Source: Acididesulfobacillus acetoxydans
GTDB taxonomy: Bacteria > Bacillota > Desulfitobacteriia > Desulfitobacteriales > Desulfitobacteriaceae
Assembly (NCBI RefSeq): GCF_902729405.1
Contig: NZ_LR746496.1
Location: 1,116,001-1,180,000, forward strand
Length of the DNA: 64,000 nt
Direction: 5' to 3'
A program made the translations under genes and the position numbers. Under the pieces are notes generated by a model. The model was not told where the DNA came from and made no database searches. It worked only from the letters and a program-made list of their open reading frames with translations. Positions 1 to 64,000 of the stretch are shown here, in pieces (positions within the stretch are counted from its first letter, which is position 1; each line of letters opens with the position of its first letter).

Positions 1-6
1 AAGAAG

Positions 7-690
7 GTGGAACTTACGAACACTCCCACGGATGAGACTGAGGGCCGCCCTGCGGATCAGCCCCTGGGCAGTTCTACGGATAAGGTTATAGGCGTACCCT
101 CTGCGGCTGAAGCCAGACTCTTATTAGCAGAAGCCGAAAGGTTAAACCCGGGACGTTGGGTGCAACACTCCATCGTCACCGCTGAGGCGGCGCACAACAT
201 AGCCTGCCATCACCGTGAACTTGATCCGGAGACTGCCTACGTCTTCGGATGTCTGCACGATATTGGCAGGCGTACAGGGATATCTCATTTGCGTCATACG
301 ATCGACGGTTACGAGTTTCTGAGCGCAAAGGGTTACGAAGGGTGCGCCGGGATATGTCTTACGCACTCTTTCCCTTTGCCTGACCTGGAATCTTATTCGG
401 GCAACAAAGACTGTACGGCGGATGAGCTCGTGTTTATTCAAGCTTACATCACGGGGATTCACTACACCCTGTATGATCAACTGATTCAGCTCTGTGATTC
501 TCTGGCTGCGCCCAGGGGTTTCTGTCTGCTGGAGAAACGGATGGTAGATGTGGCTATGCGCTATGGGGTCAATGAGTCGACCGTGCCGAAATGGGAGGCG
601 GTTTTCGCCATCAAGCAGAAATTTGAGGCTAGCCTGGGCTGCTCCGTCTACGAAGTGCTTCCGGGTATAGGTGAAACGACTTTCCTGTGA
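7..690 (+). CDS. HD-domain phosphohydrolase-like protein
   Basis: The protein has 227 residues from a GTG start. Only six bases precede that codon and they are in frame, so the true start may lie outside the window. A histidine near residue 54 and the HDIGR motif near residue 86 form the metal-binding core typical of the HD superfamily, whose members hydrolyse nucleotides or phosphoesters. There is no signal peptide or membrane segment, so it is probably cytoplasmic. The C-terminal half contains no second recognised domain. It converges on the ABC exporter genes that follow. The substrate cannot be inferred from sequence. Confidence 0.75.
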   Translation: MELTNTPTDETEGRPADQPLGSSTDKVIGVPSAAEARLLLAEAERLNPGRWVQHSIVTAEAAHNIACHHRELDPETAYVFGCLHDIGRRTGISHLRHTIDGYEFLSAKGYEGCAGICLTHSFPLPDLESYSGNKDCTADELVFIQAYITGIHYTLYDQLIQLCDSLAAPRGFCLLEKRMVDVAMRYGVNESTVPKWEAVFAIKQKFEASLGCSVYEVLPGIGETTFL

Positions 691-731
691 GTCTCTCTTC
701 CGCAACCGGCTCTCATTTCCAACAGGGCGGT

Positions 732-1508
732 TCAAGCCGCCATTTTCTTCAAAGACCTTATAGCCCACCAGAATGTGACAAGGGCCAGGAGGACGACGAT
801 GATGAACCCCTTGATGACGTCTCCGTTGTGGATGTTCCCGGCGAACAGGGCACGGGAAGCAGTGACGGCGTAAGAAAAAGGGTTGATCTTCGCCAAGTCT
901 CGCAACCAGAGGGGAGCCAAGGCAAGAGGCAGCATGATGCCTGACAGTAGGGATACCGGCAGAGCAATCGTGTTCAGGGTGGAAGCAAGAGTATCTTCAG
1001 ACTTGAAGATAAGGGCGAAGGCGTAGGACATGGAGGCCATGGCAATGGCAATCAAGGCGTAGAGCAACAGGGAGAGCAAAAACCCGCCTAAGTTGACGCC
1101 TAAGCCGAAAGGGAGCGCACAGACCGTAATCAAGATACACTGGACCAGAAGCACGACCACATCTTTTAGGAGCCTGCCCAGGAGAATGGCCGATCTATGG
1201 GCCGGGGTGACCAGAAACCGCTCAATGACCCCGGTGCGGATCTCGTCAACCAGACCAAACCCGACAAAGGCGGAGCCGAACAGGGCCAGCATGACTAACA
1301 GCCCCGGGATAAACACCTGTACGGTCTTGCCGGCGGGTAAACCGGGTACGCCTCCTAAACTTTTCAAGAGCGGCATGAAGAGAAACAGGTACAAGAGGGG
1401 CTGGAACAGGTTGAGAAAGACCCAGATGGGATTGCGCAAGGTGTGCTGCATACTCCTTCTAAACATCAAGCCGGTGTCGCGGAGTGTTTTCATCTTACCC
1501 ATGAACAT
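732..1508 (-). CDS. ABC-2 type transporter permease (DrrB-like)
   Basis: This 258-residue integral membrane protein has about six hydrophobic segments and the ABC-2 (DrrB/NodJ-type) layout. A short cytoplasmic N-terminus is followed by the NPIWVFLNLFQPLLYLFLF segment, and a re-entrant stretch GLVDEIRTGVIERFLVTP precedes the central helices, as is common in this family. Its start overlaps the end of the upstream ATPase gene by 14 bp, so the two are translationally coupled. It should form the membrane channel of an exporter for a lipophilic substrate or drug. The specific substrate cannot be read from the sequence. ATG at 1508 has GAGAGG just upstream; ATG at 1502 is an alternative start. Confidence 0.85.
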   Translation of the reverse strand: MFMGKMKTLRDTGLMFRRSMQHTLRNPIWVFLNLFQPLLYLFLFMPLLKSLGGVPGLPAGKTVQVFIPGLLVMLALFGSAFVGFGLVDEIRTGVIERFLVTPAHRSAILLGRLLKDVVVLLVQCILITVCALPFGLGVNLGGFLLSLLLYALIAIAMASMSYAFALIFKSEDTLASTLNTIALPVSLLSGIMLPLALAPLWLRDLAKINPFSYAVTASRALFAGNIHNGDVIKGFIIVVLLALVTFWWAIRSLKKMAA

Positions 1509-2478
1509 GATCCTCTCTCAATGAACGACCCGTGTGTTTAAGGAAGACATCATCCAAACTGGGTTTGGCCAAAGAGATGCTTTGCACCGGTAAATGCCGC
1601 GTATCCAGCAGGCGCAGGAGAGCGGGCAGCACCTGTTCCCCCTGGCTCAAACGAAGATGGAGAAAATGGTCTTCCGCTTGGGTTTTCTCCGCTGGGGATT
1701 TCTCCGCCAGCAGTGCTTGGGCCTGCCGAGCGGTTTGCTCGCTCGCAAAGCCGAACACCAAGGAATCGGCGCCGATATCGTCTTTCAGTTGAGTCGGTGC
1801 GCCTGAGGCCACGATTTCTCCATTATCGATAATAGCTATGGTATCGCAGAGCTTATCCGCCTCATCCAAATAATGCGTGGTGAGGAGGACCGTGATGCCT
1901 TCGTCGCGCAGGTGCCGGATTTCTTTCCACAAGTAAGCTCTGCTTTGGGGATCGAGACCGACTGTGGGCTCGTCGAGCAGTAAGACGTCCGGATGGTGAA
2001 TCATGCCCAGAGCCAAATCCAGGCGGCGGCGCTGACCGCCGGAATAGCTGAGAGCCCGCCGCTCGGCAAAGGAACTCATCTGAAAGCGGTCGATGAATTC
2101 CAGGGCCCGCTTTGTGGCCGTGACTTCGTCCAGACCGTAGAGCCGAGCTTGCAAGACCAGGTTTTCCAGTCCGGTGGAGAGAGAATCCGTTCCGCCGGAC
2201 TGACTGACATAGCCGATGCACCGGCGTATGTCCTGTTGCTGTGTGCAGAGATCATAGCTGTTGATCCGGGCTTCGCCCGCGCTGGGCAAAAGCAAGGTCG
2301 CCAGCATTTTCTGGGTGGTCGATTTGCCGGCGCCATTGGGACCAAGGAAGCCGAAGATTTCCCCTTTGCCAATCTCCAAATCAATCCCTTTGACCGCTTC
2401 GACTAATTGTTTCTTGCCTTTGGCTTTGGTAATAAAGCTTTTGCGCAGTTTTTTTGTCTCGATGATCGAATTAGACAC
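1495..2478 (-). CDS. ABC transporter ATP-binding protein (DrrA-like)
   Basis: The 327-residue ATPase carries Walker A GPNGAGKST near residue 46, a signature SGGQRRRLDLA near 146, Walker B VLLLDEPTVGLDP near 165, and a switch histidine in TTHYLDEADK. The extended C-terminal region of about 100 residues matches the DrrA/daunorubicin-resistance type that pairs with ABC-2 permeases. The permease gene follows with an overlap, giving a two-gene export operon. The adjacent upstream gene, on the same strand, encodes an EXLDI-type protein, and such proteins often accompany exporter or regulator cassettes. Substrate unknown. Confidence 0.88.
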   Translation of the reverse strand: MSNSIIETKKLRKSFITKAKGKKQLVEAVKGIDLEIGKGEIFGFLGPNGAGKSTTQKMLATLLLPSAGEARINSYDLCTQQQDIRRCIGYVSQSGGTDSLSTGLENLVLQARLYGLDEVTATKRALEFIDRFQMSSFAERRALSYSGGQRRRLDLALGMIHHPDVLLLDEPTVGLDPQSRAYLWKEIRHLRDEGITVLLTTHYLDEADKLCDTIAIIDNGEIVASGAPTQLKDDIGADSLVFGFASEQTARQAQALLAEKSPAEKTQAEDHFLHLRLSQGEQVLPALLRLLDTRHLPVQSISLAKPSLDDVFLKHTGRSLREDHVHG

Positions 2479-2694
2479 AAGATGCCTCCCTCATGCGGAT
2501 TTTTAAGCGTGGGTTGTTTGTCCACTGAGGCCAAGCGGCCAACGCGGATGTCGTTGGCGTGATGCCGTAGGGCTTCGGCTGCGCTTTCCGTAAAAAGCAT
2601 TGGCCTGAAGTATATCATAGCCTTTTGCCTGACGAATCACGGGCGTTGGGTTCACGTGAACTGGAACGGCCTTCGAGGCTAACTCTCGGGTTTT

Positions 2695-3321
2695 CTAAAT
2701 GTCCAGGTCTTCTATCGGGTCGTCGCGTAAGGCTTGACGGGTCGCCTGATACAACTCTTCCGGAACGTGTTCCCCGACTTCTTCGAGAGAGGCATAAATC
2801 TCCAGACGGTGTTCCGCTTGCTCAGACCAATCCTGCCAATCCTTCATTTTGGGATACTCCTTCATGGTGTACTCATCCGAGCGCGGTTTAGCTTGCGGAT
2901 GGTCTTGTTTCCAGGCTTTCCACCATTCTCCCCAGTTCGCGGACTGCCTGTCCCAATCCCAGTCCCAGTTTTTCCAGTCCGAGCCGTCCGAGTACCACCA
3001 CTTGGGATGGCTCGTGATTGAGACGGCAAAGGCCCCTTTAGCTGTTTGGTAAATTTTGTACCACAGTTGTTTTTTTGCGGCGTCGTCGGCGACATGCCCT
3101 TTGGCCAGCAATTTGCCCCAAAATCTCTTGCGGGTGATGGCGACTTTTCCCACCTTGACGATAATCTCTTCTAACCCTTTGGCCCTAGCTTCCGCATTTT
3201 CAACATAACGGCGCAGCGCTCCGGCAATGGTAGCGGACAGATTTTCACCGGCGAGTTCCTGGGCTCGCTCGAAAATCGGTAAATCACCGTCGGAGACATA
3301 AATGGTTTTGTTTGGCATCAT
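2695..3321 (-). CDS. EXLDI-family protein, tryptophan-rich
   Basis: The protein has 208 residues from ATG 3321, which follows AAGGAGGT at good spacing. A longer reading from 3411 has no ribosome binding site. Residues 1-60 (KTIYVSDGDLPIFERAQ, then ATIAGALRRYVE) resemble a ribbon-helix-helix-like N-terminus. A central stretch, about residues 105-145, is extraordinarily rich in tryptophan and aspartate. The C-terminus is DPIEDLDI, matching the terminal EXLDI signature that names the family. Function is not established for the family. Its position behind an ABC exporter pair on the same strand suggests a regulatory or accessory role, which is inference. Confidence 0.6.
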   Translation of the reverse strand: MMPNKTIYVSDGDLPIFERAQELAGENLSATIAGALRRYVENAEARAKGLEEIIVKVGKVAITRKRFWGKLLAKGHVADDAAKKQLWYKIYQTAKGAFAVSITSHPKWWYSDGSDWKNWDWDWDRQSANWGEWWKAWKQDHPQAKPRSDEYTMKEYPKMKDWQDWSEQAEHRLEIYASLEEVGEHVPEELYQATRQALRDDPIEDLDI

Positions 3322-3409
3322 CAATTGACCTCCTTGAGTGCAAGGGGTAAGTGGTCTTACGTGCGAAGAGGCGGACAAGGCGAACTGACTTTCCTTGGCA
3401 TATGATAAC

Positions 3410-3425
3410 ATAGTATACGTATAGA
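3410..3425 (-). promoter_or_regulatory. TATACGTATA palindrome upstream of EXLDI gene
   Basis: A 10-bp perfect palindrome (TATACGTATA, 3414-3423) sits about 90 bp before the EXLDI gene start in an AT-rich patch that also supplies a TATGTT-like -10 on the minus strand. Such a site could bind a PadR- or RHH-type regulator; this is inference only. Confidence 0.3.
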
Positions 3426-3570
3426 ATCAAGCGCCGGCGAACATTTTTTCCGACGCGGGCGTTGTATGCGCAGAGGTGCGGGGCCTGCCTCTTCCTTCAG
3501 GGTGATTTTGCTCAGCGGTACAGCACGGAGGCTCACGAGAAGTACAAACACGTTTGTCGGGGCCCGGTCA

Positions 3571-3630
3571 TGACCAAGAGGCTTAGCCGCCTGCCTCTGG
3601 CTTTGGCCGGCTTTAGCCAGGGGGGAGATT
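3571..3630 (+). repeat. Dispersed repeat copy 1, IS200/IS605-end-like hairpin
   Basis: The sequence ATGACCAAGAGGCTTAGCCG, followed by a CCTCTGGCTT...AGCCAGGGGG hairpin and GGAGATTCAG, recurs at 44401-44462 with about 85% identity. A short imperfect hairpin built on TGGCTTTAGCCA next to a GGGGAGATTCA end resembles right ends of IS200/IS605-type elements. A decayed tnpB fragment occurs at 45.7 kb. No transposase is next to this copy, so it is an orphan end. The rest of the 3322-3901 gap holds the EXLDI promoter area and a 15-bp tandem repeat, with no gene I can support. Confidence 0.5.
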
Positions 3631-3704
3631 CAGAATTGTTCGCCTGTCAGCAGTCACCCTTAGTTTTGTAAGCTGGGCCGCTGCCGTTAAGAGGCAATGC
3701 GGAG

Positions 3705-3785
3705 TGTAGAGTACGGAGGTGTAGAGTACGGAGGTGTAGAGTACGGAGGTGTAGGGTACGGAGGTGTAGGGTACGGAGTATTGTG
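3705..3785 (+). repeat. 15-bp tandem repeat, about five copies
   Basis: The unit GTGTAGAGTACGGAG repeats head to tail about five times. Copies 1-3 have AGAG, later copies AGGG, and the last degenerates to TTGTGTACGGAG. It is noncoding and lies between the dispersed repeat and the 3' end of the deacetylase gene. Confidence 0.85.
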
Positions 3786-3901
3786 TACGGAGAAAGCAGG
3801 CTGGGATTGCGGGAGAATTCCGAGAACGGCAACCTGAGGGTCGAGGATGAGCGAGCGTAAGGGCAGAGCGAGCCTAGAGACTGAATCAGAGCGGTTGGCT
3901 C

Positions 3902-5344
3902 TCAGGCCCCGTTGGCAGCGTCAGCGGAAGAGGGAGAGAAGGAAGGGGGAGAAGAGGGAGACGGGGAAGAGGAAGAAGGAGACGGGGAAGAGGAAGAGGG
4001 AGACGGGGAAGAGGAAGAAGGAGACGGGGAAGAGGAAGAAGGAGACGGGGAAGAGGAAGAAGGAGACGGAGAAGAGGAAGAAGGAGACGGAGAAGAGGAA
4101 GACGGAGACGGAGAAGAGGAAGACGGAGACGGAGAAGAGGAAGACGGAGACGGAGAAGAGGAGGATGGGGACGAAGAGGAGGGTGGAGCGCTTGGCGGCT
4201 TGGCTGTGCTGTCTTTCGGTGCTTGGTTGGGGACTTTGAGATTTGGGTTTTTGCCCTGCGGCCAGATCACAGGGAAGCTGTTCGGGTTGGCCAGGGCTTG
4301 GGGCAAGGAAGCTACACCTAAATTATTCTGGTACAAGATATCGAGCAGCCGGTGAACTTCGCCACTGAGCCCGGGATCCCAATGGAGGAGGATAATGGAA
4401 CCGGGTTGAAGCGGCTGGCTGTTGTAAGTCTGCACGGTATCCCCACTCATGACGGCGTCCCACATGACGACATGCTTGATTCCGGCTTGGTAGACCGCCT
4501 GGCGGACGGAGGTACTGTAATCGCCGTAGGGCGGGCGAAAGAGGGTGGGTGCCGGTCCCAAGGAAGAAAGATAGGTTTCGGCCGTCTGGACCTGGTTTTC
4601 AACCGCCTGAAAGGGGAGCTTGGCCAGATCGGGGTGGGAGAAGGTATGGTTTTCGATAGTGCCCCCGGCGGCTAAAAAAGCCCGCCAATAATCGGGGTGC
4701 TCCTGTGCAGCCTGCTGGATGAGAAAGGCGGTGACTGGCAAGTGCTTTTGCCGCATGAGCTGAAGCAGGGGTTGACTGGGAAACCAGCCGTCGTCAATTG
4801 TTATAAAAACAGCTCGCTCTTTGACCGCCAGGGACCAGATAAGGTCGGCTGTTCCCTTGGCTCCGGTTCCGGGAGAAACGCTGGGGCCGCTTGCGGGTGC
4901 GGGGGCCTGTCCGGGGTCAGGCGAAACGGCGCCGGGAGAAGAGCCGTGGGCAGCGTGGTTTGAAGGTGGAAAATGCGGATTTTGGCCCCGTTTAAGGGGT
5001 GGTACGGGGGCCGACGGATAAGGCGCCTCCGCCGCCGGCGAGGAGGCATTTGGCAGGGAAGAGGCGGAAGTATTCGGAGGGGAGGGGGAGGGAGTCTGCC
5101 CGGAGAGAAAAGAAAAAGCGGAAGTATGTCCCGAAAGAAAAGCGGGCCGGGGCAAGACGAAAAAGGCGAGCGCTCCGGCGAGTAAGGTGGTAGCGGCGAT
5201 GGCGGGAATCACGTAACGTCTGGGCACGAAAGACACCTCGTTTGCATGCCGCGTCTGTCCGGCGATCTTGTTCTTTGAGGCATTCGACTTCCGGCTTATC
5301 GATTCCTCCTTTTTTCGACCGACCGGAGATTCCTTTTTTTGCAC
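3902..5344 (-). CDS. Polysaccharide deacetylase, membrane anchored, Ser/Pro-rich tail
   Basis: The protein is a NodB-fold (carbohydrate esterase 4) deacetylase acting outside the membrane, likely on peptidoglycan or another N-acetylated glycan. A single hydrophobic anchor (VIPAIAATTLLAGALAFFVL) lies about 45 residues in and is followed by a Ser/Pro/Ala linker. Catalytic motifs are visible: FITIDDGW (metal Asp pair), HTFSHPDL (metal His pair) and FRPPYGDYS. The last ~90 residues are about eleven SPSPSSS heptads encoded by a 21-bp minisatellite, resembling a cell-wall-spanning stalk. Starts are uncertain: GTG 5344 follows GAGGGGAG closely, while TTG 5407 extends it 21 residues without a ribosome binding site. 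Confidence 0.82.
   Translation of the reverse strand: MQKKESPVGRKKEESISRKSNASKNKIAGQTRHANEVSFVPRRYVIPAIAATTLLAGALAFFVLPRPAFLSGHTSAFSFLSGQTPSPSPPNTSASSLPNASSPAAEAPYPSAPVPPLKRGQNPHFPPSNHAAHGSSPGAVSPDPGQAPAPASGPSVSPGTGAKGTADLIWSLAVKERAVFITIDDGWFPSQPLLQLMRQKHLPVTAFLIQQAAQEHPDYWRAFLAAGGTIENHTFSHPDLAKLPFQAVENQVQTAETYLSSLGPAPTLFRPPYGDYSTSVRQAVYQAGIKHVVMWDAVMSGDTVQTYNSQPLQPGSIILLHWDPGLSGEVHRLLDILYQNNLGVASLPQALANPNSFPVIWPQGKNPNLKVPNQAPKDSTAKPPSAPPSSSSPSSSSPSPSSSSPSPSSSSPSPSSSSPSPSSSSPSPSSSSPSPSSSSPSPSSSSPSPSSSSPSPSSSSPSPSSPPSFSPSSADAANGA
3957..4175. repeat. 21-bp minisatellite inside deacetylase gene
   Basis: Ten or so head-to-tail copies of a purine-rich 21-mer (plus strand GGAGACGGGGAAGAGGAAGA-type units) encode the SPSPSSS heptads on the minus strand. 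Units fall into two blocks, GACGGGG-type then GACGGAG-type, as expected from repeated slippage or unequal crossing-over. Confidence 0.9.
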
Positions 5345-5626
5345 TTTCTCCCCTCGCGGGGATAGCCTGTTTGAGTCTTGGCAAGATCTGCCCGACAACG
5401 GGGGCAAGAGACGATGAGGCAGGAATCAGGCAGGGAGCATACGGGGACGGGCGGCCTTCGGACTGCTTCTGTACTTTGAATTGACCGGCGTGACCAAGAG
5501 CGCCGTCCAACGAAAAAGGATCGCGGCAGTATGGAGCGCAGCCGGCGTGCAGAGTATAATGGGAAGTGAAAAAATTGTGGGGGCCAGGTTTCCCTAGTCG
5601 GGTGAAGAGAGCGGGGGGATTGGGCA

Positions 5627-6046
5627 TTGGCATTTCTTGACCGGAATCTTGAACTATTCGAGATTCTCTTTAGGCAATCTTATAGGCAACTTTATCTCAT
5701 TGCCTTTTCAATAACCGGTGATAAAGAGCTCAGCGAGGATGCTGTTCAGCAGGCCTTTGCCCAAGCGTATGTGAAAATGAATCAGCTTAAGGACAAAAGC
5801 AAATTCCTGGCCTGGGTCACGGCTATCACTGTGAATCAGGCCAAAGATCTAGTCAAGTCTGCCAGGCGCCACAAGGTTATACCCATAACCGACGACATGC
5901 AAACGGCCGGCCTGCAGGATTCGCTGGAACAAACTTATTTGCTCAAGGACGAGGTGGCACATGTTCTCAAGGTTTTGTCAGAAGATGAGGCGCAGATTTT
6001 AGAGGTTGTGGACCGGCGTGAGGGATTTGCCGCGGCCGTGTCTTGA
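5627..6046 (+). pseudogene. Truncated ECF-type RNA polymerase sigma factor
   Basis: The 139 residues start with TTG after a GGGGGGA site. Residues 10-95 match sigma-70 region 2: LFRQSYRQLYLIAFSITGDKELSEDAVQQAFAQ is the helix pair that binds core polymerase and the -10 element. The family is normally 160-190 residues with a region 4 helix-turn-helix. Here the sequence breaks off at VLSEDEAQILEVV, exactly where region 4 begins, and the neighbouring frames do not continue it. Without region 4 it could not recognise a -35 element, so I call it a decayed gene. A short functional variant cannot be excluded. The polymerase-binding half looks well preserved. Confidence 0.6.
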
Positions 6047-6079
6047 CACCCGAACGCGAGTAGGCTACACTAGAATAAA

Positions 6080-6352
6080 CTTCATAGGCAAAGGCGATGA
6101 CAGAGTAAAGTAGACGACAGGCGGATTTTCAGGGAGGAAGGGTCGCTGACTGGAAGCCCTTCTAAAAAAGCGGTGGTTGAAGTTCCCTCTTGAGCTGTCG
6201 GCTGAACAAAAAAAGTAGGCTGGAACGGTTCTTCCCCGTTAAAAGGAAGAGGGTATCGGATTGTCTGTCCCGTACCTTTAGTGAGTGGGCATTCTTTGCC
6301 AATCAGGGTGGTAACGCGAGCTTCTCGTCCCTTAGGGATGAGGGCTTTTTTT
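6080..6352 (+). ncRNA. T-box riboswitch 1 (pheA leader)
   Basis: The T-box core AGGGTGGTAACGCG lies at 6305-6318 and is immediately followed by a terminator hairpin (GCTTCTCGTCCC / GGGATGAGGGC, then T7) ending at 6352. Upstream, GGCGATGACAGAGTAAAGTA at about 6093 looks like the start of stem I, and a candidate TTC (Phe) specifier sits at 6183-6185. The T-box U that pairs with the tRNA discriminator A suits tRNA-Phe. Uncharged tRNA would stabilise the antiterminator and allow transcription on into the second leader unit and pheA. Confidence 0.85.
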
Positions 6353-6399
6353 GTCCTATCGGAACGTATAACTGTTCCGCAGGATTAAGGATAAGTTAC

Positions 6400-6600
6400 T
6401 TGCGTCAGCCGTCTCGCAGGGGCTCGCCGCCTGTCGGGTTCTCTTCAGCCCGGTTAGAAGGTATAAGTGGGATTAGGGCAGAAGCGCGGACCGGCACATT
6501 CTGTACCCTAGTGAGCGGGCCATTTTCGGGCCAAATTGGGTGGTAACGCGGAAGTCCACGGCTTTCGTCCCAGAGGGGAACAGCCGTGGGCTTTTTATTT
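6400..6600 (+). ncRNA. T-box riboswitch 2 (second antiterminator/terminator unit)
   Basis: A second TGGGTGGTAACGCG (6537-6550) is followed by a strong terminator with stem CCACGGCT/AGCCGTGG and a T-rich tail at 6555-6600. Only about 185 nt separate it from the first terminator, less than a full stem I, II and III set. Either this unit has a shortened stem I or it arose by partial duplication. GTGAGCGGGCC just before it parallels GTGAGTGGGCA in unit 1. Tandem T-boxes are known to sharpen the response to tRNA charging. Confidence 0.75.
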
Positions 6601-6693
6601 GTTTGGGCTAGCAGCGGCGCGCCGCCGGGGAACGCGTCGGACAGCCAAGTATCGAAGCGAAAGAAAGGCAACGCTAAAGGAGGTCGCTTCGCC

Positions 6694-7557
6694 ATGGAAG
6701 GGGCAAAGATTGGTTATTTGGGCCCTCGGGGGAGTTTCTCGGAAGAAGCTCTGTTGTCATTTCTGCAACGGGGAAACGGAGACTTCCGGGGTGTTTCTGC
6801 GGAGGGCTTTGCCACGATTGCTCAAGCCATCCATGCTTGTGGGGAAAAGCGGGTTGATTGGGCTTTTGTGCCGCTGGAGAACTCGACCGAAGGTCAGGTG
6901 AGCATGACCTTAGATTGTGTCGCGGAAAGGGAGGAACTCCTTATTTATGAGGAATTTGTCCACCCCGTGAGCCAGTGCCTTCTTACTTTACGGCCGCTGG
7001 GATTTGAGCAAATTCGGCGGGTCTATTCCCATCCGCAGGGGTTCGGCCAGTGCAGGGATTTCCTGGAGACTCATTTAAGCCAGGCCGACCAGACCGTTTG
7101 CCGAAGTACCGCGGAGGCAGCCCGAATCGTGGCCGAATCGGACCAAGCCTGGGCGGCCATCGCTCCTCGGCGGGCGGCGGATTTATATGGCCTGCAATGT
7201 TTGGAGCAGGGGGTCCAGGACAACAAGGACAATACTACCCGTTTTATCTTAGTGGGCCATTGCTTGCGCGAATTGTCCGGGCTGGACAAGACGTCTCTTT
7301 TCATGCGCATCGAGGACTCCCCGGGTTCACTCTGCCGGATGCTGCAGGAGTTTGCCAGCCGTGGGATTAATCTGACTAAAATTGAATCCCGCCCGGCGAA
7401 GGGAAGGCTGGGAGAGTACGTCTTTTTTGTCGATGTGGACGGCTACGTTTTTGCGCCGGAGATGCAGGAGGCCCTCTGGGCATTGAAAAAGAACCGGGTC
7501 GCCATCCGGCTGTTGGGGTCATATCCGAGGCAGATGGACATTGATGAATCACGGTAA
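6694..7557 (+). CDS. pheA: Prephenate dehydratase
   Basis: This 287-residue enzyme converts prephenate to phenylpyruvate in phenylalanine biosynthesis. ATG 6694 follows AAAGGAGGT, whereas the upstream in-frame codons lie in the T-box terminator. The N-terminal catalytic domain begins IGYLGPRGSFSEEAL, carries VPLENSTEGQV, and has the catalytic TRF motif in DNTTRFILVG near residue 180. A C-terminal ACT domain (SLFMRIEDSPGSL, then GINLTKIESRP with the ESRP effector motif) provides feedback binding of phenylalanine. There is no chorismate mutase domain, so this is the monofunctional form. The tandem T-box leader controls it. Confidence 0.95.
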   Translation: MEGAKIGYLGPRGSFSEEALLSFLQRGNGDFRGVSAEGFATIAQAIHACGEKRVDWAFVPLENSTEGQVSMTLDCVAEREELLIYEEFVHPVSQCLLTLRPLGFEQIRRVYSHPQGFGQCRDFLETHLSQADQTVCRSTAEAARIVAESDQAWAAIAPRRAADLYGLQCLEQGVQDNKDNTTRFILVGHCLRELSGLDKTSLFMRIEDSPGSLCRMLQEFASRGINLTKIESRPAKGRLGEYVFFVDVDGYVFAPEMQEALWALKKNRVAIRLLGSYPRQMDIDESR

Positions 7558-7741
7558 AAGGTGGTAAAATGTATAGGGCTTTAGCGAGATTACTGTCGGG
7601 ATATGGCATCAGATCGGACCCTTCGGTATTCTTGATGTGACATGGCTTCGTTTGACCATAGAGTACCGTTGGACCGATTGACGGCAATATTGGGAATCGT
7701 CTAACATGCCGCCTTGAGTATCGTTGAAATGGGGGTATAGC

Positions 7742-9127
7742 ATGCATATCGCATTCCGGAAAATTATGCTCATCAACCCGCCCGCGTCGCTGCGCCTTTG
7801 GGAGCCGCACAGCGAAAATCTTGGCCTCGGTTACTTGGCTGCCGTTCTTGAGCAGTTGGATTACCAGGTGAGTATCCTTGACGCGTCGCTTTTCCGGCTC
7901 GGTGTGTCCGCGACGCTGAAACGGATTCGGGAGGAACAGCCGGATGTTATCGGTTTTCGCCTGCTCGAAGTCAATATGCCCTACTTCGTCGACCTGGTGG
8001 TCCAGCTGCGGCGCGGGGGTTACTCCGGGCATATCACGGCGGGCGGACCGGTCGCCACAATGATGGACTCGGAGATTCTTAAGTTAGTCCCGGGGCTGGA
8101 CAGCCTCATGGTCGGGGAGGGCGAAGAGACGCTGCCCGAGCTGCTGGAGGCGCTCAACTTGTCAGGTACCGCCAGGCCCTCCGGAGAACGCTTGGCGGGG
8201 ATACTCGGCCTGTGTTACCGTGAAGGCGAAGCGAGCCGGAGCAACGGACCCCGCCCTCTCATTGAAAATCTCGACGCGCTGCCTTTCCCGAGAAGGGACA
8301 CGCTGCCAGATATCCTCAGGTGGGGACGTCTGCCCATGATCATTTCCTCCAGGGGGTGTGACGGGCACTGTATCTTCTGCTGTCCGGCTGCAATGAACGC
8401 CAAATCGCCCGGGCCCAAGTGGCGTCCGCGCAGCGCCGGCAATGTCGCAGACGAGATCGAGGATCTGCAAAGACGTTACAATGTGGATCATCTGGATTTT
8501 CTGGATGACAATTTCTTCGGACGCGGTGAGGTGGGAGTACGGAGAGCCTGGGATTTCATCGAAGAACTGCGCCGGCGCGGTTTACGGATCCAGTTTTCGA
8601 TCGAGTGCCGGGTCGACAACGTGGAGGAAGACCTCTTTAAGGCCTTGCGTGACGCCGGGTGCGTAGAGGTTCGCTTGGGCATTGAGTCAGGTGTGCAGCG
8701 TATCCTTGACCGCTACGGCAAAGGGACGACCGTGGAGAAAAACCGTGAGGTTTTACTTAAACTCAAAGAGTGGGGCCTGGCGGCTAAAATCGGATTTATC
8801 CCGTTTGACCCGACGATGTCTGTCGAGGAACTGATGCAAAACGGGGAATTCTTGCGCTCGGTGGGTAACCCCGAAGCTTTCAACTATAACAAGATCGTGG
8901 TGGAGGTTGGGACTCCTTTGGAACGCTTGTTTGAGAAGGAGGGGCGTCTGATCAAACCCGGGCCGTGGAAGCGCGATTACACGTTTGACGACCCGAAGGT
9001 AGCCGTTTTGTGGAAATTGGTCCGGGGATATGCGACGGCGAAGCGGACAGCCTTACAGCTCGCTGATGGGTGCAAAGTAGGGTTGACAGACTTCCAGGCG
9101 TCGCTTCACAGGCAAAGCGTCAGATGA
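7742..9127 (+). CDS. B12-binding-type radical SAM protein
   Basis: The 461-residue protein has an N-terminal cobalamin-binding-like Rossmann region (residues 1-150: IMLINPPAS, NLGLGYLAAVLEQ, HITAGGPVATMM) and a radical SAM core with the CDGHCIFC cluster motif near residue 205. ECRVDNVEEDLFKALRDAGC and RLGIESGVQRIL are the usual strands of the SAM barrel. It should bind a [4Fe-4S] cluster and S-adenosylmethionine; substrate unknown. ATG 7742 follows a GGGGG site; TTG 7724 is less likely. It is monocistronic between pheA and a strong terminator. The cobalamin ligand histidine motif is not obvious, so B12 use is uncertain. Confidence 0.8.
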   Translation: MHIAFRKIMLINPPASLRLWEPHSENLGLGYLAAVLEQLDYQVSILDASLFRLGVSATLKRIREEQPDVIGFRLLEVNMPYFVDLVVQLRRGGYSGHITAGGPVATMMDSEILKLVPGLDSLMVGEGEETLPELLEALNLSGTARPSGERLAGILGLCYREGEASRSNGPRPLIENLDALPFPRRDTLPDILRWGRLPMIISSRGCDGHCIFCCPAAMNAKSPGPKWRPRSAGNVADEIEDLQRRYNVDHLDFLDDNFFGRGEVGVRRAWDFIEELRRRGLRIQFSIECRVDNVEEDLFKALRDAGCVEVRLGIESGVQRILDRYGKGTTVEKNREVLLKLKEWGLAAKIGFIPFDPTMSVEELMQNGEFLRSVGNPEAFNYNKIVVEVGTPLERLFEKEGRLIKPGPWKRDYTFDDPKVAVLWKLVRGYATAKRTALQLADGCKVGLTDFQASLHRQSVR

Positions 9128-9147
9128 GCAGCTGTCAATATGATACC

Positions 9148-9182
9148 AAAAATACGATCGCCCAAAAGGCGGTCGTATTTTT
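9148..9182 (+). terminator. Rho-independent terminator after radical SAM gene
   Basis: A 15-bp stem AAAAATACGATCGCC / GGCGGTCGTATTTTT with loop CAAAA is A/T-bounded on both sides, so it can end transcription in either direction. The 9183-9500 stretch after it holds no gene I can support. Confidence 0.85.
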
Positions 9183-9505
9183 GAGATATCTACACAAAAG
9201 TTTCATTTTTTTTGAGATAGTACGCGATTATTGGCTATGGTGAGAAAATTGGCGGGAATCGATAATAACTGATAGAATTGTATCGAAAATGTATTTCGAG
9301 GACTTCCAAGAGGATGAAAGGCTGGAAAAGGCCGTGTTCAGGAGTGAGGTTCGTCAGATGTCCATGTTTGGAGAGGCGTAGGTGAGAGGGTGTTGGCGCA
9401 AACGCCAGACTAGACAACAGCCAAAAGGACAAGCTATGTAAGATTCCGCTTGTCTTATGCCAAAAATAATAATAATATGGTTGGGTAAGATTTTTGGACT
9501 TTCAG

Positions 9506-9546
9506 CCCGCTCAACTCTCATCCCGACAAGCTGAGAGTTGAGCGGG
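9506..9546 (+). promoter_or_regulatory. 15-bp perfect hairpin in resB leader
   Basis: Stem CCCGCTCAACTCTCA / TGAGAGTTGAGCGGG with an 11-nt loop ends 40 nt before the resB start. No U-run follows, so it is not a typical terminator. It may be an mRNA-stabilising or regulatory stem, or the operator of an unknown regulator. Confidence 0.5.
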
Positions 9547-9586
9547 GGTAGACTTTGGCTGGCTTCAAGTTGAAGGAGACGTGAAT

Positions 9587-10879
9587 ATGGAAAGAGAAAC
9601 GCGCACCGGATGGGGTCTGGTGGAAGAATGGCTGACATCCATGAAGTTGGGATTGGTTCTCCTGGGGATCATTGCCATCACCGCCGGCCTGGGAACTTTT
9701 ATTCCGCAATTTGATCAAAGTCCCCAAGAGGCCCTCAAGGTGGCACAACTCTGGCAAACGCTGGGGTTTACGCAGATTTACAGTACATTCTGGTTTCGTT
9801 TTTTGCTGGGCTTACTGTGCTTGAACCTGGTGGCCTGCAGTCTCCGCCGCTTTCACGGGATTTACGGGCGGGTTTTTCGGCCCCGTCCGCCGGGGACTGC
9901 GGGGGAGCTGCCCGCCAAGATCCGGACGGAGATCAGGGGCGATTATCATGTCCTGCAAGACTCTGTGCAGAGAACCCTGGCACATAAAGGATTTCGCCTG
10001 ACGGAGCAGGAGACGGAGACCGGCTGGTCTTTTTTGGGCCTGCGCCGGCGTTGGGGCTATTGGGGTTCCTTCGTGACCCACATGGCTTTTGTCATTTTGG
10101 TACTGGGTGCCTTTATGAGCAGCCTCCTCGGCGCCAAAGGGTATTTCATGGTCGGTGCGGGGAGTACCCTGTCGCTCCAATCGATCATGACCGAGGGCAG
10201 GGTTGGCCAGAATTTCAATGTGCGGGTGAATTCGGCGGAAAAGAAGTACCTGCCGAACGGGCAACTGGATAACTGGTATACGAATTTGAGCCTGATCAGC
10301 CTGGGCGGGCGCGTGTTGGTACGGAAGACAATCTCGGTCAATCATCCCTTGACCTACAAGGGAATCACTTTTTATCAGAGCGATTATACGAGCGGGGTGC
10401 GTCTTACTGCCGACGTGCGGGGGAGCAAGCAAGAGGTCCTCTTGAGCGAACAGAGCGACTATTACAATGTCCCGGGGACAGAACTTTATTTTATGGTGGC
10501 CCAAATTGCGGGAAGTGAGCAAAAGCCTCAAATGCTCTATGGGGTTTATAACAATAATGGTCAGACCGTGCAGCAGGGAACGCTCAGTAAGGGCCAAACG
10601 GCCAGTATCCAGGGAAAATACAAAATGACTCTCGATGGCTATGCTCCGTTTACGGGCATACAGGTCAAGAAAGACCCGGGTGTGGGGGTGGTCTGGCTGG
10701 GTTCGGCCCTGCTTCTGGTCGGGCTGTTTCTCTCGTTTTATTGGCGGCCCTCCAGGGTGGCTGGGGTGCTCAGCCGCGTGGAGGAGACGGAGGAAGGAAT
10801 TTTGGCTCTGGGGATGACCGCGGGAAAAGACACGGAAAGTTTCCTGAGTAAAATGAGAAAATCAAGCGGGGACGTCTAA
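9587..10879 (+). CDS. resB: Cytochrome c biogenesis protein ResB
   Basis: The 430-residue membrane protein belongs to the ResB/Ccs1 family of system II cytochrome c maturation. With CcsA it moves heme across the membrane and attaches it to apocytochromes. The N-terminus has the family hallmark LTSMKLGLVLLGIIAITAGLGTFIPQ (TM1), TM2 FWFRFLLGLLCLNLVACSLRR, TM3 near residue 165, a large extracytoplasmic domain (residues 195-360) with HPLTYKGITFYQSDY, and a last helix near 370-390. ATG 9587 follows AAGGAG at 8 nt; GTG 9581 is too close. It is paired with ccsA 190 bp downstream. The triheme cytochrome at 60.5 kb is a plausible client. Confidence 0.93.
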   Translation: MERETRTGWGLVEEWLTSMKLGLVLLGIIAITAGLGTFIPQFDQSPQEALKVAQLWQTLGFTQIYSTFWFRFLLGLLCLNLVACSLRRFHGIYGRVFRPRPPGTAGELPAKIRTEIRGDYHVLQDSVQRTLAHKGFRLTEQETETGWSFLGLRRRWGYWGSFVTHMAFVILVLGAFMSSLLGAKGYFMVGAGSTLSLQSIMTEGRVGQNFNVRVNSAEKKYLPNGQLDNWYTNLSLISLGGRVLVRKTISVNHPLTYKGITFYQSDYTSGVRLTADVRGSKQEVLLSEQSDYYNVPGTELYFMVAQIAGSEQKPQMLYGVYNNNGQTVQQGTLSKGQTASIQGKYKMTLDGYAPFTGIQVKKDPGVGVVWLGSALLLVGLFLSFYWRPSRVAGVLSRVEETEEGILALGMTAGKDTESFLSKMRKSSGDV

Positions 10880-10882
10880 GCC

Positions 10883-11030
10883 GGGAAGAGAAGAAAGCTA
10901 AAGCTAGGGAGAGAAAAATGTTTAAGGCGGGGAGAAAAGAAAGTCTAAGCCGAGATGGGGAGAAGTTTAAGCTGGGTAGAGAAGAAAGTTTGAGTCGAGG
11001 AGAGAAGAGAGTTTAAGGGAATAGGGGATC
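10883..11030 (+). repeat. Purine-rich imperfect repeats between resB and ccsA
   Basis: Four or five degenerate copies of a roughly 30-nt unit built on GGGGAGAAAAGAAAGTTTAAG lie between the two cytochrome-maturation genes. No open frame or hairpin is convincing. The G/A-only bias makes a polypurine tract on the coding strand. Confidence 0.6.
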
Positions 11031-11065
11031 CGGCAAGAATTTGGGCCGGGCAGAGGAGGTTGACC

Positions 11066-12052
11066 ATGAGTCAAATACTGAAAGGGTTTGAAGGGCCGTT
11101 ATTTTACCTGCTGCTGGCGGCGTATGTCCTCGCGACGCTGCTCTATTGGGGCGGCGCGCTTGGGAAAAAGAACGGCCTGAGCCGGGCCGCCACCTGGGTT
11201 ACGGTGGCCGGTCTCGTCATCAATACAGTCACCGTGGGGGTGAGGATGCTGATTGCCCACCGCCCTCCGCTCGCCAACGGGTATGAGTTCATTCTGACAT
11301 TCTGTTGGGGTATCGTGGCGGTTTATCTTTTTGCCGAATTCCGTTACAGGCTGCGAGCTTTGGGTTCGTTTGTCCTGCCTGTTCCTGCCTTGCTCCTGCT
11401 CTTTGTTGAGATTGCCATCAGTCCGGCGGAGAGGAGCTCGACGGCGATTATGCCGGCTCTAAAAAGCCAGTGGCTGACCATCCATGTCGCCACCGCCATG
11501 CTGGCTTACGGAGCTTTTGCGGTTTCTTTCGGCTTGGGGGTCATGTATCTGCTCAAAGAGCGTAAGATCCGGGTGACCGGACGTGTGGGCGGGCCGGTTC
11601 CCGGCGCTCCCGGAGACGCTGAGCGTGAGACCATGTCGGCGGCGGAGAGTTCAGCGACTGGAAGTTTGCTGGCCGGGTCAGAGTTGTCAAACGGGGCCGA
11701 CGAGGTGAACGGGGGCGTACTCGCTCGCTTTCCCGCTCTTGAAGTTCTCGATGAACTGGCTTACAAAGTCGTTGCTTTTGGGTTTCCTCTGCTTACCCTC
11801 TGCATTATTACAGGGGCCGTGTGGGCTAATTATACTTGGGGAACTTACTGGTCCTGGGATCCGAAAGAGACTTGGTCCCTGATTACCTGGCTGGTTTACG
11901 CGGGCTATCTCCATGTCCGCTTTACCCGGGGGTGGAAGGGCAGGCCGGCTGCTTGGCTGGCGGTGCTCGGCTTCGCAGCGGTGCTCTTTACATTTTTCGG
12001 GGTCAATTATTTTCTGCCGGGCCTTCATTCCTACGCGAATCCCGGCGGGTGA
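11066..12052 (+). CDS. ccsA: Cytochrome c assembly protein CcsA/ResC
   Basis: This 328-residue polytopic membrane protein is the heme-handling partner of ResB in system II. The diagnostic tryptophan-rich WWD segment WGTYWSWDPKETWSL lies near residue 260. Conserved histidines of the family are at IAHRPPLANGYEF (near 70), TIHVATAMLAYGAF (near 145) and GYLHVRF (near 285). ATG 11066 follows GAGGAGG. A charged hydrophilic loop of about 60 residues (near 175-230) separates the two hydrophobic halves. It ends an apparent resB-ccsA operon. The thioredoxin ResA is absent from this locus. Confidence 0.93.
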   Translation: MSQILKGFEGPLFYLLLAAYVLATLLYWGGALGKKNGLSRAATWVTVAGLVINTVTVGVRMLIAHRPPLANGYEFILTFCWGIVAVYLFAEFRYRLRALGSFVLPVPALLLLFVEIAISPAERSSTAIMPALKSQWLTIHVATAMLAYGAFAVSFGLGVMYLLKERKIRVTGRVGGPVPGAPGDAERETMSAAESSATGSLLAGSELSNGADEVNGGVLARFPALEVLDELAYKVVAFGFPLLTLCIITGAVWANYTWGTYWSWDPKETWSLITWLVYAGYLHVRFTRGWKGRPAAWLAVLGFAAVLFTFFGVNYFLPGLHSYANPGG

Positions 12053-12216
12053 CAGCGCGGTTCAAAGTACTGGAACATTGCCGTGGCGGGTACGAGTGAG
12101 ACGGTGAGGCGGAGCGGCGGAGCGGAAGATATCGGAGTCATTAGGCACATGGCGGATAACATGGCGCACTTGCTCAACCGGCTCAAGGAATGATTGGCGG
12201 ACGGCCGCGTGCCTTA

Positions 12217-12245
12217 TTGACAATTTTTCTATCTGATAGTAGCAT
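12217..12245 (+). promoter_or_regulatory. Sigma-A-like promoter upstream of padR-type gene
   Basis: TTGACA (12217-12222) is separated by 17 nt from TAGCAT (12240-12245). ATCTGATAG within the spacer resembles the CTATCGGATAG near 14634, so a shared short element is possible. The target is the regulator at 12429. Confidence 0.45.
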
Positions 12246-12428
12246 ATAGGGCAGATAATTAGCGGCATAGGGGGCGCGCAACGACCGGCAAAACGGGAGA
12301 CCGCCCCCCGCCCAAGTCAGGACTCTGGGGATCTTGTACATCTAAAATATCTATTCGATGGACGGCTGTCGGGTAGGGTCCTAAGTGCTGTGCGAGCCGG
12401 GATACTTGCAAGGGAGGAAACTGCTAAA

Positions 12429-12848
12429 ATGTGTGATACCTGCCATGGACTCGAACATGGTCATGGCCATGGAACGGGCCATGGAGAAGGTCGCGGCGAT
12501 TGCCACTGCAAACTGTCCGGCAAAGTGGAAAGATTTATTCAGCCCTGCCTGCTTCTCAGCTTGCTGCAGCATTCATCTCATGGTTATGAACTGCTTGAGC
12601 GTTTATCGGGTTTCCGCTTCTATCCCGGTGCCCCGGATACCGGCGCGGTCTACCGTCATTTACGACGTCTGGAAAATGGCGGTTATGTCGAATCACACTG
12701 GGAAACCGGAGATGCGGGCCCCGCTAAACGTATTTACTCGATCACCCCGGATGGGCAGGACATGCTGGAGGCGTGGATTGAGGAGTTTCGTGATCGCAAA
12801 TCGGCCATGGAAGACTTTATAGAAAAGTACGAGCGCTCTTCCAGGTAA
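12429..12848 (+). CDS. PadR-family regulator with His/Cys-rich N-terminus
   Basis: The 139-residue protein has a PadR winged helix (residues 40-105: LLLSLLQHSSHGYELLERL, then DTGAVYRHLRRLENGGYVES with the wing) and a short C-terminal dimerisation helix. Unusually, residues 2-30 form a metal-binding-like tail, starting CDTCHGLEHGHGHGTGHGEG and ending CHC. This suggests metal-responsive control (Ni, Co, Zn or Fe) or a metal store; that is inference. ATG 12429 follows AAGGGAGG. The gene stands alone, and no obvious efflux gene is adjacent. A Ni/Co permease lies 4 kb away on the other strand. Confidence 0.85.
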   Translation: MCDTCHGLEHGHGHGTGHGEGRGDCHCKLSGKVERFIQPCLLLSLLQHSSHGYELLERLSGFRFYPGAPDTGAVYRHLRRLENGGYVESHWETGDAGPAKRIYSITPDGQDMLEAWIEEFRDRKSAMEDFIEKYERSSR

Positions 12849-13156
12849 GGCCGCGCCGGTAGGTGATATGGCGCAGGAGAGCGAATGGTGCGCATATGAT
12901 AATGTGCCACGCTTGTGCATTTCCAAGTATCCCTCAGTTGACAGGGAGGAAGCAGGGGACTATAATCAATTTCAGATATATTTAGATGTTTAGCTAAGCA
13001 AAGAACGGTGTAATTACACGAGAGCCGGAAAGGCAGTGAATCCCGGGGAGTTCTAAATTTGTGAGACATCCAGTGTATGGGGACATCCGATATGTGGGGA
13101 GATCTAATGTATGGCGGCATCAAAATGAGGCGACGCGAGTGACTTCGGGAATTGGC

Positions 13157-13200
13157 AAGAGTGGCCTAAGGAAGTCACAAGAGTGGCTGAAGGAAGTGAT
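13157..13200 (+). repeat. 22-bp direct repeat before sdpR
   Basis: Two adjacent copies of AAGAGTGGCNNAAGGAAGTN (13157-13178 and 13179-13200, 18 of 22 identical) end four bases before the sdpR ATG. The second copy supplies the GGAAG ribosome binding site, so it may be an autoregulatory operator. SdpR-type proteins are known autorepressors. Confidence 0.5.
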
Positions 13201-13204
13201 AAGA

Positions 13205-13507
13205 ATGACCAAACAGCAGTCTACTTTCCAGGCCCTGTCCGATCCCACCCGAAGACGGATTCTTCGCTATTTGCGGGAAGGGGATCTGACCGCAGGTGAA
13301 ATTGCAGCCAAGTTTACGATTACTAAGCCCAGTATTTCGCACCATCTTAGTATCTTGAAACAGGCTGACCTAATTAGTGACCGCCGCAGTGGGCAAAATA
13401 TAGTTTATTCCTTGAACACCACGGTTTTCCAGGATATCCTTAAATGGTTTGCGGATTTCTTAGGGACGGAAGGGCCTGGGGGCGAAGGGCAAAAGAAAGG
13501 GAAGTAG
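13205..13507 (+). CDS. sdpR: ArsR-family autorepressor SdpR-like
   Basis: The 100-residue winged-helix protein reads FQALSDPTRRRILRYLREGDLTAGEIAAKF, then TKPSISHHLSILKQADLI (recognition helix) and a beta-wing DRRSGQNIVYSL. It lacks the CVC metal site of true ArsR proteins, as expected for SdpR. In Bacillus, SdpR represses the sdpRI immunity operon and is sequestered at the membrane by SdpI. Here the sdpI homologue follows directly, but no sdpABC toxin genes are visible, so the pair may protect against foreign toxin. Confidence 0.85.
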   Translation: MTKQQSTFQALSDPTRRRILRYLREGDLTAGEIAAKFTITKPSISHHLSILKQADLISDRRSGQNIVYSLNTTVFQDILKWFADFLGTEGPGGEGQKKGK

Positions 13508-13677
13508 CGATTTGGCCGGGCCGCACCGGTTCACGGAACACTCCGACTGTGCAGATGGCAAACGACCGGAACGGCCGGGCATTACAGGGAGTTGTTGGGG
13601 CAGACGCCTAGGCTCCCCGGCGGCAGCGACAAAAAATGAAGATTCTTCAAACCTATGGGCAAAGGAGAGATTAGTTA

Positions 13678-14363
13678 TGCAAAGAGATCCGTTGATTTCG
13701 CGTCATGACCATAACGACAGATTGTTTCAGATCCTGTCCGCCCTGATTGTGATCCTGATGTTTGCCCTTTCCCTTTGGGCTTATCCGAAGTTGCCGGCCC
13801 GGGTTCCCTCTCATTGGAATGCCGCGGGAGAAGTGAACGGCTACAACACACCTTTTGTCGGGGCGTTCCTGATGCCGGTGCTCACTTTGGGAATTTGGCT
13901 CCTCTTCTGGCTTATCCCCCGCATTGACCCCCGGAAAGCGAATTACCGCTTGATGAACAAGGTCTTTTGGCTAATTAATTTCGTCACCGTCCTGTTTCTC
14001 GGATTGCTGCATACCGGAATCATCTTCGCCGCTTTGGGTTTGCTGCGCACGGGCCTTGTTCCTGCGTTCATTCTCGGCGGGATCGGGTTTTTGTTCATTG
14101 TGCTGGGGAACTATATGGGGAAAGTGAAGTTTAACTATTTCTTTGGCATCCGTACGCCCTGGACTTTGGCCAATGAAGAAGTTTGGTACAAGACGCACCG
14201 CGCGGCCGGACCGGCCTGGGTGATAGGGGGTCTGATCCTGCTGTTTTCCAGCTTTTTGCCGAAACAGTTCACGGTTCCCTTGGTTTTTGCTGTCGTGCTT
14301 GTCTTAGCCCTCGGCTCCATGGTCTATTCTTATATCCTCTATCAAAAAGTGGCCCGGCGCTAG
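13678..14363 (+). CDS. sdpI: SdpI-family membrane immunity/signalling protein
   Basis: The 228-residue protein has six or seven membrane helices. The DUF1648 hallmark LPARVPSHWNAAGEVNGY lies near residue 40 and the SdpI core FFGIRTPWTLANEEVWYKTHRAAG near residue 155. ATG 13678 follows GGAGAG. In the known system it confers resistance to the SdpC toxin and sequesters SdpR. It is cotranscribed with sdpR about 170 bp upstream. The intervening segment contains no separate gene I can support. Confidence 0.9.
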
Positions 14364-14601
14364 CGGTTTCCGCGTCTTCCGGCTCCCGTTGGCTCCCGAC
14401 TCTGACCAAAAGGAACCTGTCAGCTCTGTACTTTTTAAGGGGCGGCCGGAGCCAGGCCCAGGGAAAGGGGCAGCCGGGGGCTGCCGGATCCGGGCTTAGG
14501 GGCGGCCGGCGGGGATATCCTGCTGCAACATCGTAATGCTCCGCTGCCTGCCGGTAAAGAGAGTTCGGGTTGCCGCCGGGGAGATCCTGTCAAAGTTGTT
14601 C

Positions 14602-14629
14602 TTGACTTGCGCTTATTTTTGGCTATAAT
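14602..14629 (+). promoter_or_regulatory. Promoter of the SAM riboswitch/metY unit
   Basis: TTGACT (14602-14607), a 16-nt spacer and a perfect TATAAT (14624-14629) lie about 50 nt before the riboswitch aptamer. Confidence 0.75.
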
Positions 14630-14678
14630 TTCACTATCGGATAGTAAACCTAGTAAGTTAGTCAATTTTATATTTTCC

Positions 14679-14810
14679 ACTCATCAAGAGCGGCGGAGGG
14701 ACTGGCCCGATGATGCCCGGCAACCGGTAGTTAAGGGGAGCTGTCTGCGGGAGCTTCGGACTACAAGGTGCTAATTCCTGCAGAACGCGGGTTCTGAGAG
14801 ATGAGAGAGT
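14679..14810 (+). ncRNA. SAM-I (S-box) riboswitch
   Basis: The class I SAM aptamer is recognisable by CTCATCAAGAG (P1 5' strand), the GGAGGGACTGGCCC core, GATGCCCGGCAACC, AAGGTGCTAATTCC, and the closing GATGAGAG P1 3' strand. It should switch off metY when S-adenosylmethionine is plentiful. The terminator hairpin follows at 14821. Confidence 0.93.
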
Positions 14811-14820
14811 TTGTTGGCGA

Positions 14821-14851
14821 CAAAGACCTCTTCACTCGGAAGAGGTCTTTG
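14821..14851 (+). terminator. Riboswitch-controlled terminator of metY
   Basis: A 12-bp perfect stem CAAAGACCTCTT / AAGAGGTCTTTG has a 7-nt loop. Its trailing U-run is short (CTTTG), so termination relies mainly on the strong stem. The next 150 nt lead to the metY start without another gene. Confidence 0.7.
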
Positions 14852-15003
14852 TGCGGATCTGAGGTACCACGGTCTCGTTATTGCAGTGCCTTATTGCTTG
14901 ATGACACCCAAGAAAACGTTCTCTGGTGCCGCGCACTGCGGCATAAGACCAAGCGGCTGGCAACGCTTGGCGGATTTTAGGTGATTAACTGAAGGAGGAG
15001 TAA

Positions 15004-16296
<1,293 letters not shown>

Positions 16297-16423
16297 ATTA
16301 GTTCAGGGGATGGGCGGGTCATCTCAGCAATGCCGGAAGGTGCTTGGGAATGCCCACCTTTCGATGAGCGTTTTCTGCAGTAGAGTCATTGGCCAGGGGA
16401 ATCTGCGCCTTGCTTGCTCCCTC

Positions 16424-17443
16424 TCAGGCAAGGCTGTTTTCTTTTTCACTGAGGCGAAGCAATTTCCAGCCGGCGAATGATATGGCCCAAACCACCACGA
16501 ACATGCCGACAAGGATGAACCCCATTACATTGAAATCCAAATGCTGCAGCCAGAGCCAAAACCCGCTGTCCCGGCCGCTCTCTTGCGCAAACACTTGGCC
16601 CACTTCGATGATGCCGATAACTCCCGCGGCTAAAATGGACAGACCGGTTATCGTGAGATTGTAATAGACTTTCCTCAAAGGAGAAGAAAATACCCACTGA
16701 TAAGCAGTGCTCATAAAGAAACCGTCCAAGGTATCCATCATGCTCATACCCGCCGTAAAAAGAATCGGGAAGGCCAGGATGGCCACCCAGGGTATGCCCG
16801 CAGCAGAAGCGCTGGCCGAGGTGGCGAGCACAGCGATTTGGGTTGCAGTGTCAAAACCGAGTCCAAAGAGAAATCCCACCAGATAAACGTGCCGGTTATT
16901 CGCGACCATATCGAATAAGCGGTTGATCGTGCGATTGACCACTCCTTTGTCGGGTCGCTCCGCGCTCTCCGGAGTGTACGTGCCGTTGCGCATGCTGCTG
17001 AACGTTTTCAGGATGTCTTTAAGTATGACGAAATTTATGGCAGCCAAAAGGATAAGAAAGACTCCGGAAACAAGAGTGGCAATAACGCCTCCCACGGCTT
17101 GAAATTGAGGAAGGGCGGCTTGAGCCCACTTCACGGCGAAAATGGTCAGCAGGCCCATGATGATGACTACGGTGGAATGTCCGCATGAAAAGAAAAACCC
17201 AACTCCTTTAGTCTTCTTCTGCTCCTGTATCAACTTGCGGGTCATATTGTCGATGGCGGCGATATGATCGGCATCGAAAGCATGGCGCAGTCCGAAAGAA
17301 TAAGAGAGTACGGCCATGCCCAGAAGTTCCGGGTACTTAAAGACACCAGTTGAGAGAAGGATCAAGCCGGTGAGAAAAATCGCCAGGATGGCGGCACCGT
17401 ATTTCAAGGCGTCCAAATGTTTCCGATTCGAAATGTCGCTCAT
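16424..17443 (-). CDS. NiCoT-family nickel/cobalt permease
   Basis: The 339-residue protein has about eight membrane helices. The NiCoT signature RHAFDADHIAAIDN (HX4DH) is in TM2 near residue 54, and the family motif GFLFGLGFDTATQIA is near residue 200. ATG 17443 follows GGAGGT. It imports Ni2+ or Co2+. The cobalamin riboswitch and terminator directly upstream argue strongly for cobalt uptake in support of B12 synthesis. It converges with metY. Confidence 0.93.
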   Translation of the reverse strand: MSDISNRKHLDALKYGAAILAIFLTGLILLSTGVFKYPELLGMAVLSYSFGLRHAFDADHIAAIDNMTRKLIQEQKKTKGVGFFFSCGHSTVVIIMGLLTIFAVKWAQAALPQFQAVGGVIATLVSGVFLILLAAINFVILKDILKTFSSMRNGTYTPESAERPDKGVVNRTINRLFDMVANNRHVYLVGFLFGLGFDTATQIAVLATSASASAAGIPWVAILAFPILFTAGMSMMDTLDGFFMSTAYQWVFSSPLRKVYYNLTITGLSILAAGVIGIIEVGQVFAQESGRDSGFWLWLQHLDFNVMGFILVGMFVVVWAISFAGWKLLRLSEKENSLA

Positions 17444-17545
17444 GATCTTACCTCCGTGAAGCTTTTCTTCAATGGGCTGGCGCAAGTTTTCTTATGCCGT
17501 GGGAAGTTTACTTTCTGAGCGGAAAACCAAAACCTAGGAAAACAA

Positions 17546-17575
17546 AAAACCCTTACAACTGAAGGGTTTTCTTAA
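17546..17575 (-). terminator. Terminator of the cobalamin riboswitch
   Basis: Read on the minus strand, AAAACCCTT / AAGGGTTTT forms a 9-bp stem followed by a U-rich tail, lying between the aptamer and the permease gene. Confidence 0.8.
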
Positions 17576-17599
17576 GCGGTACTGGGAAACAATGGATTT

Positions 17600-17835
17600 C
17601 CCGAGGACATACAGATCCACCCCCTAACATTCCCGTAGGTCGCAGTAACTCCTGAATGAGCAGGTCTCCTGGCTCAAGATCATCGTCAACCCACGTCTTC
17701 CCGGGTTAAACCCCAGTGACACTTTGTGAGTCAACTCTCTTCTACAGTGGCGGGTACCGCGTCAGCTTCAACTGACTTCCCTTTTCAATTCCTTCCCTCA
17801 GGAAAGAATCACTCATCCGGTATTCAATTTACGAC
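17600..17835 (-). ncRNA. Cobalamin riboswitch upstream of Co permease
   Basis: On the minus strand the B12 box AGCCAGGAGACCTGC lies at 17660-17674. It is preceded by GGGAAGACGTGGGTTGACGA, CCCGCCACTGTAGAAG and GAGTGATTCTTTCCTGAGGG, in the order expected for the class I aptamer. Adenosylcobalamin binding should promote the downstream terminator. Confidence 0.92.
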
Positions 17836-18054
17836 TGACTATACAGGAAGAAGGAGGGCTTGTCAAGACCTTGTTGCGCATGAAAAATTACAGCCGTTAC
17901 TGGGCAGGATTAAAAGCAGGGAAGCCAGTGGCGGTTTAAGGGGCTGATGGCGGCATTACTAACATCCTCCTGCCTCTGAAGGGGCCGGGTTGCAGCACAG
18001 ATGAGGGGGTTTTTAATTGGCGGCTGCCCGGAAACTGCTTGGGCCGGAGCGACA

Positions 18055-18094
18055 TGGACGAATGACAACCCTGTGTGCTATAATAGAGTTGTCA
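18055..18094 (+). promoter_or_regulatory. otsAB promoter flanked by TGACAAC inverted repeat
   Basis: TATAAT at 18079-18084 with a weak -35 (TGGACG, 18055-18060). A perfect 7-bp inverted repeat TGACAAC (18063-18069) and GTTGTCA (18088-18094) brackets the -10, a geometry typical of repressor operators. The rest of the 17836-18055 gap shows nothing I can identify. Confidence 0.5.
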
Positions 18095-18145
18095 GGAAAC
18101 AACTGGACAGGATCTTGTTTCGGCTGGTAGAGGAGGAACGAACAG

Positions 18146-20443
18146 ATGCGATTATTGGTTGTTTCAAACAGGCTTCCGGTGAACGTAAGTGTGGCAGACG
18201 GACAGGTTCGCTTTACCCAGAGCACGGGAGGCCTGGTATCAGGGCTCAGTTCATATCTGGATTCGCTGGGTGGGTCTGTTTCCGGCGATGTCGAATATGT
18301 CTGGATTGGCTGGCCGGGGTTGACTGTTCCCGAGTCCCTGCAAGAGGAGGTGACAAGCCGCTTGCACGCGGATTTCCGGGCTCATCCGGTCTTCCTCACG
18401 GAGGAAGCCATGGACAAATTCTATCACGGGTTCTGTAATGAAATCATCTGGCCGCTGTTTCACTACTTCCCTTCCTATGCGAAGTATGAAAGCGACTATT
18501 GGCAAAATTACCGAGAGGTTAACGGGCTGTTTCGGGATGCGGTCTTGGCGGTGGCCGAACCGGGGGACATCATTTGGGTGCATGATTACCACCTGATGCT
18601 GCTGCCCAAGTTATTGAGTGAAGAATTGCCGGAAACCCCAGTGGGGTTTTTTCTGCATATCCCGTTTCCGTCTTACGAAATTTTCAGGCTTCTGCCTACC
18701 GACTGGGGAAACAAGATCTTGAAGGGGCTGCTGGGGTCCCGCTTGATTGGCTTTCATACTCAGGACTACACTCAGCATTTCCTCGACTGTGTGCGCATCC
18801 AGTTGGGGCTCGATGTTGTTGAAGGCTGGATCCGTGACCTGGGGCACCCGGTGCAGGCCGCTTCCTTTCCCATGGGCATTGATTTTGCCAGGTTCAACAG
18901 CCCGGCGGGGTTAGCGGATGTCGAGAAGTATCAAGCGAGCCTTGACCCCATCCTGGGCGGACTGAAGACGGTGTTATCCATCGACCGTTTGGACTACTCA
19001 AAAGGAATCGTTCATCGCCTGCGGGGATATGCGCTCTTCCTGGAGAAATATCCCGAATGGCTGGGGAAAGTGGTTCTGCTGCTGATCGTGGTCCCCTCTC
19101 GGATCGGGGTGGGGCATTATCGACTGCTGAAGAGGGAAATTGATGAAACGGTGGGCCGAATTAACGGCCGTTTTGGCAAGATAGGCTGGACGCCGATCAT
19201 TTACCAATATAAGTTTCTTCCCTTTGAGCCGCTGCTAGCCATGTATCGGAGCAGTGATGTGGCCCTGATCACACCTTTGCGCGACGGCATGAATCTCATT
19301 GCCAAGGAATACATTTCGGCCCGGGCCGATCGGACGGGCGTCCTGATCCTAAGTCACTTAGCCGGTGCTGTCAAAGAGGCGAGCGAGGCCTTGATCATCA
19401 ATCCCAACAGTCCGGAAGAAATTGCGGCGGCTTTGAAAGAGGCTTTAATGATGCCGGCGGAAGAACAGATTCGGCGAAATACCTTAATGCAAGAACGTTT
19501 TCGCAGTCACAATGTGGTTCAGTGGTCAGGCAACTTTTTGCAGAGGCTGTTGCCGGAGGCAGGCGTGAGTGTGGGGGAATCCGGTCGTTCCCCCGGCCCG
19601 GATATTCTGGAATCCCGGCCCCATGGCTTGAACCAAAGCGCGAAAGCTAAACTCTTCCAGAACTATGCCCGTGCCCGCCGCAGGCTGATCCTCTTGGATT
19701 ATGACGGCACTTTGGTCCCACTGGCGGCTAAGCCCGAGTTGGCGATCCCGGAGGCGGAGGTGGCGGAAACCCTGAGCGGGCTCACGTCCGTGCCGGGGAA
19801 CGATGTGGTGGTGGTCAGCGGCCGGGAGCGCACACTTTTGGACGAGTGGTTTGGCGGCCGCGGCTTGTCTTTGGTGGCTGAGCACGGTATCTGGGCTAAG
19901 GAAAAGGGTGCGGATGCCTGGCGTCTCACCTCGGACTATTCCAACGTCTGGCAGAGTAAGATCAAGCCGGTTTTGCTGGGCCTGTCGCAAAGGCTTCCCG
20001 GGACATTTGTCGAAGAAAAGGAATATGGCTTGGCCTGGCATTACCGCATGGCCAGGCCTAAGGAAGCCGAGAATCTAATCCTGAAGGTGGGTAAAACCCT
20101 GCAGCACCTGGCTGAGCGCTGGCAATTGGAATTGCTCCAGGGCAACAGGGTTATCGAGGTCATTCCCAAGGGTGTGGACAAAGGCAAAGCTGCTCTCGAA
20201 TGGCTGCAACGGGTGAACTATGATTTTGTCATGGCCATCGGAGATGACGAGACTGACGAGCGCATGTTCAGGATTTTGCCGGCGTGGGCTTATTCCGTCA
20301 AAGTGGGCGAAGGGCATTCACTGGCCCGCTTTGCGGTGGCAGGCCCTGCGGAAGTTTTGGCACTTCTGCGCAGTCTTGAACCGGAGCGAAGCGAGGAGAG
20401 TCAAACACCCCAAAAAATGCAGCCGGAGGCAGGTACTTTTTGA
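18146..20443 (+). CDS. Bifunctional trehalose-6-phosphate synthase/phosphatase (OtsA-OtsB fusion)
   Basis: The 765-residue protein has an N-terminal GT20 synthase (residues 1-470) and a C-terminal HAD phosphatase (residues 505-745). Synthase motifs are LLVVSNRLPVN, DIIWVHDYHLMLLP, FFLHIPFPSYEIFRLLP, SIDRLDYSKGI and TPLRDGMNLIAKEY. Phosphatase motifs are the DXDXT nucleophile LLDYDGTLVPL near residue 515, VVSGRERTLLDEW, EVIPKGVDKGKA and MAIGDDETDERMF. One chain can therefore convert UDP-glucose plus glucose-6-P to trehalose. ATG 18146 follows AGGAGG. It is followed by a GH13 glucosidase on the same strand. This is probably an osmotic or acid-stress compatible-solute system. Confidence 0.94.
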   Translation: MRLLVVSNRLPVNVSVADGQVRFTQSTGGLVSGLSSYLDSLGGSVSGDVEYVWIGWPGLTVPESLQEEVTSRLHADFRAHPVFLTEEAMDKFYHGFCNEIIWPLFHYFPSYAKYESDYWQNYREVNGLFRDAVLAVAEPGDIIWVHDYHLMLLPKLLSEELPETPVGFFLHIPFPSYEIFRLLPTDWGNKILKGLLGSRLIGFHTQDYTQHFLDCVRIQLGLDVVEGWIRDLGHPVQAASFPMGIDFARFNSPAGLADVEKYQASLDPILGGLKTVLSIDRLDYSKGIVHRLRGYALFLEKYPEWLGKVVLLLIVVPSRIGVGHYRLLKREIDETVGRINGRFGKIGWTPIIYQYKFLPFEPLLAMYRSSDVALITPLRDGMNLIAKEYISARADRTGVLILSHLAGAVKEASEALIINPNSPEEIAAALKEALMMPAEEQIRRNTLMQERFRSHNVVQWSGNFLQRLLPEAGVSVGESGRSPGPDILESRPHGLNQSAKAKLFQNYARARRRLILLDYDGTLVPLAAKPELAIPEAEVAETLSGLTSVPGNDVVVVSGRERTLLDEWFGGRGLSLVAEHGIWAKEKGADAWRLTSDYSNVWQSKIKPVLLGLSQRLPGTFVEEKEYGLAWHYRMARPKEAENLILKVGKTLQHLAERWQLELLQGNRVIEVIPKGVDKGKAALEWLQRVNYDFVMAIGDDETDERMFRILPAWAYSVKVGEGHSLARFAVAGPAEVLALLRSLEPERSEESQTPQKMQPEAGTF

Positions 20444-20517
20444 CGGGGAAGGAGTAGAATGAGACATGAGACCGTCGGGAATACTGACCCGGGTTACGGT
20501 ACAGACTGATCAACGGG

Positions 20518-22293
20518 GTGAATGATTTGGAGCGAACCTGGTGGAAAGAAGGGGTCGTCTATCAAATTTATCCGCGCAGTTTCCAGGACAGTAACGGTGA
20601 CGGGATTGGAGACCTCAGGGGTATCCTTTCCCGGCTGGATTATCTGCAGCGTTTGGGCGTGACGATTCTCTGGCTCAGTCCGGTTTACCGGTCGCCAAAC
20701 TATGACAACGGTTATGATATCAGCGACTATTATGCCATCATGCCGGAATTCGGCACGATGGCGGACTGGGAGGATCTGCTGGCCGAGGTGCATCGGCGCG
20801 GCATGAGACTGATCATGGACCTGGTGGTCAATCACACTTCGGATGAGCATCCTTGGTTTATCGCATCCCGTGACCGTGAAAGCCCCTATCGCGGCTATTA
20901 TATCTGGCGTCCGGGAAAAGAGGACGGCCGCGAGCCCAACAACTGGGCATCCGAGTTTGGCGGTTCGGCCTGGGAATTCGATGAAGCGAGCGGGGAGTAT
21001 TATCTTCACCTTTTTTCCCGGAGACAGCCTGATTTAAATTGGGAGAACAGGAGTCTGCGCCTCGACATCTACCGGATGATGACTTGGTGGTTGGAGAAAG
21101 GGATCGACGGTTTCCGGATGGACGTGATCAACCTGATTTCCAAAGATCAGACTTTGCCCGATGCTAAGAGGGAAAGTCCGGGAAGTCCGGCCTGGGGCAG
21201 GAAGTTTTATCGCAATGGGCCCCGGCTTCAGTACTTCCTGCGCGAGATGCATGCTAAAGTTCTGAGCAAGTACGATATCATGACAGTGGGGGAGACCCCG
21301 GGGGTCGATCCGGACAAAGCCCAAGCCTTGGCCGGGGAAGATCGGCACGAGCTGAGTATGGTCTTTCAGTTTCAACTGTTGGAAATCGATTATGAAGCCG
21401 GTGACAAATGGAAGATCGTACCCTGGAAACTGTCTGATTTCAAGAAGATCATCTCGTCTTGGCAAGACGGGTTAGAGGGGACGGGTTGGAACAGTCTCTT
21501 TCTTAACAACCATGACCAGCCCAGGGCCGTCTCCCGCTTCGGCGATGATACTGTCTTCAGAGTGCAGTCGGCGAAAATGCTGGCGACCTTGACCCACACT
21601 TTGCAGGGAACACCCTATATTTATCAGGGCGAAGAGATTGGCATGACCAATGTCAGGTTTCCCGAGATCTCTTCTTACCGTGATATAGACACGCTCAACT
21701 TTTACGAAGAGGGGCTGCGTTCGGGTTTGAGCCGGGAAGAAGTCTTGAAGACCATCTGGGCCAGGGGGCGTGACAATGCGCGGACCCCCATCCCTTGGGA
21801 CGAGACGGAAAACGGCGGTTTTACGAGCGGCGCGCCCTGGCTTAATCTCAATCCCAATTATGCCGAGATCAACGTGAAGAAAAGCCTGAATGAGCCGGAT
21901 TCTGTTTTCTATTATTACCAACGGTTAATCGAGCTGCGCAAAGAACGGCGGCTTTTGGTCTATGGCGACTATCACCTTCTTTTACCGGAGGATGAGCAAG
22001 TGTTTGCCTATCTGCGCACGCCGAGGATCCGGGGGGGCCGTTGTTTCACGGAAAAGCAGCTGGAAGAAGTGAAAAAAGTCGAGGAAGAGTTGTTTCGGGA
22101 TACCGGCAAGGAGATGATCCTGGTGGTTCTCAACTTTTCCGCTCAGCCGGCAACTTTCGTTCTGCCGGAGAAGGCTGCCTTTTCGATTTATCATTTGCTC
22201 CTGTGCAACTACCCCACCGGGCAGGAAGCACCGTTGCGCCTGGAGCTGAGGCCTTTTGAAGCCAGGGTTTACACTCTTGAGGCCTGTCCCTGA
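20518..22293 (+). CDS. GH13 alpha-glucosidase / trehalose-6-phosphate hydrolase-like
   Basis: The 591-residue protein is a GH13 glucosidase of the oligo-1,6-glucosidase/TreC branch. Motifs in order are VVYQIYPRSFQDSNGDGIGD, MDLVVNHTSDEHPWF, GFRMDVINLI (nucleophile Asp near 202), TVGETPG (acid Glu near 258) and FLNNHDQPR (Asp near 332), then a C-terminal beta domain. A short charged insertion (about residues 510-530: FTEKQLEEVKKVEEELF) interrupts that domain. It follows the trehalose synthesis gene by 75 bp, so trehalose-6-P or alpha-glucoside turnover is likely. Specificity cannot be settled from motifs. GTG 20518 lacks a clear ribosome binding site; TTG 20527 is an alternative. Confidence 0.88.
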   Translation: MNDLERTWWKEGVVYQIYPRSFQDSNGDGIGDLRGILSRLDYLQRLGVTILWLSPVYRSPNYDNGYDISDYYAIMPEFGTMADWEDLLAEVHRRGMRLIMDLVVNHTSDEHPWFIASRDRESPYRGYYIWRPGKEDGREPNNWASEFGGSAWEFDEASGEYYLHLFSRRQPDLNWENRSLRLDIYRMMTWWLEKGIDGFRMDVINLISKDQTLPDAKRESPGSPAWGRKFYRNGPRLQYFLREMHAKVLSKYDIMTVGETPGVDPDKAQALAGEDRHELSMVFQFQLLEIDYEAGDKWKIVPWKLSDFKKIISSWQDGLEGTGWNSLFLNNHDQPRAVSRFGDDTVFRVQSAKMLATLTHTLQGTPYIYQGEEIGMTNVRFPEISSYRDIDTLNFYEEGLRSGLSREEVLKTIWARGRDNARTPIPWDETENGGFTSGAPWLNLNPNYAEINVKKSLNEPDSVFYYYQRLIELRKERRLLVYGDYHLLLPEDEQVFAYLRTPRIRGGRCFTEKQLEEVKKVEEELFRDTGKEMILVVLNFSAQPATFVLPEKAAFSIYHLLLCNYPTGQEAPLRLELRPFEARVYTLEACP

Positions 22294-22374
22294 CGCTCGG
22301 AACCGTTAAAGGCAACAACAGGTTGAGCGCCGATAAAAAGCGGATAAGTGTGCTGTTTTCAGGAGCCGGCTTTG

Positions 22375-22413
22375 CGAGAGGGGCACTAGATCGATCATCT
22401 GGTGCCCTTCTCG
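22375..22413 (+). terminator. Terminator after GH13 gene
   Basis: Stem CGAGAGGGGCAC / GTGCCCTTCTCG (one mismatch) with an additional internal AGATCGATCATCT pairing, followed by AGCGTTTT. Confidence 0.7.
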
Positions 22414-22472
22414 AGCGTTTTAGGGGCGAGACAGTAGATGACAGGACCTGACGAAAGCGCAGGGTGTTGCAG

Positions 22473-22506
22473 GAAGGGGTTCCTTATGACCCGAGGAACC
22501 CCCTTG
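22473..22506. terminator. Hairpin ending the reverse-strand CWB2 remnant
   Basis: AAGGGGTTCCT / AGGAACCCCCTT forms an 11-bp stem with one bulge, 30 bp beyond the stop of the reverse-strand fragment. No long U-run is present. Confidence 0.45.
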
Positions 22507-22536
22507 TGAAGGACTTGGTCGTGGTGAAACCGTCAG

Positions 22537-22885
22537 CTATTTGACTAAGGCCCTCATAGCGCTGACCTGGCTGTCAGACACCACAGCCTTGCCGCCAACA
22601 ACCACAATATGGCTATTTTTGTCCTTGAGGGCGGTCAAATAGTTCTGGGTTGCAGTTGGCACAGAATTGTTGACCAGGATGACCGGAGAATTGGTTCGGG
22701 CGGCCAGGTTGCCGGCCACCAGCGCATCCACGAAATTCATACCGGTGGTGATGTATACAAAATCGGGTTTTAAATCTAAACCTCTGGCCACGGCAGTTGC
22801 CGTCCCAAACCGGTCAAGGCCCGAGTACCGGGTCGCTTTAGGCAGGGAATTAAGAACACTGTCACTGAACTGTAGCCGGGGCCGC
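22537..22885 (-). pseudogene. Fragment of a cell-wall-binding repeat 2 (CWB2) protein
   Basis: The minus-strand reading gives KATRYSGLDRFGTATAVARG, then PDFVYITTGMNFVDALVAGN, SPVILVNN and HIVVVGGKAVVSDSQV, which is one complete CWB2 repeat (Pfam 04122 type). Its upstream neighbour FGGPGYS is in a different frame, so a frameshift near 22880 separates it from the previous repeat. Intact proteins carry three repeats plus a signal peptide and an enzymatic domain, all missing here. It is the 3' end of a degraded surface protein. The 22886-23138 stretch upstream shows no gene. Confidence 0.7.
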
Positions 22886-23138
22886 CAAACATTCCAACAC
22901 TTTCTCCATTATTGCCTCTAAAAACCCCCGATGTCTCTATTTCTCGACAAGGATCGAAACCCTAGAATACGATGGGCCATCCGGCGGGCTTGACCCTTGA
23001 GTCCGGTTCGTTCGGCAGAGTATCCTCGTTCCGGATTTAACAAAGAGTTTACCTCAGATACACATCCGGTTAACACGCCCTTGCTAACATGAACTTAGAT
23101 TTAAGCCCAAATTAGCGGAGAGAAGGAGTTCATGCGGC

Positions 23139-23858
23139 ATGGCAGTGCCCCTGTCAGTCATCTTACTTATTGAGGACGACGTCTTAATTCAAGAACTGGT
23201 TAAGTTCAATTTGGAAAAAGAGGGCTTTGAGATTCTGGTTGCCGGTGATGGACGGAGGGGACTGGAACTAGCCAAGGCCAGGAAACCCCATTTGATTCTT
23301 TTGGATTTGATGCTGCCTGATTTGGATGGGTTCGAGGTTTGCAAAATCCTGCGTGCGGACGAGAGCATGGCGGAGGTTCCCATTATAATTTTGAGTGCCA
23401 GAGGCGAAGTGGTTGACAAAGTGATTGGTTTGGAACTGGGTGCGGACGACTATGTCAGCAAGCCCTTCAGTACGCGCGAGCTTTCGGCGCGAATTCGTGC
23501 CAGGCTGCGGGGGGACCGGCGGGCAAAAGATACCGGCCAGGAGGGATCAAAAGTCGTCTGGGGAGAATTGGAGGTTTGGCCGCAAAGTTACATTGTGACT
23601 TTGGGCGGTGAGCCGGTGAACCTCACCGTCAAAGAGTTCCAACTGCTCCTCATGCTGGTTTCCCATCCTTACCAGGTCTTCAGCCGGGAGTATTTGCTGG
23701 AAAAAATCTGGGGTTACAGCATCAATGGCGACACCCGTACGGTGGATGTGCACATCAGCACTTTGCGGAGCAAACTAAAGCGCCTGGAAAATGTACTGGA
23801 ATCTGTGCGCGGAATCGGTTACCGTTTCGCTTCGCCGGCGGGCGGGAGAAACTCCTAG
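23139..23858 (+). CDS. OmpR/PhoB-family response regulator (orphan)
   Basis: The 239-residue protein has a receiver domain (residues 7-122). The acidic pair is in LLIEDDVLIQE, the phosphoacceptor Asp in LILLDLMLPDLDGFE near 57, and the Lys in YVSKPFS near 106. A C-terminal winged helix ends DTRTVDVHISTLRSKL and VRGIGYRF. No histidine kinase is adjacent, so its sensor must be elsewhere. ATG 23139 lies downstream of GAAGGAG. Its position near a phospholipase-like gene and a Pho-box hints at, but does not prove, a role in phosphate control. Confidence 0.9.
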   Translation: MAVPLSVILLIEDDVLIQELVKFNLEKEGFEILVAGDGRRGLELAKARKPHLILLDLMLPDLDGFEVCKILRADESMAEVPIIILSARGEVVDKVIGLELGADDYVSKPFSTRELSARIRARLRGDRRAKDTGQEGSKVVWGELEVWPQSYIVTLGGEPVNLTVKEFQLLLMLVSHPYQVFSREYLLEKIWGYSINGDTRTVDVHISTLRSKLKRLENVLESVRGIGYRFASPAGGRNS

Positions 23859-23915
23859 TCTGTGAGGATTGAGGTGCGGTCCTTATAAGTGGAGGTTGCG
23901 GACTGAAATTCCTCT

Positions 23916-24629
23916 TCAGAGACTTAGGGTAACTCCCGTCAGTTTTTTACGAACAAAGTCCAAAAATCCTGCGGTCGTGCCGATCGTGAGCGGAATGAGT
24001 TTGCGGGCGGCTTCGGTATAGGAGGGCTCCGGGTTCCCCTGTTCCCAGGAGACGCGAGAGTAATAGGCGCGCGAGATCTTGGCGTTGTATTCCACCCATT
24101 GACTGGGATGTGAGAAATTCGGGTAGGACCCGCTTTCCAAAAGAGGAAATTCAGACCAGTGCCTGGCGGCCCACTTTTCAAATTCCTGGTGTCCGTTGAA
24201 AATCATTCCTACCGAATGATGGGGCACACACATGTCTTGAATCAAATGCAAAGCGGCGCCCAAAAAGAACATCCCTTTGAACACGTCTTTGTCCATAAAA
24301 GTCAAGGCTCTGTTGTAGTAATACTGACATTCGGCCGTGGCTCCGGGCCAGAGGATGCTTGCTCCTTTGCCGGGTTTACTGTAGAAGTGGTGCACGTTTT
24401 TCCAGCCTCGGTCAGCCCAGAGCAGACCCTTGCCCAAGGAGGCGTGATAGGGCCGGAAAAAGGTGGCCACGTCCGCTTTCCCGTCTCTAGTCAAAACGTC
24501 ATACGCTTGCTCCAGGCAATGGACATGCGTGACGCCGGGCGTGTCGAAAAGATACTGCAAAGGTCCGATCGGTGCGAGGAACATTTTGGTCAGGCGCCCG
24601 ATCGTCTGTCCCAATATTTCCTGTTTCAT
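23916..24629 (-). CDS. Zinc-dependent phospholipase C / S1-P1-nuclease-like protein
   Basis: The 237-residue protein has the metal ligands of the zinc-dependent phospholipase C fold: VTHVHCLEQAYDVL near residue 33 and the signature HLIQDMCVPHHS near 128, where H, D and HH bind zinc. YYNRALTFMDKDVFKGMFFLGAALH supplies the helix between them. There is no signal peptide, unlike secreted PLC toxins, so it may be cytoplasmic or exported another way. ATG 24629 follows a GGGGGGG run. It is convergent with the response regulator. A role in phospholipid turnover or phosphate scavenging is inference. Confidence 0.75.
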   Translation of the reverse strand: MKQEILGQTIGRLTKMFLAPIGPLQYLFDTPGVTHVHCLEQAYDVLTRDGKADVATFFRPYHASLGKGLLWADRGWKNVHHFYSKPGKGASILWPGATAECQYYYNRALTFMDKDVFKGMFFLGAALHLIQDMCVPHHSVGMIFNGHQEFEKWAARHWSEFPLLESGSYPNFSHPSQWVEYNAKISRAYYSRVSWEQGNPEPSYTEAARKLIPLTIGTTAGFLDFVRKKLTGVTLSL

Positions 24630-24904
24630 GAAACACCCCCCCGTTCATCCGCTTAAATTTTAAATCAAGAGGGTTAAGGGACGATTTGTTTCTTGTAAAT
24701 TGGGTGTAATAAGTTGGACCGGGAGTGTAAAAAATCCGGTTGCCTGAACTGAACCCCTGTTCTTGGCAGTGGAGACGTTTCCGATGGGCCCGCGTGCCTT
24801 TAAAAAGTCGCATCCGGGAATCAAGGTGCGGAATGTTACGCTTCCCTTGGCCTGCGGCATGAGAAGCGCAAAAGACCCCTCGGTCCGCCGGAGAGCCAGG
24901 GAAG

Positions 24905-24959
24905 TTTAACGAATTTTTAACCTGAATGTTAAACCGGGCTAACAATTTCTTTGTATGAT
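24905..24959 (+). promoter_or_regulatory. Pho-box-like promoter, unknown target
   Basis: Four hexamers at exact 11-bp spacing (TTTAAC 24905, TTTAAC 24916, TGTTAA 24927, GCTAAC 24938) precede a TATGAT -10 at 24954-24959. The geometry closely parallels the pstS promoter in this window, where the last repeat starts 15 bp before the -10 (16 bp here). It points to the plus strand, but no plus-strand gene begins before 25617. The transcript leader contains a stable hairpin at 24987-25021 (AGGGCGGG / CCCGCCCT). The 24630-24900 stretch holds nothing else I can identify. Confidence 0.6.
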
Positions 24960-25019
24960 GGGGCCGTGTCTCCGCCGCACGGCAAAGGGCGGGGACCTGT
25001 TAAGTTCAGGAACCCGCCC

Positions 25020-25289
25020 TCAGTGTGAAAGGGTCTTACTGTGTGAATAGGTTTCGCCGCTCGCTCCCTTGAGCGATCGCGGCGCCAGTCGAATTTTCTT
25101 ACTCCTATCACAAAATATAAAGTCTGGAGGTGGACACGTGCAACTTCGGCCTCTGCCTGCGCCCAAAAACTCGGTACAAGCAGAGTTTTCTTCGGCGCCC
25201 GGCTTCGCTGACAAGCTGTTCGGTGCTTCGAGGGATTCCAAACCGGCTGAGGCCAGGATCTCTTCGATAATCTCTTCCATTTTTCCCAC
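25020..25289 (-). CDS. Small hypothetical protein
   Basis: Eighty-nine residues start at GTG 25289 behind AGAAAGGAG. The N-terminus KMEEIIEEILASAGLESLEA is an acidic amphipathic helix, and the middle has a CTCPPP segment with three cysteines. I do not recognise a family. It runs antisense to the transcript expected from the Pho-box promoter, and the C-terminal third looks like random sequence, so it may be spurious. Confidence 0.3.
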   Translation of the reverse strand: MGKMEEIIEEILASAGLESLEAPNSLSAKPGAEENSACTEFLGAGRGRSCTCPPPDFIFCDRSKKIRLAPRSLKGASGETYSHSKTLSH

Positions 25290-25536
25290 AGGGTGTTCTC
25301 CTTTCTGCCGGCCTTTGGCAGCCGGTCTAAGCTAATCAAGTTACAGGTGAAGTTGCAGAAGTGACATGTCTCGGGCCATGCCGTCGGAAAACAGCTCGGG
25401 TCTTGTTTGATAACGGGGTTAAGAGGTTTATATCGTTACTAAGTATACAGTTTTCATGTAAGGTTTTTGCCCCGAATACATTAAAATAGTGTAAAGATCC
25501 TGCCGGCCTTGCCGTGACAGGGGAGGCCCGCGCTTT

Positions 25537-25558
25537 GCCCTCCGTTTAAACGGAGGGC
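25537..25558. repeat. 22-bp perfect palindrome upstream of phoH
   Basis: GCCCTCCGTTT and its exact complement AAACGGAGGGC abut without a loop, flanked by a further GCCCG / CGGGC pairing. It could be an operator or a terminator-like stem. It lies 58 bp before the phoH-like gene. The rest of the 25290-25616 gap is empty. Confidence 0.6.
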
Positions 25559-25616
25559 ACGGGCTGGGGGCTTGACGGCGGGTGATCAGACAAAAAGATA
25601 AAGGAAGTGTCTGTTT

Positions 25617-26951
25617 TTGGAAAAGGCATATGTCTTGGACACCAGTGTTCTCTTGCATGATCCCAAGGCCATTTTCCGGTTTGAAGAGAATGAAGTGATC
25701 ATTCCTTATGCGGTCCTGGAAGAAGTTGAGAGTACGAAACGATCTCCGGACAGTATCGGCCAGGCGGCCCGAGAGGTGATCCGCACTCTGGACCAACTGA
25801 GGGACAAGGGGCAACTGGCCGACGGGGTGCCCTTGGGCGGAGGGGGAAAGCTGCGGATCGAACTCAATCACACGACTGAGCCTCTGCTGCCCTTATTATC
25901 CGATCCCGCTCTGACCGACAACAGGATACTTACGGTCTGTGTCAATCTGGCAGCCGAAAGGCAGCAACCCGTCGTTTTGGTCACGAAGGACATTGCTATG
26001 CGCGTCAAGGGGGACGCCCTGGGGGTGGAGACCCAGGATTATTATAATGACAAAGTCAATCTTCCGGCGGCGTCCGAGGCGGCTTTGTCTTTGTCCCTCG
26101 AGGACGCGGAGGCCAATAGGCTTCTGGCCGAGGAAAAGTTAAGTTGGGAGACGGCCTTGCCGGTGAACGCCTGCGTCAAGGGGGTCACGACCGACGGGCA
26201 CATTCTGCCGCTCGTCTCATCCGCCAACGGTACGGAACTGGTCTATGTTCAGGAGCATAAGCGGGTGACCTGGGGTATTTTTCCTAAGAATTCAGAGCAG
26301 AATTGGGCCCTGCAGATGTTGAATAATCCGGAAATCAGGCTGGTCAGCCTTATCGGTCCGGCCGGAACGGGCAAGACCCTGCTGGCCTTGGCCAGCGGCT
26401 TGGAACAGACCGTGCAAGCCGGTGTCTATGCCGGTGTCCTCTGTGCCCGTCCCATCGTCCCTTTTGGCAAAGACATCGGTTATCTTCCCGGTGAGAAAGA
26501 ACAGAAAGTCCGCCCCTATATGCAGCCGATTTATGACAATCTCGAGTTTCTGCTGAGACCGAAACGGGAACGGGAGAGAGACAGGGACTATGAAAACGGC
26601 GCGGCGGTCGTGGAGAGTGCTATAGACTTGCTGAAAAGGAAAAACCAGCTGGAGATCGAAGTGCTCACCTACATTCGGGGGAGGAGCATCCCCAACCAGT
26701 TTATGATTATTGATGAAGCCCAAAATCTTTCCGTGCATGAGGTCAAGACGATTATCACCCGGGCGGGGGAAGGGACGAAGATCGTGCTCTGCGGGGACCA
26801 GGAGCAGATCGATCACCCTTACTTGGATAAGCAAAGCAACGGGTTGGCCCATGTCGCTTCACGCATGCAAGGGAAACCTTTTTATGCCCAAGTCTATCTG
26901 GTGCAGGGGGAGCGGAGCGAACTCGCCAGTTGGGCCGCGGAGCTGCTCTGA
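25617..26951 (+). CDS. PIN-PhoH protein (YlaK-like ATPase)
   Basis: The 444-residue protein fuses an N-terminal PIN nuclease domain (residues 1-130: AYVLDTSVLLHDPKAIFRF, VLEEVES, ALTDNRIL, VTKDIAMRVKG with the acidic residues) to a PhoH ATPase. The ATPase has Walker A GPAGTGKT near residue 246, VLCARPIVPFGKDIGYLPG, and Walker B FMIIDEAQNLSVHEVKTIITRAG, with CGDQEQIDHPYLD after it. This architecture acts as an ATP-dependent RNA helicase/nuclease in related PhoH2 proteins. TTG 25617 follows AAGGAAG. It ends at a strong terminator. Confidence 0.9.
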   Translation: MEKAYVLDTSVLLHDPKAIFRFEENEVIIPYAVLEEVESTKRSPDSIGQAAREVIRTLDQLRDKGQLADGVPLGGGGKLRIELNHTTEPLLPLLSDPALTDNRILTVCVNLAAERQQPVVLVTKDIAMRVKGDALGVETQDYYNDKVNLPAASEAALSLSLEDAEANRLLAEEKLSWETALPVNACVKGVTTDGHILPLVSSANGTELVYVQEHKRVTWGIFPKNSEQNWALQMLNNPEIRLVSLIGPAGTGKTLLALASGLEQTVQAGVYAGVLCARPIVPFGKDIGYLPGEKEQKVRPYMQPIYDNLEFLLRPKRERERDRDYENGAAVVESAIDLLKRKNQLEIEVLTYIRGRSIPNQFMIIDEAQNLSVHEVKTIITRAGEGTKIVLCGDQEQIDHPYLDKQSNGLAHVASRMQGKPFYAQVYLVQGERSELASWAAELL

Positions 26952-26996
26952 GTGAGCCGCGGGCCGGGGGAAAACTGTGGGTATAGTGATTCGGTT

Positions 26997-27033
26997 AGCT
27001 ATTGCCGGGGTCGGGTCCGGCAATAGCTTTTTT
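26997..27033 (+). terminator. Terminator of phoH-like gene
   Basis: Stem AGCTATTGCCGG / CCGGCAATAGCT with an 8-nt loop and a T6 tail. The following 290 bp to the ECF operon contain a TATAAT at 27148-27153 without a clear -35 partner and a short GTGGGA/TCTCAC hairpin; no riboswitch class was recognised. Confidence 0.9.
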
Positions 27034-27325
27034 CACTCTGTTTCGGAACGGACGGTTGGCGATGGTTTCTTTGAGATTTTACAGGAATTTTGCTTTTTGT
27101 TTACCGGAGTGGGACGGTAATCGCCACGGCGCTTTACACGGATCCTTTATAATCGCAAACAGAAGCGCATGCGTTAAATGAGCGGAGCGGAAAGGATGAG
27201 GCCATGGCAGACCGGGGTTTATAGCAAAAAGGGAACCATTCCCCGCTTGTAGAAGTGGGAGTCTCACGACTGGACGAACGAGTCAGGGCGCGGAAATTTT
27301 AAGGTATGAAAGAGGAGGCCAGAAA

Positions 27326-28089
27326 ATGGTTCAAAGTCTAATCCCTAAATCCTGGATAGGAACGACGACCATTCAATTCCCCTTCGCTGTCAACGTGGCG
27401 GCTTACATCTGCATCTGGGCAGTCTGCCTCGTCAGTCTGTATTTCGTTTGGAAGAGGCCAAAGAAACTGGGCTTTTTGCAACACTGGACCACTCAAGATA
27501 TTTTAATGGTCGCCATCATGGGGGTTCTTCTCGAAGTTTACGATAATCTGATTGGGGACCAATTCATCACCCCCATCATTCAGCTTATACCGTTCGGACA
27601 TGCCTTCGCCTTGAACGATCTCCCCTATATGTTCTTGCTCATGGTGGGTGTGGCCGTGATCAGAAAGCCCGGAGCGGCCACGGCCATGGTTTTCCTTAAT
27701 TTCTTGCTGATGCAATTGCTCTATGGCGGAACCGAGGCGAGCGTCTTGTTTTGGCCTTACGGTATTATGCAAGGGGTGTTCCTTGACTTGTTTATGGTCT
27801 TGCGTCGGGGAAAAGTTTTCACAGCCGGGTCCAATGTCTTCCTGGACGGCCTGGTCATGGGGCCTTGCGGGCGGTACCCGCTACTGCGGTGATGAGCATC
27901 TTCCTGCTGCCGTTTTTGGCTGGCGTCAAATTTACGTTTGGCTATGTCTTGTGGTATTCCCTTTTCAACTTAATCGGCAACGGACTTGAAGCCGGCATTT
28001 CAGCGCCTTTGGCCATCAGGGTGGCCAAATCCGTCAATCCCCTTGCCGGATCAGGCAAGCGTCTCAAAGCATCTGCGGAGAAAGGATGA
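27326..28089 (+). pseudogene. ECF transporter S-component (YkoE-like), frameshifted
   Basis: ATG 27326 follows AGGAGG. Residues 1-180 give five hydrophobic helices (TTQDILMVAIMGVLLEVYDN, ALNDLPYMFLLMVGVAVI, YGIMQGVFLDLFMVLRRGK) resembling YkoE-type substrate-binding components, which in Bacillus import thiamin precursors. At 27856-27864 the frame breaks: GLVMG is followed by PCGRYPLLR and stop, whereas the next frame continues LRAVPATAVMSIFLLPFLAG to 28089. One extra G in the GGGG run restores GLVMGALRAVPATAV. It is either a real one-base deletion or a homopolymer sequencing error; all downstream partners are intact. Confidence 0.75.
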
Positions 28090-28094
28090 AGCCG

Positions 28095-28310
28095 ATGAAA
28101 CGTATTGCAATTCTAAGCGCGGCCCTTACCGTTCTCGTCGGGTTGGACGGCGTGTACATGATGGCGGCACACTACAAACCGAAAGATATTAACAGTTTCA
28201 ACCTCTCTGACGGCGGGACGCTCATGGTCGCGGCCGTTATCTTACTGCTTGTCACCGTGGTGAGTTTCTTCATGGCCAAAAAAACAGGCGAAGCCGATAA
28301 GGGTGTGTGA
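28095..28310 (+). CDS. Small membrane protein of the ECF operon
   Basis: About 71 residues with two hydrophobic segments: RIAILSAALTVLVGLDGVYMM at the N-terminus and LMVAAVILLLVTVVSFFMA near the C-terminus. It lies between the S-component and the ATPase and overlaps the ATPase start. I do not recognise a named family. The position and size suggest an accessory subunit. ATG 28095 has a suitable AGAAAGG upstream; ATG 28086 is too close to it. Confidence 0.6.
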   Translation: MKRIAILSAALTVLVGLDGVYMMAAHYKPKDINSFNLSDGGTLMVAAVILLLVTVVSFFMAKKTGEADKGV

Positions 28311-28312
28311 AC

Positions 28313-30025
28313 ATGCCGGACATACACGTCGACCGTCTTAGCTTTTCTTACCCGGATTCTAACGAGCCGGTTCTCCGGTCTCTCGACTTCAAAATAGTCC
28401 CCGGTGAGTTTGTGCTCGTGGCGGGCGCCTCCGGGTGCGGGAAATCCACCTTGGCCCTTACCCTGGCTGGTTTTATTCCCGCGCGTATTCCCGGATATCT
28501 GGACGGGGCCGTGTATTTCGGTTCCCAGAAACTGAGTGAGATGCCGCTGCATGAAATATCCCAGCGGATCGGTATGGTATTTCAGAATCCGGACAACCAA
28601 CTGATTGAGCTGGACGTCGAGTCGGAAGTCGCCTTCGGTCCGGAGAACCTGTGCTTGGCTCGCGAAGAAATTGAGGGGCGGGTCGCGCAGGCTCTGCGCC
28701 AAACCGGTATGGAGAGTTTACGCCGACGTTCTATCTTCTCTCTGTCCGGCGGACAGAAGCAGCGCGTGGCGATTGCGGCTATGCTGGCCATGAGGCCGCA
28801 GGTGCTGGTGCTTGACGAACCGACTTCAGAGCTCGATCCGGTAGGCACTCAGGAGGTATTGCAGGTACTCAAGGAACTGAATGAAAGGGATGGCCTCACG
28901 GTTATCCTCGTTGAACACAAGATCGACGAGGTTGTTCCTTGGGTCGATAGGGTATTGCTCATGGATGAAGGTCAGATAATCCTCGACCGGCCGCCGCGCC
29001 TGGCTTTTGCGAATTTGGGGCTGTGGGAATCCTTAGGGGTGACCGTGCCGGACATGGTGCGGGTGGCCCGGGTTTTGCCGGACGTTTTTGGGAACGCGAC
29101 CCCACTGTCCGTGGCGGAGGTGAGCCGGGCGTTGCGCGACACCCGGTACCGAGACACTCTGATCCGGCACGACCAAGACCGTTGTGTCCGTGAACCCGAG
29201 CGGGAAAGTATTCTGAGTTGGGAAGAGGTCCATCTGGCTTTTGGAGAAGTGCGGGTGCTGCGCGATATCAATATCGAGATCGGCGCCGGTGAATGGGTAG
29301 CCCTAATCGGAGCCAACGGTTCGGGCAAGACCTCCCTGGCATCCCTGGCTATGGGCTTTCAAGAACCGAGTGGCGGCAGGGTTTCCTGCTTGGGCCGTCC
29401 AGTTTGTGCCGGAGACATCTCTAAGCAGGCGGGCAAAGTCGGCTACTTGTTTCAGTCCGCGGACAATATGTTGTTCGGCTCAAGTGTGGAGAAGGAATTC
29501 GAATTCGGACTGCGTCATCGCCGGGGAGGATGGTCCGGGTGCAGGCATACGATTGAGGAATTGCTGAAAATAGTGGATCTATCCGCCTTCCGGCAGACGA
29601 ACCCGTTTCAGCTGAGTCACGGGCAGCGCAAGCGCTTAGCGCTCGGAGTGCTTCTGAGCGTGTCCCCCCGGGCCCTGATCCTCGACGAACCAACCACAGG
29701 ACAGGACGAAGGGCATGCCCGGCAGTTTCTCAGCTTTCTGGAAGGGCTTCGCCGCGAATTCGGCCTTACTTATCTGATGATCACCCATGACATGAGGGCG
29801 GTGGCCGAATACGCGGACCGGGTTCTGGTCTTGCATGAAGGGGAGCTTCACCTGTCCGGCAGGCCGGAAGTCGTCTTCGCCCGCCGGCAAGAACTGGCGA
29901 GCTGCGGGATCATGCCGCCTGCTATCGCCCGCTTGCATCTATCGCTGACGGATGGAGGTACAAAATCCGTGTGCCTGAGTGTGGAGGAGTTTCTCTCCGC
30001 CATCAAGGCGAAGGAGGCCGTCTGA
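28313..30025 (+). CDS. ECF transporter fused ATPase (A1-A2, YkoD-like)
   Basis: The roughly 570-residue protein has two complete ABC ATPase domains. The first has Walker A GASGCGKST near 43, signature LSGGQKQRVAIA and Walker B VLVLDEPTSELDP. The second has Walker A GANGSGKTS near 333, signature LSHGQRKRLALG and Walker B LILDEPTTGQDE. The Q-helix FQNPDNQLIELDVESEVAFG typical of ECF ATPases is in half one and FQSADNMLFGSSVEKEFEFG in half two. It energises vitamin uptake together with the T and S subunits. ATG 28313 is preferred over GTG 28307. Confidence 0.92.
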   Translation: MPDIHVDRLSFSYPDSNEPVLRSLDFKIVPGEFVLVAGASGCGKSTLALTLAGFIPARIPGYLDGAVYFGSQKLSEMPLHEISQRIGMVFQNPDNQLIELDVESEVAFGPENLCLAREEIEGRVAQALRQTGMESLRRRSIFSLSGGQKQRVAIAAMLAMRPQVLVLDEPTSELDPVGTQEVLQVLKELNERDGLTVILVEHKIDEVVPWVDRVLLMDEGQIILDRPPRLAFANLGLWESLGVTVPDMVRVARVLPDVFGNATPLSVAEVSRALRDTRYRDTLIRHDQDRCVREPERESILSWEEVHLAFGEVRVLRDINIEIGAGEWVALIGANGSGKTSLASLAMGFQEPSGGRVSCLGRPVCAGDISKQAGKVGYLFQSADNMLFGSSVEKEFEFGLRHRRGGWSGCRHTIEELLKIVDLSAFRQTNPFQLSHGQRKRLALGVLLSVSPRALILDEPTTGQDEGHARQFLSFLEGLRREFGLTYLMITHDMRAVAEYADRVLVLHEGELHLSGRPEVVFARRQELASCGIMPPAIARLHLSLTDGGTKSVCLSVEEFLSAIKAKEAV

Positions 30026-30985
30026 GTGTTGAGCTTCTTTACCCAAACGATTTTGGGGCGGACAATTGTGGGGTACCTGCTCATGTTTGTCGTCCCTCTC
30101 ATCCTGCCGGTTGTCTTTGTCAAGTTGGTGGGTTTCCGGGGTTTGCGGCATCTGTTTTCCTATGAGCCCAAAGAGACGCCCATTCATAGGCTGGACCCGC
30201 GCTTTAAAATTATTTATCCTGTGGTGATCGGGATACTCTCCATCGTGCTCAACTGGAACTATGTTTTGGCGCTTTTGGGTTTGACCCTGATTCCCTGGAT
30301 ACTCTTACGTCCTACCCGCAACCGGGTGCGTGTGACCTTGACCATGGCCTTCACCCCGGTCATCGGCATGATTTGGTCTCAGGGTTTGTTTTATGTCATA
30401 CCCGGAGAAAGTCATCTTCTCTTTGCCTTCCCTTGGACGATTAGCTGGTTCGGAACTCCCGGACTGTCCGGGGCAGGGCTTCTGCACGGGCTGCACGAGG
30501 CAGGCCGGATGCTGGTCCCGGCTTCGGCTTCCTTAATTGTCCTGCTCTCGACCAAACCTTCGGAGATCATCTGGGCCTTTGCCAAATTTAACCTGCCACC
30601 CGTGGCGGGCTTTGCCTTTACCGTGGCTCTGCGCTTTGTCCCGCAGATGTTTGAACGCGTCGCCTTACTGCAAAAGGCGATGGAGGTGCGCGGGTACAGC
30701 CTTAAAGCGCCCGCATGGAGGCAGCCGGCCGAGTGGCCGGGTTATCTCGGACGCGTTCTGGCCAGCATTCCGGCGCTTAGTGCGGCTTTGCTGGTAGGGT
30801 CTTTAAGAACAACCTCGGTGATGGCCATGGTGGCCGATGCCCGCGCTTTCGGTTCGCACCGGGCCAGAACCACCCTGCGGGAGCACCAAATGAACAGCTC
30901 TGACCGTTTTGCCTGGGGGGCCTTGGCCTTGCTGACCGTCACGGTGGCGGGACTGGTCGGACTGCATATCGGCGGCAGGGCCTAG
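30026..30985 (+). CDS. ECF transporter T-component (EcfT/YkoC-like)
   Basis: The 319-residue membrane protein reads HRLDPRFKIIYPVVIGILSIV, the conserved T-component opening, followed by further helices. The coupling-helix region has ERVALLQKAMEVRGYS (AxRG-like) near residue 220 and ALLVGSLRTTSVMAMVADARAFG (second ARG-like motif) near 260. An extra N-terminal helix precedes the domain. The gene starts with GTG directly after the ATPase stop. It couples the ATPase to the S-component. Confidence 0.9.
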   Translation: MLSFFTQTILGRTIVGYLLMFVVPLILPVVFVKLVGFRGLRHLFSYEPKETPIHRLDPRFKIIYPVVIGILSIVLNWNYVLALLGLTLIPWILLRPTRNRVRVTLTMAFTPVIGMIWSQGLFYVIPGESHLLFAFPWTISWFGTPGLSGAGLLHGLHEAGRMLVPASASLIVLLSTKPSEIIWAFAKFNLPPVAGFAFTVALRFVPQMFERVALLQKAMEVRGYSLKAPAWRQPAEWPGYLGRVLASIPALSAALLVGSLRTTSVMAMVADARAFGSHRARTTLREHQMNSSDRFAWGALALLTVTVAGLVGLHIGGRA

Positions 30986-31107
30986 GGGACCGGCGGGAGG
31001 CGGTTAATCCTTTCCGAACCCGGCCCTAATGCGGCGAAGTTTCTCGCGCTGAAGGGACGGGAGTCCTCGTCGAGGGTTCCGCCAAAACTCAAGGAGGAGA
31101 TGCGTTT

Positions 31108-31836
31108 GTGAAGAAACTGGGTTTCTCACTTTCCCCGGAGATGCTGCTTGGCCGGCCTGAAAGTATACTCGGAGCCGCGGTGCATGCGCGCTTCGGCCAT
31201 ACCCGGCTGCTCCTGAAGGAGCTTAAAGCACGCGGGGTCAGTTCGATTGAAATACGGAATTTGCCGCAAAGCGCACCGGAGGATGTCGGTGCGCGCTTGG
31301 TAGAAACGGTGTGGCAAGCTGGGCTGGAGGTCAGCGTCCATGGCCGGGCGGACAGGGCTGGGGAGGCAGGAGCCCGGGATTTTACGGAGGTTTACCCACC
31401 GGTTAAGGAGTTGATCAAGTACTACGCCGCCCATCAGAAAGATATTATCATGGTTATTCATGCCTATACGGGAGACGGGGATAACGTGGGTGAATTGAGA
31501 GAAAGGTCCGTGGGTTTGCTGCGCTCGTGGGTTTCCCTGGCCGAATGCGGGGAAATTCCCCTTCGCTTCGCCTTGGAGCTCACCCGCCGCCGGGCCGGGA
31601 AGGAGGATCCCGCCGCCGGGGTTGAGGGCGTTCTCGGGCTGGTCCGGGAGGTGAACAGCCCCTACGTCGGGATTGCCTGGGATATGGGGCATTATTATGC
31701 CAATGTACTCAAGGCGAGGAGTTCATCGCGAAATTCCGCGGAGCAGGAATTGCCCGCGAGGGCTTTTCTTGAACATACCGTGCATACGCATATTCACGGC
31801 TTAGGGGCGAGGGGAAAGTTTGAAACAAAGAGGTAG
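31108..31836 (+). pseudogene. Sugar phosphate isomerase/epimerase-like gene, 5' part (split by IS110)
   Basis: GTG 31108 follows AAGGAGG. About 235 residues of a TIM-barrel xylose-isomerase-like protein are present: LGFSLSPEMLLGRP, LKARGVSSIEIRNLP, LEVSVHGRAD, DIIMVIHAYTGDGDN, FALELTRRRAGKED, YVGIAWDMGHYYAN and HTHIHGLGARG, with His, Glu and Asp metal ligands. After GLGARG the reading enters the IS110 element and stops. The remaining C-terminal part is found at 33463-33687. It is last in the ECF operon, so its substrate may relate to the imported compound; that is speculation. Confidence 0.8.
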
Positions 31837-31917
31837 TGGCTAGGGAGTAAAAAGCGTACAGCAAACAAACCATTCACATTTTGTGGATGGCAAAAAATAA
31901 CATTGGGAGTTTTAGGA

Positions 31918-33171
31918 TTAAACGATTACGGGAGATTCGTCTGTTATTGTGTAACCTCTTTTCCTGAGAAGTTCCAGAGCCTGCGCCTTTGTAAGAACCT
32001 TAGATTCATTGACAGGGCGGTGCTCCAGAAAGCCTTCGGGGGTATATGGCTCCAGCTTATTCAAGATATTCCAGATAGCGGTCAAGAGCATCTTGCAGAC
32101 AGCGATGATAGCCTTTTTGTGACCCCGGCGGGTCTTGATTCTGTGATACTTCTCTTTGAATTCAGGGTGTTTCTTAGACTTGAGAAGTGCATTTGCAACC
32201 TGAACAAGAAGAGGTTTCAAATAACAGCCGGCACGAGATATACGGGTGGATTTTACTTTTCCTCCACTTTGATCATTGCGTGGACAGCATCCAGCCCAGG
32301 AAACAAGATTCTTAGATGACGGAAACACGGACATGTCCGGACCAATCTCAGAGAGAATGGCAATGGCAGTCATCGGATTGGAATTGAGCCCGGGAATGGT
32401 ACGAAGTAAATCTAGAATGGCTGAAAAAGGTTGTACAAGTAAAAGTATTTCCTGCTCGATTTCCCTTTTGTGGTTTTCAAGTTCATCAATGTGTGCGAGA
32501 CATTGACGCAGCTTGACAGCCTGCTCGGGAGAAATCGCACCATCAACGGCATCCTGGATCTCTTCGATAGGGGTTTTGCAGCGTCCATTGACAAAGGGAG
32601 CGACATCAAAGGGTTCACCGGGATGGTCAAGTATGTAGGTAGTGATAGATCTGGCAGACTTTCCAAAGACATCACTGAAGACATCATCAAGCTTTAAGTT
32701 GGAAACAGTCAGGCAGTTCTGGGCACGGTTCTTCTCGCCAGTCAGCATATTTGTGATCTTGAAGCGGTAACGCATCAGGTCACGGAGATGCCTGATTACA
32801 GGAGAAGGGATAAAGCTGGGTTTGATCATATCGCACATAAAGAGGTCACAGATCCATTTGGCATCTTTGCGATCCGTTTCGTTTCCTTTTTGAGGTTTTG
32901 TGTACTTGGGATGTGCCAGGGTAACAAAACAGGTTTTTTCAAGGATGTTGAATACGGGAATCCAAAACTTGCCGGCAGATTCCATACAAACTTCGATACA
33001 GGAGAATTTCGCAAGCCAATCAGCCAACTCTCTAAGGCCCTTGGAAAAGGAAGAGAAGCGAGCTTGCTTATACTCAGTACGGCCATTTGTATCAGTAATA
33101 CCGATGCAGGCATAGATCCAGGTTTTGTGGACATCAAGTCCACAGCAGTTTTTACGAAAGATTTTGAACAA
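31918..33171 (-). CDS. IS110-family DEDD transposase
   Basis: The 417-residue protein starts at TTG 33171 behind GGAGG. The N-terminal RuvC-like domain has Asp in CCGLDVHKTW, Glu in VCMESAGKFW, and the Asp pair in ETDRKDAKWI. The C-terminal transposase_20 domain has LLRTIPGLNSNPMTAIAI, then SWAGCCPRNDQSGGK, where the Ser of QSGGK is the expected nucleophile. It appears full length and intact. In this family recombination is directed by a bridge RNA from the element's noncoding end. Confidence 0.93.
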   Translation of the reverse strand: MFKIFRKNCCGLDVHKTWIYACIGITDTNGRTEYKQARFSSFSKGLRELADWLAKFSCIEVCMESAGKFWIPVFNILEKTCFVTLAHPKYTKPQKGNETDRKDAKWICDLFMCDMIKPSFIPSPVIRHLRDLMRYRFKITNMLTGEKNRAQNCLTVSNLKLDDVFSDVFGKSARSITTYILDHPGEPFDVAPFVNGRCKTPIEEIQDAVDGAISPEQAVKLRQCLAHIDELENHKREIEQEILLLVQPFSAILDLLRTIPGLNSNPMTAIAILSEIGPDMSVFPSSKNLVSWAGCCPRNDQSGGKVKSTRISRAGCYLKPLLVQVANALLKSKKHPEFKEKYHRIKTRRGHKKAIIAVCKMLLTAIWNILNKLEPYTPEGFLEHRPVNESKVLTKAQALELLRKRGYTITDESPVIV

Positions 33172-33199
33172 AAGAAGTACCTCCAGCAAAAATACTTGT

Positions 33200-33455
33200 A
33201 GGGATGGCAGGGACTGGTCATCCGGCGAAATCGAGTCAACTTCGGAAGAGATAAGTTTACGGGCTACTGTTTTGCGCCATTCATTGATGCCTTAACGGAT
33301 GACCGACACCATATACACATACGGGGTTGCCGCTATACAGCCCCGCCACTCACCTCCTCGGGTTCTGTAGTATACCAGCGACCTACAAGAGGAGGATAGC
33401 ACAAAAAGAGTGAAAGGATGATGGGTTTTTGTTTCATAACCCCATCGGTGCCTTT
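33200..33455 (-). ncRNA. Candidate IS110 bridge RNA region
   Basis: The long noncoding stretch lies 5' of the transposase, where IS110-group bridge RNAs are encoded. Stem-loops are visible: GGGG...CCCC around 33323-33344, a GATGGGTT / AACCCCATC stem at 33419-33445, and CCTTTC / GAAAGG at 33451-33465. Which internal loops bind target and donor cannot be assigned by eye. Confidence 0.5.
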
Positions 33456-33462
33456 CGCAGAA

Positions 33463-33687
33463 AGGCGGATTTATACACATGGTCCTCTGGGGCTGAGAGA
33501 GAGCCTGCCTTTGGAAGAATATGTCGACGCCTTGAGGGAGGTTGAATACCAGGGGATCTATAATTTGGAGCTGGACTTTAGAAGGTTTCCGGATGATGAA
33601 GATCCGGTGGAGCACATCTTCGGGGCCCTGGCAAGATTAAACCGAGCTCTGGCCGGATCTGGTTTGAAGTCCGGCAGGCAATGGTAA
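33463..33687 (+). pseudogene. Sugar phosphate isomerase/epimerase-like gene, 3' part
   Basis: The reading YTHGPLGLRESLPLEEYVDA, then LREVEYQGIYNLELDFRRF and a tail to 33687, is the C-terminal end of the TIM barrel begun at 31108. It contains the last beta strand (YNLELDF). It has no start or ribosome binding site of its own, being separated from the 5' part by the IS110 insertion. Confidence 0.8.
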
Positions 33688-33777
33688 CACTCAAAGACCG
33701 ATCAGGTGTGACGCTGCGGGGAAATCGAGGCCGAAAAGAGGAGTGCTGACGGCGAAGGGCCGGCATGGTACCCCGAA

Positions 33778-33972
33778 TTATCCGGCTTTATCTTGAGGCA
33801 GATTTTCGGTCTTTGTTTTTCGCGGGCGGCGCAGCTCGCCGCTGAGGAACATCTCGGTTAAGACGAAGCTCGCGGCCAAAAGGAGAAGGGTAAAGCAGTC
33901 CGCCAGACTGACATGTGCTGTGATAATATTTATCCCTCCTCTGCTCCGGAGTGAAGCGTTTCTCAGCTTCAT
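33778..33972 (-). other. Low-support small membrane ORF in the 33.7-34.2 kb gap
   Basis: The minus strand encodes up to 64 residues containing one helix (DCFTLLLLAASFVLTEMFLS) followed by a basic tail. A GAGGAGG lies inside the frame but no ATG/GTG/TTG sits at proper spacing. It may be a tiny membrane peptide or noncoding. The rest of this 500-bp gap holds only the pst promoter. Confidence 0.25.
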
Positions 33973-34067
33973 TCTAACGGCTGCTGAGCGGGAGCGGGTT
34001 ATGGCCTTGTAAAATGATTGTAAGCTGAGGCGGAACAGGGATGATTTTTTAGCAGTTCCGGATTTTG

Positions 34068-34121
34068 TTTACAGAAACTTAACTTTGGATCAATTGTGGC
34101 TTTACTTTTGCGTGCTATATT
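34068..34121 (+). promoter_or_regulatory. Pho box and promoter of pst operon
   Basis: Hexamers TTTACA (34068), TTAACT (34079), TCAATT (34090) and TTTACT (34101) repeat every 11 bp, the spacing of Gram-positive PhoP boxes. TATATT (34116-34121) serves as -10. The PhoPR-like pair at 38.8-41.3 kb is the likely regulator. Confidence 0.75.
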
Positions 34122-34205
34122 ACGCCTGGCATGATAAATGTACGTGCCACAGTCCCGGCGCAGCCGGTAAGTAAAGGCACTTAATAAGTGAAGGGGGAAG
34201 TTTCA

Positions 34206-35315
34206 GTGATTGGCAGGAAAGGCAAAGTTCTCACGGCGATCGTGACGGGGATTCTGGCAGTCTCGATCACGGGCTGCGGAACCACGGCGGCGAATTCGGC
34301 GCAAGCGCCGGGTCAGAAGGCCGGCTCCGGACCGGTGAGTCTTACGGAGGCAGGGAGCACCTTTGTGCAGCCGCTGCTGACGAAACAGGTCGCGAAATAC
34401 CAAGAAGAGAATCCCAATGTCAAAATCAGCGTCCAAGGGGGCGGGAGCGGTTTCGGCATCGCCCAGCTGCAGAAACAGCTGCTCGATTTTGGCGCCAGTG
34501 ACGCTTTCATGAGTGACGCGGACTTGGCTAAAGCCCAGGGAGGAAAGATTCTGGAGCTGCCCATAGCCTTAGGATCGGTGACGATCTCCTATAATGTTCC
34601 GGGCTTGCCGCAGCACATTAAGATCAGTCCGGATACCCTGGCCAATATTTACTTAGGCAAGATCGCTAATTGGGACGACCCGCAGATTGCCAAGGACAAT
34701 CCGGGTGTGAAATTCCCCAATTTGGCCATCGTACCGGTCCACCGCGCGGAGGGAAGCGGCACCACCTCTATCTTTACCCATTATCTCGCCTCCGTCAGTC
34801 CGGAATGGGCCAGCAAGGTCGGCAAGGGCATATCGGTGAACTGGCCGAATCCGACCGGCAAAGTCATCGGTGAAAAGGGAAATCCCGGGGTGGCCGGAGC
34901 CGTGAAGAATACGACCGGCGCGATTGGTTATATTGAGTTGGCTTATGCCCTGGAAAATAACATTCCTTATGCCTATATGCACAATAAGGCGGGCAAATGG
35001 GTCTTGCCTTCGCTGGAAGGCGCTGCCGCGGACGCCGCCGCTTTCAAAATCCCGGAGGATATGCGCGTCAATATCGTGAACGCTCCCGGAGATGCGGCTT
35101 ATCCGATTTCGGGCTTTTCCTGGGCTCTTGTTTATCAGAAACAGACGGATAAAGCCAAAGGAGAGGCTTTGGTCAACTTCCTGAAATGGGACTTCACCAA
35201 AGGACAGGCGATTGCGCCTTCCCTCCAGTATGTTCCTCTCCCCGACAACTTGACCCAACGCGAAATAGAAATGTTAAAGACGATTACCTATAACGGACAA
35301 CCGCTTCTGAAGTAA
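34206..35315 (+). CDS. pstS: Phosphate ABC transporter substrate-binding lipoprotein
   Basis: The 369-residue lipoprotein has signal peptide KVLTAIVTGILAVSITGC with the lipobox SITG-C. Phosphate-binding family motifs are LTEAGSTFVQPLLTK (AGST loop), QGGGSGFGIAQL (GSG), DFGASDAFM (SD) and HRAEGSGTTSIFTHYL (RxxGSGT). It captures orthophosphate outside the membrane and feeds PstCA. GTG 34206 follows AAGGGGGAAG; GTG 34188 overlaps that site. First gene of pstSCAB-phoU, behind a Pho box. Confidence 0.95.
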   Translation: MIGRKGKVLTAIVTGILAVSITGCGTTAANSAQAPGQKAGSGPVSLTEAGSTFVQPLLTKQVAKYQEENPNVKISVQGGGSGFGIAQLQKQLLDFGASDAFMSDADLAKAQGGKILELPIALGSVTISYNVPGLPQHIKISPDTLANIYLGKIANWDDPQIAKDNPGVKFPNLAIVPVHRAEGSGTTSIFTHYLASVSPEWASKVGKGISVNWPNPTGKVIGEKGNPGVAGAVKNTTGAIGYIELAYALENNIPYAYMHNKAGKWVLPSLEGAAADAAAFKIPEDMRVNIVNAPGDAAYPISGFSWALVYQKQTDKAKGEALVNFLKWDFTKGQAIAPSLQYVPLPDNLTQREIEMLKTITYNGQPLLK

Positions 35316-35362
35316 CATGCCGGTTGCGGGCACGCCAGAAAGCCACGCCGGATTGAGTGATT

Positions 35363-35400
35363 GCGGAAAAAAGCTCAGCCTTATGCTGGGCTCTTTCCGC
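35363..35400 (+). terminator. Attenuating hairpin between pstS and pstC
   Basis: A long imperfect stem GCGGAAAAAAGCTCAGC / GCTGGGCTCTTTCCGC with loop CTTAT and no U-tail. Such a stem commonly raises pstS message over the distal genes by partial termination or 3' end protection. Confidence 0.55.
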
Positions 35401-35454
35401 TGCTTGGCACCATGCTTGGCATCATGGGGGAAGGGATGCGGAGGGGAGACGGCT

Positions 35455-36396
35455 ATGAAAAAGAAAAAGCCACGGGCTTCGTGGGGTGACCGGATTTTGC
35501 GCTCCGCCAGCGGTTTAACTGCCGTCCTGGTGGTGGGTATCATGATTTGGATGGGTTGGGAAATGTTCATTTCCTCCCGGCAAAGTCTGCATCAATTCGG
35601 CTGGGCTTTTCTGGGGGGCCGGGTGTGGGACCCGGTGCATAGAATTTTTGGGGCTCTGCCATTTATTTACGGGACATTGGTCACCTCGCTCGTGGCCTTG
35701 GTCATCGCCGGCCCGATTGGATTGGGGGTGGCCATTTTTCTCAGCGAAATGGCTCCCGCGACCGTGCGCAGCGTGGTGGGTTTCTTGGTCGAGCTCTTGG
35801 CGGCTATTCCCAGCGTGGTTTTGGGGCTATGGGGAATTTTCGTCCTGGCCCCCTTTCTGGGCAAAGTTGTGGAACCCTGGTTGGGCAAACGGCTGGGCTT
35901 TATTCCCTTGTTTCACGGGGCTCCTGTCGGAGTGGATTTGCTCAACGGCGGGCTGATCTTGGCGATCATGATTCTGCCGACGATCGCCTCGATTTCGCGG
36001 GAGGTCATGACCGCCGTTCCCACTGTGCAGCGGGAAGCAGCCTTGGCTTTGGGTGCGACGAAATGGGAAATGATCCGGATCGGGGTACTCAGTTATGCTA
36101 AATCGGGTATTATCGGCAGCGTGATTCTAGGGTTGGGACGCGCTTTGGGTGAAACAATGGCGGTGACGATGGTCATCGGCAATATGCCGAACATTTCCCC
36201 GTCTCTTTTTTCGACGGCCTATTCCATGGCGGCCGTCATTGCCAACGAGTTTACGGAAGCAACCTATGGTCTGTATTTGAGCGCCTTAATGGAAATTGGA
36301 CTCATCCTTTTCGCTATCACTTTGCTTTTGAATATTTTTGCCAGGCTGCTCGTGTGGTCGGTTGCCAGGGGACCGAAAGGAGGGCATTTGGTATAA
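35455..36396 (+). CDS. pstC: Phosphate ABC transporter permease PstC
   Basis: The 313-residue membrane protein has six helices and the binding-protein-dependent permease loop. Recognisable are FGALPFIYGTLVTSLVALVI, FLVELLAAIPSVVLGLWGIF, and the EAA loop around QREAALALGATKWEMIRIGV near residue 205. ATG 35455 follows GAGGGGAG. It forms the phosphate channel with PstA and overlaps the pstA start by one base. Confidence 0.94.
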   Translation: MKKKKPRASWGDRILRSASGLTAVLVVGIMIWMGWEMFISSRQSLHQFGWAFLGGRVWDPVHRIFGALPFIYGTLVTSLVALVIAGPIGLGVAIFLSEMAPATVRSVVGFLVELLAAIPSVVLGLWGIFVLAPFLGKVVEPWLGKRLGFIPLFHGAPVGVDLLNGGLILAIMILPTIASISREVMTAVPTVQREAALALGATKWEMIRIGVLSYAKSGIIGSVILGLGRALGETMAVTMVIGNMPNISPSLFSTAYSMAAVIANEFTEATYGLYLSALMEIGLILFAITLLLNIFARLLVWSVARGPKGGHLV

Positions 36397-37232
36397 TGGA
36401 CGCGAGGAGAAATTTGCTGAATGCGCTGATGATGGGTATCTTTTCCCTGGCGGCCGTGATTGCGGTGGTGCCGCTCTTTGCTGTTCTCGGTTATGTTCTC
36501 AAAAACGGCCTGACCTCCCTTAATTGGGCCTTTTTTACCGAACTTCCGGGTATGATGGGTGTCGGGGGGGGAATGGCCAACGCCATTATCGGCACTTTGA
36601 TCGTCGTCCTTCTGGCCAGTCTGATCGGCATTCCCATCGGTATCCTGGCCGCGATCTATCTTAGTGAATATGACCGGAGCAGTTGGTTCAGTACGCTTGT
36701 GCGTTTCACCAGCGACGTTTTAACCGGGATTCCTTCCATAATTGTCGGCATCGTGGTCTACGCCGCCATTGTCGTCCGGACCAAGCATTTCTCGGCCTTT
36801 TCGGGGGGGGTTGCTCTGGCCATCATCATGATCCCGAGCGTCATCCGCGCGACGGAAGAAATGCTCAAACTCGTGCCCCATACCATTCGCGAGGCGGGTG
36901 ACGCCCTGGGTATTCCGAAATGGCGGATTATCCTGAACATCGTCTTACCAACGGCGGCCAAAGGAATCCTGACCGGAGCCCTGCTGGCGGTGGCCAGGAT
37001 CTCCGGGGAGACGGCCCCTCTGCTCTTTACGGCCCTGGGTAATCTTTACTATGCGCACTCGCTCAATGAGCCGATTGCCACCCTGCCGCTCAACATTTAC
37101 TTCTATGCTATATCCCCGTATGACCAGTGGCATAAGCAAGCTTGGGCGGCGGCGTTGGTCCTGGTGTTTATCGTCATCGTTTTGAATGTCGTCGCACGGC
37201 TGGCTTTTCGCTCACGCTTGCGCAAGAACTAG
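36396..37232 (+). CDS. pstA: Phosphate ABC transporter permease PstA
   Basis: The 278-residue permease has six helices. MANAIIGTLIVVLLASLIGI and TSDVLTGIPSIIVGIVVY are family segments, and the EAA loop is IREAGDALGIPKWRIILNIV near residue 170. ATG 36396 shares its A with the pstC stop codon TAA, giving translational coupling, with GGAGGG upstream. Works with PstC and PstB. Confidence 0.94.
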   Translation: MDARRNLLNALMMGIFSLAAVIAVVPLFAVLGYVLKNGLTSLNWAFFTELPGMMGVGGGMANAIIGTLIVVLLASLIGIPIGILAAIYLSEYDRSSWFSTLVRFTSDVLTGIPSIIVGIVVYAAIVVRTKHFSAFSGGVALAIIMIPSVIRATEEMLKLVPHTIREAGDALGIPKWRIILNIVLPTAAKGILTGALLAVARISGETAPLLFTALGNLYYAHSLNEPIATLPLNIYFYAISPYDQWHKQAWAAALVLVFIVIVLNVVARLAFRSRLRKN

Positions 37233-37250
37233 GAAAAGGAGAGCTTCGGC

Positions 37251-38000
37251 ATGGGAAATTTAAGTGTACGCAACCTTGAGGCCTGGTATGGGGCGCAGAA
37301 GGCGCTTTTCGGCATCACGGCGGAAATTCCCGAGAAGCAGATTACGGCTATTATCGGACCTTCCGGTTGCGGCAAATCCACGTTTATTCGCTGCCTGAAC
37401 CGTATGCACGATACTCTGCCCGGTGCGAAAGTCAGCGGGGATATCCTGCTGGACGGCAAGAGTATTTATGACCAGCACCCGGTCTATTTGCGGAAAACGG
37501 TAGGCATGGTCTTCCAGAAACCGAACCCCTTTCCCTCGATGAGCATTTATGAGAATGTCGTTGCCGGCTTAAGGCTGAACGGAGAGCGTCATAAAGAAAA
37601 ACTACGGGCGGCGGCGGAAAAAAGCCTGCGCATGGCGGCTCTTTGGGATGAGGTGCATGACCGGTTAAACTATTCCGGGGTCAGTTTATCGGGCGGGCAG
37701 CAGCAGCGCTTGTGTATTGCCAGGGCTTTGGCCGTGGAGCCGTCCGTGCTCCTCATGGATGAACCGGCTTCGGCTCTGGACCCTATTGCGACCCAAAGAA
37801 TCGAAGAACTGGTGAGTGCCCTGAAGAAAGATTACACCATTGTCATCGTGACGCATAACATGCAGCAGGCGGCCCGCATTGCCGATTTGACCGCCTTTTT
37901 CCTCAATGGGGAGTTAGTGGAGTTGGGGCCGACCTCTGAGATCTTTACGAAACCGAAAGACAAGCGCACAGAGGACTACATTACCGGGCGATTTGGTTGA
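37251..38000 (+). CDS. pstB: Phosphate ABC transporter ATPase PstB
   Basis: The 249-residue ATPase has Walker [30 protein letters not shown] (PstB hallmark Q-loop), signature [16 protein letters not shown] and Walker [14 protein letters not shown], with switch [10 protein letters not shown]. The standard length is complete. It powers the PstCA channel. Its stop overlaps the region leading into phoU. Confidence 0.95.
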
Positions 38001-38017
38001 ATGAGGGAGGAATGGTT

Positions 38018-38665
38018 ATGCGTCAGCCTTTAACGGAGGGTTTGGTTAGTTTGATTTCCCTGCTTAGGCAGATGGAGCAGGAAGTGGACCGGATGTTGCA
38101 AGACGCCATCCGCAGCCTGAAGGATCTGGATCGGGAAGGCGCGGAGCAATGTATCCTGGCCGATCCGAAGGTGAACGGCTTGGAGACTCAGGTGAATGAA
38201 GCTTGTGTCCGCCTGATCGTGACCCAGCAGCCCGTTGCCAGTGATATCCGCAAAATCGTCTCCGCCATGAAAATTTCCACCGATCTCGAGAGAATGGCAG
38301 ACCTGGCAGTCGACGTGGCCAAAGTGGTCAAGCGCATCGAGGGTCCCCTGATGAAGCCGCTGATTGACATCCCGCGCATGGCGGATTTGACGGTGCGCAT
38401 GATCCATCGGGGACTTGAGGCTTATGAAAAAGAAGATGCCGCGCTGGCAGCCGAACTTGCTGTCATGGATGATGAGGTCGACCATTTGTACAATGCCGTC
38501 ATCAAAGACCTTATCACCCTGATGGCTGCCGATCTGAGCATGACGACCCAAGGTATGTATCTTTCCTTCGTGGCCCGCTACATCGAGCGGATTGCCGACC
38601 ATGCGACAAATATTGGTGAGCATGTCATTTATATTGTGAGCGGGGAGCGCAAAGACTTGAATTGA
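38018..38665 (+). CDS. phoU: Phosphate signalling regulator PhoU
   Basis: The 215-residue all-helical protein has two three-helix-bundle repeats. The metal-binding E/D motifs EQCILADPKVNGLETQVNEA and ELAVMDDEVDHLYNAVIKDL sit at equivalent positions, and FVARYIERIADHATNIGEHV is the conserved C-terminal motif. It links Pst transport activity to the PhoR kinase. ATG 38018 has GAGGGAGG at proper spacing. Confidence 0.93.
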   Translation: MRQPLTEGLVSLISLLRQMEQEVDRMLQDAIRSLKDLDREGAEQCILADPKVNGLETQVNEACVRLIVTQQPVASDIRKIVSAMKISTDLERMADLAVDVAKVVKRIEGPLMKPLIDIPRMADLTVRMIHRGLEAYEKEDAALAAELAVMDDEVDHLYNAVIKDLITLMAADLSMTTQGMYLSFVARYIERIADHATNIGEHVIYIVSGERKDLN

Positions 38666-38782
38666 GACCCGAATTTGCATCTGCGGTACGCCCGCGGGTA
38701 ACGGTGGAATCCAAGTTAACCAGGTTCCCGGAATCGTAATGGGGAGGGAGAAATACAACTGCTAAGCCGGCGGGGAAAGTAA

Positions 38783-40603
38783 TCATGAACATGGCAGGCT
38801 TATTTTAACTACAGTGCCTTTGCCAAGTTCACTCTGCAGAGAAACCCGCCCTTTGTGCAATTCAACCAAGTGTTTGGCAATGGCCAGCCCCAGGCCGGTG
38901 CCGCTGCTGCGGCGCGACTTATCCGCTTTGTAAAACCGGTCCCAAATGTAGGGTAAGGTCTCCGGGGCTATCCCGCAGCCCTGATCGCGAATGAAGACAT
39001 CCAAGGTTTTCCCCTGCGTGACTTCGACGCTTACCACCGTTTGCGCCGGTGAGTACTTTATCGCATTGTCCAGGAAGATGACGAAAAGCTGCCTGAGACG
39101 ATCGTAATCCCCCGCCAGCGGGGGAACACTCGGAGGCGGGTCATAGTTGATATGGACTCCCTTCTTATCCGCGATGGTTTGCAGGCTTTTCACGGTATCG
39201 GCCAGCAGAGTGGGGAGGTGAACAGGTTCTTTGCTGAGTGAGAGCTTGCCGGATTGGAGCCTCGACAGGTCCAGCAAGTCGGTGACGAGTCTTTCCAGGC
39301 CGCGGGTTTCTCCAACCATTCGTTCGTAACACCGTTCAATAGCGTCGGGCCGGTTAATTGTGCCGTCCACAATAGCTTCCAGGGAGGCTTTGATGACCGT
39401 AAGCGGCGTGCGGAATTCATGGGAGACATTGGCGATGAAATCTTTGCGTAGTTCCTCCAGCCGTTCACTTTCACTGATGTCCTGCACAAGGGCAACACCT
39501 CCGCTGACATTCCCGTTCTTATCAATAATGGGCGAGAGTACGAACTTGAGTTTTCTGTCCAGCCAGTCTTTAGTTATTTGAACTACTTTTTTGTCCCGCA
39601 TAGCCATTTGCAGTTCGGCCATTATACCTAATCCGGCCAGGTCATGTTCTATTTCGCGTAACGGGTAGGGGTGAGGCCGGTGCATGATATCCGGCAAAGC
39701 GGAGTTGACATTTAAGGGCTTCAAGTCTAAATCAAACGCCACTATTCCTTCCGAAATGCTGGCTATGATATCGGCTATTTTGCCCTTCTCAAGAAAGAGT
39801 TCATCGATCGTGCAGCTAAGTTTTTCTGCCAATAAGTCCAGGGAGTTCCCGAGCTGACCTATTTCGTCCTGCCGGTTAATTCCCGTCCGGGCAGCATAGT
39901 TGCCGCGAGCCATTTCCAAAGCGGTGCGATTCATGGCCCGTAAAGGGCGGGCGAACTGCACGGCATAATAAATGCCCAGTCCGAAGGCAGGTATGAGCGC
40001 GACCAACAGGCTAACGGCCAAGATACCGATAGCCTTATTGACAGTGGCTGTAATGCCAGTGACCGGAGCGAGCAAGAGCACCGTACCGATGACTTGATTA
40101 TTGGGGCCAAGAATGGGAACACCTGCGGTAAGGGTTGATTCATGATAGAGTGGGTTGAAACCTTCACTGACCGAATCCTTACCCGTCAGAACCAGTGGAA
40201 TAACTTGCTGGGCGGAATCAGGCAGGGGTCCGCTGTTAACCGGATTTCCCGGGCTTATACCCTTCCCCCATCCTCCGCCCATACCGAGGCCCACGCCCGT
40301 ACCCCAACCCGGGCCGGACAACGAGGCGGGATGGCCATGGCCGTCCGTGATCCACACTTTGGCTTCCGTCATCGCATCAAGAAAGCGGATAAAGCCGTAC
40401 CCGCGTAAGGGGCCGACGTTGTTCTGATTTTCAGATAACAGGTTCGCGATGATGTGCGCTCTGTTCAGCAAGGTGGTTTGACCGGTGTGAAAAGTATAGC
40501 CGCGGAACATGAAGATGAAGAAAGTCCCGATAGAAAGCATGGATACTAACACGATCAACGCAAAACCCGCAATCAATTTGAACACAATCCGCTTTTTAAG
40601 CAT
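38783..40603 (-). CDS. PhoR-type sensor histidine kinase
   Basis: The 606-residue kinase has TM1 (residues 10-32), an extracytoplasmic domain with an unusual glycine-rich GTGVGLGMGGGWGKGISPGN loop near 100-120, TM2 near 190-210, HAMP, and a PAS domain (GIVAFDLDLKPLNVNSAL). The HisKA motif is VSHEFRTPLTVIKASLEAIV, and the HATPase_c N, G1 and G2 boxes are IFLDNAIKYSP, VFIRDQGCGIAPE and SSGTGLGLAIAKHL. It overlaps the response regulator gene by 8 bp. Its convergence on pstSCAB-phoU suggests PhoR, though ResE/WalK relatives look alike. Confidence 0.85.
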   Translation of the reverse strand: MLKKRIVFKLIAGFALIVLVSMLSIGTFFIFMFRGYTFHTGQTTLLNRAHIIANLLSENQNNVGPLRGYGFIRFLDAMTEAKVWITDGHGHPASLSGPGWGTGVGLGMGGGWGKGISPGNPVNSGPLPDSAQQVIPLVLTGKDSVSEGFNPLYHESTLTAGVPILGPNNQVIGTVLLLAPVTGITATVNKAIGILAVSLLVALIPAFGLGIYYAVQFARPLRAMNRTALEMARGNYAARTGINRQDEIGQLGNSLDLLAEKLSCTIDELFLEKGKIADIIASISEGIVAFDLDLKPLNVNSALPDIMHRPHPYPLREIEHDLAGLGIMAELQMAMRDKKVVQITKDWLDRKLKFVLSPIIDKNGNVSGGVALVQDISESERLEELRKDFIANVSHEFRTPLTVIKASLEAIVDGTINRPDAIERCYERMVGETRGLERLVTDLLDLSRLQSGKLSLSKEPVHLPTLLADTVKSLQTIADKKGVHINYDPPPSVPPLAGDYDRLRQLFVIFLDNAIKYSPAQTVVSVEVTQGKTLDVFIRDQGCGIAPETLPYIWDRFYKADKSRRSSGTGLGLAIAKHLVELHKGRVSLQSELGKGTVVKISLPCS

Positions 40604-41285
40604 TGCTCACCTCAAACTTGTAGCCCACACCCCAAATTGTTTTAATCCTCCAGGCTGAACTTTCCGAGAGCTCAATTTTGGCTCTCAGCCGTTTGATGTG
40701 GGTATCTACGGTGCGGGCATCCCCAAAATATTCGTGGCCCCAAACACTGGTTAAAAGATTTTCCCGGGAAAATACCCTGCCGGGATTACGGGCCAAAAGC
40801 CAGAGGATTTCAATCTCTTTTTTGGTCAGGGCAACCGGACGCTCCCCGACTTTTACTTCATAATCGTCAATATTGATCTCCAGTCCGGGGTGGCGGACCG
40901 TTTTTTGCTCCTCTTCGGCGACAACCATGCGTCTTAAAACCGCGCGGATCCTGGCCATGACTTCACCCGGGCTGAAAGGTTTAACGACGTAATCATCCGC
41001 CCCGATGTCCAGCCCTATGATCCGGTCGGCATCTTCCCCTTTGGCCGTGATCATGATCACCGGCACATTGGAGGCGCGGCGGATCTCCCGGCAGACCTGC
41101 AAACCGTTTTTGCCCGGCATCATAATGTCCAGCAGGAGAAGAAGAGGGGAGTATGTCCAAAACATTTTCAGGGCTTCCTCTCCATTATGGGCGATGAGCG
41201 GAGCGTATCCTTCTTTGACGACGTAAGATTTCAGTATTTCCAGGATGCCGTCGTTATCGTCGGCAATCAGTATGTACTTGTTCAA
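40596..41285 (-). CDS. PhoP/PhoB-type response regulator
   Basis: The 229-residue protein has a receiver domain with acidic ILIADDNDGI, phosphoacceptor in LLLLDIMMPGKNGLQ near 54 and Lys in YVVKPFSPGEV, then an OmpR-type winged helix ending DARTVDTHIKRLRAKIE and WGVGYKFE. TTG 41285 follows GGAGGTTG. It is the partner of the kinase just downstream and the probable activator at the Pho boxes of this window. Confidence 0.88.
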   Translation of the reverse strand: MNKYILIADDNDGILEILKSYVVKEGYAPLIAHNGEEALKMFWTYSPLLLLLDIMMPGKNGLQVCREIRRASNVPVIMITAKGEDADRIIGLDIGADDYVVKPFSPGEVMARIRAVLRRMVVAEEEQKTVRHPGLEINIDDYEVKVGERPVALTKKEIEILWLLARNPGRVFSRENLLTSVWGHEYFGDARTVDTHIKRLRAKIELSESSAWRIKTIWGVGYKFEVSNA

Positions 41286-41859
41286 CTCTCACAACCTCCA
41301 TACATATGGGGTACCTTCTCGGATCGAGTCACTCAGGCAGCCGTAATTCAGGAGACAGACTTGCGTGGCGTCTTTCTCCACGACTGAAATCGCGGAATTC
41401 AGTAAACCCAGGAACTCCATCCGCTTCATATTCCTGTTTCATCGTCCTCTGCTCCCCTGGCTCACTGGGTATTGCAGGAACTTTATCAAGAAATGGATTG
41501 CCTGAGTGGAATTTTAAGCCCTGGCAACCGGGAATCCTCTGACTTCACTCGACTTCAGTCAGGGGAGGGTCAGCAAGTCCGAATCCGCAGCGAGCGTGCC
41601 GGCGCCTTCGGTGAATTTGTTGTACCGGGGATGGGGAATATTGGTATTATCCCCCTTGATCATAGTATAGCGCATAGTAAGGGCGGTACGCCAGGAGACA
41701 TAGAAGTGGCGATAAATACAAGAGGCGATAGGCAAGGCGATAGGCACAAGAAGGATTTAAGAAAAGAGGGAATCCACTCTCTGTTGCGATCTTCCCCGGC
41801 CTTGGATATAATTTGGTCATGATTCGGCCGGGAACTGGGGAGGGGAGGGAAAGCGCCCG
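41286..41859. other. 570-bp intergenic region between phoPR-like and yqeC
   Basis: No gene is convincing on either strand. Visible are a CCTCTGACT / AGTCAGGGG hairpin at 41539-41568, a short repeat AGGCGATAGGCAAGGCGATA near 41725, and a TATAAT at 41807-41812 that likely drives yqeC. Confidence 0.6.
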
Positions 41860-42651
41860 ATGACGACAGCTGCCGGAGGGTTGTGGGATATGTGCCACAG
41901 GGCCGGAGTGATAACTTTCGTGGGGGCGGGAGGGAAAACGACCGCTGTGCGCCAAGTCACAGAAGAAATTGATCGTTCTGGTTTTTCGGTCATCGCCTCC
42001 ACCACGACCAAGGTGTTCCCTGATTGTCGTTTTGGCCTGTGGCGGAGTGGGGACGTGCCGCCGGGAAGCGAAGCGGCATCTCCCTGTTTCTGGTATGCCG
42101 AGTACATCGAGGATGAAGGCAAGTGGCGCGGGCCATCCGTGCAGACGCTTGACCGGGCGGTCGCCGCTCAGCGTCAGGCGGGAGTGGGCAAATCCTGTTG
42201 GGTTATCGAAGGTGACGGGGCCAGAGGGAAAAAGTTAAAGCTGTGGCGGACCGATGAACCGCAGATTCCCCGGCTCACGGAATGTGCCGTTCTTGTTTTT
42301 AGTTCGGGGCTTTGGGGAAATCTTATCCGAGAGAGGGACGTCCACCGGGCGGAGATTTTCCCCGCCTTGACCGGAAGCATTTGGAATGCCGGGGTAACCT
42401 GGAGGTATCTCAGGATTTCTCCGGTTTTTAACTCTTTGTATAGGGATATGGCATGGGTGGTTTTTGCAAATGGTCCCGTTTTTCCCAAGGCACCCGGGAA
42501 CGGGATGAGCGAAGGGGCAGTTCTCAGCCGCTTAGGGGACCTCAGCAGAACTGAGCCTGACTGGCTGCGGCGGGTTGAGGGCCCACGTCACTTAAGGCTG
42601 GCTATGGGGGATGCGAAGGAAGGGAGAGCCTTGTGGTACGACTTGTGGTGA
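41860..42651 (+). CDS. yqeC: Selenium-dependent molybdenum hydroxylase accessory protein YqeC
   Basis: The 263-residue protein opens with a P-loop-like ITFVGAGGKTTAVRQVTEEI and continues VIASTTTKVFP, the hallmark of YqeC. WVIEGDGARGKKLK is the second family motif. YqeC is known from genomes that mature selenium-dependent molybdenum hydroxylases (purine or nicotinate dehydrogenase types), together with YqeB and YgfJ. The next gene overlaps by 19 bp and encodes exactly those two partners. ATG 41860 follows GGGAGGGAAAG. No hydroxylase gene is present in this window. Confidence 0.88.
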   Translation: MTTAAGGLWDMCHRAGVITFVGAGGKTTAVRQVTEEIDRSGFSVIASTTTKVFPDCRFGLWRSGDVPPGSEAASPCFWYAEYIEDEGKWRGPSVQTLDRAVAAQRQAGVGKSCWVIEGDGARGKKLKLWRTDEPQIPRLTECAVLVFSSGLWGNLIRERDVHRAEIFPALTGSIWNAGVTWRYLRISPVFNSLYRDMAWVVFANGPVFPKAPGNGMSEGAVLSRLGDLSRTEPDWLRRVEGPRHLRLAMGDAKEGRALWYDLW

Positions 42652-44225
42652 TGGCATCCGGTCAGGCGAGACGCATGGGCAAGGACAAACTGGCGCTGCC
42701 TTGGGGAGACTCGACGGTTCTGCAACATACTTTAAGTTCCGTTCTGCTGGCGGGTGCGCGTTTACGGGAAGAAAGGCCGGGCGGGACAGCAAGGCCGGTC
42801 GAGATTCTGGTGATAGCCCGGGAGCCGATGGAACGTTACCTCTCGGACTGTCTCTTGAGGAAGTTTCTGGGCGAGGGAGGAGTCTGGTGCCTGGATCCCG
42901 CAGCCCGGCCTTTGTCCGTGACCATTAAGCAGGGGTTGCGGGGGTTGACGGAAGCGGTGAGCGGAATTTCCTTTCTGCCGGCGGATCAGGTGGGGCTGGA
43001 GAGCGCAACGCTGACGCGGCTCCTGGCCTGTTTTTTGGCAACAGAACCGGATTTCGTGGTTCCTCTGGCGGGAGGCCCCGGTTCACCCGTCGTCTTTCAC
43101 CGCCGCTATCTGCCCGAACTGGCGGCTCTGGAAGGGGAAGAGGGAGGAAAGAAAGTCCTGAACCGGCACAGGGATAAATGGAGCGTATTTCCGGTAGCAG
43201 AAGAGTTTTTCACGGATATCGATACACCGGAACAATATGAACGTCTGCGCCGCTTGGCGACCCGAAAAATGCACCCGGAGAATGCCCGTACTGCGGAGGG
43301 AGGTCGGTGCGCTGCCAAGGTGTTTCCTTGGCCGAGTGTTCCGCCTTGCGGGATTAAGAATGTCAATCAGGAAAGAGCGGGGGAGAAAATAATGATAGGA
43401 AGCCGTGTGGCCGAAAGTCGGATCGTTCTCATCCGGGGAGCGGGGGAACTGGGGTCTGGAGTTGGCTGGGTTCTTACCCGGGCGGGATACCGGGTTGTCA
43501 TGACAGAAGTGGAAAAGCCGTTGATGGTGCGCTGGCCGGTCAGCTTCGGAACCGTAATGGCTGAAGGATACTGGCAGGTCGAAGGGGTGGCGGGCCGGAG
43601 GATTGAACAGGCGGCGCAGTGCGAAGAAGCCTGGAAACGGGGCGAGATTCCCGTCCTTGCCGATCCGGAGTTGCGGCAGTTGTCTCAACTCAGACCCGAC
43701 GTACTGGTCGATGCGATTTTGGCCAAACGCAATACGGGAACCAAGCGGAATATGGCGTCCCTGACGATCGGATTGGGGCCGGGTTTCACTGCCGGTGAGG
43801 ATGTCGATCAGGTGGTGGAAACCAATCGGGGGCACAATCTCGGGCGCGTGATTCATCAGGGGCCAGCCGAAGCCAACACAGGCATACCCGGAAATACCGC
43901 GGGCTATACTTGGGAGCGTGTGCTCTATTCGGGGACGGCGGGAGTCTTTAAAGCTCTGCGCTCCATCGGAGACGCGGTAAATGAAGGAGATGTTTTGGCA
44001 GAAATCCGGGGTATCTCCGGAGCGGAGAGCATCCTCTCCCCGCTGAGCGGCACACTCAGGGGTTTGCTCAGGACGGGGACGCCGGTAGGGGCTCACGTGA
44101 AAGTTGGCGATGTCGATCCGCGCGGGCGGAAAGAGTACTGTACGACTATTTCGGATAAAGCGCGCTCAGTCGGCGGCGGGGTGTTGCTCGCTATCTTGGA
44201 GTGGGAGCGCCTGTACTTGGGGTAG
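42633..44225 (+). CDS. YgfJ-YqeB fusion: molybdenum cofactor nucleotidyltransferase plus selenium-hydroxylase factor
   Basis: The single 530-residue frame has an N-terminal MobA/MocA-like nucleotidyltransferase (residues 1-205: VMASGQARRMGKDKLALPWG, FLPADQVGLESATL, GGPGSPVVFHRRYL). It also has a C-terminal YqeB domain (residues 254-530: IVLIRGAGELGSGVGWVLTR, a Rossmann loop, then VDAILAKRNTGT, GPGFTAGEDVDQVVETNRGH). The two are normally separate genes. ATG 43392 at the domain border is preceded by GGGGGAG, so YqeB could also be made separately by internal initiation. The linker (205-254) is low in conservation. The gene overlaps yqeC by 19 bp. Confidence 0.88.
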   Translation: MVRLVVMASGQARRMGKDKLALPWGDSTVLQHTLSSVLLAGARLREERPGGTARPVEILVIAREPMERYLSDCLLRKFLGEGGVWCLDPAARPLSVTIKQGLRGLTEAVSGISFLPADQVGLESATLTRLLACFLATEPDFVVPLAGGPGSPVVFHRRYLPELAALEGEEGGKKVLNRHRDKWSVFPVAEEFFTDIDTPEQYERLRRLATRKMHPENARTAEGGRCAAKVFPWPSVPPCGIKNVNQERAGEKIMIGSRVAESRIVLIRGAGELGSGVGWVLTRAGYRVVMTEVEKPLMVRWPVSFGTVMAEGYWQVEGVAGRRIEQAAQCEEAWKRGEIPVLADPELRQLSQLRPDVLVDAILAKRNTGTKRNMASLTIGLGPGFTAGEDVDQVVETNRGHNLGRVIHQGPAEANTGIPGNTAGYTWERVLYSGTAGVFKALRSIGDAVNEGDVLAEIRGISGAESILSPLSGTLRGLLRTGTPVGAHVKVGDVDPRGRKEYCTTISDKARSVGGGVLLAILEWERLYLG

Positions 44226-44400
44226 CCGAATCTTTATGCAATACAAGATTCCGAGTCGAGAGGATATAGGCCGGGTCCGGGTCGCTTTTGAAGAAAGCTG
44301 TGAGCCTACGGGTCCCTTTAGAGCCAAGTCGACCGGCGAGGTGGTTATCAACTCCAGCCGGCGAAGCGCTCACGCGGTGTATAATGCGGTCGGGGTGCGT

Positions 44401-44462
44401 GTGACCAAGAGGTTTAGCCGCATGCCCCTGGCTTTAGCCAGGCTTTAGCCATGGGGAGATTC
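44401..44462 (+). repeat. Dispersed repeat copy 2, IS200/IS605-end-like hairpin
   Basis: GTGACCAAGAGGTTTAGCCG, then the hairpin CCCCTGGCT...AGCCATGGGG and GAGATTCAG match the copy at 3571-3630. It lies 1.2 kb from a decayed tnpB fragment. The surrounding 44226-44691 gap has no other feature I can support. Confidence 0.5.
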
Positions 44463-44691
44463 AGTGAACTGCCCATCACGGCAAAGAAGGTGTTTATGGG
44501 CGTGCGGGAGATCAAAAGCGCGGAATCAGGCGGGGTCTGAGAAAAACCGCGTAGCCTGAGGAAAATCCGTGGGGTGGTGCGAGACTACGAAGGGCTTGAG
44601 AAAAGTTAGGAGGGGTCTGAGCCTGGCTCGCATAAATAACGGGTATCCCGGAAACAATTTCTCCAAATGAGAATGCGAGGAGAGATTGGTT

Positions 44692-45045
44692 ATGGATGAC
44701 TATTTTGACAATGCCGACGCAATCGAAAAAAATCTGAGATATTTCACGGAACGGCACGGAGAGATATACCGGGCTTACGAAGAATACGGTCGTTTGGTGC
44801 ACGAACAGGGAGGGCCCCTCTCTCCCAAGACATGCTGGCTCATCAAAGTAGCCTTGTCGACTGCCTCTCTGCATGTCTACGCTTTAAAGACTCATATTCT
44901 TAAGGCCTTGAAGAGCGGCTGCAGCCGAGAGGAAATCGAGCACTCGATCCTTCTCGTAGCCCCCAGCGCAGGCTTTCCTAAAACGATGACGGGTCTTTTG
45001 GTGTTCAGGGAGACGATGGAGGAATTCGGCCAGGCGGAGGAGTGA
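44692..45045 (+). CDS. Carboxymuconolactone decarboxylase / AhpD-like protein, Cys-less
   Basis: The 117-residue all-helical protein has the CMD fold: PKTCWLIKVALSTASLHVYALKTHILKALKSGCSREEIEH. Redox-active AhpD members have CxxC three residues before the histidine. Here that position reads ASLHVYALKTH with no cysteine pair, so it is more like the non-redox CMD branch. ATG 44692 follows GAGGAG. It stands alone; its function is unknown. Confidence 0.8.
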   Translation: MDDYFDNADAIEKNLRYFTERHGEIYRAYEEYGRLVHEQGGPLSPKTCWLIKVALSTASLHVYALKTHILKALKSGCSREEIEHSILLVAPSAGFPKTMTGLLVFRETMEEFGQAEE

Positions 45046-45091
45046 ATACCGGGATATGAACCAAAATATGCTTTGACGCCCGCAGTCAACC

Positions 45092-45166
45092 GGAGGCGCG
45101 GCTTAACGCCGCACCGCCTGCGTGCGCGGAGGCTCCTTAATTCGGACGGTCCCCTCAGCCCGTGCA
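45092..45166. repeat. 75-bp dispersed repeat copy 1
   Basis: The core GCACCGCCTGCGTGCGCGGA (45111-45130) is identical to 48294-48313, with similarity extending from GAGGCGCGGCT to AGCCCGTGCA on both sides. It is noncoding, GC-rich and partly palindromic. A TATAAT at about 45239 before the next gene is the only other feature of this gap. Confidence 0.7.
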
Positions 45167-45325
45167 AAATAGTTGCAATATACGCAAAATAGGAAAGAGA
45201 TGGGGTCTTGGAGCTCTTGACGGAACTAATGTTCCCGGATATAATTGGTTAAAGGAAAGTCTTTGTATTTCTAAGGACGTCTAAGGAGTACGGGAATGCA
45301 AGCACGGAAGTGAGGTGAGCGGGGG

Positions 45326-45637
45326 ATGACCGATCTGCAGGTAATTCTGGACAAGCTTCAAGAAATGACTTCCGACATGAAAGACATTAAGGCAGACGTA
45401 GCAGAACTCAAAACGGACGTAGCAGAACTCAAAACGGACGTAGCGGAACTTAAAACCCGGCAGGACAAAGCGGAGAAAAGACTGGAAGCTATTTTTGAAC
45501 AGACGGCAGGACTTATGGAGTTTAGGCAGACGACTGAGAAGATCCTAGGACAGATTCTCGAACAGCAGGTCTCTTTGGTGCACATTGTCGGTGAACATGA
45601 AGTTTATATTCGGACGTTGCAGCGGCGAATCGTTTAA
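45326..45637 (+). CDS. Short coiled-coil protein
   Basis: The 103-residue protein is almost entirely a predicted coiled coil. Three perfect DVAELKT heptads (encoded by a 21-bp direct repeat at about 45396-45455) are followed by RQDKAEKRLEAIFEQTAGLM. There is no membrane segment. A GAGGTGAG precedes ATG 45326. Similar short heptad-repeat proteins are common and of unknown role in clostridia; I cannot name a function. Confidence 0.6.
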   Translation: MTDLQVILDKLQEMTSDMKDIKADVAELKTDVAELKTDVAELKTRQDKAEKRLEAIFEQTAGLMEFRQTTEKILGQILEQQVSLVHIVGEHEVYIRTLQRRIV

Positions 45638-45639
45638 AT

Positions 45640-45825
45640 TTCGACAAGGGTGAATGCAACATGGCAACTGAAAGTGGCTCGTCAACATGAAAAGGCAGCC
45701 AATCAGCGCCAAGATTTGCTTCACAAGTTTTTCCAAAACTCATCCACGAAAATCAAGTGGTGTGCATTGAGGATCTATTGGTGAAAAACCTTGTCAGAAA
45801 CAGAGGACTGGTCAAATCCTTGAGG
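45640..45825 (+). pseudogene. tnpB (IS200/IS605 OrfB) fragment, frameshifted
   Basis: One frame gives WQLKVARQHEKAANQRQDLL, and a second frame continues [20 protein letters not shown] then [10 protein letters not shown]. This is the TnpB segment containing the conserved IEDL motif (the RuvC glutamate region). A frameshift lies near 45728. The zinc finger and the rest of the nuclease are missing, so it is nonfunctional. Confidence 0.75.
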
Positions 45826-45928
45826 CATTCATTGCAACTCACTTGCTCGAAGCGGGGACTGATCTAAGATATATCCAGGAACTCCTAGGACACAAAAATT
45901 CCAAGACCACAGAAAAAGATTATAGATA
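45818..45928 (+). pseudogene. Tyrosine recombinase (XerC/D-type) C-terminal fragment
   Basis: The reading [20 protein letters not shown], then [10 protein letters not shown] is the C-terminal catalytic motif of a phage-type integrase. The expected Tyr position appears as KDYR then stop. One base is missing in the HSF-ATH junction. It is joined directly to the tnpB fragment, showing that two different elements decayed into each other here. Confidence 0.75.
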
Positions 45929-46108
45929 GACATGGTGGCAGAAGAGCAAGAGGAAGGTATCGGAAGACATTCTTGTAAAAGAAGGCAAGGTCCAGTGCGT
46001 CGCCCTGAGTTCCCGGTGTCTTGGTTCGAGCTATAAGCGTGAATGCTGAGCAACAGAGAAGTGGTAAATATCACAACTCTGAGATGTAATAATCTTGGGG
46101 TGATTAGC

Positions 46109-46306
46109 GTGATTGTTGCGAGGGAGCATGTCAAGGCCCTTGTCGATCGGTTGAGCGATGAACAGGTTAAGGCCTTATGGATTTTCTTGAACGCCATGGT
46201 CTGGCCGGAGGTTGAGATTTCCTCGGAAGATGAGGCGGACATCAAAGAAGGTCTGGCCGATCTAGAGGCCGGCCGGAAGGTGCGTGCCGAAGATGCCTGG
46301 AAGTAG
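46109..46306 (+). CDS. Antitoxin-like small protein
   Basis: About 65 residues from GTG 46109 behind GGGGTGA. The sequence AREHVKALVDRLSDEQVKAL, then an acidic SSEDEADIKEGLADLEAGRK tail resembles antitoxins of RelBE/ParDE-type modules. The broken toxin gene overlaps its end by 14 bp, the usual antitoxin-first order. Longer in-frame starts (46043) lack a ribosome binding site. Confidence 0.65.
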   Translation: MIVAREHVKALVDRLSDEQVKALWIFLNAMVWPEVEISSEDEADIKEGLADLEAGRKVRAEDAWK

Positions 46307-46558
46307 CTTGGAATTTAGAGTGTTCCTTTCTGTAAAGGCTCTTAAGCAACTCAAGTCACTGACCTAACGGTTCAAAAGCGAGTAAAAGTAGCCGTGAAGA
46401 AGTTGGAAGTGTTTCCACCTGCTACGGAAATCGGTAAAGTCAAGGCACGTCCGGGTGAATTCAAGTTACGAGTTGGTCAACAAACAGTTGGGGACTGCTT
46501 GACAGCGCGCCAAGCACGTGATAGTTTAATAGTGAACTGTATATTCTTCGTTAGGTGA
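46293..46558 (+). pseudogene. RelE/ParE-type toxin, frameshifted
   Basis: ATG 46293 reads LEFRVFLSVKALKQLKSL then TAA at 46365. The next frame continues VQKRVKVAVKKLEVFPPATE, then GKVKARPGEFKLRVGQQTV to a stop at 46556. The pattern is the RelE superfamily fold (helix pair, then EFKLRVG strand), with a frameshift after residue 24 and a divergent C-terminus. The toxin is thus inactive while the antitoxin frame is open. Confidence 0.65.
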
Positions 46559-46735
46559 GGCTTCTGCATAGAGCATACGCCACTGCCCAGAAATGTCGAG
46601 AGACGCTAATGGGTTAACAGGTATTACCGGCATAAGGTTTTACTTAATGTGGCTGGGTGTAACCCTAGCTGTGTACGTGCCAAAACTCAGACGAGTGGAG
46701 AAAGGCGTATGAACATAAATGGTTTGAGACGTTAC
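46549..46735 (+). ncRNA. M-box (ykoK leader) magnesium riboswitch
   Basis: Conserved M-box blocks appear in order: TTAGGTGAGGCT, ATACGCCACTGCCCAGAAATG, TCGAGAGACGCTAATGGGTT, ACAGG, CTTAATGTGGCTGGGTG, TACGTGCCAAAACTCAGACG and GTGGAGAAAGGCG. It senses Mg2+. Its terminator follows directly and the controlled gene is an Nramp-related transporter. Confidence 0.88.
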
Positions 46736-46767
46736 AGTCGGCCTTTCCAATGAGGGTCGGCTTTTTT
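46736..46767 (+). terminator. M-box controlled terminator
   Basis: AGTCGGCCT pairs with GGGTCGGCT (9 bp with G-U pairs), loop of about 9 nt, then T6. Confidence 0.8.
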
Positions 46768-46925
46768 CCGTTTGCGTCATCTCTGTCCCAACTCGTTTCT
46801 TCAGACTCTTTTTTCCGCTTTTTTCTCCTTTTCTCACTGTGTCAGGCGGGTGGGCGAGGGGAATAGTATACCCCGAAGGTCTATTTTGCGACGAAGGTGG
46901 TTTTAGCAACAAATAGAAGGAAGTG

Positions 46926-48182
46926 ATGAAAGTGTGGAAGGAAAAATTCAACTGGCGTAACATTCTCATTTTCTTATCGATCATCGGACCGGGGATTATT
47001 ACGGCCAACGTGGATAACGATGCGGGTGGGATCACGACCTATTCGGTGGCCGGCGCTCATTTCGGCTTTAAGTTTCTCTGGGTGTTCATTCCCATGACTT
47101 TGGCCCTGATTGTGGTGCAGGAAATGAGTGCCCGTATGGGAGCCATTACGGGCAAAGGTTTGGCCGATTTGATCCGAGAGAACTTCGGTGTTCGTTTGAC
47201 CCTCTTTATTCTGGCAGGTTTGCTCATCGCCGATGTTGGCAACACGGTCTCGGAGTTTGCCGGCGTCGCTTCCAGCGGGGATATTTTCGGGTTAAGCAAG
47301 TACATCGTGGTACCTGTATCCGGGCTGGTCGTCTGGCTCCTGGTTGTCAAAGGGACCTACCGAAGGGTGGAAAAGATATTTCTTATCGCCAGTGCCCTCT
47401 ACATTACTTACATCTTCGCCGGATTTTTGGCCCGTCCGAATTGGGGACAGGTGGCCAGGGCCACCTTTATACCGAGTTTCAGTACGGACTCCGCTTATAT
47501 CGCGATGTTTGTCGGGCTGGTCGGGACCACGATAGCGCCCTGGATGCAGTTTTACATCCAGTCTTCGGTGGTTGAAAAAGGGATTACGGCAAAAGAGTAC
47601 AAATACTCGCGCCTGGATGTGATTTTCGGCTGTTTCATGACGGATATTGTGGCCGTCTTCATCGTTGTGGCTTGTGCCGCAACCCTGTATAAATCCGGAA
47701 TTGTCATCAGTGACGCCCAGCATGCGGCCATCGCCTTGCGTCCACTGGCCGGGCAGTATGCGTCTGTTCTCTTTGCCCTGGGTTTGTTCGATGCTTCGAT
47801 CTTTTCCGCTACTATTCTGCCGCTGGCCACGGCCTACTACGTGTGCGAGGCTTTAGGCTTTGAAGCCGGGGTGGATAAATCATTCAAGGAAGCGCCCCAG
47901 TTTTATACTCTTTACACCATCATCATTATTCTCGGCGTTGCCATTATCCTGGTTCCCAAGGCGCCGCTGGTGCCCATCATGCTCTGGTCACAAGTTATCA
48001 ACGGGATTTTGCTGCCTTTTGTCCTGGTATTCATGCTTTTCCTTATCAACAACCGGAAATTGATGGGTTCTTATACAAACTCCAAGTTATTTAACGGCGT
48101 GGCCTGGAGCACAACGGTTATCATGATCGGTTTGACTCTCCTTTTGGTCGTATCCTCTCTCTTTCCGACTGTATTTGGCTGA
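46926..48182 (+). CDS. Nramp-related magnesium transporter (NRMT)
   Basis: The 418-residue protein has eleven helices and the Nramp (LeuT) fold. The TM1 metal motif, DPGN in Mn/Fe Nramps, reads VDNDAGGITTYS here. The TM6 motif, MPH in classical members, reads APWMQFYIQSS. Loss of the soft-metal methionine and altered TM1 are features of NRMT proteins, known to carry Mg2+ and often controlled by M-box RNA. The M-box upstream fits perfectly. ATG 46926 has AGAAGGA upstream. I infer Mg2+ uptake. Confidence 0.88.
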   Translation: MKVWKEKFNWRNILIFLSIIGPGIITANVDNDAGGITTYSVAGAHFGFKFLWVFIPMTLALIVVQEMSARMGAITGKGLADLIRENFGVRLTLFILAGLLIADVGNTVSEFAGVASSGDIFGLSKYIVVPVSGLVVWLLVVKGTYRRVEKIFLIASALYITYIFAGFLARPNWGQVARATFIPSFSTDSAYIAMFVGLVGTTIAPWMQFYIQSSVVEKGITAKEYKYSRLDVIFGCFMTDIVAVFIVVACAATLYKSGIVISDAQHAAIALRPLAGQYASVLFALGLFDASIFSATILPLATAYYVCEALGFEAGVDKSFKEAPQFYTLYTIIIILGVAIILVPKAPLVPIMLWSQVINGILLPFVLVFMLFLINNRKLMGSYTNSKLFNGVAWSTTVIMIGLTLLLVVSSLFPTVFG

Positions 48183-48248
48183 CTGCTTTGCCTTTCTTCT
48201 GGGGATTTTCACGCCTGTGCCCGCATTCTTTATGCCCGATTCATCCAA

Positions 48249-48273
48249 TATAATAGGGTATTATGCTATTATA
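48249..48273 (+). promoter_or_regulatory. TATAATAG inverted repeat in kdpD upstream region
   Basis: Perfect 8-bp arms TATAATAG (48249-48256) and CTATTATA (48266-48273) separated by 9 bp. The first arm contains a consensus -10. Probably an operator/promoter. Confidence 0.45.
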
Positions 48274-48278
48274 AGTAT

Positions 48279-48358
48279 AGAGGCGGCTCAAGCTGCACCG
48301 CCTGCGTGCGCGGACGCTCCTCAACTTGGACGGTTGGACGGTTCGCTGAGCCTGTGCA
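48279..48358. repeat. 75-bp dispersed repeat copy 2
   Basis: It matches 45092-45166 with the identical 20-bp core at 48294-48313, differing mainly by an 8-bp GGACGGTT duplication near its end. It sits in the 310-bp gap before kdpD. Confidence 0.7.
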
Positions 48359-48493
48359 GCCTGGTAACTATTTTCCTGCTTTGCCGGCTGTACTTTTGCG
48401 GCGGGCGGACTTGGGGATTGTAACAGTAACGACTGCCGCTGGGGTTCTCTACTTCTTGCCGGCGGATGCTTGGGGTTGAGGAGATGAAAGACA

Positions 48494-51211
48494 ATGGTGG
48501 AAGACAGGCGGGCTGACCCCGATGATCTTCTGGCAGGGATCAAAGAAGAGAACGGAGGGCGGCTGACCGTCTTTCTTGGGGCAGCGGCCGGTGTCGGGAA
48601 AACCTATGCCATGTTGGAGGCGGCCAGGGAGAAACTGGCTGAAGGAGTTGAAATGGTTGCCGGTTGGGTTGAGCCTCATGCACGGCCGGAAACCTTGGCT
48701 TTGTTGGCAGGACTGCCTTCTGTTCCGCCGCGCACTTTAGAGTACCGGGGGAAAACGCTGGTTGAAATGGACTTAGATGCCATATTGAAACGCCGTCCGA
48801 AATTGGTTTTGGTGGATGAACTGGCCCATACCAACGCTCCGGGCGCCAGGCATATGAAGCGGTATCAGGATGTGGAAGAACTGCTTGCCGCCGGTATTGA
48901 CGTTTATACGACTTTAAACGTACAGCATGTGGAAAGTTTTAAAGACATCGTGGCCCAAATCACGGGGGTGAAAGTGCGGGAATCCGTGCCTGATCAGGTA
49001 TTAGAGAAAGCCCGTCTTCAACTTGTCGACATTCCCCCCGAAGAACTGATCCAACGTCTGCAGGAAGGAAAGGTCTACGTGCCCGACCAGGCGGTTCGGG
49101 CTATCAAGAATTTTTTCCGCCCGGGCAATATCAATGCCCTGCGGGAGTTATCCATGCGCTTTACGGCCCAGCGGGTTGACCGCCAGCTGGAAACTTACAT
49201 GAGGGCCCACGGTATTGCGGGCCCTTGGCCGGCCGGGGAAAGGGTGATGGTCTGCATCAGTCCGAGCCCTTTCTCCGAAAGGCTAATTCGCTTTGGACGC
49301 CGGATTGCGGTGGGGCTGAGAGCCGAACTGCTGGTGGTCTACGTGGAGACCCCCCGGCGTCTGCCCGCGACGGAGAAGGAGAAGAACCAGCTGGCTAAAA
49401 ATATGCACTTGGCCCAGGAATTGAACGCGGAGACTATCAGCATCGGCGGCGGGGATGTAGCCGAAGAACTGCTGGAAATCGCCCGCAGGCGCAACGTGAC
49501 CCAGATTATTATCGGCAAGCCCGGCAAGTACGGTTTCTTGGACCGTTTACAGGGCTCAGTGATTGACAAGGTGGTCCGGCGCAGCCAGAATGTCAGCGTC
49601 CATGTCATTCCCGGAGATCTGGGCGCGAAGGAAGAGCCTGTCTGCACCCGTCCCCGGAAACGCCAGCCTTCTTTTCCTCTCGGGCGCTACCTGGGAGTGC
49701 TCCTGCTTATGTTCTTGGTCACTTTAACCGGACACTGGCTGGAACCGGCGTTCGGCGTGGTCAATATTGCTATGCTCTATTTGCTCCCGGTCTTATTTGC
49801 GGCCGTGAAATGGGGGTTTAAGCCGGCTATCGCCGCTTCCGCCCTCGGACTCATGGCTTTTGATTTCTTCTTCATCCCGCCGACTCTGAGCTTTACGGTC
49901 CATGATTTTCGCTACCTAATTACCTTTGCGATTTTTCTCTTAGTGGGACTCTTGACCGGAAAACTTTCCACACGCCTGCGGGAGCAGGTGAAACACGCCC
50001 GCAAACGGGAGATTCGCACGGCGGCTCTCTATGCCCTGAGCCGGGAGATTACGGCGGTTGGAAGTCTGGATCAGGTTTTGCAGAGCGCGGCGCGCAAAGT
50101 TTCGGAAACCATGGAAGGCCAGGTCATCGTGCTGTTGCCGGATGAGAAGGGAGGATTGGTGTTGCGGGCCTGCTCAAACTCGGAAAACGCCTGCCGCCTT
50201 CTCGACGACAATGAACGGGCGGTCGCCACTTGGGTTTTTGAACATGGGGAAATGGCAGGCAAAGGAACGGATACGCTGGGGGGGTCGAGCGGTTGTTATC
50301 TGCCACTGAAAGCCGAACGTCAGACCTGCGGTGTTTTGGGGATTCGGTTCAACAGCCCGGAACGTTATCTCCGGGATGAGCAGCAACGCCTTTTGGAGGC
50401 TTTTTCCGGTTTGGTTGCCGTAGCCGTCACCCGCATTTCCCTGGAAAAGGAAGCCCGGGAAGCCCGGCTTCTCAATGAATCGGAGAAGCTGCGCACGGCT
50501 CTGCTGAATTCCATTTCCCACGACCTGCGCACCCCGTTGGCATCCATGATCGGAGCGGTGTCCAGCCTTCTGGAAGGCGAGGAGATCTACGGGGTCGAAG
50601 CCCGGAGGGATCTGTTGCAGACCATTCATCAGGGAGCGGTGCGTATGAACCGCCTGGTTAATAACATTCTGGATATGGCGCGTTTGGAAAGCGGGATGCT
50701 TCAACTGCATAAAGAATGGTGCGATATCGAGGATATCATCGGCGTGGCCGTGCGGCGGCTGGGTGAACCCCTGCGCACCCGGGCGCTGCACATTGACCTA
50801 GGCCGCGCCGTCCCCCTTATTCACGTGGATTTTGTGCTCATTGAGCAAGTCTTGGTCAATCTGCTGGACAATGCCGTCAAATATTCGAAACCGGACAGTG
50901 AAATCCTTCTGGCGGTGCGCAACGATGAACGCGAAATGGAAGTCTCCGTGCACGATCAGGGAACCCTCATTCCCGAAAGCGACTTGGAGCGCATTTTCGA
51001 TAAATTTTACCGGATCAATGCGCCGCGCCAAATCAGCGGCACAGGGCTGGGGTTGGCGATTTGCAAAGGGATCATCGATGTGCACGGAGGAAAAATCGGG
51101 GCGAAAAACGAGCGGGACGGGGTGACCGTCAGGTTCGCGCTGCCTCTGGAGAAGGATGCTCCCGGAAAAATTCCTTTGCCCCAGGGGGTGAGCGCGCGTG
51201 GAAATGAGTAA
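48494..51211 (+). CDS. kdpD: KdpD sensor histidine kinase
   Basis: The 905-residue kinase is full length. It has an N-terminal KdpD domain (Walker A GAAAGVGKTYAMLEAA near 30, VDELAHTNAPG Walker B), a universal-stress domain (residues 245-370), four helices (near 395-500), GAF (520-660), HisKA (NSISHDLRTPLASMIGAVSS) and HATPase (LLDNAVKYSKPDS, SGTGLGLAICKGI). It senses K+ limitation or turgor. The kdpFABC pump genes are absent from this window. ATG 48494 follows GAGGAG. Confidence 0.94.
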   Translation: MVEDRRADPDDLLAGIKEENGGRLTVFLGAAAGVGKTYAMLEAAREKLAEGVEMVAGWVEPHARPETLALLAGLPSVPPRTLEYRGKTLVEMDLDAILKRRPKLVLVDELAHTNAPGARHMKRYQDVEELLAAGIDVYTTLNVQHVESFKDIVAQITGVKVRESVPDQVLEKARLQLVDIPPEELIQRLQEGKVYVPDQAVRAIKNFFRPGNINALRELSMRFTAQRVDRQLETYMRAHGIAGPWPAGERVMVCISPSPFSERLIRFGRRIAVGLRAELLVVYVETPRRLPATEKEKNQLAKNMHLAQELNAETISIGGGDVAEELLEIARRRNVTQIIIGKPGKYGFLDRLQGSVIDKVVRRSQNVSVHVIPGDLGAKEEPVCTRPRKRQPSFPLGRYLGVLLLMFLVTLTGHWLEPAFGVVNIAMLYLLPVLFAAVKWGFKPAIAASALGLMAFDFFFIPPTLSFTVHDFRYLITFAIFLLVGLLTGKLSTRLREQVKHARKREIRTAALYALSREITAVGSLDQVLQSAARKVSETMEGQVIVLLPDEKGGLVLRACSNSENACRLLDDNERAVATWVFEHGEMAGKGTDTLGGSSGCYLPLKAERQTCGVLGIRFNSPERYLRDEQQRLLEAFSGLVAVAVTRISLEKEAREARLLNESEKLRTALLNSISHDLRTPLASMIGAVSSLLEGEEIYGVEARRDLLQTIHQGAVRMNRLVNNILDMARLESGMLQLHKEWCDIEDIIGVAVRRLGEPLRTRALHIDLGRAVPLIHVDFVLIEQVLVNLLDNAVKYSKPDSEILLAVRNDEREMEVSVHDQGTLIPESDLERIFDKFYRINAPRQISGTGLGLAICKGIIDVHGGKIGAKNERDGVTVRFALPLEKDAPGKIPLPQGVSARGNE

Positions 51212-51881
51212 GACCCGGGTTCTGGTCATCGATGACGAGGTTCAGATACGGCGTTTGTTGAAGGTCGCCTTGACAGCCCATAATTATGATGTTTATGAAG
51301 CGGGGACCGGTCAGGGCGGACTCAATTGGATTGCCATGCATAAACCCGATCTGGTTTTGCTGGATCTCGGCCTTCCCGACCAGGACGGACTGGAGGTGAT
51401 CAAAAACCTGAGGGAATGGTCCCAGGTCCCGGTCGTGATTTTGTCGGCGCGGGAGCAGGAGAGTGAGAAGATCGCTGCGCTGGACGCGGGGGCCGATGAC
51501 TATGTGACTAAACCCTTCAGCATGGGAGAACTCCTGGCCAGGCTGCGGGCAGCCTTGCGGCATGCATCGGAGGCCGCGGAGGAGCCTCTGCTGACATTTG
51601 AGGGCTTAAGCATTGACCGTTCCCGCCGCATGGTGGCAGTGGACGGGGTGGAGGTCAAGCTGACCCCGACGGAGTACGAGTTGATGAAAGTCCTGGCTGC
51701 CAATGCCGGCAAGGTTCTGACCCATCGCCAACTGTTGCGGGCCGTCTGGGGACCGGCTTATGAACACGAGAATCATTACCTGCGCATCTATGTGGGACAA
51801 TTGCGCCGAAAAATAGAGCCGGATCCCTCCCGGCCCCGGCATATTTTGACGGAGGCCGGGGTAGGATACCGGCTGGTTTGA
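51198..51881 (+). CDS. kdpE: KdpE response regulator
   Basis: The 227-residue OmpR-family regulator has receiver residues in LVIDDEVQIRR, phosphoacceptor LVLLDLGLPDQDGLE near 56 and YVTKPFSMGELLARLR, then a winged helix with HYLRIYVGQLRRKIE, a KdpE-typical stretch, and GVGYRLV. Its GTG start overlaps kdpD by 14 bp. It pairs with KdpD to control potassium uptake genes located elsewhere. Confidence 0.93.
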   Translation: MEMSKTRVLVIDDEVQIRRLLKVALTAHNYDVYEAGTGQGGLNWIAMHKPDLVLLDLGLPDQDGLEVIKNLREWSQVPVVILSAREQESEKIAALDAGADDYVTKPFSMGELLARLRAALRHASEAAEEPLLTFEGLSIDRSRRMVAVDGVEVKLTPTEYELMKVLAANAGKVLTHRQLLRAVWGPAYEHENHYLRIYVGQLRRKIEPDPSRPRHILTEAGVGYRLV

Positions 51882-51948
51882 GCTCAATTTCGTTGCGGGC
51901 GGGCGAAGCGGTTTCAGCGCACGTATGTTCTCACCGGTCAGGGTCATT

Positions 51949-53409
51949 TCAGTTCTCGCGTCCCCAGACAGAAGCGAAGTCAAGGGACGTACCCTGGAAT
52001 CCCCCGATTTCGGTCAACTGAGGGTCAAGGAGAGGCTGTTTTCGCGTTGTACTCAGGGTAGCCAGATGGGTCAGGCTGCCGCTGATGAAGTCGGGGTAGG
52101 CTTCCTCGCCGTGTAAGGAAAGATCCAGCCCCGTGTCCTCTTCCTCGAAGTTGACGCGCAGGGTGGTGAAGAGAGCAATGGCTTTGAGAATGAGGAAAGT
52201 CATGGTGACGGTCAGCACGATGGTTACGCCCACGCTAAGAGCCTGAATTCCCAATTGCCGGGGGTTGCCGTAAAGGAGGCCGTTCGCTCCGGCGGGATTG
52301 ATCGCCTTGCTGGCGAAAATGCCGGTGGCCAGAGCTCCCCAGGTTCCCCCGATGCCGTGGCAGCCAAAGGCGTCCAAAGCGTCGTCATACCCGAGGCGTT
52401 CTTTGAGAAGGCTTACGGCAAAATAACTGATGATGCCGCCCATCAGTCCGATGAAAATGGAGGAGAGCGGGCTGACAAACCCAGCCGCCGGGGTGATGGC
52501 TACCAAACCGGTGACCGCCCCGCTGGCGGCGCCCAGGACGGTGGGTTTGCCCCGATGCAGCCGTTCGACAGTTATCCAGGCCAAGGCCGCGGCGGCGGCC
52601 GATGTATTGGTGGTGACAAAAGCCATACCGGCCAATCCGTTGGCGGCCAAAGCACTTCCCGAGTTGAACCCGAACCAGCCGAACCAGAGCAAGCCTGCCC
52701 CCAAAATGGTCATCGGGATATGGTGGGGGGCCATGGGTTCCTTGCCGTAGCCTTGCCGTTTGCCCAAGACGAGGGCAGCCACAAGCCCGGAAAATCCGGA
52801 ACTGATGTGCACCACCGTTCCCCCGGCGAAGTCCAAAGCACCCAGATTCCTGAGGAAACCGCCGTTGCCCCAGACCCAGTGAGCCAGGGGATCGTAGACA
52901 AAGAGGGCCCAGAGGAAGATGAAAGCGACGAAAGCCGGAAACTTCATGCGTTCTGCGACTGAACCGCTGATCAAAGCGGGTGTGATGACGGCAAACATCA
53001 TCTGGAAAGCCATAAAGACGATGGCCGGTATCGTGGCGGCGTACGCCGGATTCGGGACCGATCCCACTCCCGTCAGGCCAAGCCAGTTCAGGCCGCCTAT
53101 AATCCCCCCGTGGTCCGGGCCGAAGGCCAGACTGTAGCCAAAGAGTACCCATTGCAGGGAGATAAGCCCCATCACCACCAAACTGTGCATCATCGTGCTG
53201 AGGACGTTCTTTTTGCGGACCATGCCGCCGTAAAAAAGGGCCAAGCCTGGGGTCATGAGCAGGACCAAAGCGGCCGAAAGCAGGACGAAAGCGGTGTCGC
53301 CGGAGTTGATCTGGGCGGGACCGGCCGCCAGAGCCGCGGAGGGAAAGGCCAGCAAGCCGGCCAACGAGATTGGAAGAATAAGACCCTTAAGAATAAGACC
53401 TTTGCGCAT
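51949..53409 (-). CDS. amtB: Ammonium transporter
   Basis: The 486-residue protein has a cleavable N-terminal signal (LPISLAGLLAFPSAALA) and eleven helices of the Amt family: ALVLLMTPGLALFYGGMVR, the conserved pore histidines in DFAGGTVVHISSGFSGLVAA and FGCHGIGGTWGALATGIFA. The C-terminal tail is about 60 residues longer than the core and acidic (EEEDTGLDLSLHGEEAY). Such tails contact PII proteins, but no glnK is adjacent. ATG 53409 follows GGGAGG. It converges with kdpE. Confidence 0.93.
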   Translation of the reverse strand: MRKGLILKGLILPISLAGLLAFPSAALAAGPAQINSGDTAFVLLSAALVLLMTPGLALFYGGMVRKKNVLSTMMHSLVVMGLISLQWVLFGYSLAFGPDHGGIIGGLNWLGLTGVGSVPNPAYAATIPAIVFMAFQMMFAVITPALISGSVAERMKFPAFVAFIFLWALFVYDPLAHWVWGNGGFLRNLGALDFAGGTVVHISSGFSGLVAALVLGKRQGYGKEPMAPHHIPMTILGAGLLWFGWFGFNSGSALAANGLAGMAFVTTNTSAAAAALAWITVERLHRGKPTVLGAASGAVTGLVAITPAAGFVSPLSSIFIGLMGGIISYFAVSLLKERLGYDDALDAFGCHGIGGTWGALATGIFASKAINPAGANGLLYGNPRQLGIQALSVGVTIVLTVTMTFLILKAIALFTTLRVNFEEEDTGLDLSLHGEEAYPDFISGSLTHLATLSTTRKQPLLDPQLTEIGGFQGTSLDFASVWGREN

Positions 53410-53665
53410 GTGATTTCCTCCCAAGCCGATTTTCGTCTTAATCAATTAATCAAATTGAAGGAGCCCCGGATAAAGTGAAAAAGTTGATAGGGAAAATCCG
53501 GAGAACAAAAAAAGACACTTCGGAGCCTATTCTCCTAAAGCGTCTTTGCTTTGCGAACGGAAGTTCATCCCTTATAGCTATACTCTAATGGGAAACCGGG
53601 CCGAATTCAACCCATCCGGCCAATAAATACTGTATACATGATCAGTTGTGGAAAGGAGTTTTAGC

Positions 53666-54808
53666 GTGTTGTACCGAAAGTTTGGACACACGGATTTCCA
53701 TGTTTCCGCCTTGGGATTTGGGTCTATGCGCCTGCCCGTCTTAGAAGGCGACGCCGGCAAAGTAGACGAAACCAAAGCCGTTGAGATGATTCGTTACGCC
53801 ATTGACCATGGGGTGAACTATGTCGATACCGCTTACCTTTATCATCAGGGTCAGAGTGAAATCCTGGTGGCTAAAGCTCTACGAGACGGGTATCGGGAGA
53901 AAGTCAAGCTGGCCACCAAGCTTCCCGTCTGGTTGACGGAACACTACGAAGATTTTGACAGGTATTTGAACGAGCAGCTGGAGAAGCTGGGAACGGATCA
54001 CATCGATTTCTATCTGCTGCATGCGCTGAACAGGAATACTTGGCCCAAGGCCAAGGAAGCCGGGGTACTTCGCTTTCTCGACCGGGCCGCGGCCGACGGA
54101 AGAATCGGTTATGCGGGTTTCTCTTTTCATGATGAAGAAAAGCTCTTTGAAGAGATCATCGACGCCTACTCCTGGACTTTCTGTCAGATGCAGTACAATT
54201 ATATGGACACGAATATCCAGGCCGGGACCGAAGGGCTGAATTATGCCGCTGCCAAAGGCCTGGCGGTAATCATTATGGAACCCATCAAAGGCGGAAAACT
54301 GGCCGCGAACCCGCCCCGGGCCGTGCAAGAGTTGTGGGCAAGTGCTCCTACTGAGAGAACTCCGGCAGAATGGGCTCTGCGTTGGGTCTGGAATCACCCG
54401 CAAGTTTCACTGGTTTTGAGCGGAATGAGCACCATGGAACAGGTGCAAGAGAATGTGCGGATTGCCGCCGAGGCTGAGCCCAATTCTTTAACCTCGGAGG
54501 AGCTGCGCCTTATTGGCGAGGTCAGAAAAACTTACGCGGCTTTGACCAAAGTGGGCTGCACGGGTTGCGGCTATTGTCTGCCTTGCCCCTCGGGAGTGGA
54601 TATTCCCCGGAATTTTGCCCTGTATAATGACGCTTACATCTATGATCAGCTGGATGCTTCGGTCATGGCTTATCAAAACCTCCTGGAGGAGGGAGCGAGG
54701 GCCTCAGCCTGTGTGGAATGCGGTGAGTGTGAGTCCGTTTGCCCGCAGCAACTCAACATCCGCATATACCTGAAGGAGGTGCACAGAACTCTCTCGAGAG
54801 GAAACTGA
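53666..54808 (+). CDS. Aldo/keto reductase with C-terminal 4Fe-4S domain
   Basis: The 380-residue protein has an AKR TIM barrel (residues 1-275: VSALGFGSMRLP, VNYVDTAYLYHQGQSE with catalytic Asp and Tyr, KLATKLPVW, DFYLLHALN) and a C-terminal ferredoxin-like extension. The first cysteine cluster, CTGCGYCLPCP, lies near residue 297, and CVECGECESVCP lies near 352. This is the clostridial Fe-S aldo/keto reductase type. GTG 53666 follows AAGGAG. The last 14 codons are part of an 81-bp tandem duplication downstream. Substrate unknown. Confidence 0.88.
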   Translation: MLYRKFGHTDFHVSALGFGSMRLPVLEGDAGKVDETKAVEMIRYAIDHGVNYVDTAYLYHQGQSEILVAKALRDGYREKVKLATKLPVWLTEHYEDFDRYLNEQLEKLGTDHIDFYLLHALNRNTWPKAKEAGVLRFLDRAAADGRIGYAGFSFHDEEKLFEEIIDAYSWTFCQMQYNYMDTNIQAGTEGLNYAAAKGLAVIIMEPIKGGKLAANPPRAVQELWASAPTERTPAEWALRWVWNHPQVSLVLSGMSTMEQVQENVRIAAEAEPNSLTSEELRLIGEVRKTYAALTKVGCTGCGYCLPCPSGVDIPRNFALYNDAYIYDQLDASVMAYQNLLEEGARASACVECGECESVCPQQLNIRIYLKEVHRTLSRGN

Positions 54809-54965
54809 AACGTTAAGTCCCGACGCAGGCACATAGGCGCAGGCACATACCTGAAGGAGGTGCACAGAACTCTCTCGAGAGGAAACTGAAACGTTAAGTC
54901 CCGACGCAGGCACATAGGCGCAGGCACATACCTGAAGGAGGTGCACAGAACTCTCTCGAGAGGAA
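54767..54965 (+). repeat. 81-bp tandem duplication of the reductase 3' end
   Basis: Units start at 54767, 54848 and 54929 (exact 81-bp period), giving two full copies and a partial third. The first contains the last codons of the aldo/keto reductase (TACCTGAAGGAGGTGCACAG onward) and its stop; each later copy repeats the codons and stop as noncoding DNA. The remainder of the 54809-55147 gap shows nothing more than purine-rich sequence. Confidence 0.95.
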
Positions 54966-55147
54966 TCTAAAATGTCACGTCCCTGCGCTCACACATAACC
55001 TATATTAAAAAGGCTCAGGCAGTGGGGTGACGTGAGGCATGAGGAAAGGTTCGGCGGGAAGGGTGCGGGATGAGGGAAGCTTGGGCGGGGAGGGCGAGGA
55101 AAGAAAAGGAAGAGGAAGAAGAAGACGAGGAAGAAGAGAGGGCGATC

Positions 55148-55951
55148 ATGAGTAAAGCGTTGTACCGGGCTATGTTAAAGCTGAATGTAGGGAAAATTAT
55201 CGGTTATGCCTCGGGAAACGCGCTTTACGGACTGTTGCTGACCACGGTATATCCCTCAATAGCCGGGTCCCCGGCGGCGGCCGAGATTGCCGGCAGTTTT
55301 CCGGCGACTGTGAAGAGTGTTTTTGGCGTTTCGGATGAGGCTGATCTCAGTACTTTCGAATCCTATATTTCGGGCCAGTTTTTCAGCCGGATTTGGGTTT
55401 TAGTCATGTCCGTTTATGGAATCGGCACGGCCCAAAGTCTGCTGGCGGATTTGTTGGAGCGGGGTTTCTTGGCCTATCCCTTGGCCGCCCCCCTTTCGCG
55501 CAGGGAGATTGCTCTGACCCAGTCAGCGGTCCTCTTGACGGGATGTGCGACCCTGACCGGGGTCACCCTATTGGGGGTCACCTGGGGCTGCCACAGACAG
55601 GGTATCGGGATTTCCCTTTGGCGGTATTATCGCTTGGGGATTTTGGGATTCTCCTTCTTTTCCGCGCTCGCTTCGTATAGCCTGTTTTTTTCGGCGGTGG
55701 CACCAGGCAGAGGGCAGGCACTGTTCTGGGCCGCGGGTTTGACCTTGCTTTTTTACGGGCTCGATGTCGTGGCCGGTCTCAGTGACAAGTTCCGTTGGCT
55801 GCGTCGCCTGACGCTGTTCCGGTTTTTTCGGCCTCAAGAAATATTGACCGGTCAATCTTCCACCCGGGATACCCTGATTCTGCTGGGAATAACGGCCGGG
55901 ATGCTGGTCTTGACCGCGGAGGGTTTCAACAGGAGGGACCTGCCGGTCTGA
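55148..55951 (+). CDS. ABC-2-type permease-like membrane protein
   Basis: The 267-residue protein has about six membrane segments and an extracellular loop (residues 40-80), resembling ABC-2 family permeases: LLADLLERGFLAYPLAAPLSRREIALTQ is the typical cytoplasmic elbow before TM helices. No ATPase gene is adjacent. ATG 55148 is the start that matches the N-terminal amphipathic helix; the upstream in-frame run of Glu codons is not conserved-looking. It may form an operon with the next gene. Confidence 0.65.
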   Translation: MSKALYRAMLKLNVGKIIGYASGNALYGLLLTTVYPSIAGSPAAAEIAGSFPATVKSVFGVSDEADLSTFESYISGQFFSRIWVLVMSVYGIGTAQSLLADLLERGFLAYPLAAPLSRREIALTQSAVLLTGCATLTGVTLLGVTWGCHRQGIGISLWRYYRLGILGFSFFSALASYSLFFSAVAPGRGQALFWAAGLTLLFYGLDVVAGLSDKFRWLRRLTLFRFFRPQEILTGQSSTRDTLILLGITAGMLVLTAEGFNRRDLPV

Positions 55952-56023
55952 ACCGCTTTCAAGAGAGTATTCACCGTTAGCAACGAATGGAATACAACTG
56001 CGGGAAAAAGTAAGGGGGGAGAG

Positions 56024-56701
56024 GTGACATTGCCCAATCAAACGGCTTACAATTATCCATTGGGCAAACCGTTACGCAAACCGGGCCGCGGTTCCGGCTG
56101 CCCGGGCTATTGGCAGGGGGCCGGAGCCGCCGGTGTTCTCCCGCCTGCGCCCCGGCCGTGCGGGCCCAACGTGAGCCGGCAGCGTTCCAAGGCCCAAGCC
56201 TGGCTCCTGCTGCCGGCCGCCTTCGGTACCGTCATCGCGCTGGTCGCGGCGTTCTCTCCCCGGAAAGAGCGGGTGATCCGGCGCTGGGGCGGGCCGATAG
56301 CGCTCCAGGCGGCTGTCAGCCTTTATACCGGCTTTGGCGTTTTGGGAGTTGCCGTCTATGTTTTTCAGGTATTGCGGGATTCGGAGGGCCAAAGCACTAG
56401 TGCTTTGGCGAGGATTTTTCCTTTGGCGCTGGCCATACCGCTCAATATCCTTTTTTTCGCCTCCGTGTACAACTTCATGTATCAATATTTCCCGCAGAGT
56501 TTTAAGGGGGACATTGGCACGGGGGCACCTGTGGAGTTGTTTTCTTTCTTGTATCTGAGCATGACCGCCATTTCTACCGGGGGTATGGGGGACATTCTGC
56601 CGACGGCGGTTTCCACCCGGATGCTCCTCAGCATGGAAACGCTTTTTAATCTTTTTGTTTTGAGCATGGGTATATCCTTGTTCGGGGAAGTTATCGCCTG
56701 A
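56024..56701 (+). CDS. Two-TM-type ion channel with atypical selectivity filter
   Basis: The 225-residue protein has a Pro/Gly/Arg-rich N-terminus (1-60), two or three helices, then a pore unit of the Ion_trans_2 type: helix SLYLSMTAIS-like pore helix, filter STGGMGDILP, and last helix ETLFNLFVLSMGISLFGEVI. In potassium channels the filter is TVGYGD; here VGYG is replaced by GGMG. The GD that follows is preserved. It may be a non-selective or different-cation channel. GTG 56024 lies right after AGGGGGGAG. Confidence 0.7.
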   Translation: MTLPNQTAYNYPLGKPLRKPGRGSGCPGYWQGAGAAGVLPPAPRPCGPNVSRQRSKAQAWLLLPAAFGTVIALVAAFSPRKERVIRRWGGPIALQAAVSLYTGFGVLGVAVYVFQVLRDSEGQSTSALARIFPLALAIPLNILFFASVYNFMYQYFPQSFKGDIGTGAPVELFSFLYLSMTAISTGGMGDILPTAVSTRMLLSMETLFNLFVLSMGISLFGEVIA

Positions 56702-56790
56702 AATCCCGGACCGAGGACCTGCCGAAGGTTGCGCCCCCAAATCCGAATCCTAGAAACCCGTATGGATCCCCCGCGTAAAGTTGCGCCCCG

Positions 56791-58020
56791 CTAGTCGCGG
56801 CGGCTGTAGAGTTCCACGATTTTCAAAAGAGTTTCCACTGCCTTTTCCATGGATTCCACAGGAATGAATTCGTATCTCCCATGGAAATTATGTCCGCCGG
56901 TGAAGAGGTTGGGAGTGGGCAGGCCTTTGTAAGAAAGTGCCGCCCCATCTGTCCCCCCTCTGACGGGATTGACCACAGGCGTGATTTTTGCAGCCTGCAT
57001 GGCCTGGAAAGCGGTGTCCACGATGTGCTGCACCGGGGCGATTTTCTCTTTCATGTTGTAGTATTGATCTTTAATCTCCACTTCAAATGTGGCCTGAGGG
57101 TATTTTTTGCCCAAGGTGCGGGCGATATTCTCGATGACAGCTTTCCGTTGGGCGAAACGGACCTGATCAAAATCCCGGATCAAATAGTTGAGGCGGGTCT
57201 GTTCAACTTCGCCCCGGATTCCGGTCAGGTGATAGAACCCAACGTATCCCTCTGTTTGGGCGGGCGTCTCATCGGGCGGCAGGAGGGCTATGAATTCAGC
57301 GGCCAGGAGCAAGGAATTAAGCATTTTTCCTTTAGCTGTACCCGGGTGGACATTTCGCCCTGTGATGACGATTTTCGCTTTGGCGGCATTGAAGTTTTCA
57401 AACTCCAGTTCACCCAAAGGACCCCCGTCAACTGTGTAGGCGAAATCGACGGGGAACTTGTCCAGGTTGAAGAAATCGGTGCCGCGCCCCACTTCCTCGT
57501 CCGGCGTGAAAGCGAAACAAAGCGTGCCATGCGGCAGCTCGGGATGTTGGATCAGATATTCGGCGGCAGTAACGATCTCGGCGATCCCGGCTTTGTCATC
57601 CGCACCCAAGAGAGTCGTGCCGTCTGTTGTAATGAGGGTTTCCCCCTTGTACTTTAAAAGGTCGGGAAAGTCTTCCGGTGAGAGGACGACATTGAGGGTC
57701 TCATTAAGGAGCAGGGGTTTCCCATCATAGTTCTCGAAGAGTCGGGGTTTAATTTGGGCCCCGCTCACTTCGGGACTCGTATCCATGTGGGCGACAAATC
57801 CGACGGCTGCTGCCGGCTGCGTGATATTGGCAGGCAAAGTCGCGTAAACGTAGCCGTGTTCATCACACGATACTTCGCTCAAGCCTAGAGTCTCTAATTC
57901 GGCGGCCAAGGCATTGGCCAGCACCATTTGTCCGGGAGTGCTGGGGGAGCCAGGAGCTTCCTCCTCCGAGCGGGTATCGAACTGTACATAGCGTAAAAAA
58001 CGTTCGGTAACTTGGGACAT
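56791..58020 (-). CDS. pepT: Peptidase T (tripeptidase)
   Basis: The 409-residue M20B metallopeptidase matches the normal PepT length. Zinc ligands are visible: VGFVAHMDTSPEVSG (His, Asp), LLGADDKAGIAEIVTA (bridging Asp), FTPDEEVGRGTDFF (Glu-Glu), YTVDGGPLGELEFENF (Asp) and GGHNFHGRYEFIP (His). It removes the N-terminal residue of tripeptides in the cytoplasm. ATG 58020 follows AAAGGAGG; a longer frame to 58194 lacks a site. Stands alone. Confidence 0.95.
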   Translation of the reverse strand: MSQVTERFLRYVQFDTRSEEEAPGSPSTPGQMVLANALAAELETLGLSEVSCDEHGYVYATLPANITQPAAAVGFVAHMDTSPEVSGAQIKPRLFENYDGKPLLLNETLNVVLSPEDFPDLLKYKGETLITTDGTTLLGADDKAGIAEIVTAAEYLIQHPELPHGTLCFAFTPDEEVGRGTDFFNLDKFPVDFAYTVDGGPLGELEFENFNAAKAKIVITGRNVHPGTAKGKMLNSLLLAAEFIALLPPDETPAQTEGYVGFYHLTGIRGEVEQTRLNYLIRDFDQVRFAQRKAVIENIARTLGKKYPQATFEVEIKDQYYNMKEKIAPVQHIVDTAFQAMQAAKITPVVNPVRGGTDGAALSYKGLPTPNLFTGGHNFHGRYEFIPVESMEKAVETLLKIVELYSRRD

Positions 58021-58304
58021 GGCAAAATCCTCCTTTTGATCATACCCGTGTTGTGTCCGGGGTCGGCGGGACACCGAGTTCCGTGTTGAGCAGGTGTTTT
58101 TAATGGACTGCTGCCTGCGGCAGACATCTGTCGGGTCCCGAGTTCCGTGTTTATTATAGGTTACCGGGGGCGGGAAGGCCAGGGGCGCAGCCAATTCTTT
58201 GGCGTTATTGTTGTTCGGCGCTCTGGGCTAACAGGGCCGGGAAGGCCGGGAGCCAAGGAGCTTTCTGTGCCGCCGGTCGGGGCGGGTGCTGCCGCGCATA
58301 CCTT

Positions 58305-58410
58305 GTATGTACACCGTGTGTATTTGTATGTACACCGTGTATTCGTATGTACACCGTGTATTCGTATGTACACCGTGTGTACTCATATGTACTCCGTGTA
58401 TGTGCCATGT
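58305..58410 (+). repeat. 19-21 bp tandem repeat (GTATGTACACCGTGT units)
   Basis: Four copies of GTATGTACACCGTGT plus a spacer of 4-6 bases start at 58305, 58326, 58345 and 58364, followed by degenerate copies. Each unit contains the palindrome TGTACA. It lies in a 530-bp noncoding region upstream of the Nramp-like gene, where ATAAT-GGTTCTCG-ATTAT at about 58519-58536 looks like a degenerate Fur/MntR-type operator. Confidence 0.8.
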
Positions 58411-58552
58411 GTACTCGTGTGCATCCGTTTCGTCCTTCGGGGTATTTTCCGAAAATAATCGGTGAATCCTAAAATAAGGCTTGCAAAAAAAGGGCTAAGG
58501 CTTTAAAATAGGTCTAGATGATAATGGTTCTCGATTATGAAGGAGGAAAGGC

Positions 58553-59836
58553 ATGGGACAAGAGATATGTGCGCCCCGCAGAGATGCTGAAGCAGGCCGG
58601 GCTGAAGCCGATGAACCGACGAAACGACCTCGGTGGCTCCTGCTCCTGGCGACCCTCGGTCCTGGAATTACCGTGATGCTGGCCGATACTGACGCGGGCT
58701 CCATGATTACTGCGGCTCAATCCGGAGCGCGTTGGGGCTATAGGCTCTTGCTCCTCCAATTATTATTGATTCCGATTCTCTACTTCATTCAAGAGTTGAC
58801 TACCAGAATCGGTATTGTTACTCATCAAGGACATGGCGAGCTGATTCGGGCTCAGTTCGGACCGAAATGGGCCTGGTTCTCGGTAGCCACTCTTTTTGTT
58901 TCAGCCGTGGGAGCGTTGGTGACCGAGTTTGCCGGTATCGCGGGGGCGGGTCTGGTTTTTGGCATTCCCCCTCTACTGAGTGTTTCTTCAGCGGCAGCTT
59001 TACTTATTTTAATCACAGCGATGGGACGATATTCATTTGTGGAGCGGACAGCCATCCTGATTGGGCTTTTTGAGTTGGTTTTTTTGCCGGGAATCTTTTT
59101 TGCCCATCCCGATCCCAGTGTCATCGTTCGGCAATTGACGGGCGGACAGCCGCTGTATGATAAGACTTACTGGCTCTTGATCGCCGCCAATGTCGGTGCG
59201 GTCATTATGCCGTGGATGGTATTTTACCAACAGGGAGCGGTGGTGGATAAAGGGCTCAGGCCCTCCAATCTCAAGTTCAGCCGCTTAGACACCGCCGTCG
59301 GTTCCGTGGTGACCCAGATCATCATGGGGGCGGTGTTGATCCTAACGGCGGCTACCATAGGAAGAGTAGCACCTAATAGCTCTTTGGCGAATGTTCAGGA
59401 GATCGCGCATTCTCTGACCCCCTTCCTGGGGCAAGGGGGAAAAATCCTCTTTGCGGTCGGCATTACCGGAGCGGCGTTAATCGCGGCCATCGTCGTGTCT
59501 TTGGCGGCATCTTGGGCTTTTGGTGAAGTTTTGGGCTTCCGTTGCAGCCTCAACAATACCTGGAAGGAGGCCCCGGTATTTTACGGCTTATACAGTGGAG
59601 GTATTGTTTTCGCAGCGTTCTTGGTGCTGTTGGGGATTCCCTTGATTTCCCTGACGGTGGCAGTTGAAGTCATGAACGCCTTGCTTTTGCCTATCGTCGT
59701 GGGTTTTCTCCTGGCTCTGGGTTGGCGGGTTCTGCCGCAGCCCTATCGCTTAAAGCTGTGGGAGAAGATTGTTCTGATCTTTATCTACCTCCTCATCTGC
59801 TCCCTGGGATTTTACACGTTGTTCCAGTTAATCTGA
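58553..59836 (+). CDS. Divergent Nramp-family divalent metal transporter
   Basis: The 427-residue protein has eleven helices. The TM1 site reads LADTDAGSMITAAQ instead of DPGN, and the TM6 site reads AVIMPWMVFYQQGAV, keeping the metal-binding Met of classical Nramp but with W for H. It is therefore intermediate between Mn/Fe Nramps and the Mg-type protein at 46.9 kb. ATG 58553 follows AAGGAGG. No M-box precedes it. It probably imports a divalent metal; ion unknown. Confidence 0.85.
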   Translation: MGQEICAPRRDAEAGRAEADEPTKRPRWLLLLATLGPGITVMLADTDAGSMITAAQSGARWGYRLLLLQLLLIPILYFIQELTTRIGIVTHQGHGELIRAQFGPKWAWFSVATLFVSAVGALVTEFAGIAGAGLVFGIPPLLSVSSAAALLILITAMGRYSFVERTAILIGLFELVFLPGIFFAHPDPSVIVRQLTGGQPLYDKTYWLLIAANVGAVIMPWMVFYQQGAVVDKGLRPSNLKFSRLDTAVGSVVTQIIMGAVLILTAATIGRVAPNSSLANVQEIAHSLTPFLGQGGKILFAVGITGAALIAAIVVSLAASWAFGEVLGFRCSLNNTWKEAPVFYGLYSGGIVFAAFLVLLGIPLISLTVAVEVMNALLLPIVVGFLLALGWRVLPQPYRLKLWEKIVLIFIYLLICSLGFYTLFQLI

Positions 59837-59891
59837 CGAAGGCCTTGACTTGCCGCTTCCGAGATCAAAGTTGTTTTTCTCTTGCACATAC

Positions 59892-59918
59892 CCCCGCTCT
59901 TTCGAGTGGGGTTTTTTT
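59892..59918 (+). terminator. Terminator after Nramp-like gene
   Basis: CCCCGCTC / GAGTGGGG stem, TTTC loop and a T7 tail. Confidence 0.9.
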
Positions 59919-59970
59919 ATCGGCGGGTTTCTATTTCGTAAAGCAATAGTTAAAAACTTTAGAAGGTTTA

Positions 59971-59999
59971 TTGACATATGCCAATAAACGCGGTATGCT
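59971..59999 (+). promoter_or_regulatory. Promoter of the sulfur cassette
   Basis: Consensus TTGACA (59971-59976), 17-nt spacer and TATGCT (59994-59999). CATATGCC occurs in the spacer and again at 60015-60023 within the palindrome GGCATATGCC, a possible operator pair. Confidence 0.7.
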
Positions 60000-60025
60000 T
60001 TCCTTGTCAAATAGGCATATGCCAT

Positions 60026-60116
60026 ATACCTACCCCCCCATTGAATAGGGGACATACCCCTTGGCCGAAGGGGTACTTTTGAACAGCACATACCTACCCA
60101 TGGAAGGGGGAATAGC
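60026..60116 (+). promoter_or_regulatory. Three C4/G4 operator-like motifs in the cassette leader
   Basis: Successive motifs are ATACCTACCCCCCC...AGGGG (60026-60051), TACCCCTTGGCCGAAGGGG with TA (60055-60075, near-perfect palindrome), and ATACCTACCCATGGAAGGGG (about 60089-60109). C-run/G-run palindromes of this type are bound by CsoR/CstR-family repressors, including persulfide sensors. The downstream sulfur genes make a CstR-like control plausible, but no such regulator is in the window. From here to 60462 I see no gene. Confidence 0.5.
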
Positions 60117-60462
60117 GGCGGGGCTGATCGGCCATGTTCATGGTTTTTTGGGCGACCGTATAGGGGACTTTCAACTTCGGCGCCATGTCCGGCGGTTTGC
60201 AGACCTGAGAAGGAGTGTCAGCGGAGCGGCAGGATATGTGAATATACTTACAAGTGAAAAGGGGCTCAGTTGTTTTGGAGCAAGGCTGAAAGTGAGGTGA
60301 AAACGGGGAAGGCGGCACCCGGGAAAGTCATGCCGGCGCCGGCCGGGAAAGGCAGCGTCGGGGAAAAGGAAGGAGTGGGGGAATGTTTTGCCTTGTTCCA
60401 ACGTTCAAATAGTCTGAGCAAAAGGTGATGGTATTTCCCAAATGAGGAGTGGGTAAGAAAAG

Positions 60463-61413
60463 ATGAATGAAAAACGGTGGATCCTGTTCACGACGGCGTT
60501 TTCAGTAGTGCTGGTTTCGGGCTTGCTGCTGTCAGCGCCGAAAATGGCCGAGGCTGCCTGCGGCGCCTCGACATCCTCCTGCAAAACCTGCCATGAGGTG
60601 CAAGGCAAACTGCCGGTCAATCAAAAAGGGGCTTGGCACACGCAACACGCTTTCGGAGATTTCTGTCAGGCTTGTCACCTGGGGAACGCTTCGGAAACAG
60701 ACATGACGAAGGCCCACGTGGGGGTGATCAAAAATCCCCTGACAGAACCCAGTCAAACCTGCGCATCCTGTCACCCCTCGAACACTGCGGCTATGGTGGC
60801 CAAGTACGGGGGTTCGGCAGGGAGTTCCGGCCCGACCGGTTCGACTCCGGCTTCCGGAGGTACTTCTGCCCCGGCTGCCGGGAGTTCTTCGACTCCGGCT
60901 TCCGGCAGTGCTTCTTCACCGTCTCCGGCCGCGACTCAGGTACCGGCAGTGTCCCAGCCGGGAGCCGCTCAGACTTCGCCCAGCGCAAATCCGAATTTTG
61001 ACGTTATCGATTTTAATAAGAACTTTCAGAGCCCGGTTTCGCTCTGGACCATTGTCTTCGGTTTAGTGGACTTAGTAATTCTTTTGGCCTTGGCGGTTTT
61101 GCTCTGGCGTTGGTGGAAGGGAGTTTGGTTGTGGCAGTACTTGAAACCCAGGAACGCGGGTGAGCACCTGGTTAATCTCAAACGTGAGTCACCGGAGATT
61201 CGGGACATTTTCTATAAACTGCGCGATTGTGAGCCTGAGACTGTGACAGCCGTGGCAGCGCTCTTGAACCGGGGACGCGAGGGACAAAAATTGCTGCGGA
61301 CGGTTGCCGGACTATCCCCGGAACTTCTGGACAAACTTCAAGGTCTGCCGGAAACGGACCTGGACCTGATTGTCCGCCTCAGTAAAGCCGTACGTTCTAA
61401 GGAGGGACGCTAA
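60463..61413 (+). CDS. Membrane-anchored triheme cytochrome c
   Basis: The 316-residue exported protein has signal peptide ILFTTAFSVVLVSGLLLSAP, three CxxCH heme sites (CKTCH near residue 43, CQACH near 68, CASCH near 101), a long Ser/Pro/Gly/Ala linker (residues 115-180), one membrane helix (VSLWTIVFGLVDLVILLALA, about 193-215) and a cytoplasmic domain of about 95 residues. Distal histidines (HTQH, H near 88) could be axial ligands. It would pass electrons between the membrane pool and the adjacent oxidoreductase. First gene of the sulfur cassette. Confidence 0.85.
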   Translation: MNEKRWILFTTAFSVVLVSGLLLSAPKMAEAACGASTSSCKTCHEVQGKLPVNQKGAWHTQHAFGDFCQACHLGNASETDMTKAHVGVIKNPLTEPSQTCASCHPSNTAAMVAKYGGSAGSSGPTGSTPASGGTSAPAAGSSSTPASGSASSPSPAATQVPAVSQPGAAQTSPSANPNFDVIDFNKNFQSPVSLWTIVFGLVDLVILLALAVLLWRWWKGVWLWQYLKPRNAGEHLVNLKRESPEIRDIFYKLRDCEPETVTAVAALLNRGREGQKLLRTVAGLSPELLDKLQGLPETDLDLIVRLSKAVRSKEGR

Positions 61414-61414
61414 G

Positions 61415-61942
61415 ATGATTCATGCAGCCATGAAAAAGAAACTTTGGTCGCCCTGGGCGGCTGGTTTTGTGCTGGGATTAACCTGTGTGGCTACCTATGT
61501 TCTGGCCAATACCACGATAGGTTCTTCAGGCGGACTGGAAAGCATAGACAGCATCTTGGGCAAAGCGTTCCGTTTGCCCTGGGCCAATACTATGTATTTC
61601 CGTTTTCAAATGCCGCCGGTGATCACTTTTCAAATGATGCTCTTCGTAGGCATGCTGTTGGGGTCATTCGTGTCGAGTAAGTGGTCCCATGATTTCAAAC
61701 TGAGAGTGATGCCTGAACAGGAATGGAGCCAGAATTTCGGTCCGAGCAAACTGAAACGTTGGGGCATGATGTTCCTGGGCGGGGTGATCATTGAATATGC
61801 GGCTGGGATTGCCGGAGGATGTACCAGCGGCTTGGCGATTTCGGGTTCGATGCAGCTGGCGCCGGCCGGGTTTATCTTTATCGTCGGCTTATTTATATCC
61901 GGAATCATTACGACCAAAATTCTCTACGGGAGGAATTACTGA
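61415..61942 (+). CDS. YeeE/YedE-family transporter, first half-protein
   Basis: The 175-residue membrane protein has four or so helices and the family motif AAGIAGGCTSGLAISGSMQL, where Cys136 is the conserved substrate-handling cysteine of sulfur/selenium YeeE/YedE channels. ATG 61415 follows AAGGAGG. Its stop TGA overlaps the ATG of the next gene (TGATG), so the two halves are made together and probably assemble as one transporter. In TsuA-type relatives such cysteines relay thiosulfate across the membrane. Confidence 0.88.
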   Translation: MIHAAMKKKLWSPWAAGFVLGLTCVATYVLANTTIGSSGGLESIDSILGKAFRLPWANTMYFRFQMPPVITFQMMLFVGMLLGSFVSSKWSHDFKLRVMPEQEWSQNFGPSKLKRWGMMFLGGVIIEYAAGIAGGCTSGLAISGSMQLAPAGFIFIVGLFISGIITTKILYGRNY

Positions 61943-62553
61943 TGGAAACTTATGTGATTCCGATCTTGCTCGGATTTTTCTTTGCTCTTACTTTGCAGAA
62001 AGCGGGATTGGGGCATTACCACAAAATCGTGAATCAGTTTCGCTTTAAAGACAACACGATTATGAAATATATGCTTACAGGGATTTCCGTGGGTTTGGTG
62101 GGGCTTTATCTCCTTAAGGATCTGGGCGCTCTCAAACTGGATGCCGTAAGCTCAACCTATATCCTGGGTAATCTGGTCGGAGGTTTGATCTTCGGAGTCG
62201 GCATGGCCATGGCCGGCACCTGACCGGGCACATTGATCACAGGTTGTGGTCAAGGAAATCTCGATTATCTCATCCCCGGCCTTTTGGGATTTCTCACGGG
62301 GGGCGTCCTCTTCGGTGAGACCTATCAATCGTTTTTCCTGAAGATCTCGACCTATGCGTCTTACGGACAGAAGACGCTCGGCGAGTTGCTTGGAGTAAAC
62401 CATTGGCTTCTCATTTTCATTGTCGTGGGAGGTACGCTCATTTTCTACCTGGCGAGCAAAATCAGCGAGAGCAAGCAGAGGCGGACGGTTACGGTGAAAG
62501 AACAACAGGCGGCCGGGAGCGGACAGGTCCGGGAGAGCGGAACTTCTGCCTGA
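61942..62553 (+). CDS. YeeE/YedE-family transporter, second half-protein, predicted selenocysteine at residue 94
   Basis: Read through TGA 62221-62223 the protein has 203 residues. N-terminal part: four helices ending in GGLIFGVGMAMAGT; then TGA; then PGTLITGCGQGNLDYLIPGL with two further helices and a charged tail. Family members have a cysteine between AGT and PGT (CPGT motif), so the TGA sits exactly at the conserved Cys, implying selenocysteine. The frame stays open 109 codons beyond, codon use is unchanged, and a SECIS-like hairpin follows at 62233. ATG 61942 follows GGGAGG. The alternative is a recent nonsense mutation. Confidence 0.78.
62221..62253 (+). promoter_or_regulatory. Candidate bacterial SECIS element
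   Basis: TGA is followed by nine bases and a perfect 9-bp stem TTGATCACA (62233-62241) / TGTGGTCAA (62245-62253) closing a GGT loop. The loop begins 19 nt after the TGA with G in the first two positions, matching the known bSECIS rules (small apical loop, early G, about 16-37 nt from UGA). SelB recognition would be required. Confidence 0.75.
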
Positions 62554-62569
62554 AAGGGGGACAGCGAAG

Positions 62570-64000
62570 GTGCCAAAAATCTACACGTGGGATCAACTCT
62601 TTAGCAGAAGACAATTTATCAAGGGCGGACTGGCGGCGGCCGCGTTTGGCGCAGCGGCGGGTTCCGGGCTGCTTCAGCCGAAGCCGGGTTTGGGAGATGC
62701 CCAGAGTACGGTGACATCCACGTTGAGCGGGACTAAATACGTCTACACCATCTGTGAACAGTGTGTCTGGCGCTGCGGTGTCATTGCCCGGGTAGAGAAC
62801 GGGGTGGTGCGCAAACTGGAAGGAAACCCGGATCACCCGAACAATGCCGGTAAACTCTGCCCGCGCGGCAACGCCGGAATCGAGACTTTATACAGTCCGA
62901 GCCGGGTGAAGTTTCCCTTAATCCGCGCCGGTGCCAGGGGAAGCGGCCTGTGGCGCAGAGCCTCCTGGGATGAGGCTTTAACTTATACGGCCGGGCAGAT
63001 GAAGAAAATCAAGGACAAATACGGTGCCAAGGCTATGATCTTCAACTCTACGGATAACTTGTCCCAACCGTTCTTTGAGACGTTGCTAAAAGCTTACGGA
63101 ACCCCCAATTACGGAACCCAACGCAGTCTCTGCTTCAATTCCATGACCACAGGCTTTCTCTACACCTATGGAGTTGCTCAGCCGGGGACAGATTATGCCA
63201 ATTGCAACTATATGATTTTCTCGGGCCGTAATTTGGCGGAAGGAATCTCCAACATTGAAACTCAGGAAATGATTGACATGGTGGCCCGCGGGGCCAAAGT
63301 GGTGGTGCTTGATCCGCGCTTCACGAAGACGGCGGCCAAAGCGGAGTGGCTGCCGATCCGGCCGGGAACCGATTTGGCTTTTTTCCTCGCCTTAATCAAC
63401 GTCTTGGTCAACGAAAAGCTCTATGACGTCAAGTTTGTCTCCCAGTACACTCAGGGATTTGATGAATTGACCAAGGAAGTGGCCACCTATACCCCCCAAT
63501 GGGCTGAGGTTCAAACGGAGATTCCGGCGGGAACGATTCGCCGGATTGCCCGGGAATTCGCGGCCAGTGCTCCGGCGGCCATTGCCCATCCCAATTGGCG
63601 CACCTCGAACTTCCTGAATTCTTTCCAGGCGGAACGGGCTATTGCCGTGCTCAATGCCCTGGTGGGGAACTGGGCCAAGCCGGGAGGACTTATTCCGGAC
63701 CAGTCTATCAATACGGCCAAGCTGGGGACCCTGTCTCATCCCTCTTATCCGGCGGCGGTAGGCATGCGTTTGGACGGAGTGCCCTGGCAATTTCCGATGG
63801 TGCCGCTGGCTTACGGTGTCCTGCAAGTAATGAGGGACAATATTCTCACGGGCAAGCCTTATCAGGCTAAGGGCTGGCTTATCTCCCGGCAGAACCCGGT
63901 ATTGTCGATTCCGGAACGGCAGAAGACGATCAATGCCATAATGAAATTGGATTTCATAGGGGTCATCGACATTATGGCGAATGACACCGCCTATTATGCC
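62570..64000 (+). CDS. Thiosulfate/polysulfide reductase-type molybdopterin oxidoreductase, partial
   Basis: The reading starts at GTG 62570 after GAAAGGGGG and continues past the window end (477 codons visible). A twin-arginine signal (SRRQFIKGGLAAAAFGAAAG) exports the folded enzyme. A [4Fe-4S] cluster motif C62-x2-C65-x3-C69-x27-C97 and the molybdenum ligand Cys188 in SLCFNS are characteristic of the PsrA/PhsA group of the DMSO reductase family. Other conserved elements are FSGRNLAEG, VVLDPRFTKTAAKAEWLPIRPGTDLAFFL and HPNWRTSNFLNS. It should reduce thiosulfate, polysulfide or a related oxyanion outside the membrane, with partner subunits beyond the window. Confidence 0.9.
   Translation, partial: MPKIYTWDQLFSRRQFIKGGLAAAAFGAAAGSGLLQPKPGLGDAQSTVTSTLSGTKYVYTICEQCVWRCGVIARVENGVVRKLEGNPDHPNNAGKLCPRGNAGIETLYSPSRVKFPLIRAGARGSGLWRRASWDEALTYTAGQMKKIKDKYGAKAMIFNSTDNLSQPFFETLLKAYGTPNYGTQRSLCFNSMTTGFLYTYGVAQPGTDYANCNYMIFSGRNLAEGISNIETQEMIDMVARGAKVVVLDPRFTKTAAKAEWLPIRPGTDLAFFLALINVLVNEKLYDVKFVSQYTQGFDELTKEVATYTPQWAEVQTEIPAGTIRRIAREFAASAPAAIAHPNWRTSNFLNSFQAERAIAVLNALVGNWAKPGGLIPDQSINTAKLGTLSHPSYPAAVGMRLDGVPWQFPMVPLAYGVLQVMRDNILTGKPYQAKGWLISRQNPVLSIPERQKTINAIMKLDFIGVIDIMANDTAYYA

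What the first reader, a model, noticed from the sequence alone, without database searches (positions are those of the whole stretch)
61942..62553. Probable selenocysteine-containing YeeE/YedE sulfur/selenium transporter
Seen: an in-frame TGA replaces the cysteine of the family CPGT motif (AGT-TGA-PGT), the frame continues for 109 codons with recognisable family sequence (GCGQGN, membrane helices), and a perfect 9-bp hairpin with a GGU loop begins 9 nt after the TGA. Known: YeeE/YedE proteins relay thiosulfate or selenium species through conserved cysteines, and bacterial SECIS elements have this size, spacing and loop G. Inference: Sec94 is used to handle the substrate. I am not aware of a characterised selenocysteine form of this transporter.
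Basis: partly seen in the sequence, partly recalled or inferred. Interest (0 to 1): 0.92.

Follow-up and report, generated by a model that had tools for sequence, protein, structure and literature searches.

The report
Selenocysteine form of split sulfur transporter
A bacterial membrane protein that probably carries sulfur compounds uses the rare amino acid selenocysteine in place of the key cysteine in its pore; the same gene sits in the same respiratory gene cluster in many related bacteria, so it is real, but selenocysteine-containing members of this transporter family had already been predicted.

Summary
The ORF 61942-62553 has one in-frame TGA (codon 94, 62221-62223) and stays open for 109 family-like codons. 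The TGA recurs in 25 distinct sequences from six families of the phylum, always where homologues have the invariant Cys of CPG; one orthologue in the same operon has TGC. The hairpin meets all four published bacterial SECIS criteria, its codons show strong synonymous constraint (p = 3e-5), and two divergent Sec clades keep the stem through compensatory changes. The genome has tRNA-Sec(UCA), selA, selB and a TGA-containing selD; all 19 other Sec-form genomes tested have selA. UGA decoding as Sec: about 0.96, without experiment. The protein is the N-half-like subunit of a split YeeE/TsuA transporter. Sec94 aligns with Cys91 (second relay cysteine) of Spirochaeta YeeE; the partner gene (61415-61942) carries the Cys293 equivalent. 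The pair sits in a conserved operon with a PhsA-like molybdoenzyme, NrfD, Rieske, cytochrome b and multihaem cytochromes. New here are the split UPGT form, its operon and, in passing, another Sec-YeeE family (GUNIG) at the first relay position.

The parts
61942..62553 (+). Sec-containing N-half-like subunit of a split YeeE/TsuA transporter (203 residues, Sec at codon 94)
   Evidence: PF04143 positions 10-162, E 1.4e-23; aligns to solved Spirochaeta YeeE residues 6-183; conserved in relatives
62221..62223 (+). In-frame TGA, read as selenocysteine (Sec94, equivalent to StYeeE Cys91)
   Evidence: 25 distinct TGA and 29 distinct TGC/TGT sequences at this column, no other codon meaning
62233..62253 (+). 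Bacterial SECIS hairpin: 9-pair stem, GGU loop, 18 nt between UGA and loop
   Evidence: Synonymous constraint, compensatory pairs, fits published bSECIS model
61415..61942 (+). Partner C-half-like YeeE subunit, with Cys136 in GGCTSG (StYeeE Cys293 equivalent); overlaps the next start codon by one base
   Evidence: PF04143 positions 170-309, E 1.7e-17; adjacent in the Sec loci examined
60463..61413 (+). Three-haem cytochrome c with a membrane segment, first gene of the conserved cluster
   Evidence: Three CxxCH motifs; conserved position
62570..64000 (+). PhsA-like molybdopterin oxidoreductase with twin-arginine-like leader (runs past the window end; 735 residues in L066)
   Evidence: NCBIfam PhsA 591 bits, below the curated 694; Pfam PF00384, PF04879, PF01568

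Best explanation
The UGA is read as selenocysteine under the direction of the hairpin that follows it. This gives a full-length half-transporter that pairs with the product of the preceding gene to form one YeeE/TsuA-like pore. A sulfur compound (thiosulfate or another sulfane-sulfur carrier; a selenium analogue is possible) passes first by Cys136 of the partner and then by Sec94, with Sec as a more nucleophilic, more fully ionised relay residue. The cytoplasmic third cysteine of Spirochaeta YeeE is absent (Gly24 here). The pair serves a neighbouring quinone-linked, probably periplasmic PhsA-like reductase and cytochrome complex, supplying or clearing its sulfur substrate or product. Shown by sequence: conserved UGA in place of Cys, SECIS, sel genes, two halves, conserved gene cluster. 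Inferred: actual Sec incorporation, pairing of the halves, transport, substrate, coupling to the reductase.
For: TGA or Cys invariant at the column; TGC orthologue in the same operon (L025/L050/L070); SECIS constraint and covariation and fit to the bSECIS model; tRNA-Sec with anticodon TCA, selB, selA, selD; selA in 19 of 19 other Sec-form genomes tested; purifying selection both sides of the TGA; homology to StYeeE with Sec at Cys91 and the published cysteine relay (PMC11073785); conserved gene cluster; a close relative species uses thiosulfate, sulfur and selenate as acceptors (PMC8982180).
Against: No protein-level evidence. The SECIS is weak in L099 and loses the loop-closing pair in L013 and L097. 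The third relay cysteine and any TusA/YeeD-like partner gene are missing from the cluster. NCBIfam scores to TsuA are far below the curated cut-offs. Substrate not testable here; L122 has the pair without the PhsA, FeS and NrfD genes. The structure model was too poor to use.
Confidence: 0.6

Rival explanations
1. Sec is inserted, but the pair handles selenium (or tellurium) species, for import to selenoprotein synthesis or for selenium oxyanion respiration, rather than sulfur.
For: Neighbouring cytochromes are nearest to ExtP and ExtM of the selenite/tellurite reduction operon models; YedE relatives are linked to selenium metabolism in comparative genomics (PMC9312934); A. acetoxydans respires selenate (PMC8982180).
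Against: Ext scores are below the curated cut-offs; the molybdoenzyme is nearest PhsA (thiosulfate reductase); scores to selenium YedE models (18.6 and 26.4 bits) are lower than to TsuA (53.4 bits); Cys forms occur in the same operon and elsewhere in genomes without selA.
Confidence: 0.2
2. The pair is not a transporter but a membrane sulfur-relay or sensor subunit of the reductase/cytochrome complex, with Sec forming a selenenylsulfide with a nearby cysteine (Cys102 here, Cys98 in the other clade).
For: All 25 Sec forms and only 1 of 29 Cys forms have a Cys at +4 or +8 from the residue; strict linkage to a redox cluster; third relay cysteine absent.
Against: The Cys102 codon is part of the SECIS stem, which could alone explain its conservation in clade I; only 2-3 independent contrasts; family precedent is transport (PMC11073785).
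Confidence: 0.15
3. The TGA is a true stop: a pseudogene, a sequencing error, or a short protein followed by a separate re-initiated fragment.
For: Standard gene calling stops at codon 94; there is no protein evidence.
Against: Same TGA in 25 distinct sequences from separate assemblies; selection continues downstream; SECIS constraint; Cys orthologues read straight through; sel genes present.
Confidence: 0.03

Closest known systems
Predicted YeeE/YedE (PF04143) selenoprotein, WP_012471001.1, motif GUxSG (tables in PMC13188914 and PMC9312934)
   Same: Same Pfam family, Sec in place of a conserved family Cys, known from sequence only
   Different: Motif here is TUPGT (FUPGT in the second clade). 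No operon or split architecture is described in the passages read
YeeE/TsuA thiosulfate transporter (Spirochaeta thermophila, PDB 6LEO, 8J4C, 8K1R)
   Same: Homologous sequence; Cys91 equivalent is Sec94, Cys293 equivalent is in the partner
   Different: Split into two genes in the order C-half, N-half; third cysteine (Cys22) is Gly24; no YeeD partner seen in the cluster; Sec instead of Cys
Split YeeE pairs annotated YeeE/YedE + DUF6691 (one search names DUF6691 for a distant homologue)
   Same: Half-size proteins with the CPG motif, about 34-38% identity
   Different: Those hits are Cys forms and have no selenocysteine
YTD cluster of sulfur disproportionation (yedE, tusA, dsrE; PMC12998232)
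   Same: A YedE-like gene tied to inorganic sulfur energy metabolism
   Different: No tusA or dsrE in this cluster; the neighbours are PhsA-like, FeS, NrfD, Rieske and cytochromes

Membership tests
Bacterial selenoprotein | In-frame UGA aligned with Cys of homologues | tested here: met
Bacterial selenoprotein | SECIS: 3-9 nt loop, 4-16 bp stem, G in first two loop positions, 16-37 nt from UGA, energy at or below -7.5 kcal/mol (PMC13188914) | tested here: met
   3-nt loop GGU, 9 pairs, 18 nt, -8.4 kcal/mol
Bacterial selenoprotein | selA, selB, selC, selD in the genome | tested here: met
Bacterial selenoprotein | UGA conserved in other organisms | tested here: met
Bacterial selenoprotein | Selenium in the purified protein | not testable with these tools
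   Needs Se-75 labelling or mass spectrometry
YeeE/YedE sulfur transporter family (PF04143) | Pfam gathering score | tested here: met
   84.4 bits against 27; partner 64.4
TsuA thiosulfate transporter (NCBIfam NF052577, NF041049) | Curated cut-off | tested here: not met
   53.4 bits of 400 and 46.9 of 645; the protein is half length
TsuA thiosulfate transporter (NCBIfam NF052577, NF041049) | Three relay cysteines | tested here: not met
   First (partner Cys136) and second (Sec94) present, third replaced by Gly24
Selenium YedE (TIGR04112, NF033796) | Curated cut-off | tested here: not met
   18.6 bits of 200 and 26.4 of 350
Published GUxSG YeeE/YedE selenoprotein | Sec in the same alignment column and motif | tested here: inconclusive
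   Motif differs (TUPGT); the published sequence could not be fetched

The most novel reading that the evidence does not exclude
Split YeeE transporters have taken up selenocysteine more than once and at different stations of the same sulfur relay: the second station here (UPGT) and the first station in a separate family (GUNIG). Sec would then be a general way of tuning chalcogen transfer through a membrane pore, and in the operon described here the Sec pore would be a dedicated, unnamed part of an anaerobic sulfur or selenium respiratory complex.
Probability: 0.5. Interest if true: 0.75.

Novelty: new variant of a known kind. Interest (0 to 1): 0.58.

Why it matters
Transport proteins with Sec in the conduction path are rare among selenoproteins, most of which are redox enzymes. 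Natural Sec/Cys pairs in the same operon, and homology to a solved transporter with a numbered cysteine relay, make the chemical role of the relay residue directly testable. Standard gene calling breaks this gene at codon 94, so the transporter is likely to be missed or labelled a pseudogene in many sulfate-reducing Bacillota.

Tried and rejected
AlphaFold with 15 rows gave pLDDT 69 and no usable PDB fold match; not used. Rfam gave nothing meaningful at the site, which is not evidence against a SECIS. Pseudogene or sequencing error: rejected by conservation across assemblies. The extra cysteine near Sec (Cys102 or Cys98; 25 of 25 Sec forms against 1 of 29 Cys forms) suggested a resolving thiol, but the Cys102 codon lies inside the SECIS stem and only 2-3 independent contrasts exist, so it is noted, not claimed. 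Reaching Geobacterales genomes for the published GUxSG protein failed, and the two primary papers held do not name YeeE in their main text (supplements not readable). The plasmid collection gave only distant matches.

Full report
WHAT IS THERE. The ORF at 61942-62553 (+) is interrupted by one TGA at 62221-62223 (codon 94) and continues for 109 codons to a TGA at 62551-62553. The preceding gene, 61415-61942, overlaps its start by one base. Pfam places the two proteins on the two halves of the sulfur transporter family PF04143: the TGA protein on profile positions 10-162 and its neighbour on 170-309. These are the only two matches to the family in the genome. Against the solved Spirochaeta YeeE the TGA protein aligns with residues 6-183, and codon 94 falls on Cys91. 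[quoted passage not shown] The neighbour keeps a Cys (Cys136 in GGCTSG) in the region matching Cys293. The Cys22 position is Gly24 here.

SELENOCYSTEINE. Position 94 is invariant Cys or TGA in all homologues aligned. Searches of relatives, class and phylum gave 25 distinct TGA sequences and 29 distinct TGC/TGT sequences at that column (the scan required the PG that follows). One Desulfosporosinus assembly (UBA5188; L025, L050, L070) has TGC in the same operon. The TGA forms make two groups. Group I (own genus, Desulfosporosinus, and one genome of another family) has UPGTLITGCGQGN. Group II (four further families of the phylum) has UPGTCVAGGG or similar. A tree of the proteins, with the Sec/Cys residue masked, needs at least three Sec/Cys changes, two of them forced by well-supported branches (quick tree, direction not determined).

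SECIS. The hairpin begins 9 nt after the TGA: stem 62233-62241 with 62245-62253, loop GGU, 18 nt between UGA and loop, -8.4 kcal/mol for the hairpin alone. This fits each criterion of the bacterial model quoted in PMC13188914. In group I the seven codons at +4..+10 have mean codon entropy 0.28 bits against 1.29 for 80 other conserved codons (p = 3.3e-5). Group II keeps the inner stem at the same nucleotides with different letters: five of nine pairs have changes on both sides and 93% of cells are paired, against 30-59% when partners are slid by 1-3 bases. RNAalifold finds the same seven inner pairs. A U.G pair at nt 17 and 29 is invariant. Caveats: L013 and L097 lose the pair next to the loop, and L099 (G191) has a weak stem. 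The sequences are related, so the shuffle controls overstate significance. In the single sequence the hairpin is only mildly unusual.

MACHINERY. The genome has tRNA-Sec with anticodon TCA, selB, selA and a selD that itself has an in-frame TGA, followed by a hairpin at a similar distance. All 19 other Sec-form genomes tested have selA; three genomes with Cys forms (G052, G363, G455) show none.

SURROUNDINGS. In the Sec loci of group I with enough flank, and in most of group II, the order is cytochrome c, Cys half, Sec half, PhsA-like molybdoenzyme, FeS protein, NrfD, Rieske, cytochrome b, small membrane protein, ExtM-like multihaem cytochrome. The Cys-form locus L127 (G382) has nearly the same cluster; L122 (Sec) lacks the PhsA, FeS and NrfD genes. 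NCBIfam scores are below the curated cut-offs: PhsA 591 of 694, ExtP 236 of 290, ExtM 137 of 800. So this is a distinct quinone-linked cluster related to thiosulfate reductase and to part of the ext selenite/tellurite operons. The organism is in the same genus as Peptococcaceae bacterium CEB3 (90% identical protein), probably Acididesulfobacillus (inference from sequence neighbours, not verified). A. acetoxydans uses thiosulfate, sulfur and selenate as acceptors and disproportionates sulfur and thiosulfate (PMC8982180).

MECHANISM. Best supported: UGA decoded as Sec, two half-subunits forming one YeeE-like pore, a sulfur compound relayed from Cys136 to Sec94, serving the reductase cluster. My estimates: Sec incorporation 0.96, pairing of the halves 0.85, sulfur rather than selenium substrate 0.65, coupling to the reductase 0.6. 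A Sec at the relay would be ionised at lower pH and react faster with sulfane sulfur; this is general selenium chemistry, not tested here. The best-explanation confidence of 0.6 is for the whole chain.

NOVELTY. Two reviews list a predicted Sec-containing YeeE/YedE family protein, motif GUxSG (PMC9312934; PMC13188914). The present motif is TUPGT or FUPGT. Whether it is the same column could not be tested. I therefore rate it a new variant of a known kind.

A RELATED FIND. Ten genomes of the phylum carry another split YeeE with TGA in YG-UGA-NIG, the C-half motif matching Cys293. Cys homologues have GCNIG. Codons at +6..+10 and +12..+14 are invariant in the ten sequences, as a SECIS would require, though the predicted folds are not significant one by one, and all ten genomes have selA. 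If right, Sec is used at two different relay stations in different YeeE subfamilies.

Noticed in passing
L162-L166, L168-L172 (G228, G195, G159, G211, G440, G421, G288, G312, G264, G302): A second Sec-YeeE family: in-frame TGA in YG-UGA-NIG of a C-half YeeE protein, at the Cys293 (first relay) position; Cys homologues read GCNIG; invariant synonymous codons downstream and selA in all ten genomes.
   Followed up: partly
L028 / L071 (G052): A Cys form (TGT) in a genome with no selA hit (83% complete) keeps a full 9-pair SECIS-like hairpin with the same U.G pair; energy reached by 0.4% of synonymous recodings. Possible fossil SECIS after Sec to Cys loss, or GC-rich chance.
   Followed up: partly
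window 62245-62247 (Cys102) and L096-L101: Every Sec form has an extra Cys at +8 (group I) or +4 (group II) from Sec; only 1 of 29 Cys forms does. Could be a resolving thiol or, in group I, a by-product of the SECIS stem.
   Followed up: partly
window 60463-64000 and L066 2464-12071: Conserved cluster of cytochrome c, split YeeE pair, PhsA-like, FeS, NrfD, Rieske, cytochrome b and multihaem ExtM-like cytochrome; it matches no curated NCBIfam model above cut-off and looks like an unnamed quinone-linked respiratory complex.
   Followed up: partly
L066 12923-13378 and 14088-14576: Two similar small proteins with a helix-turn-helix-like part and CxxC motifs lie just after the cluster; possible regulators.
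   Followed up: no
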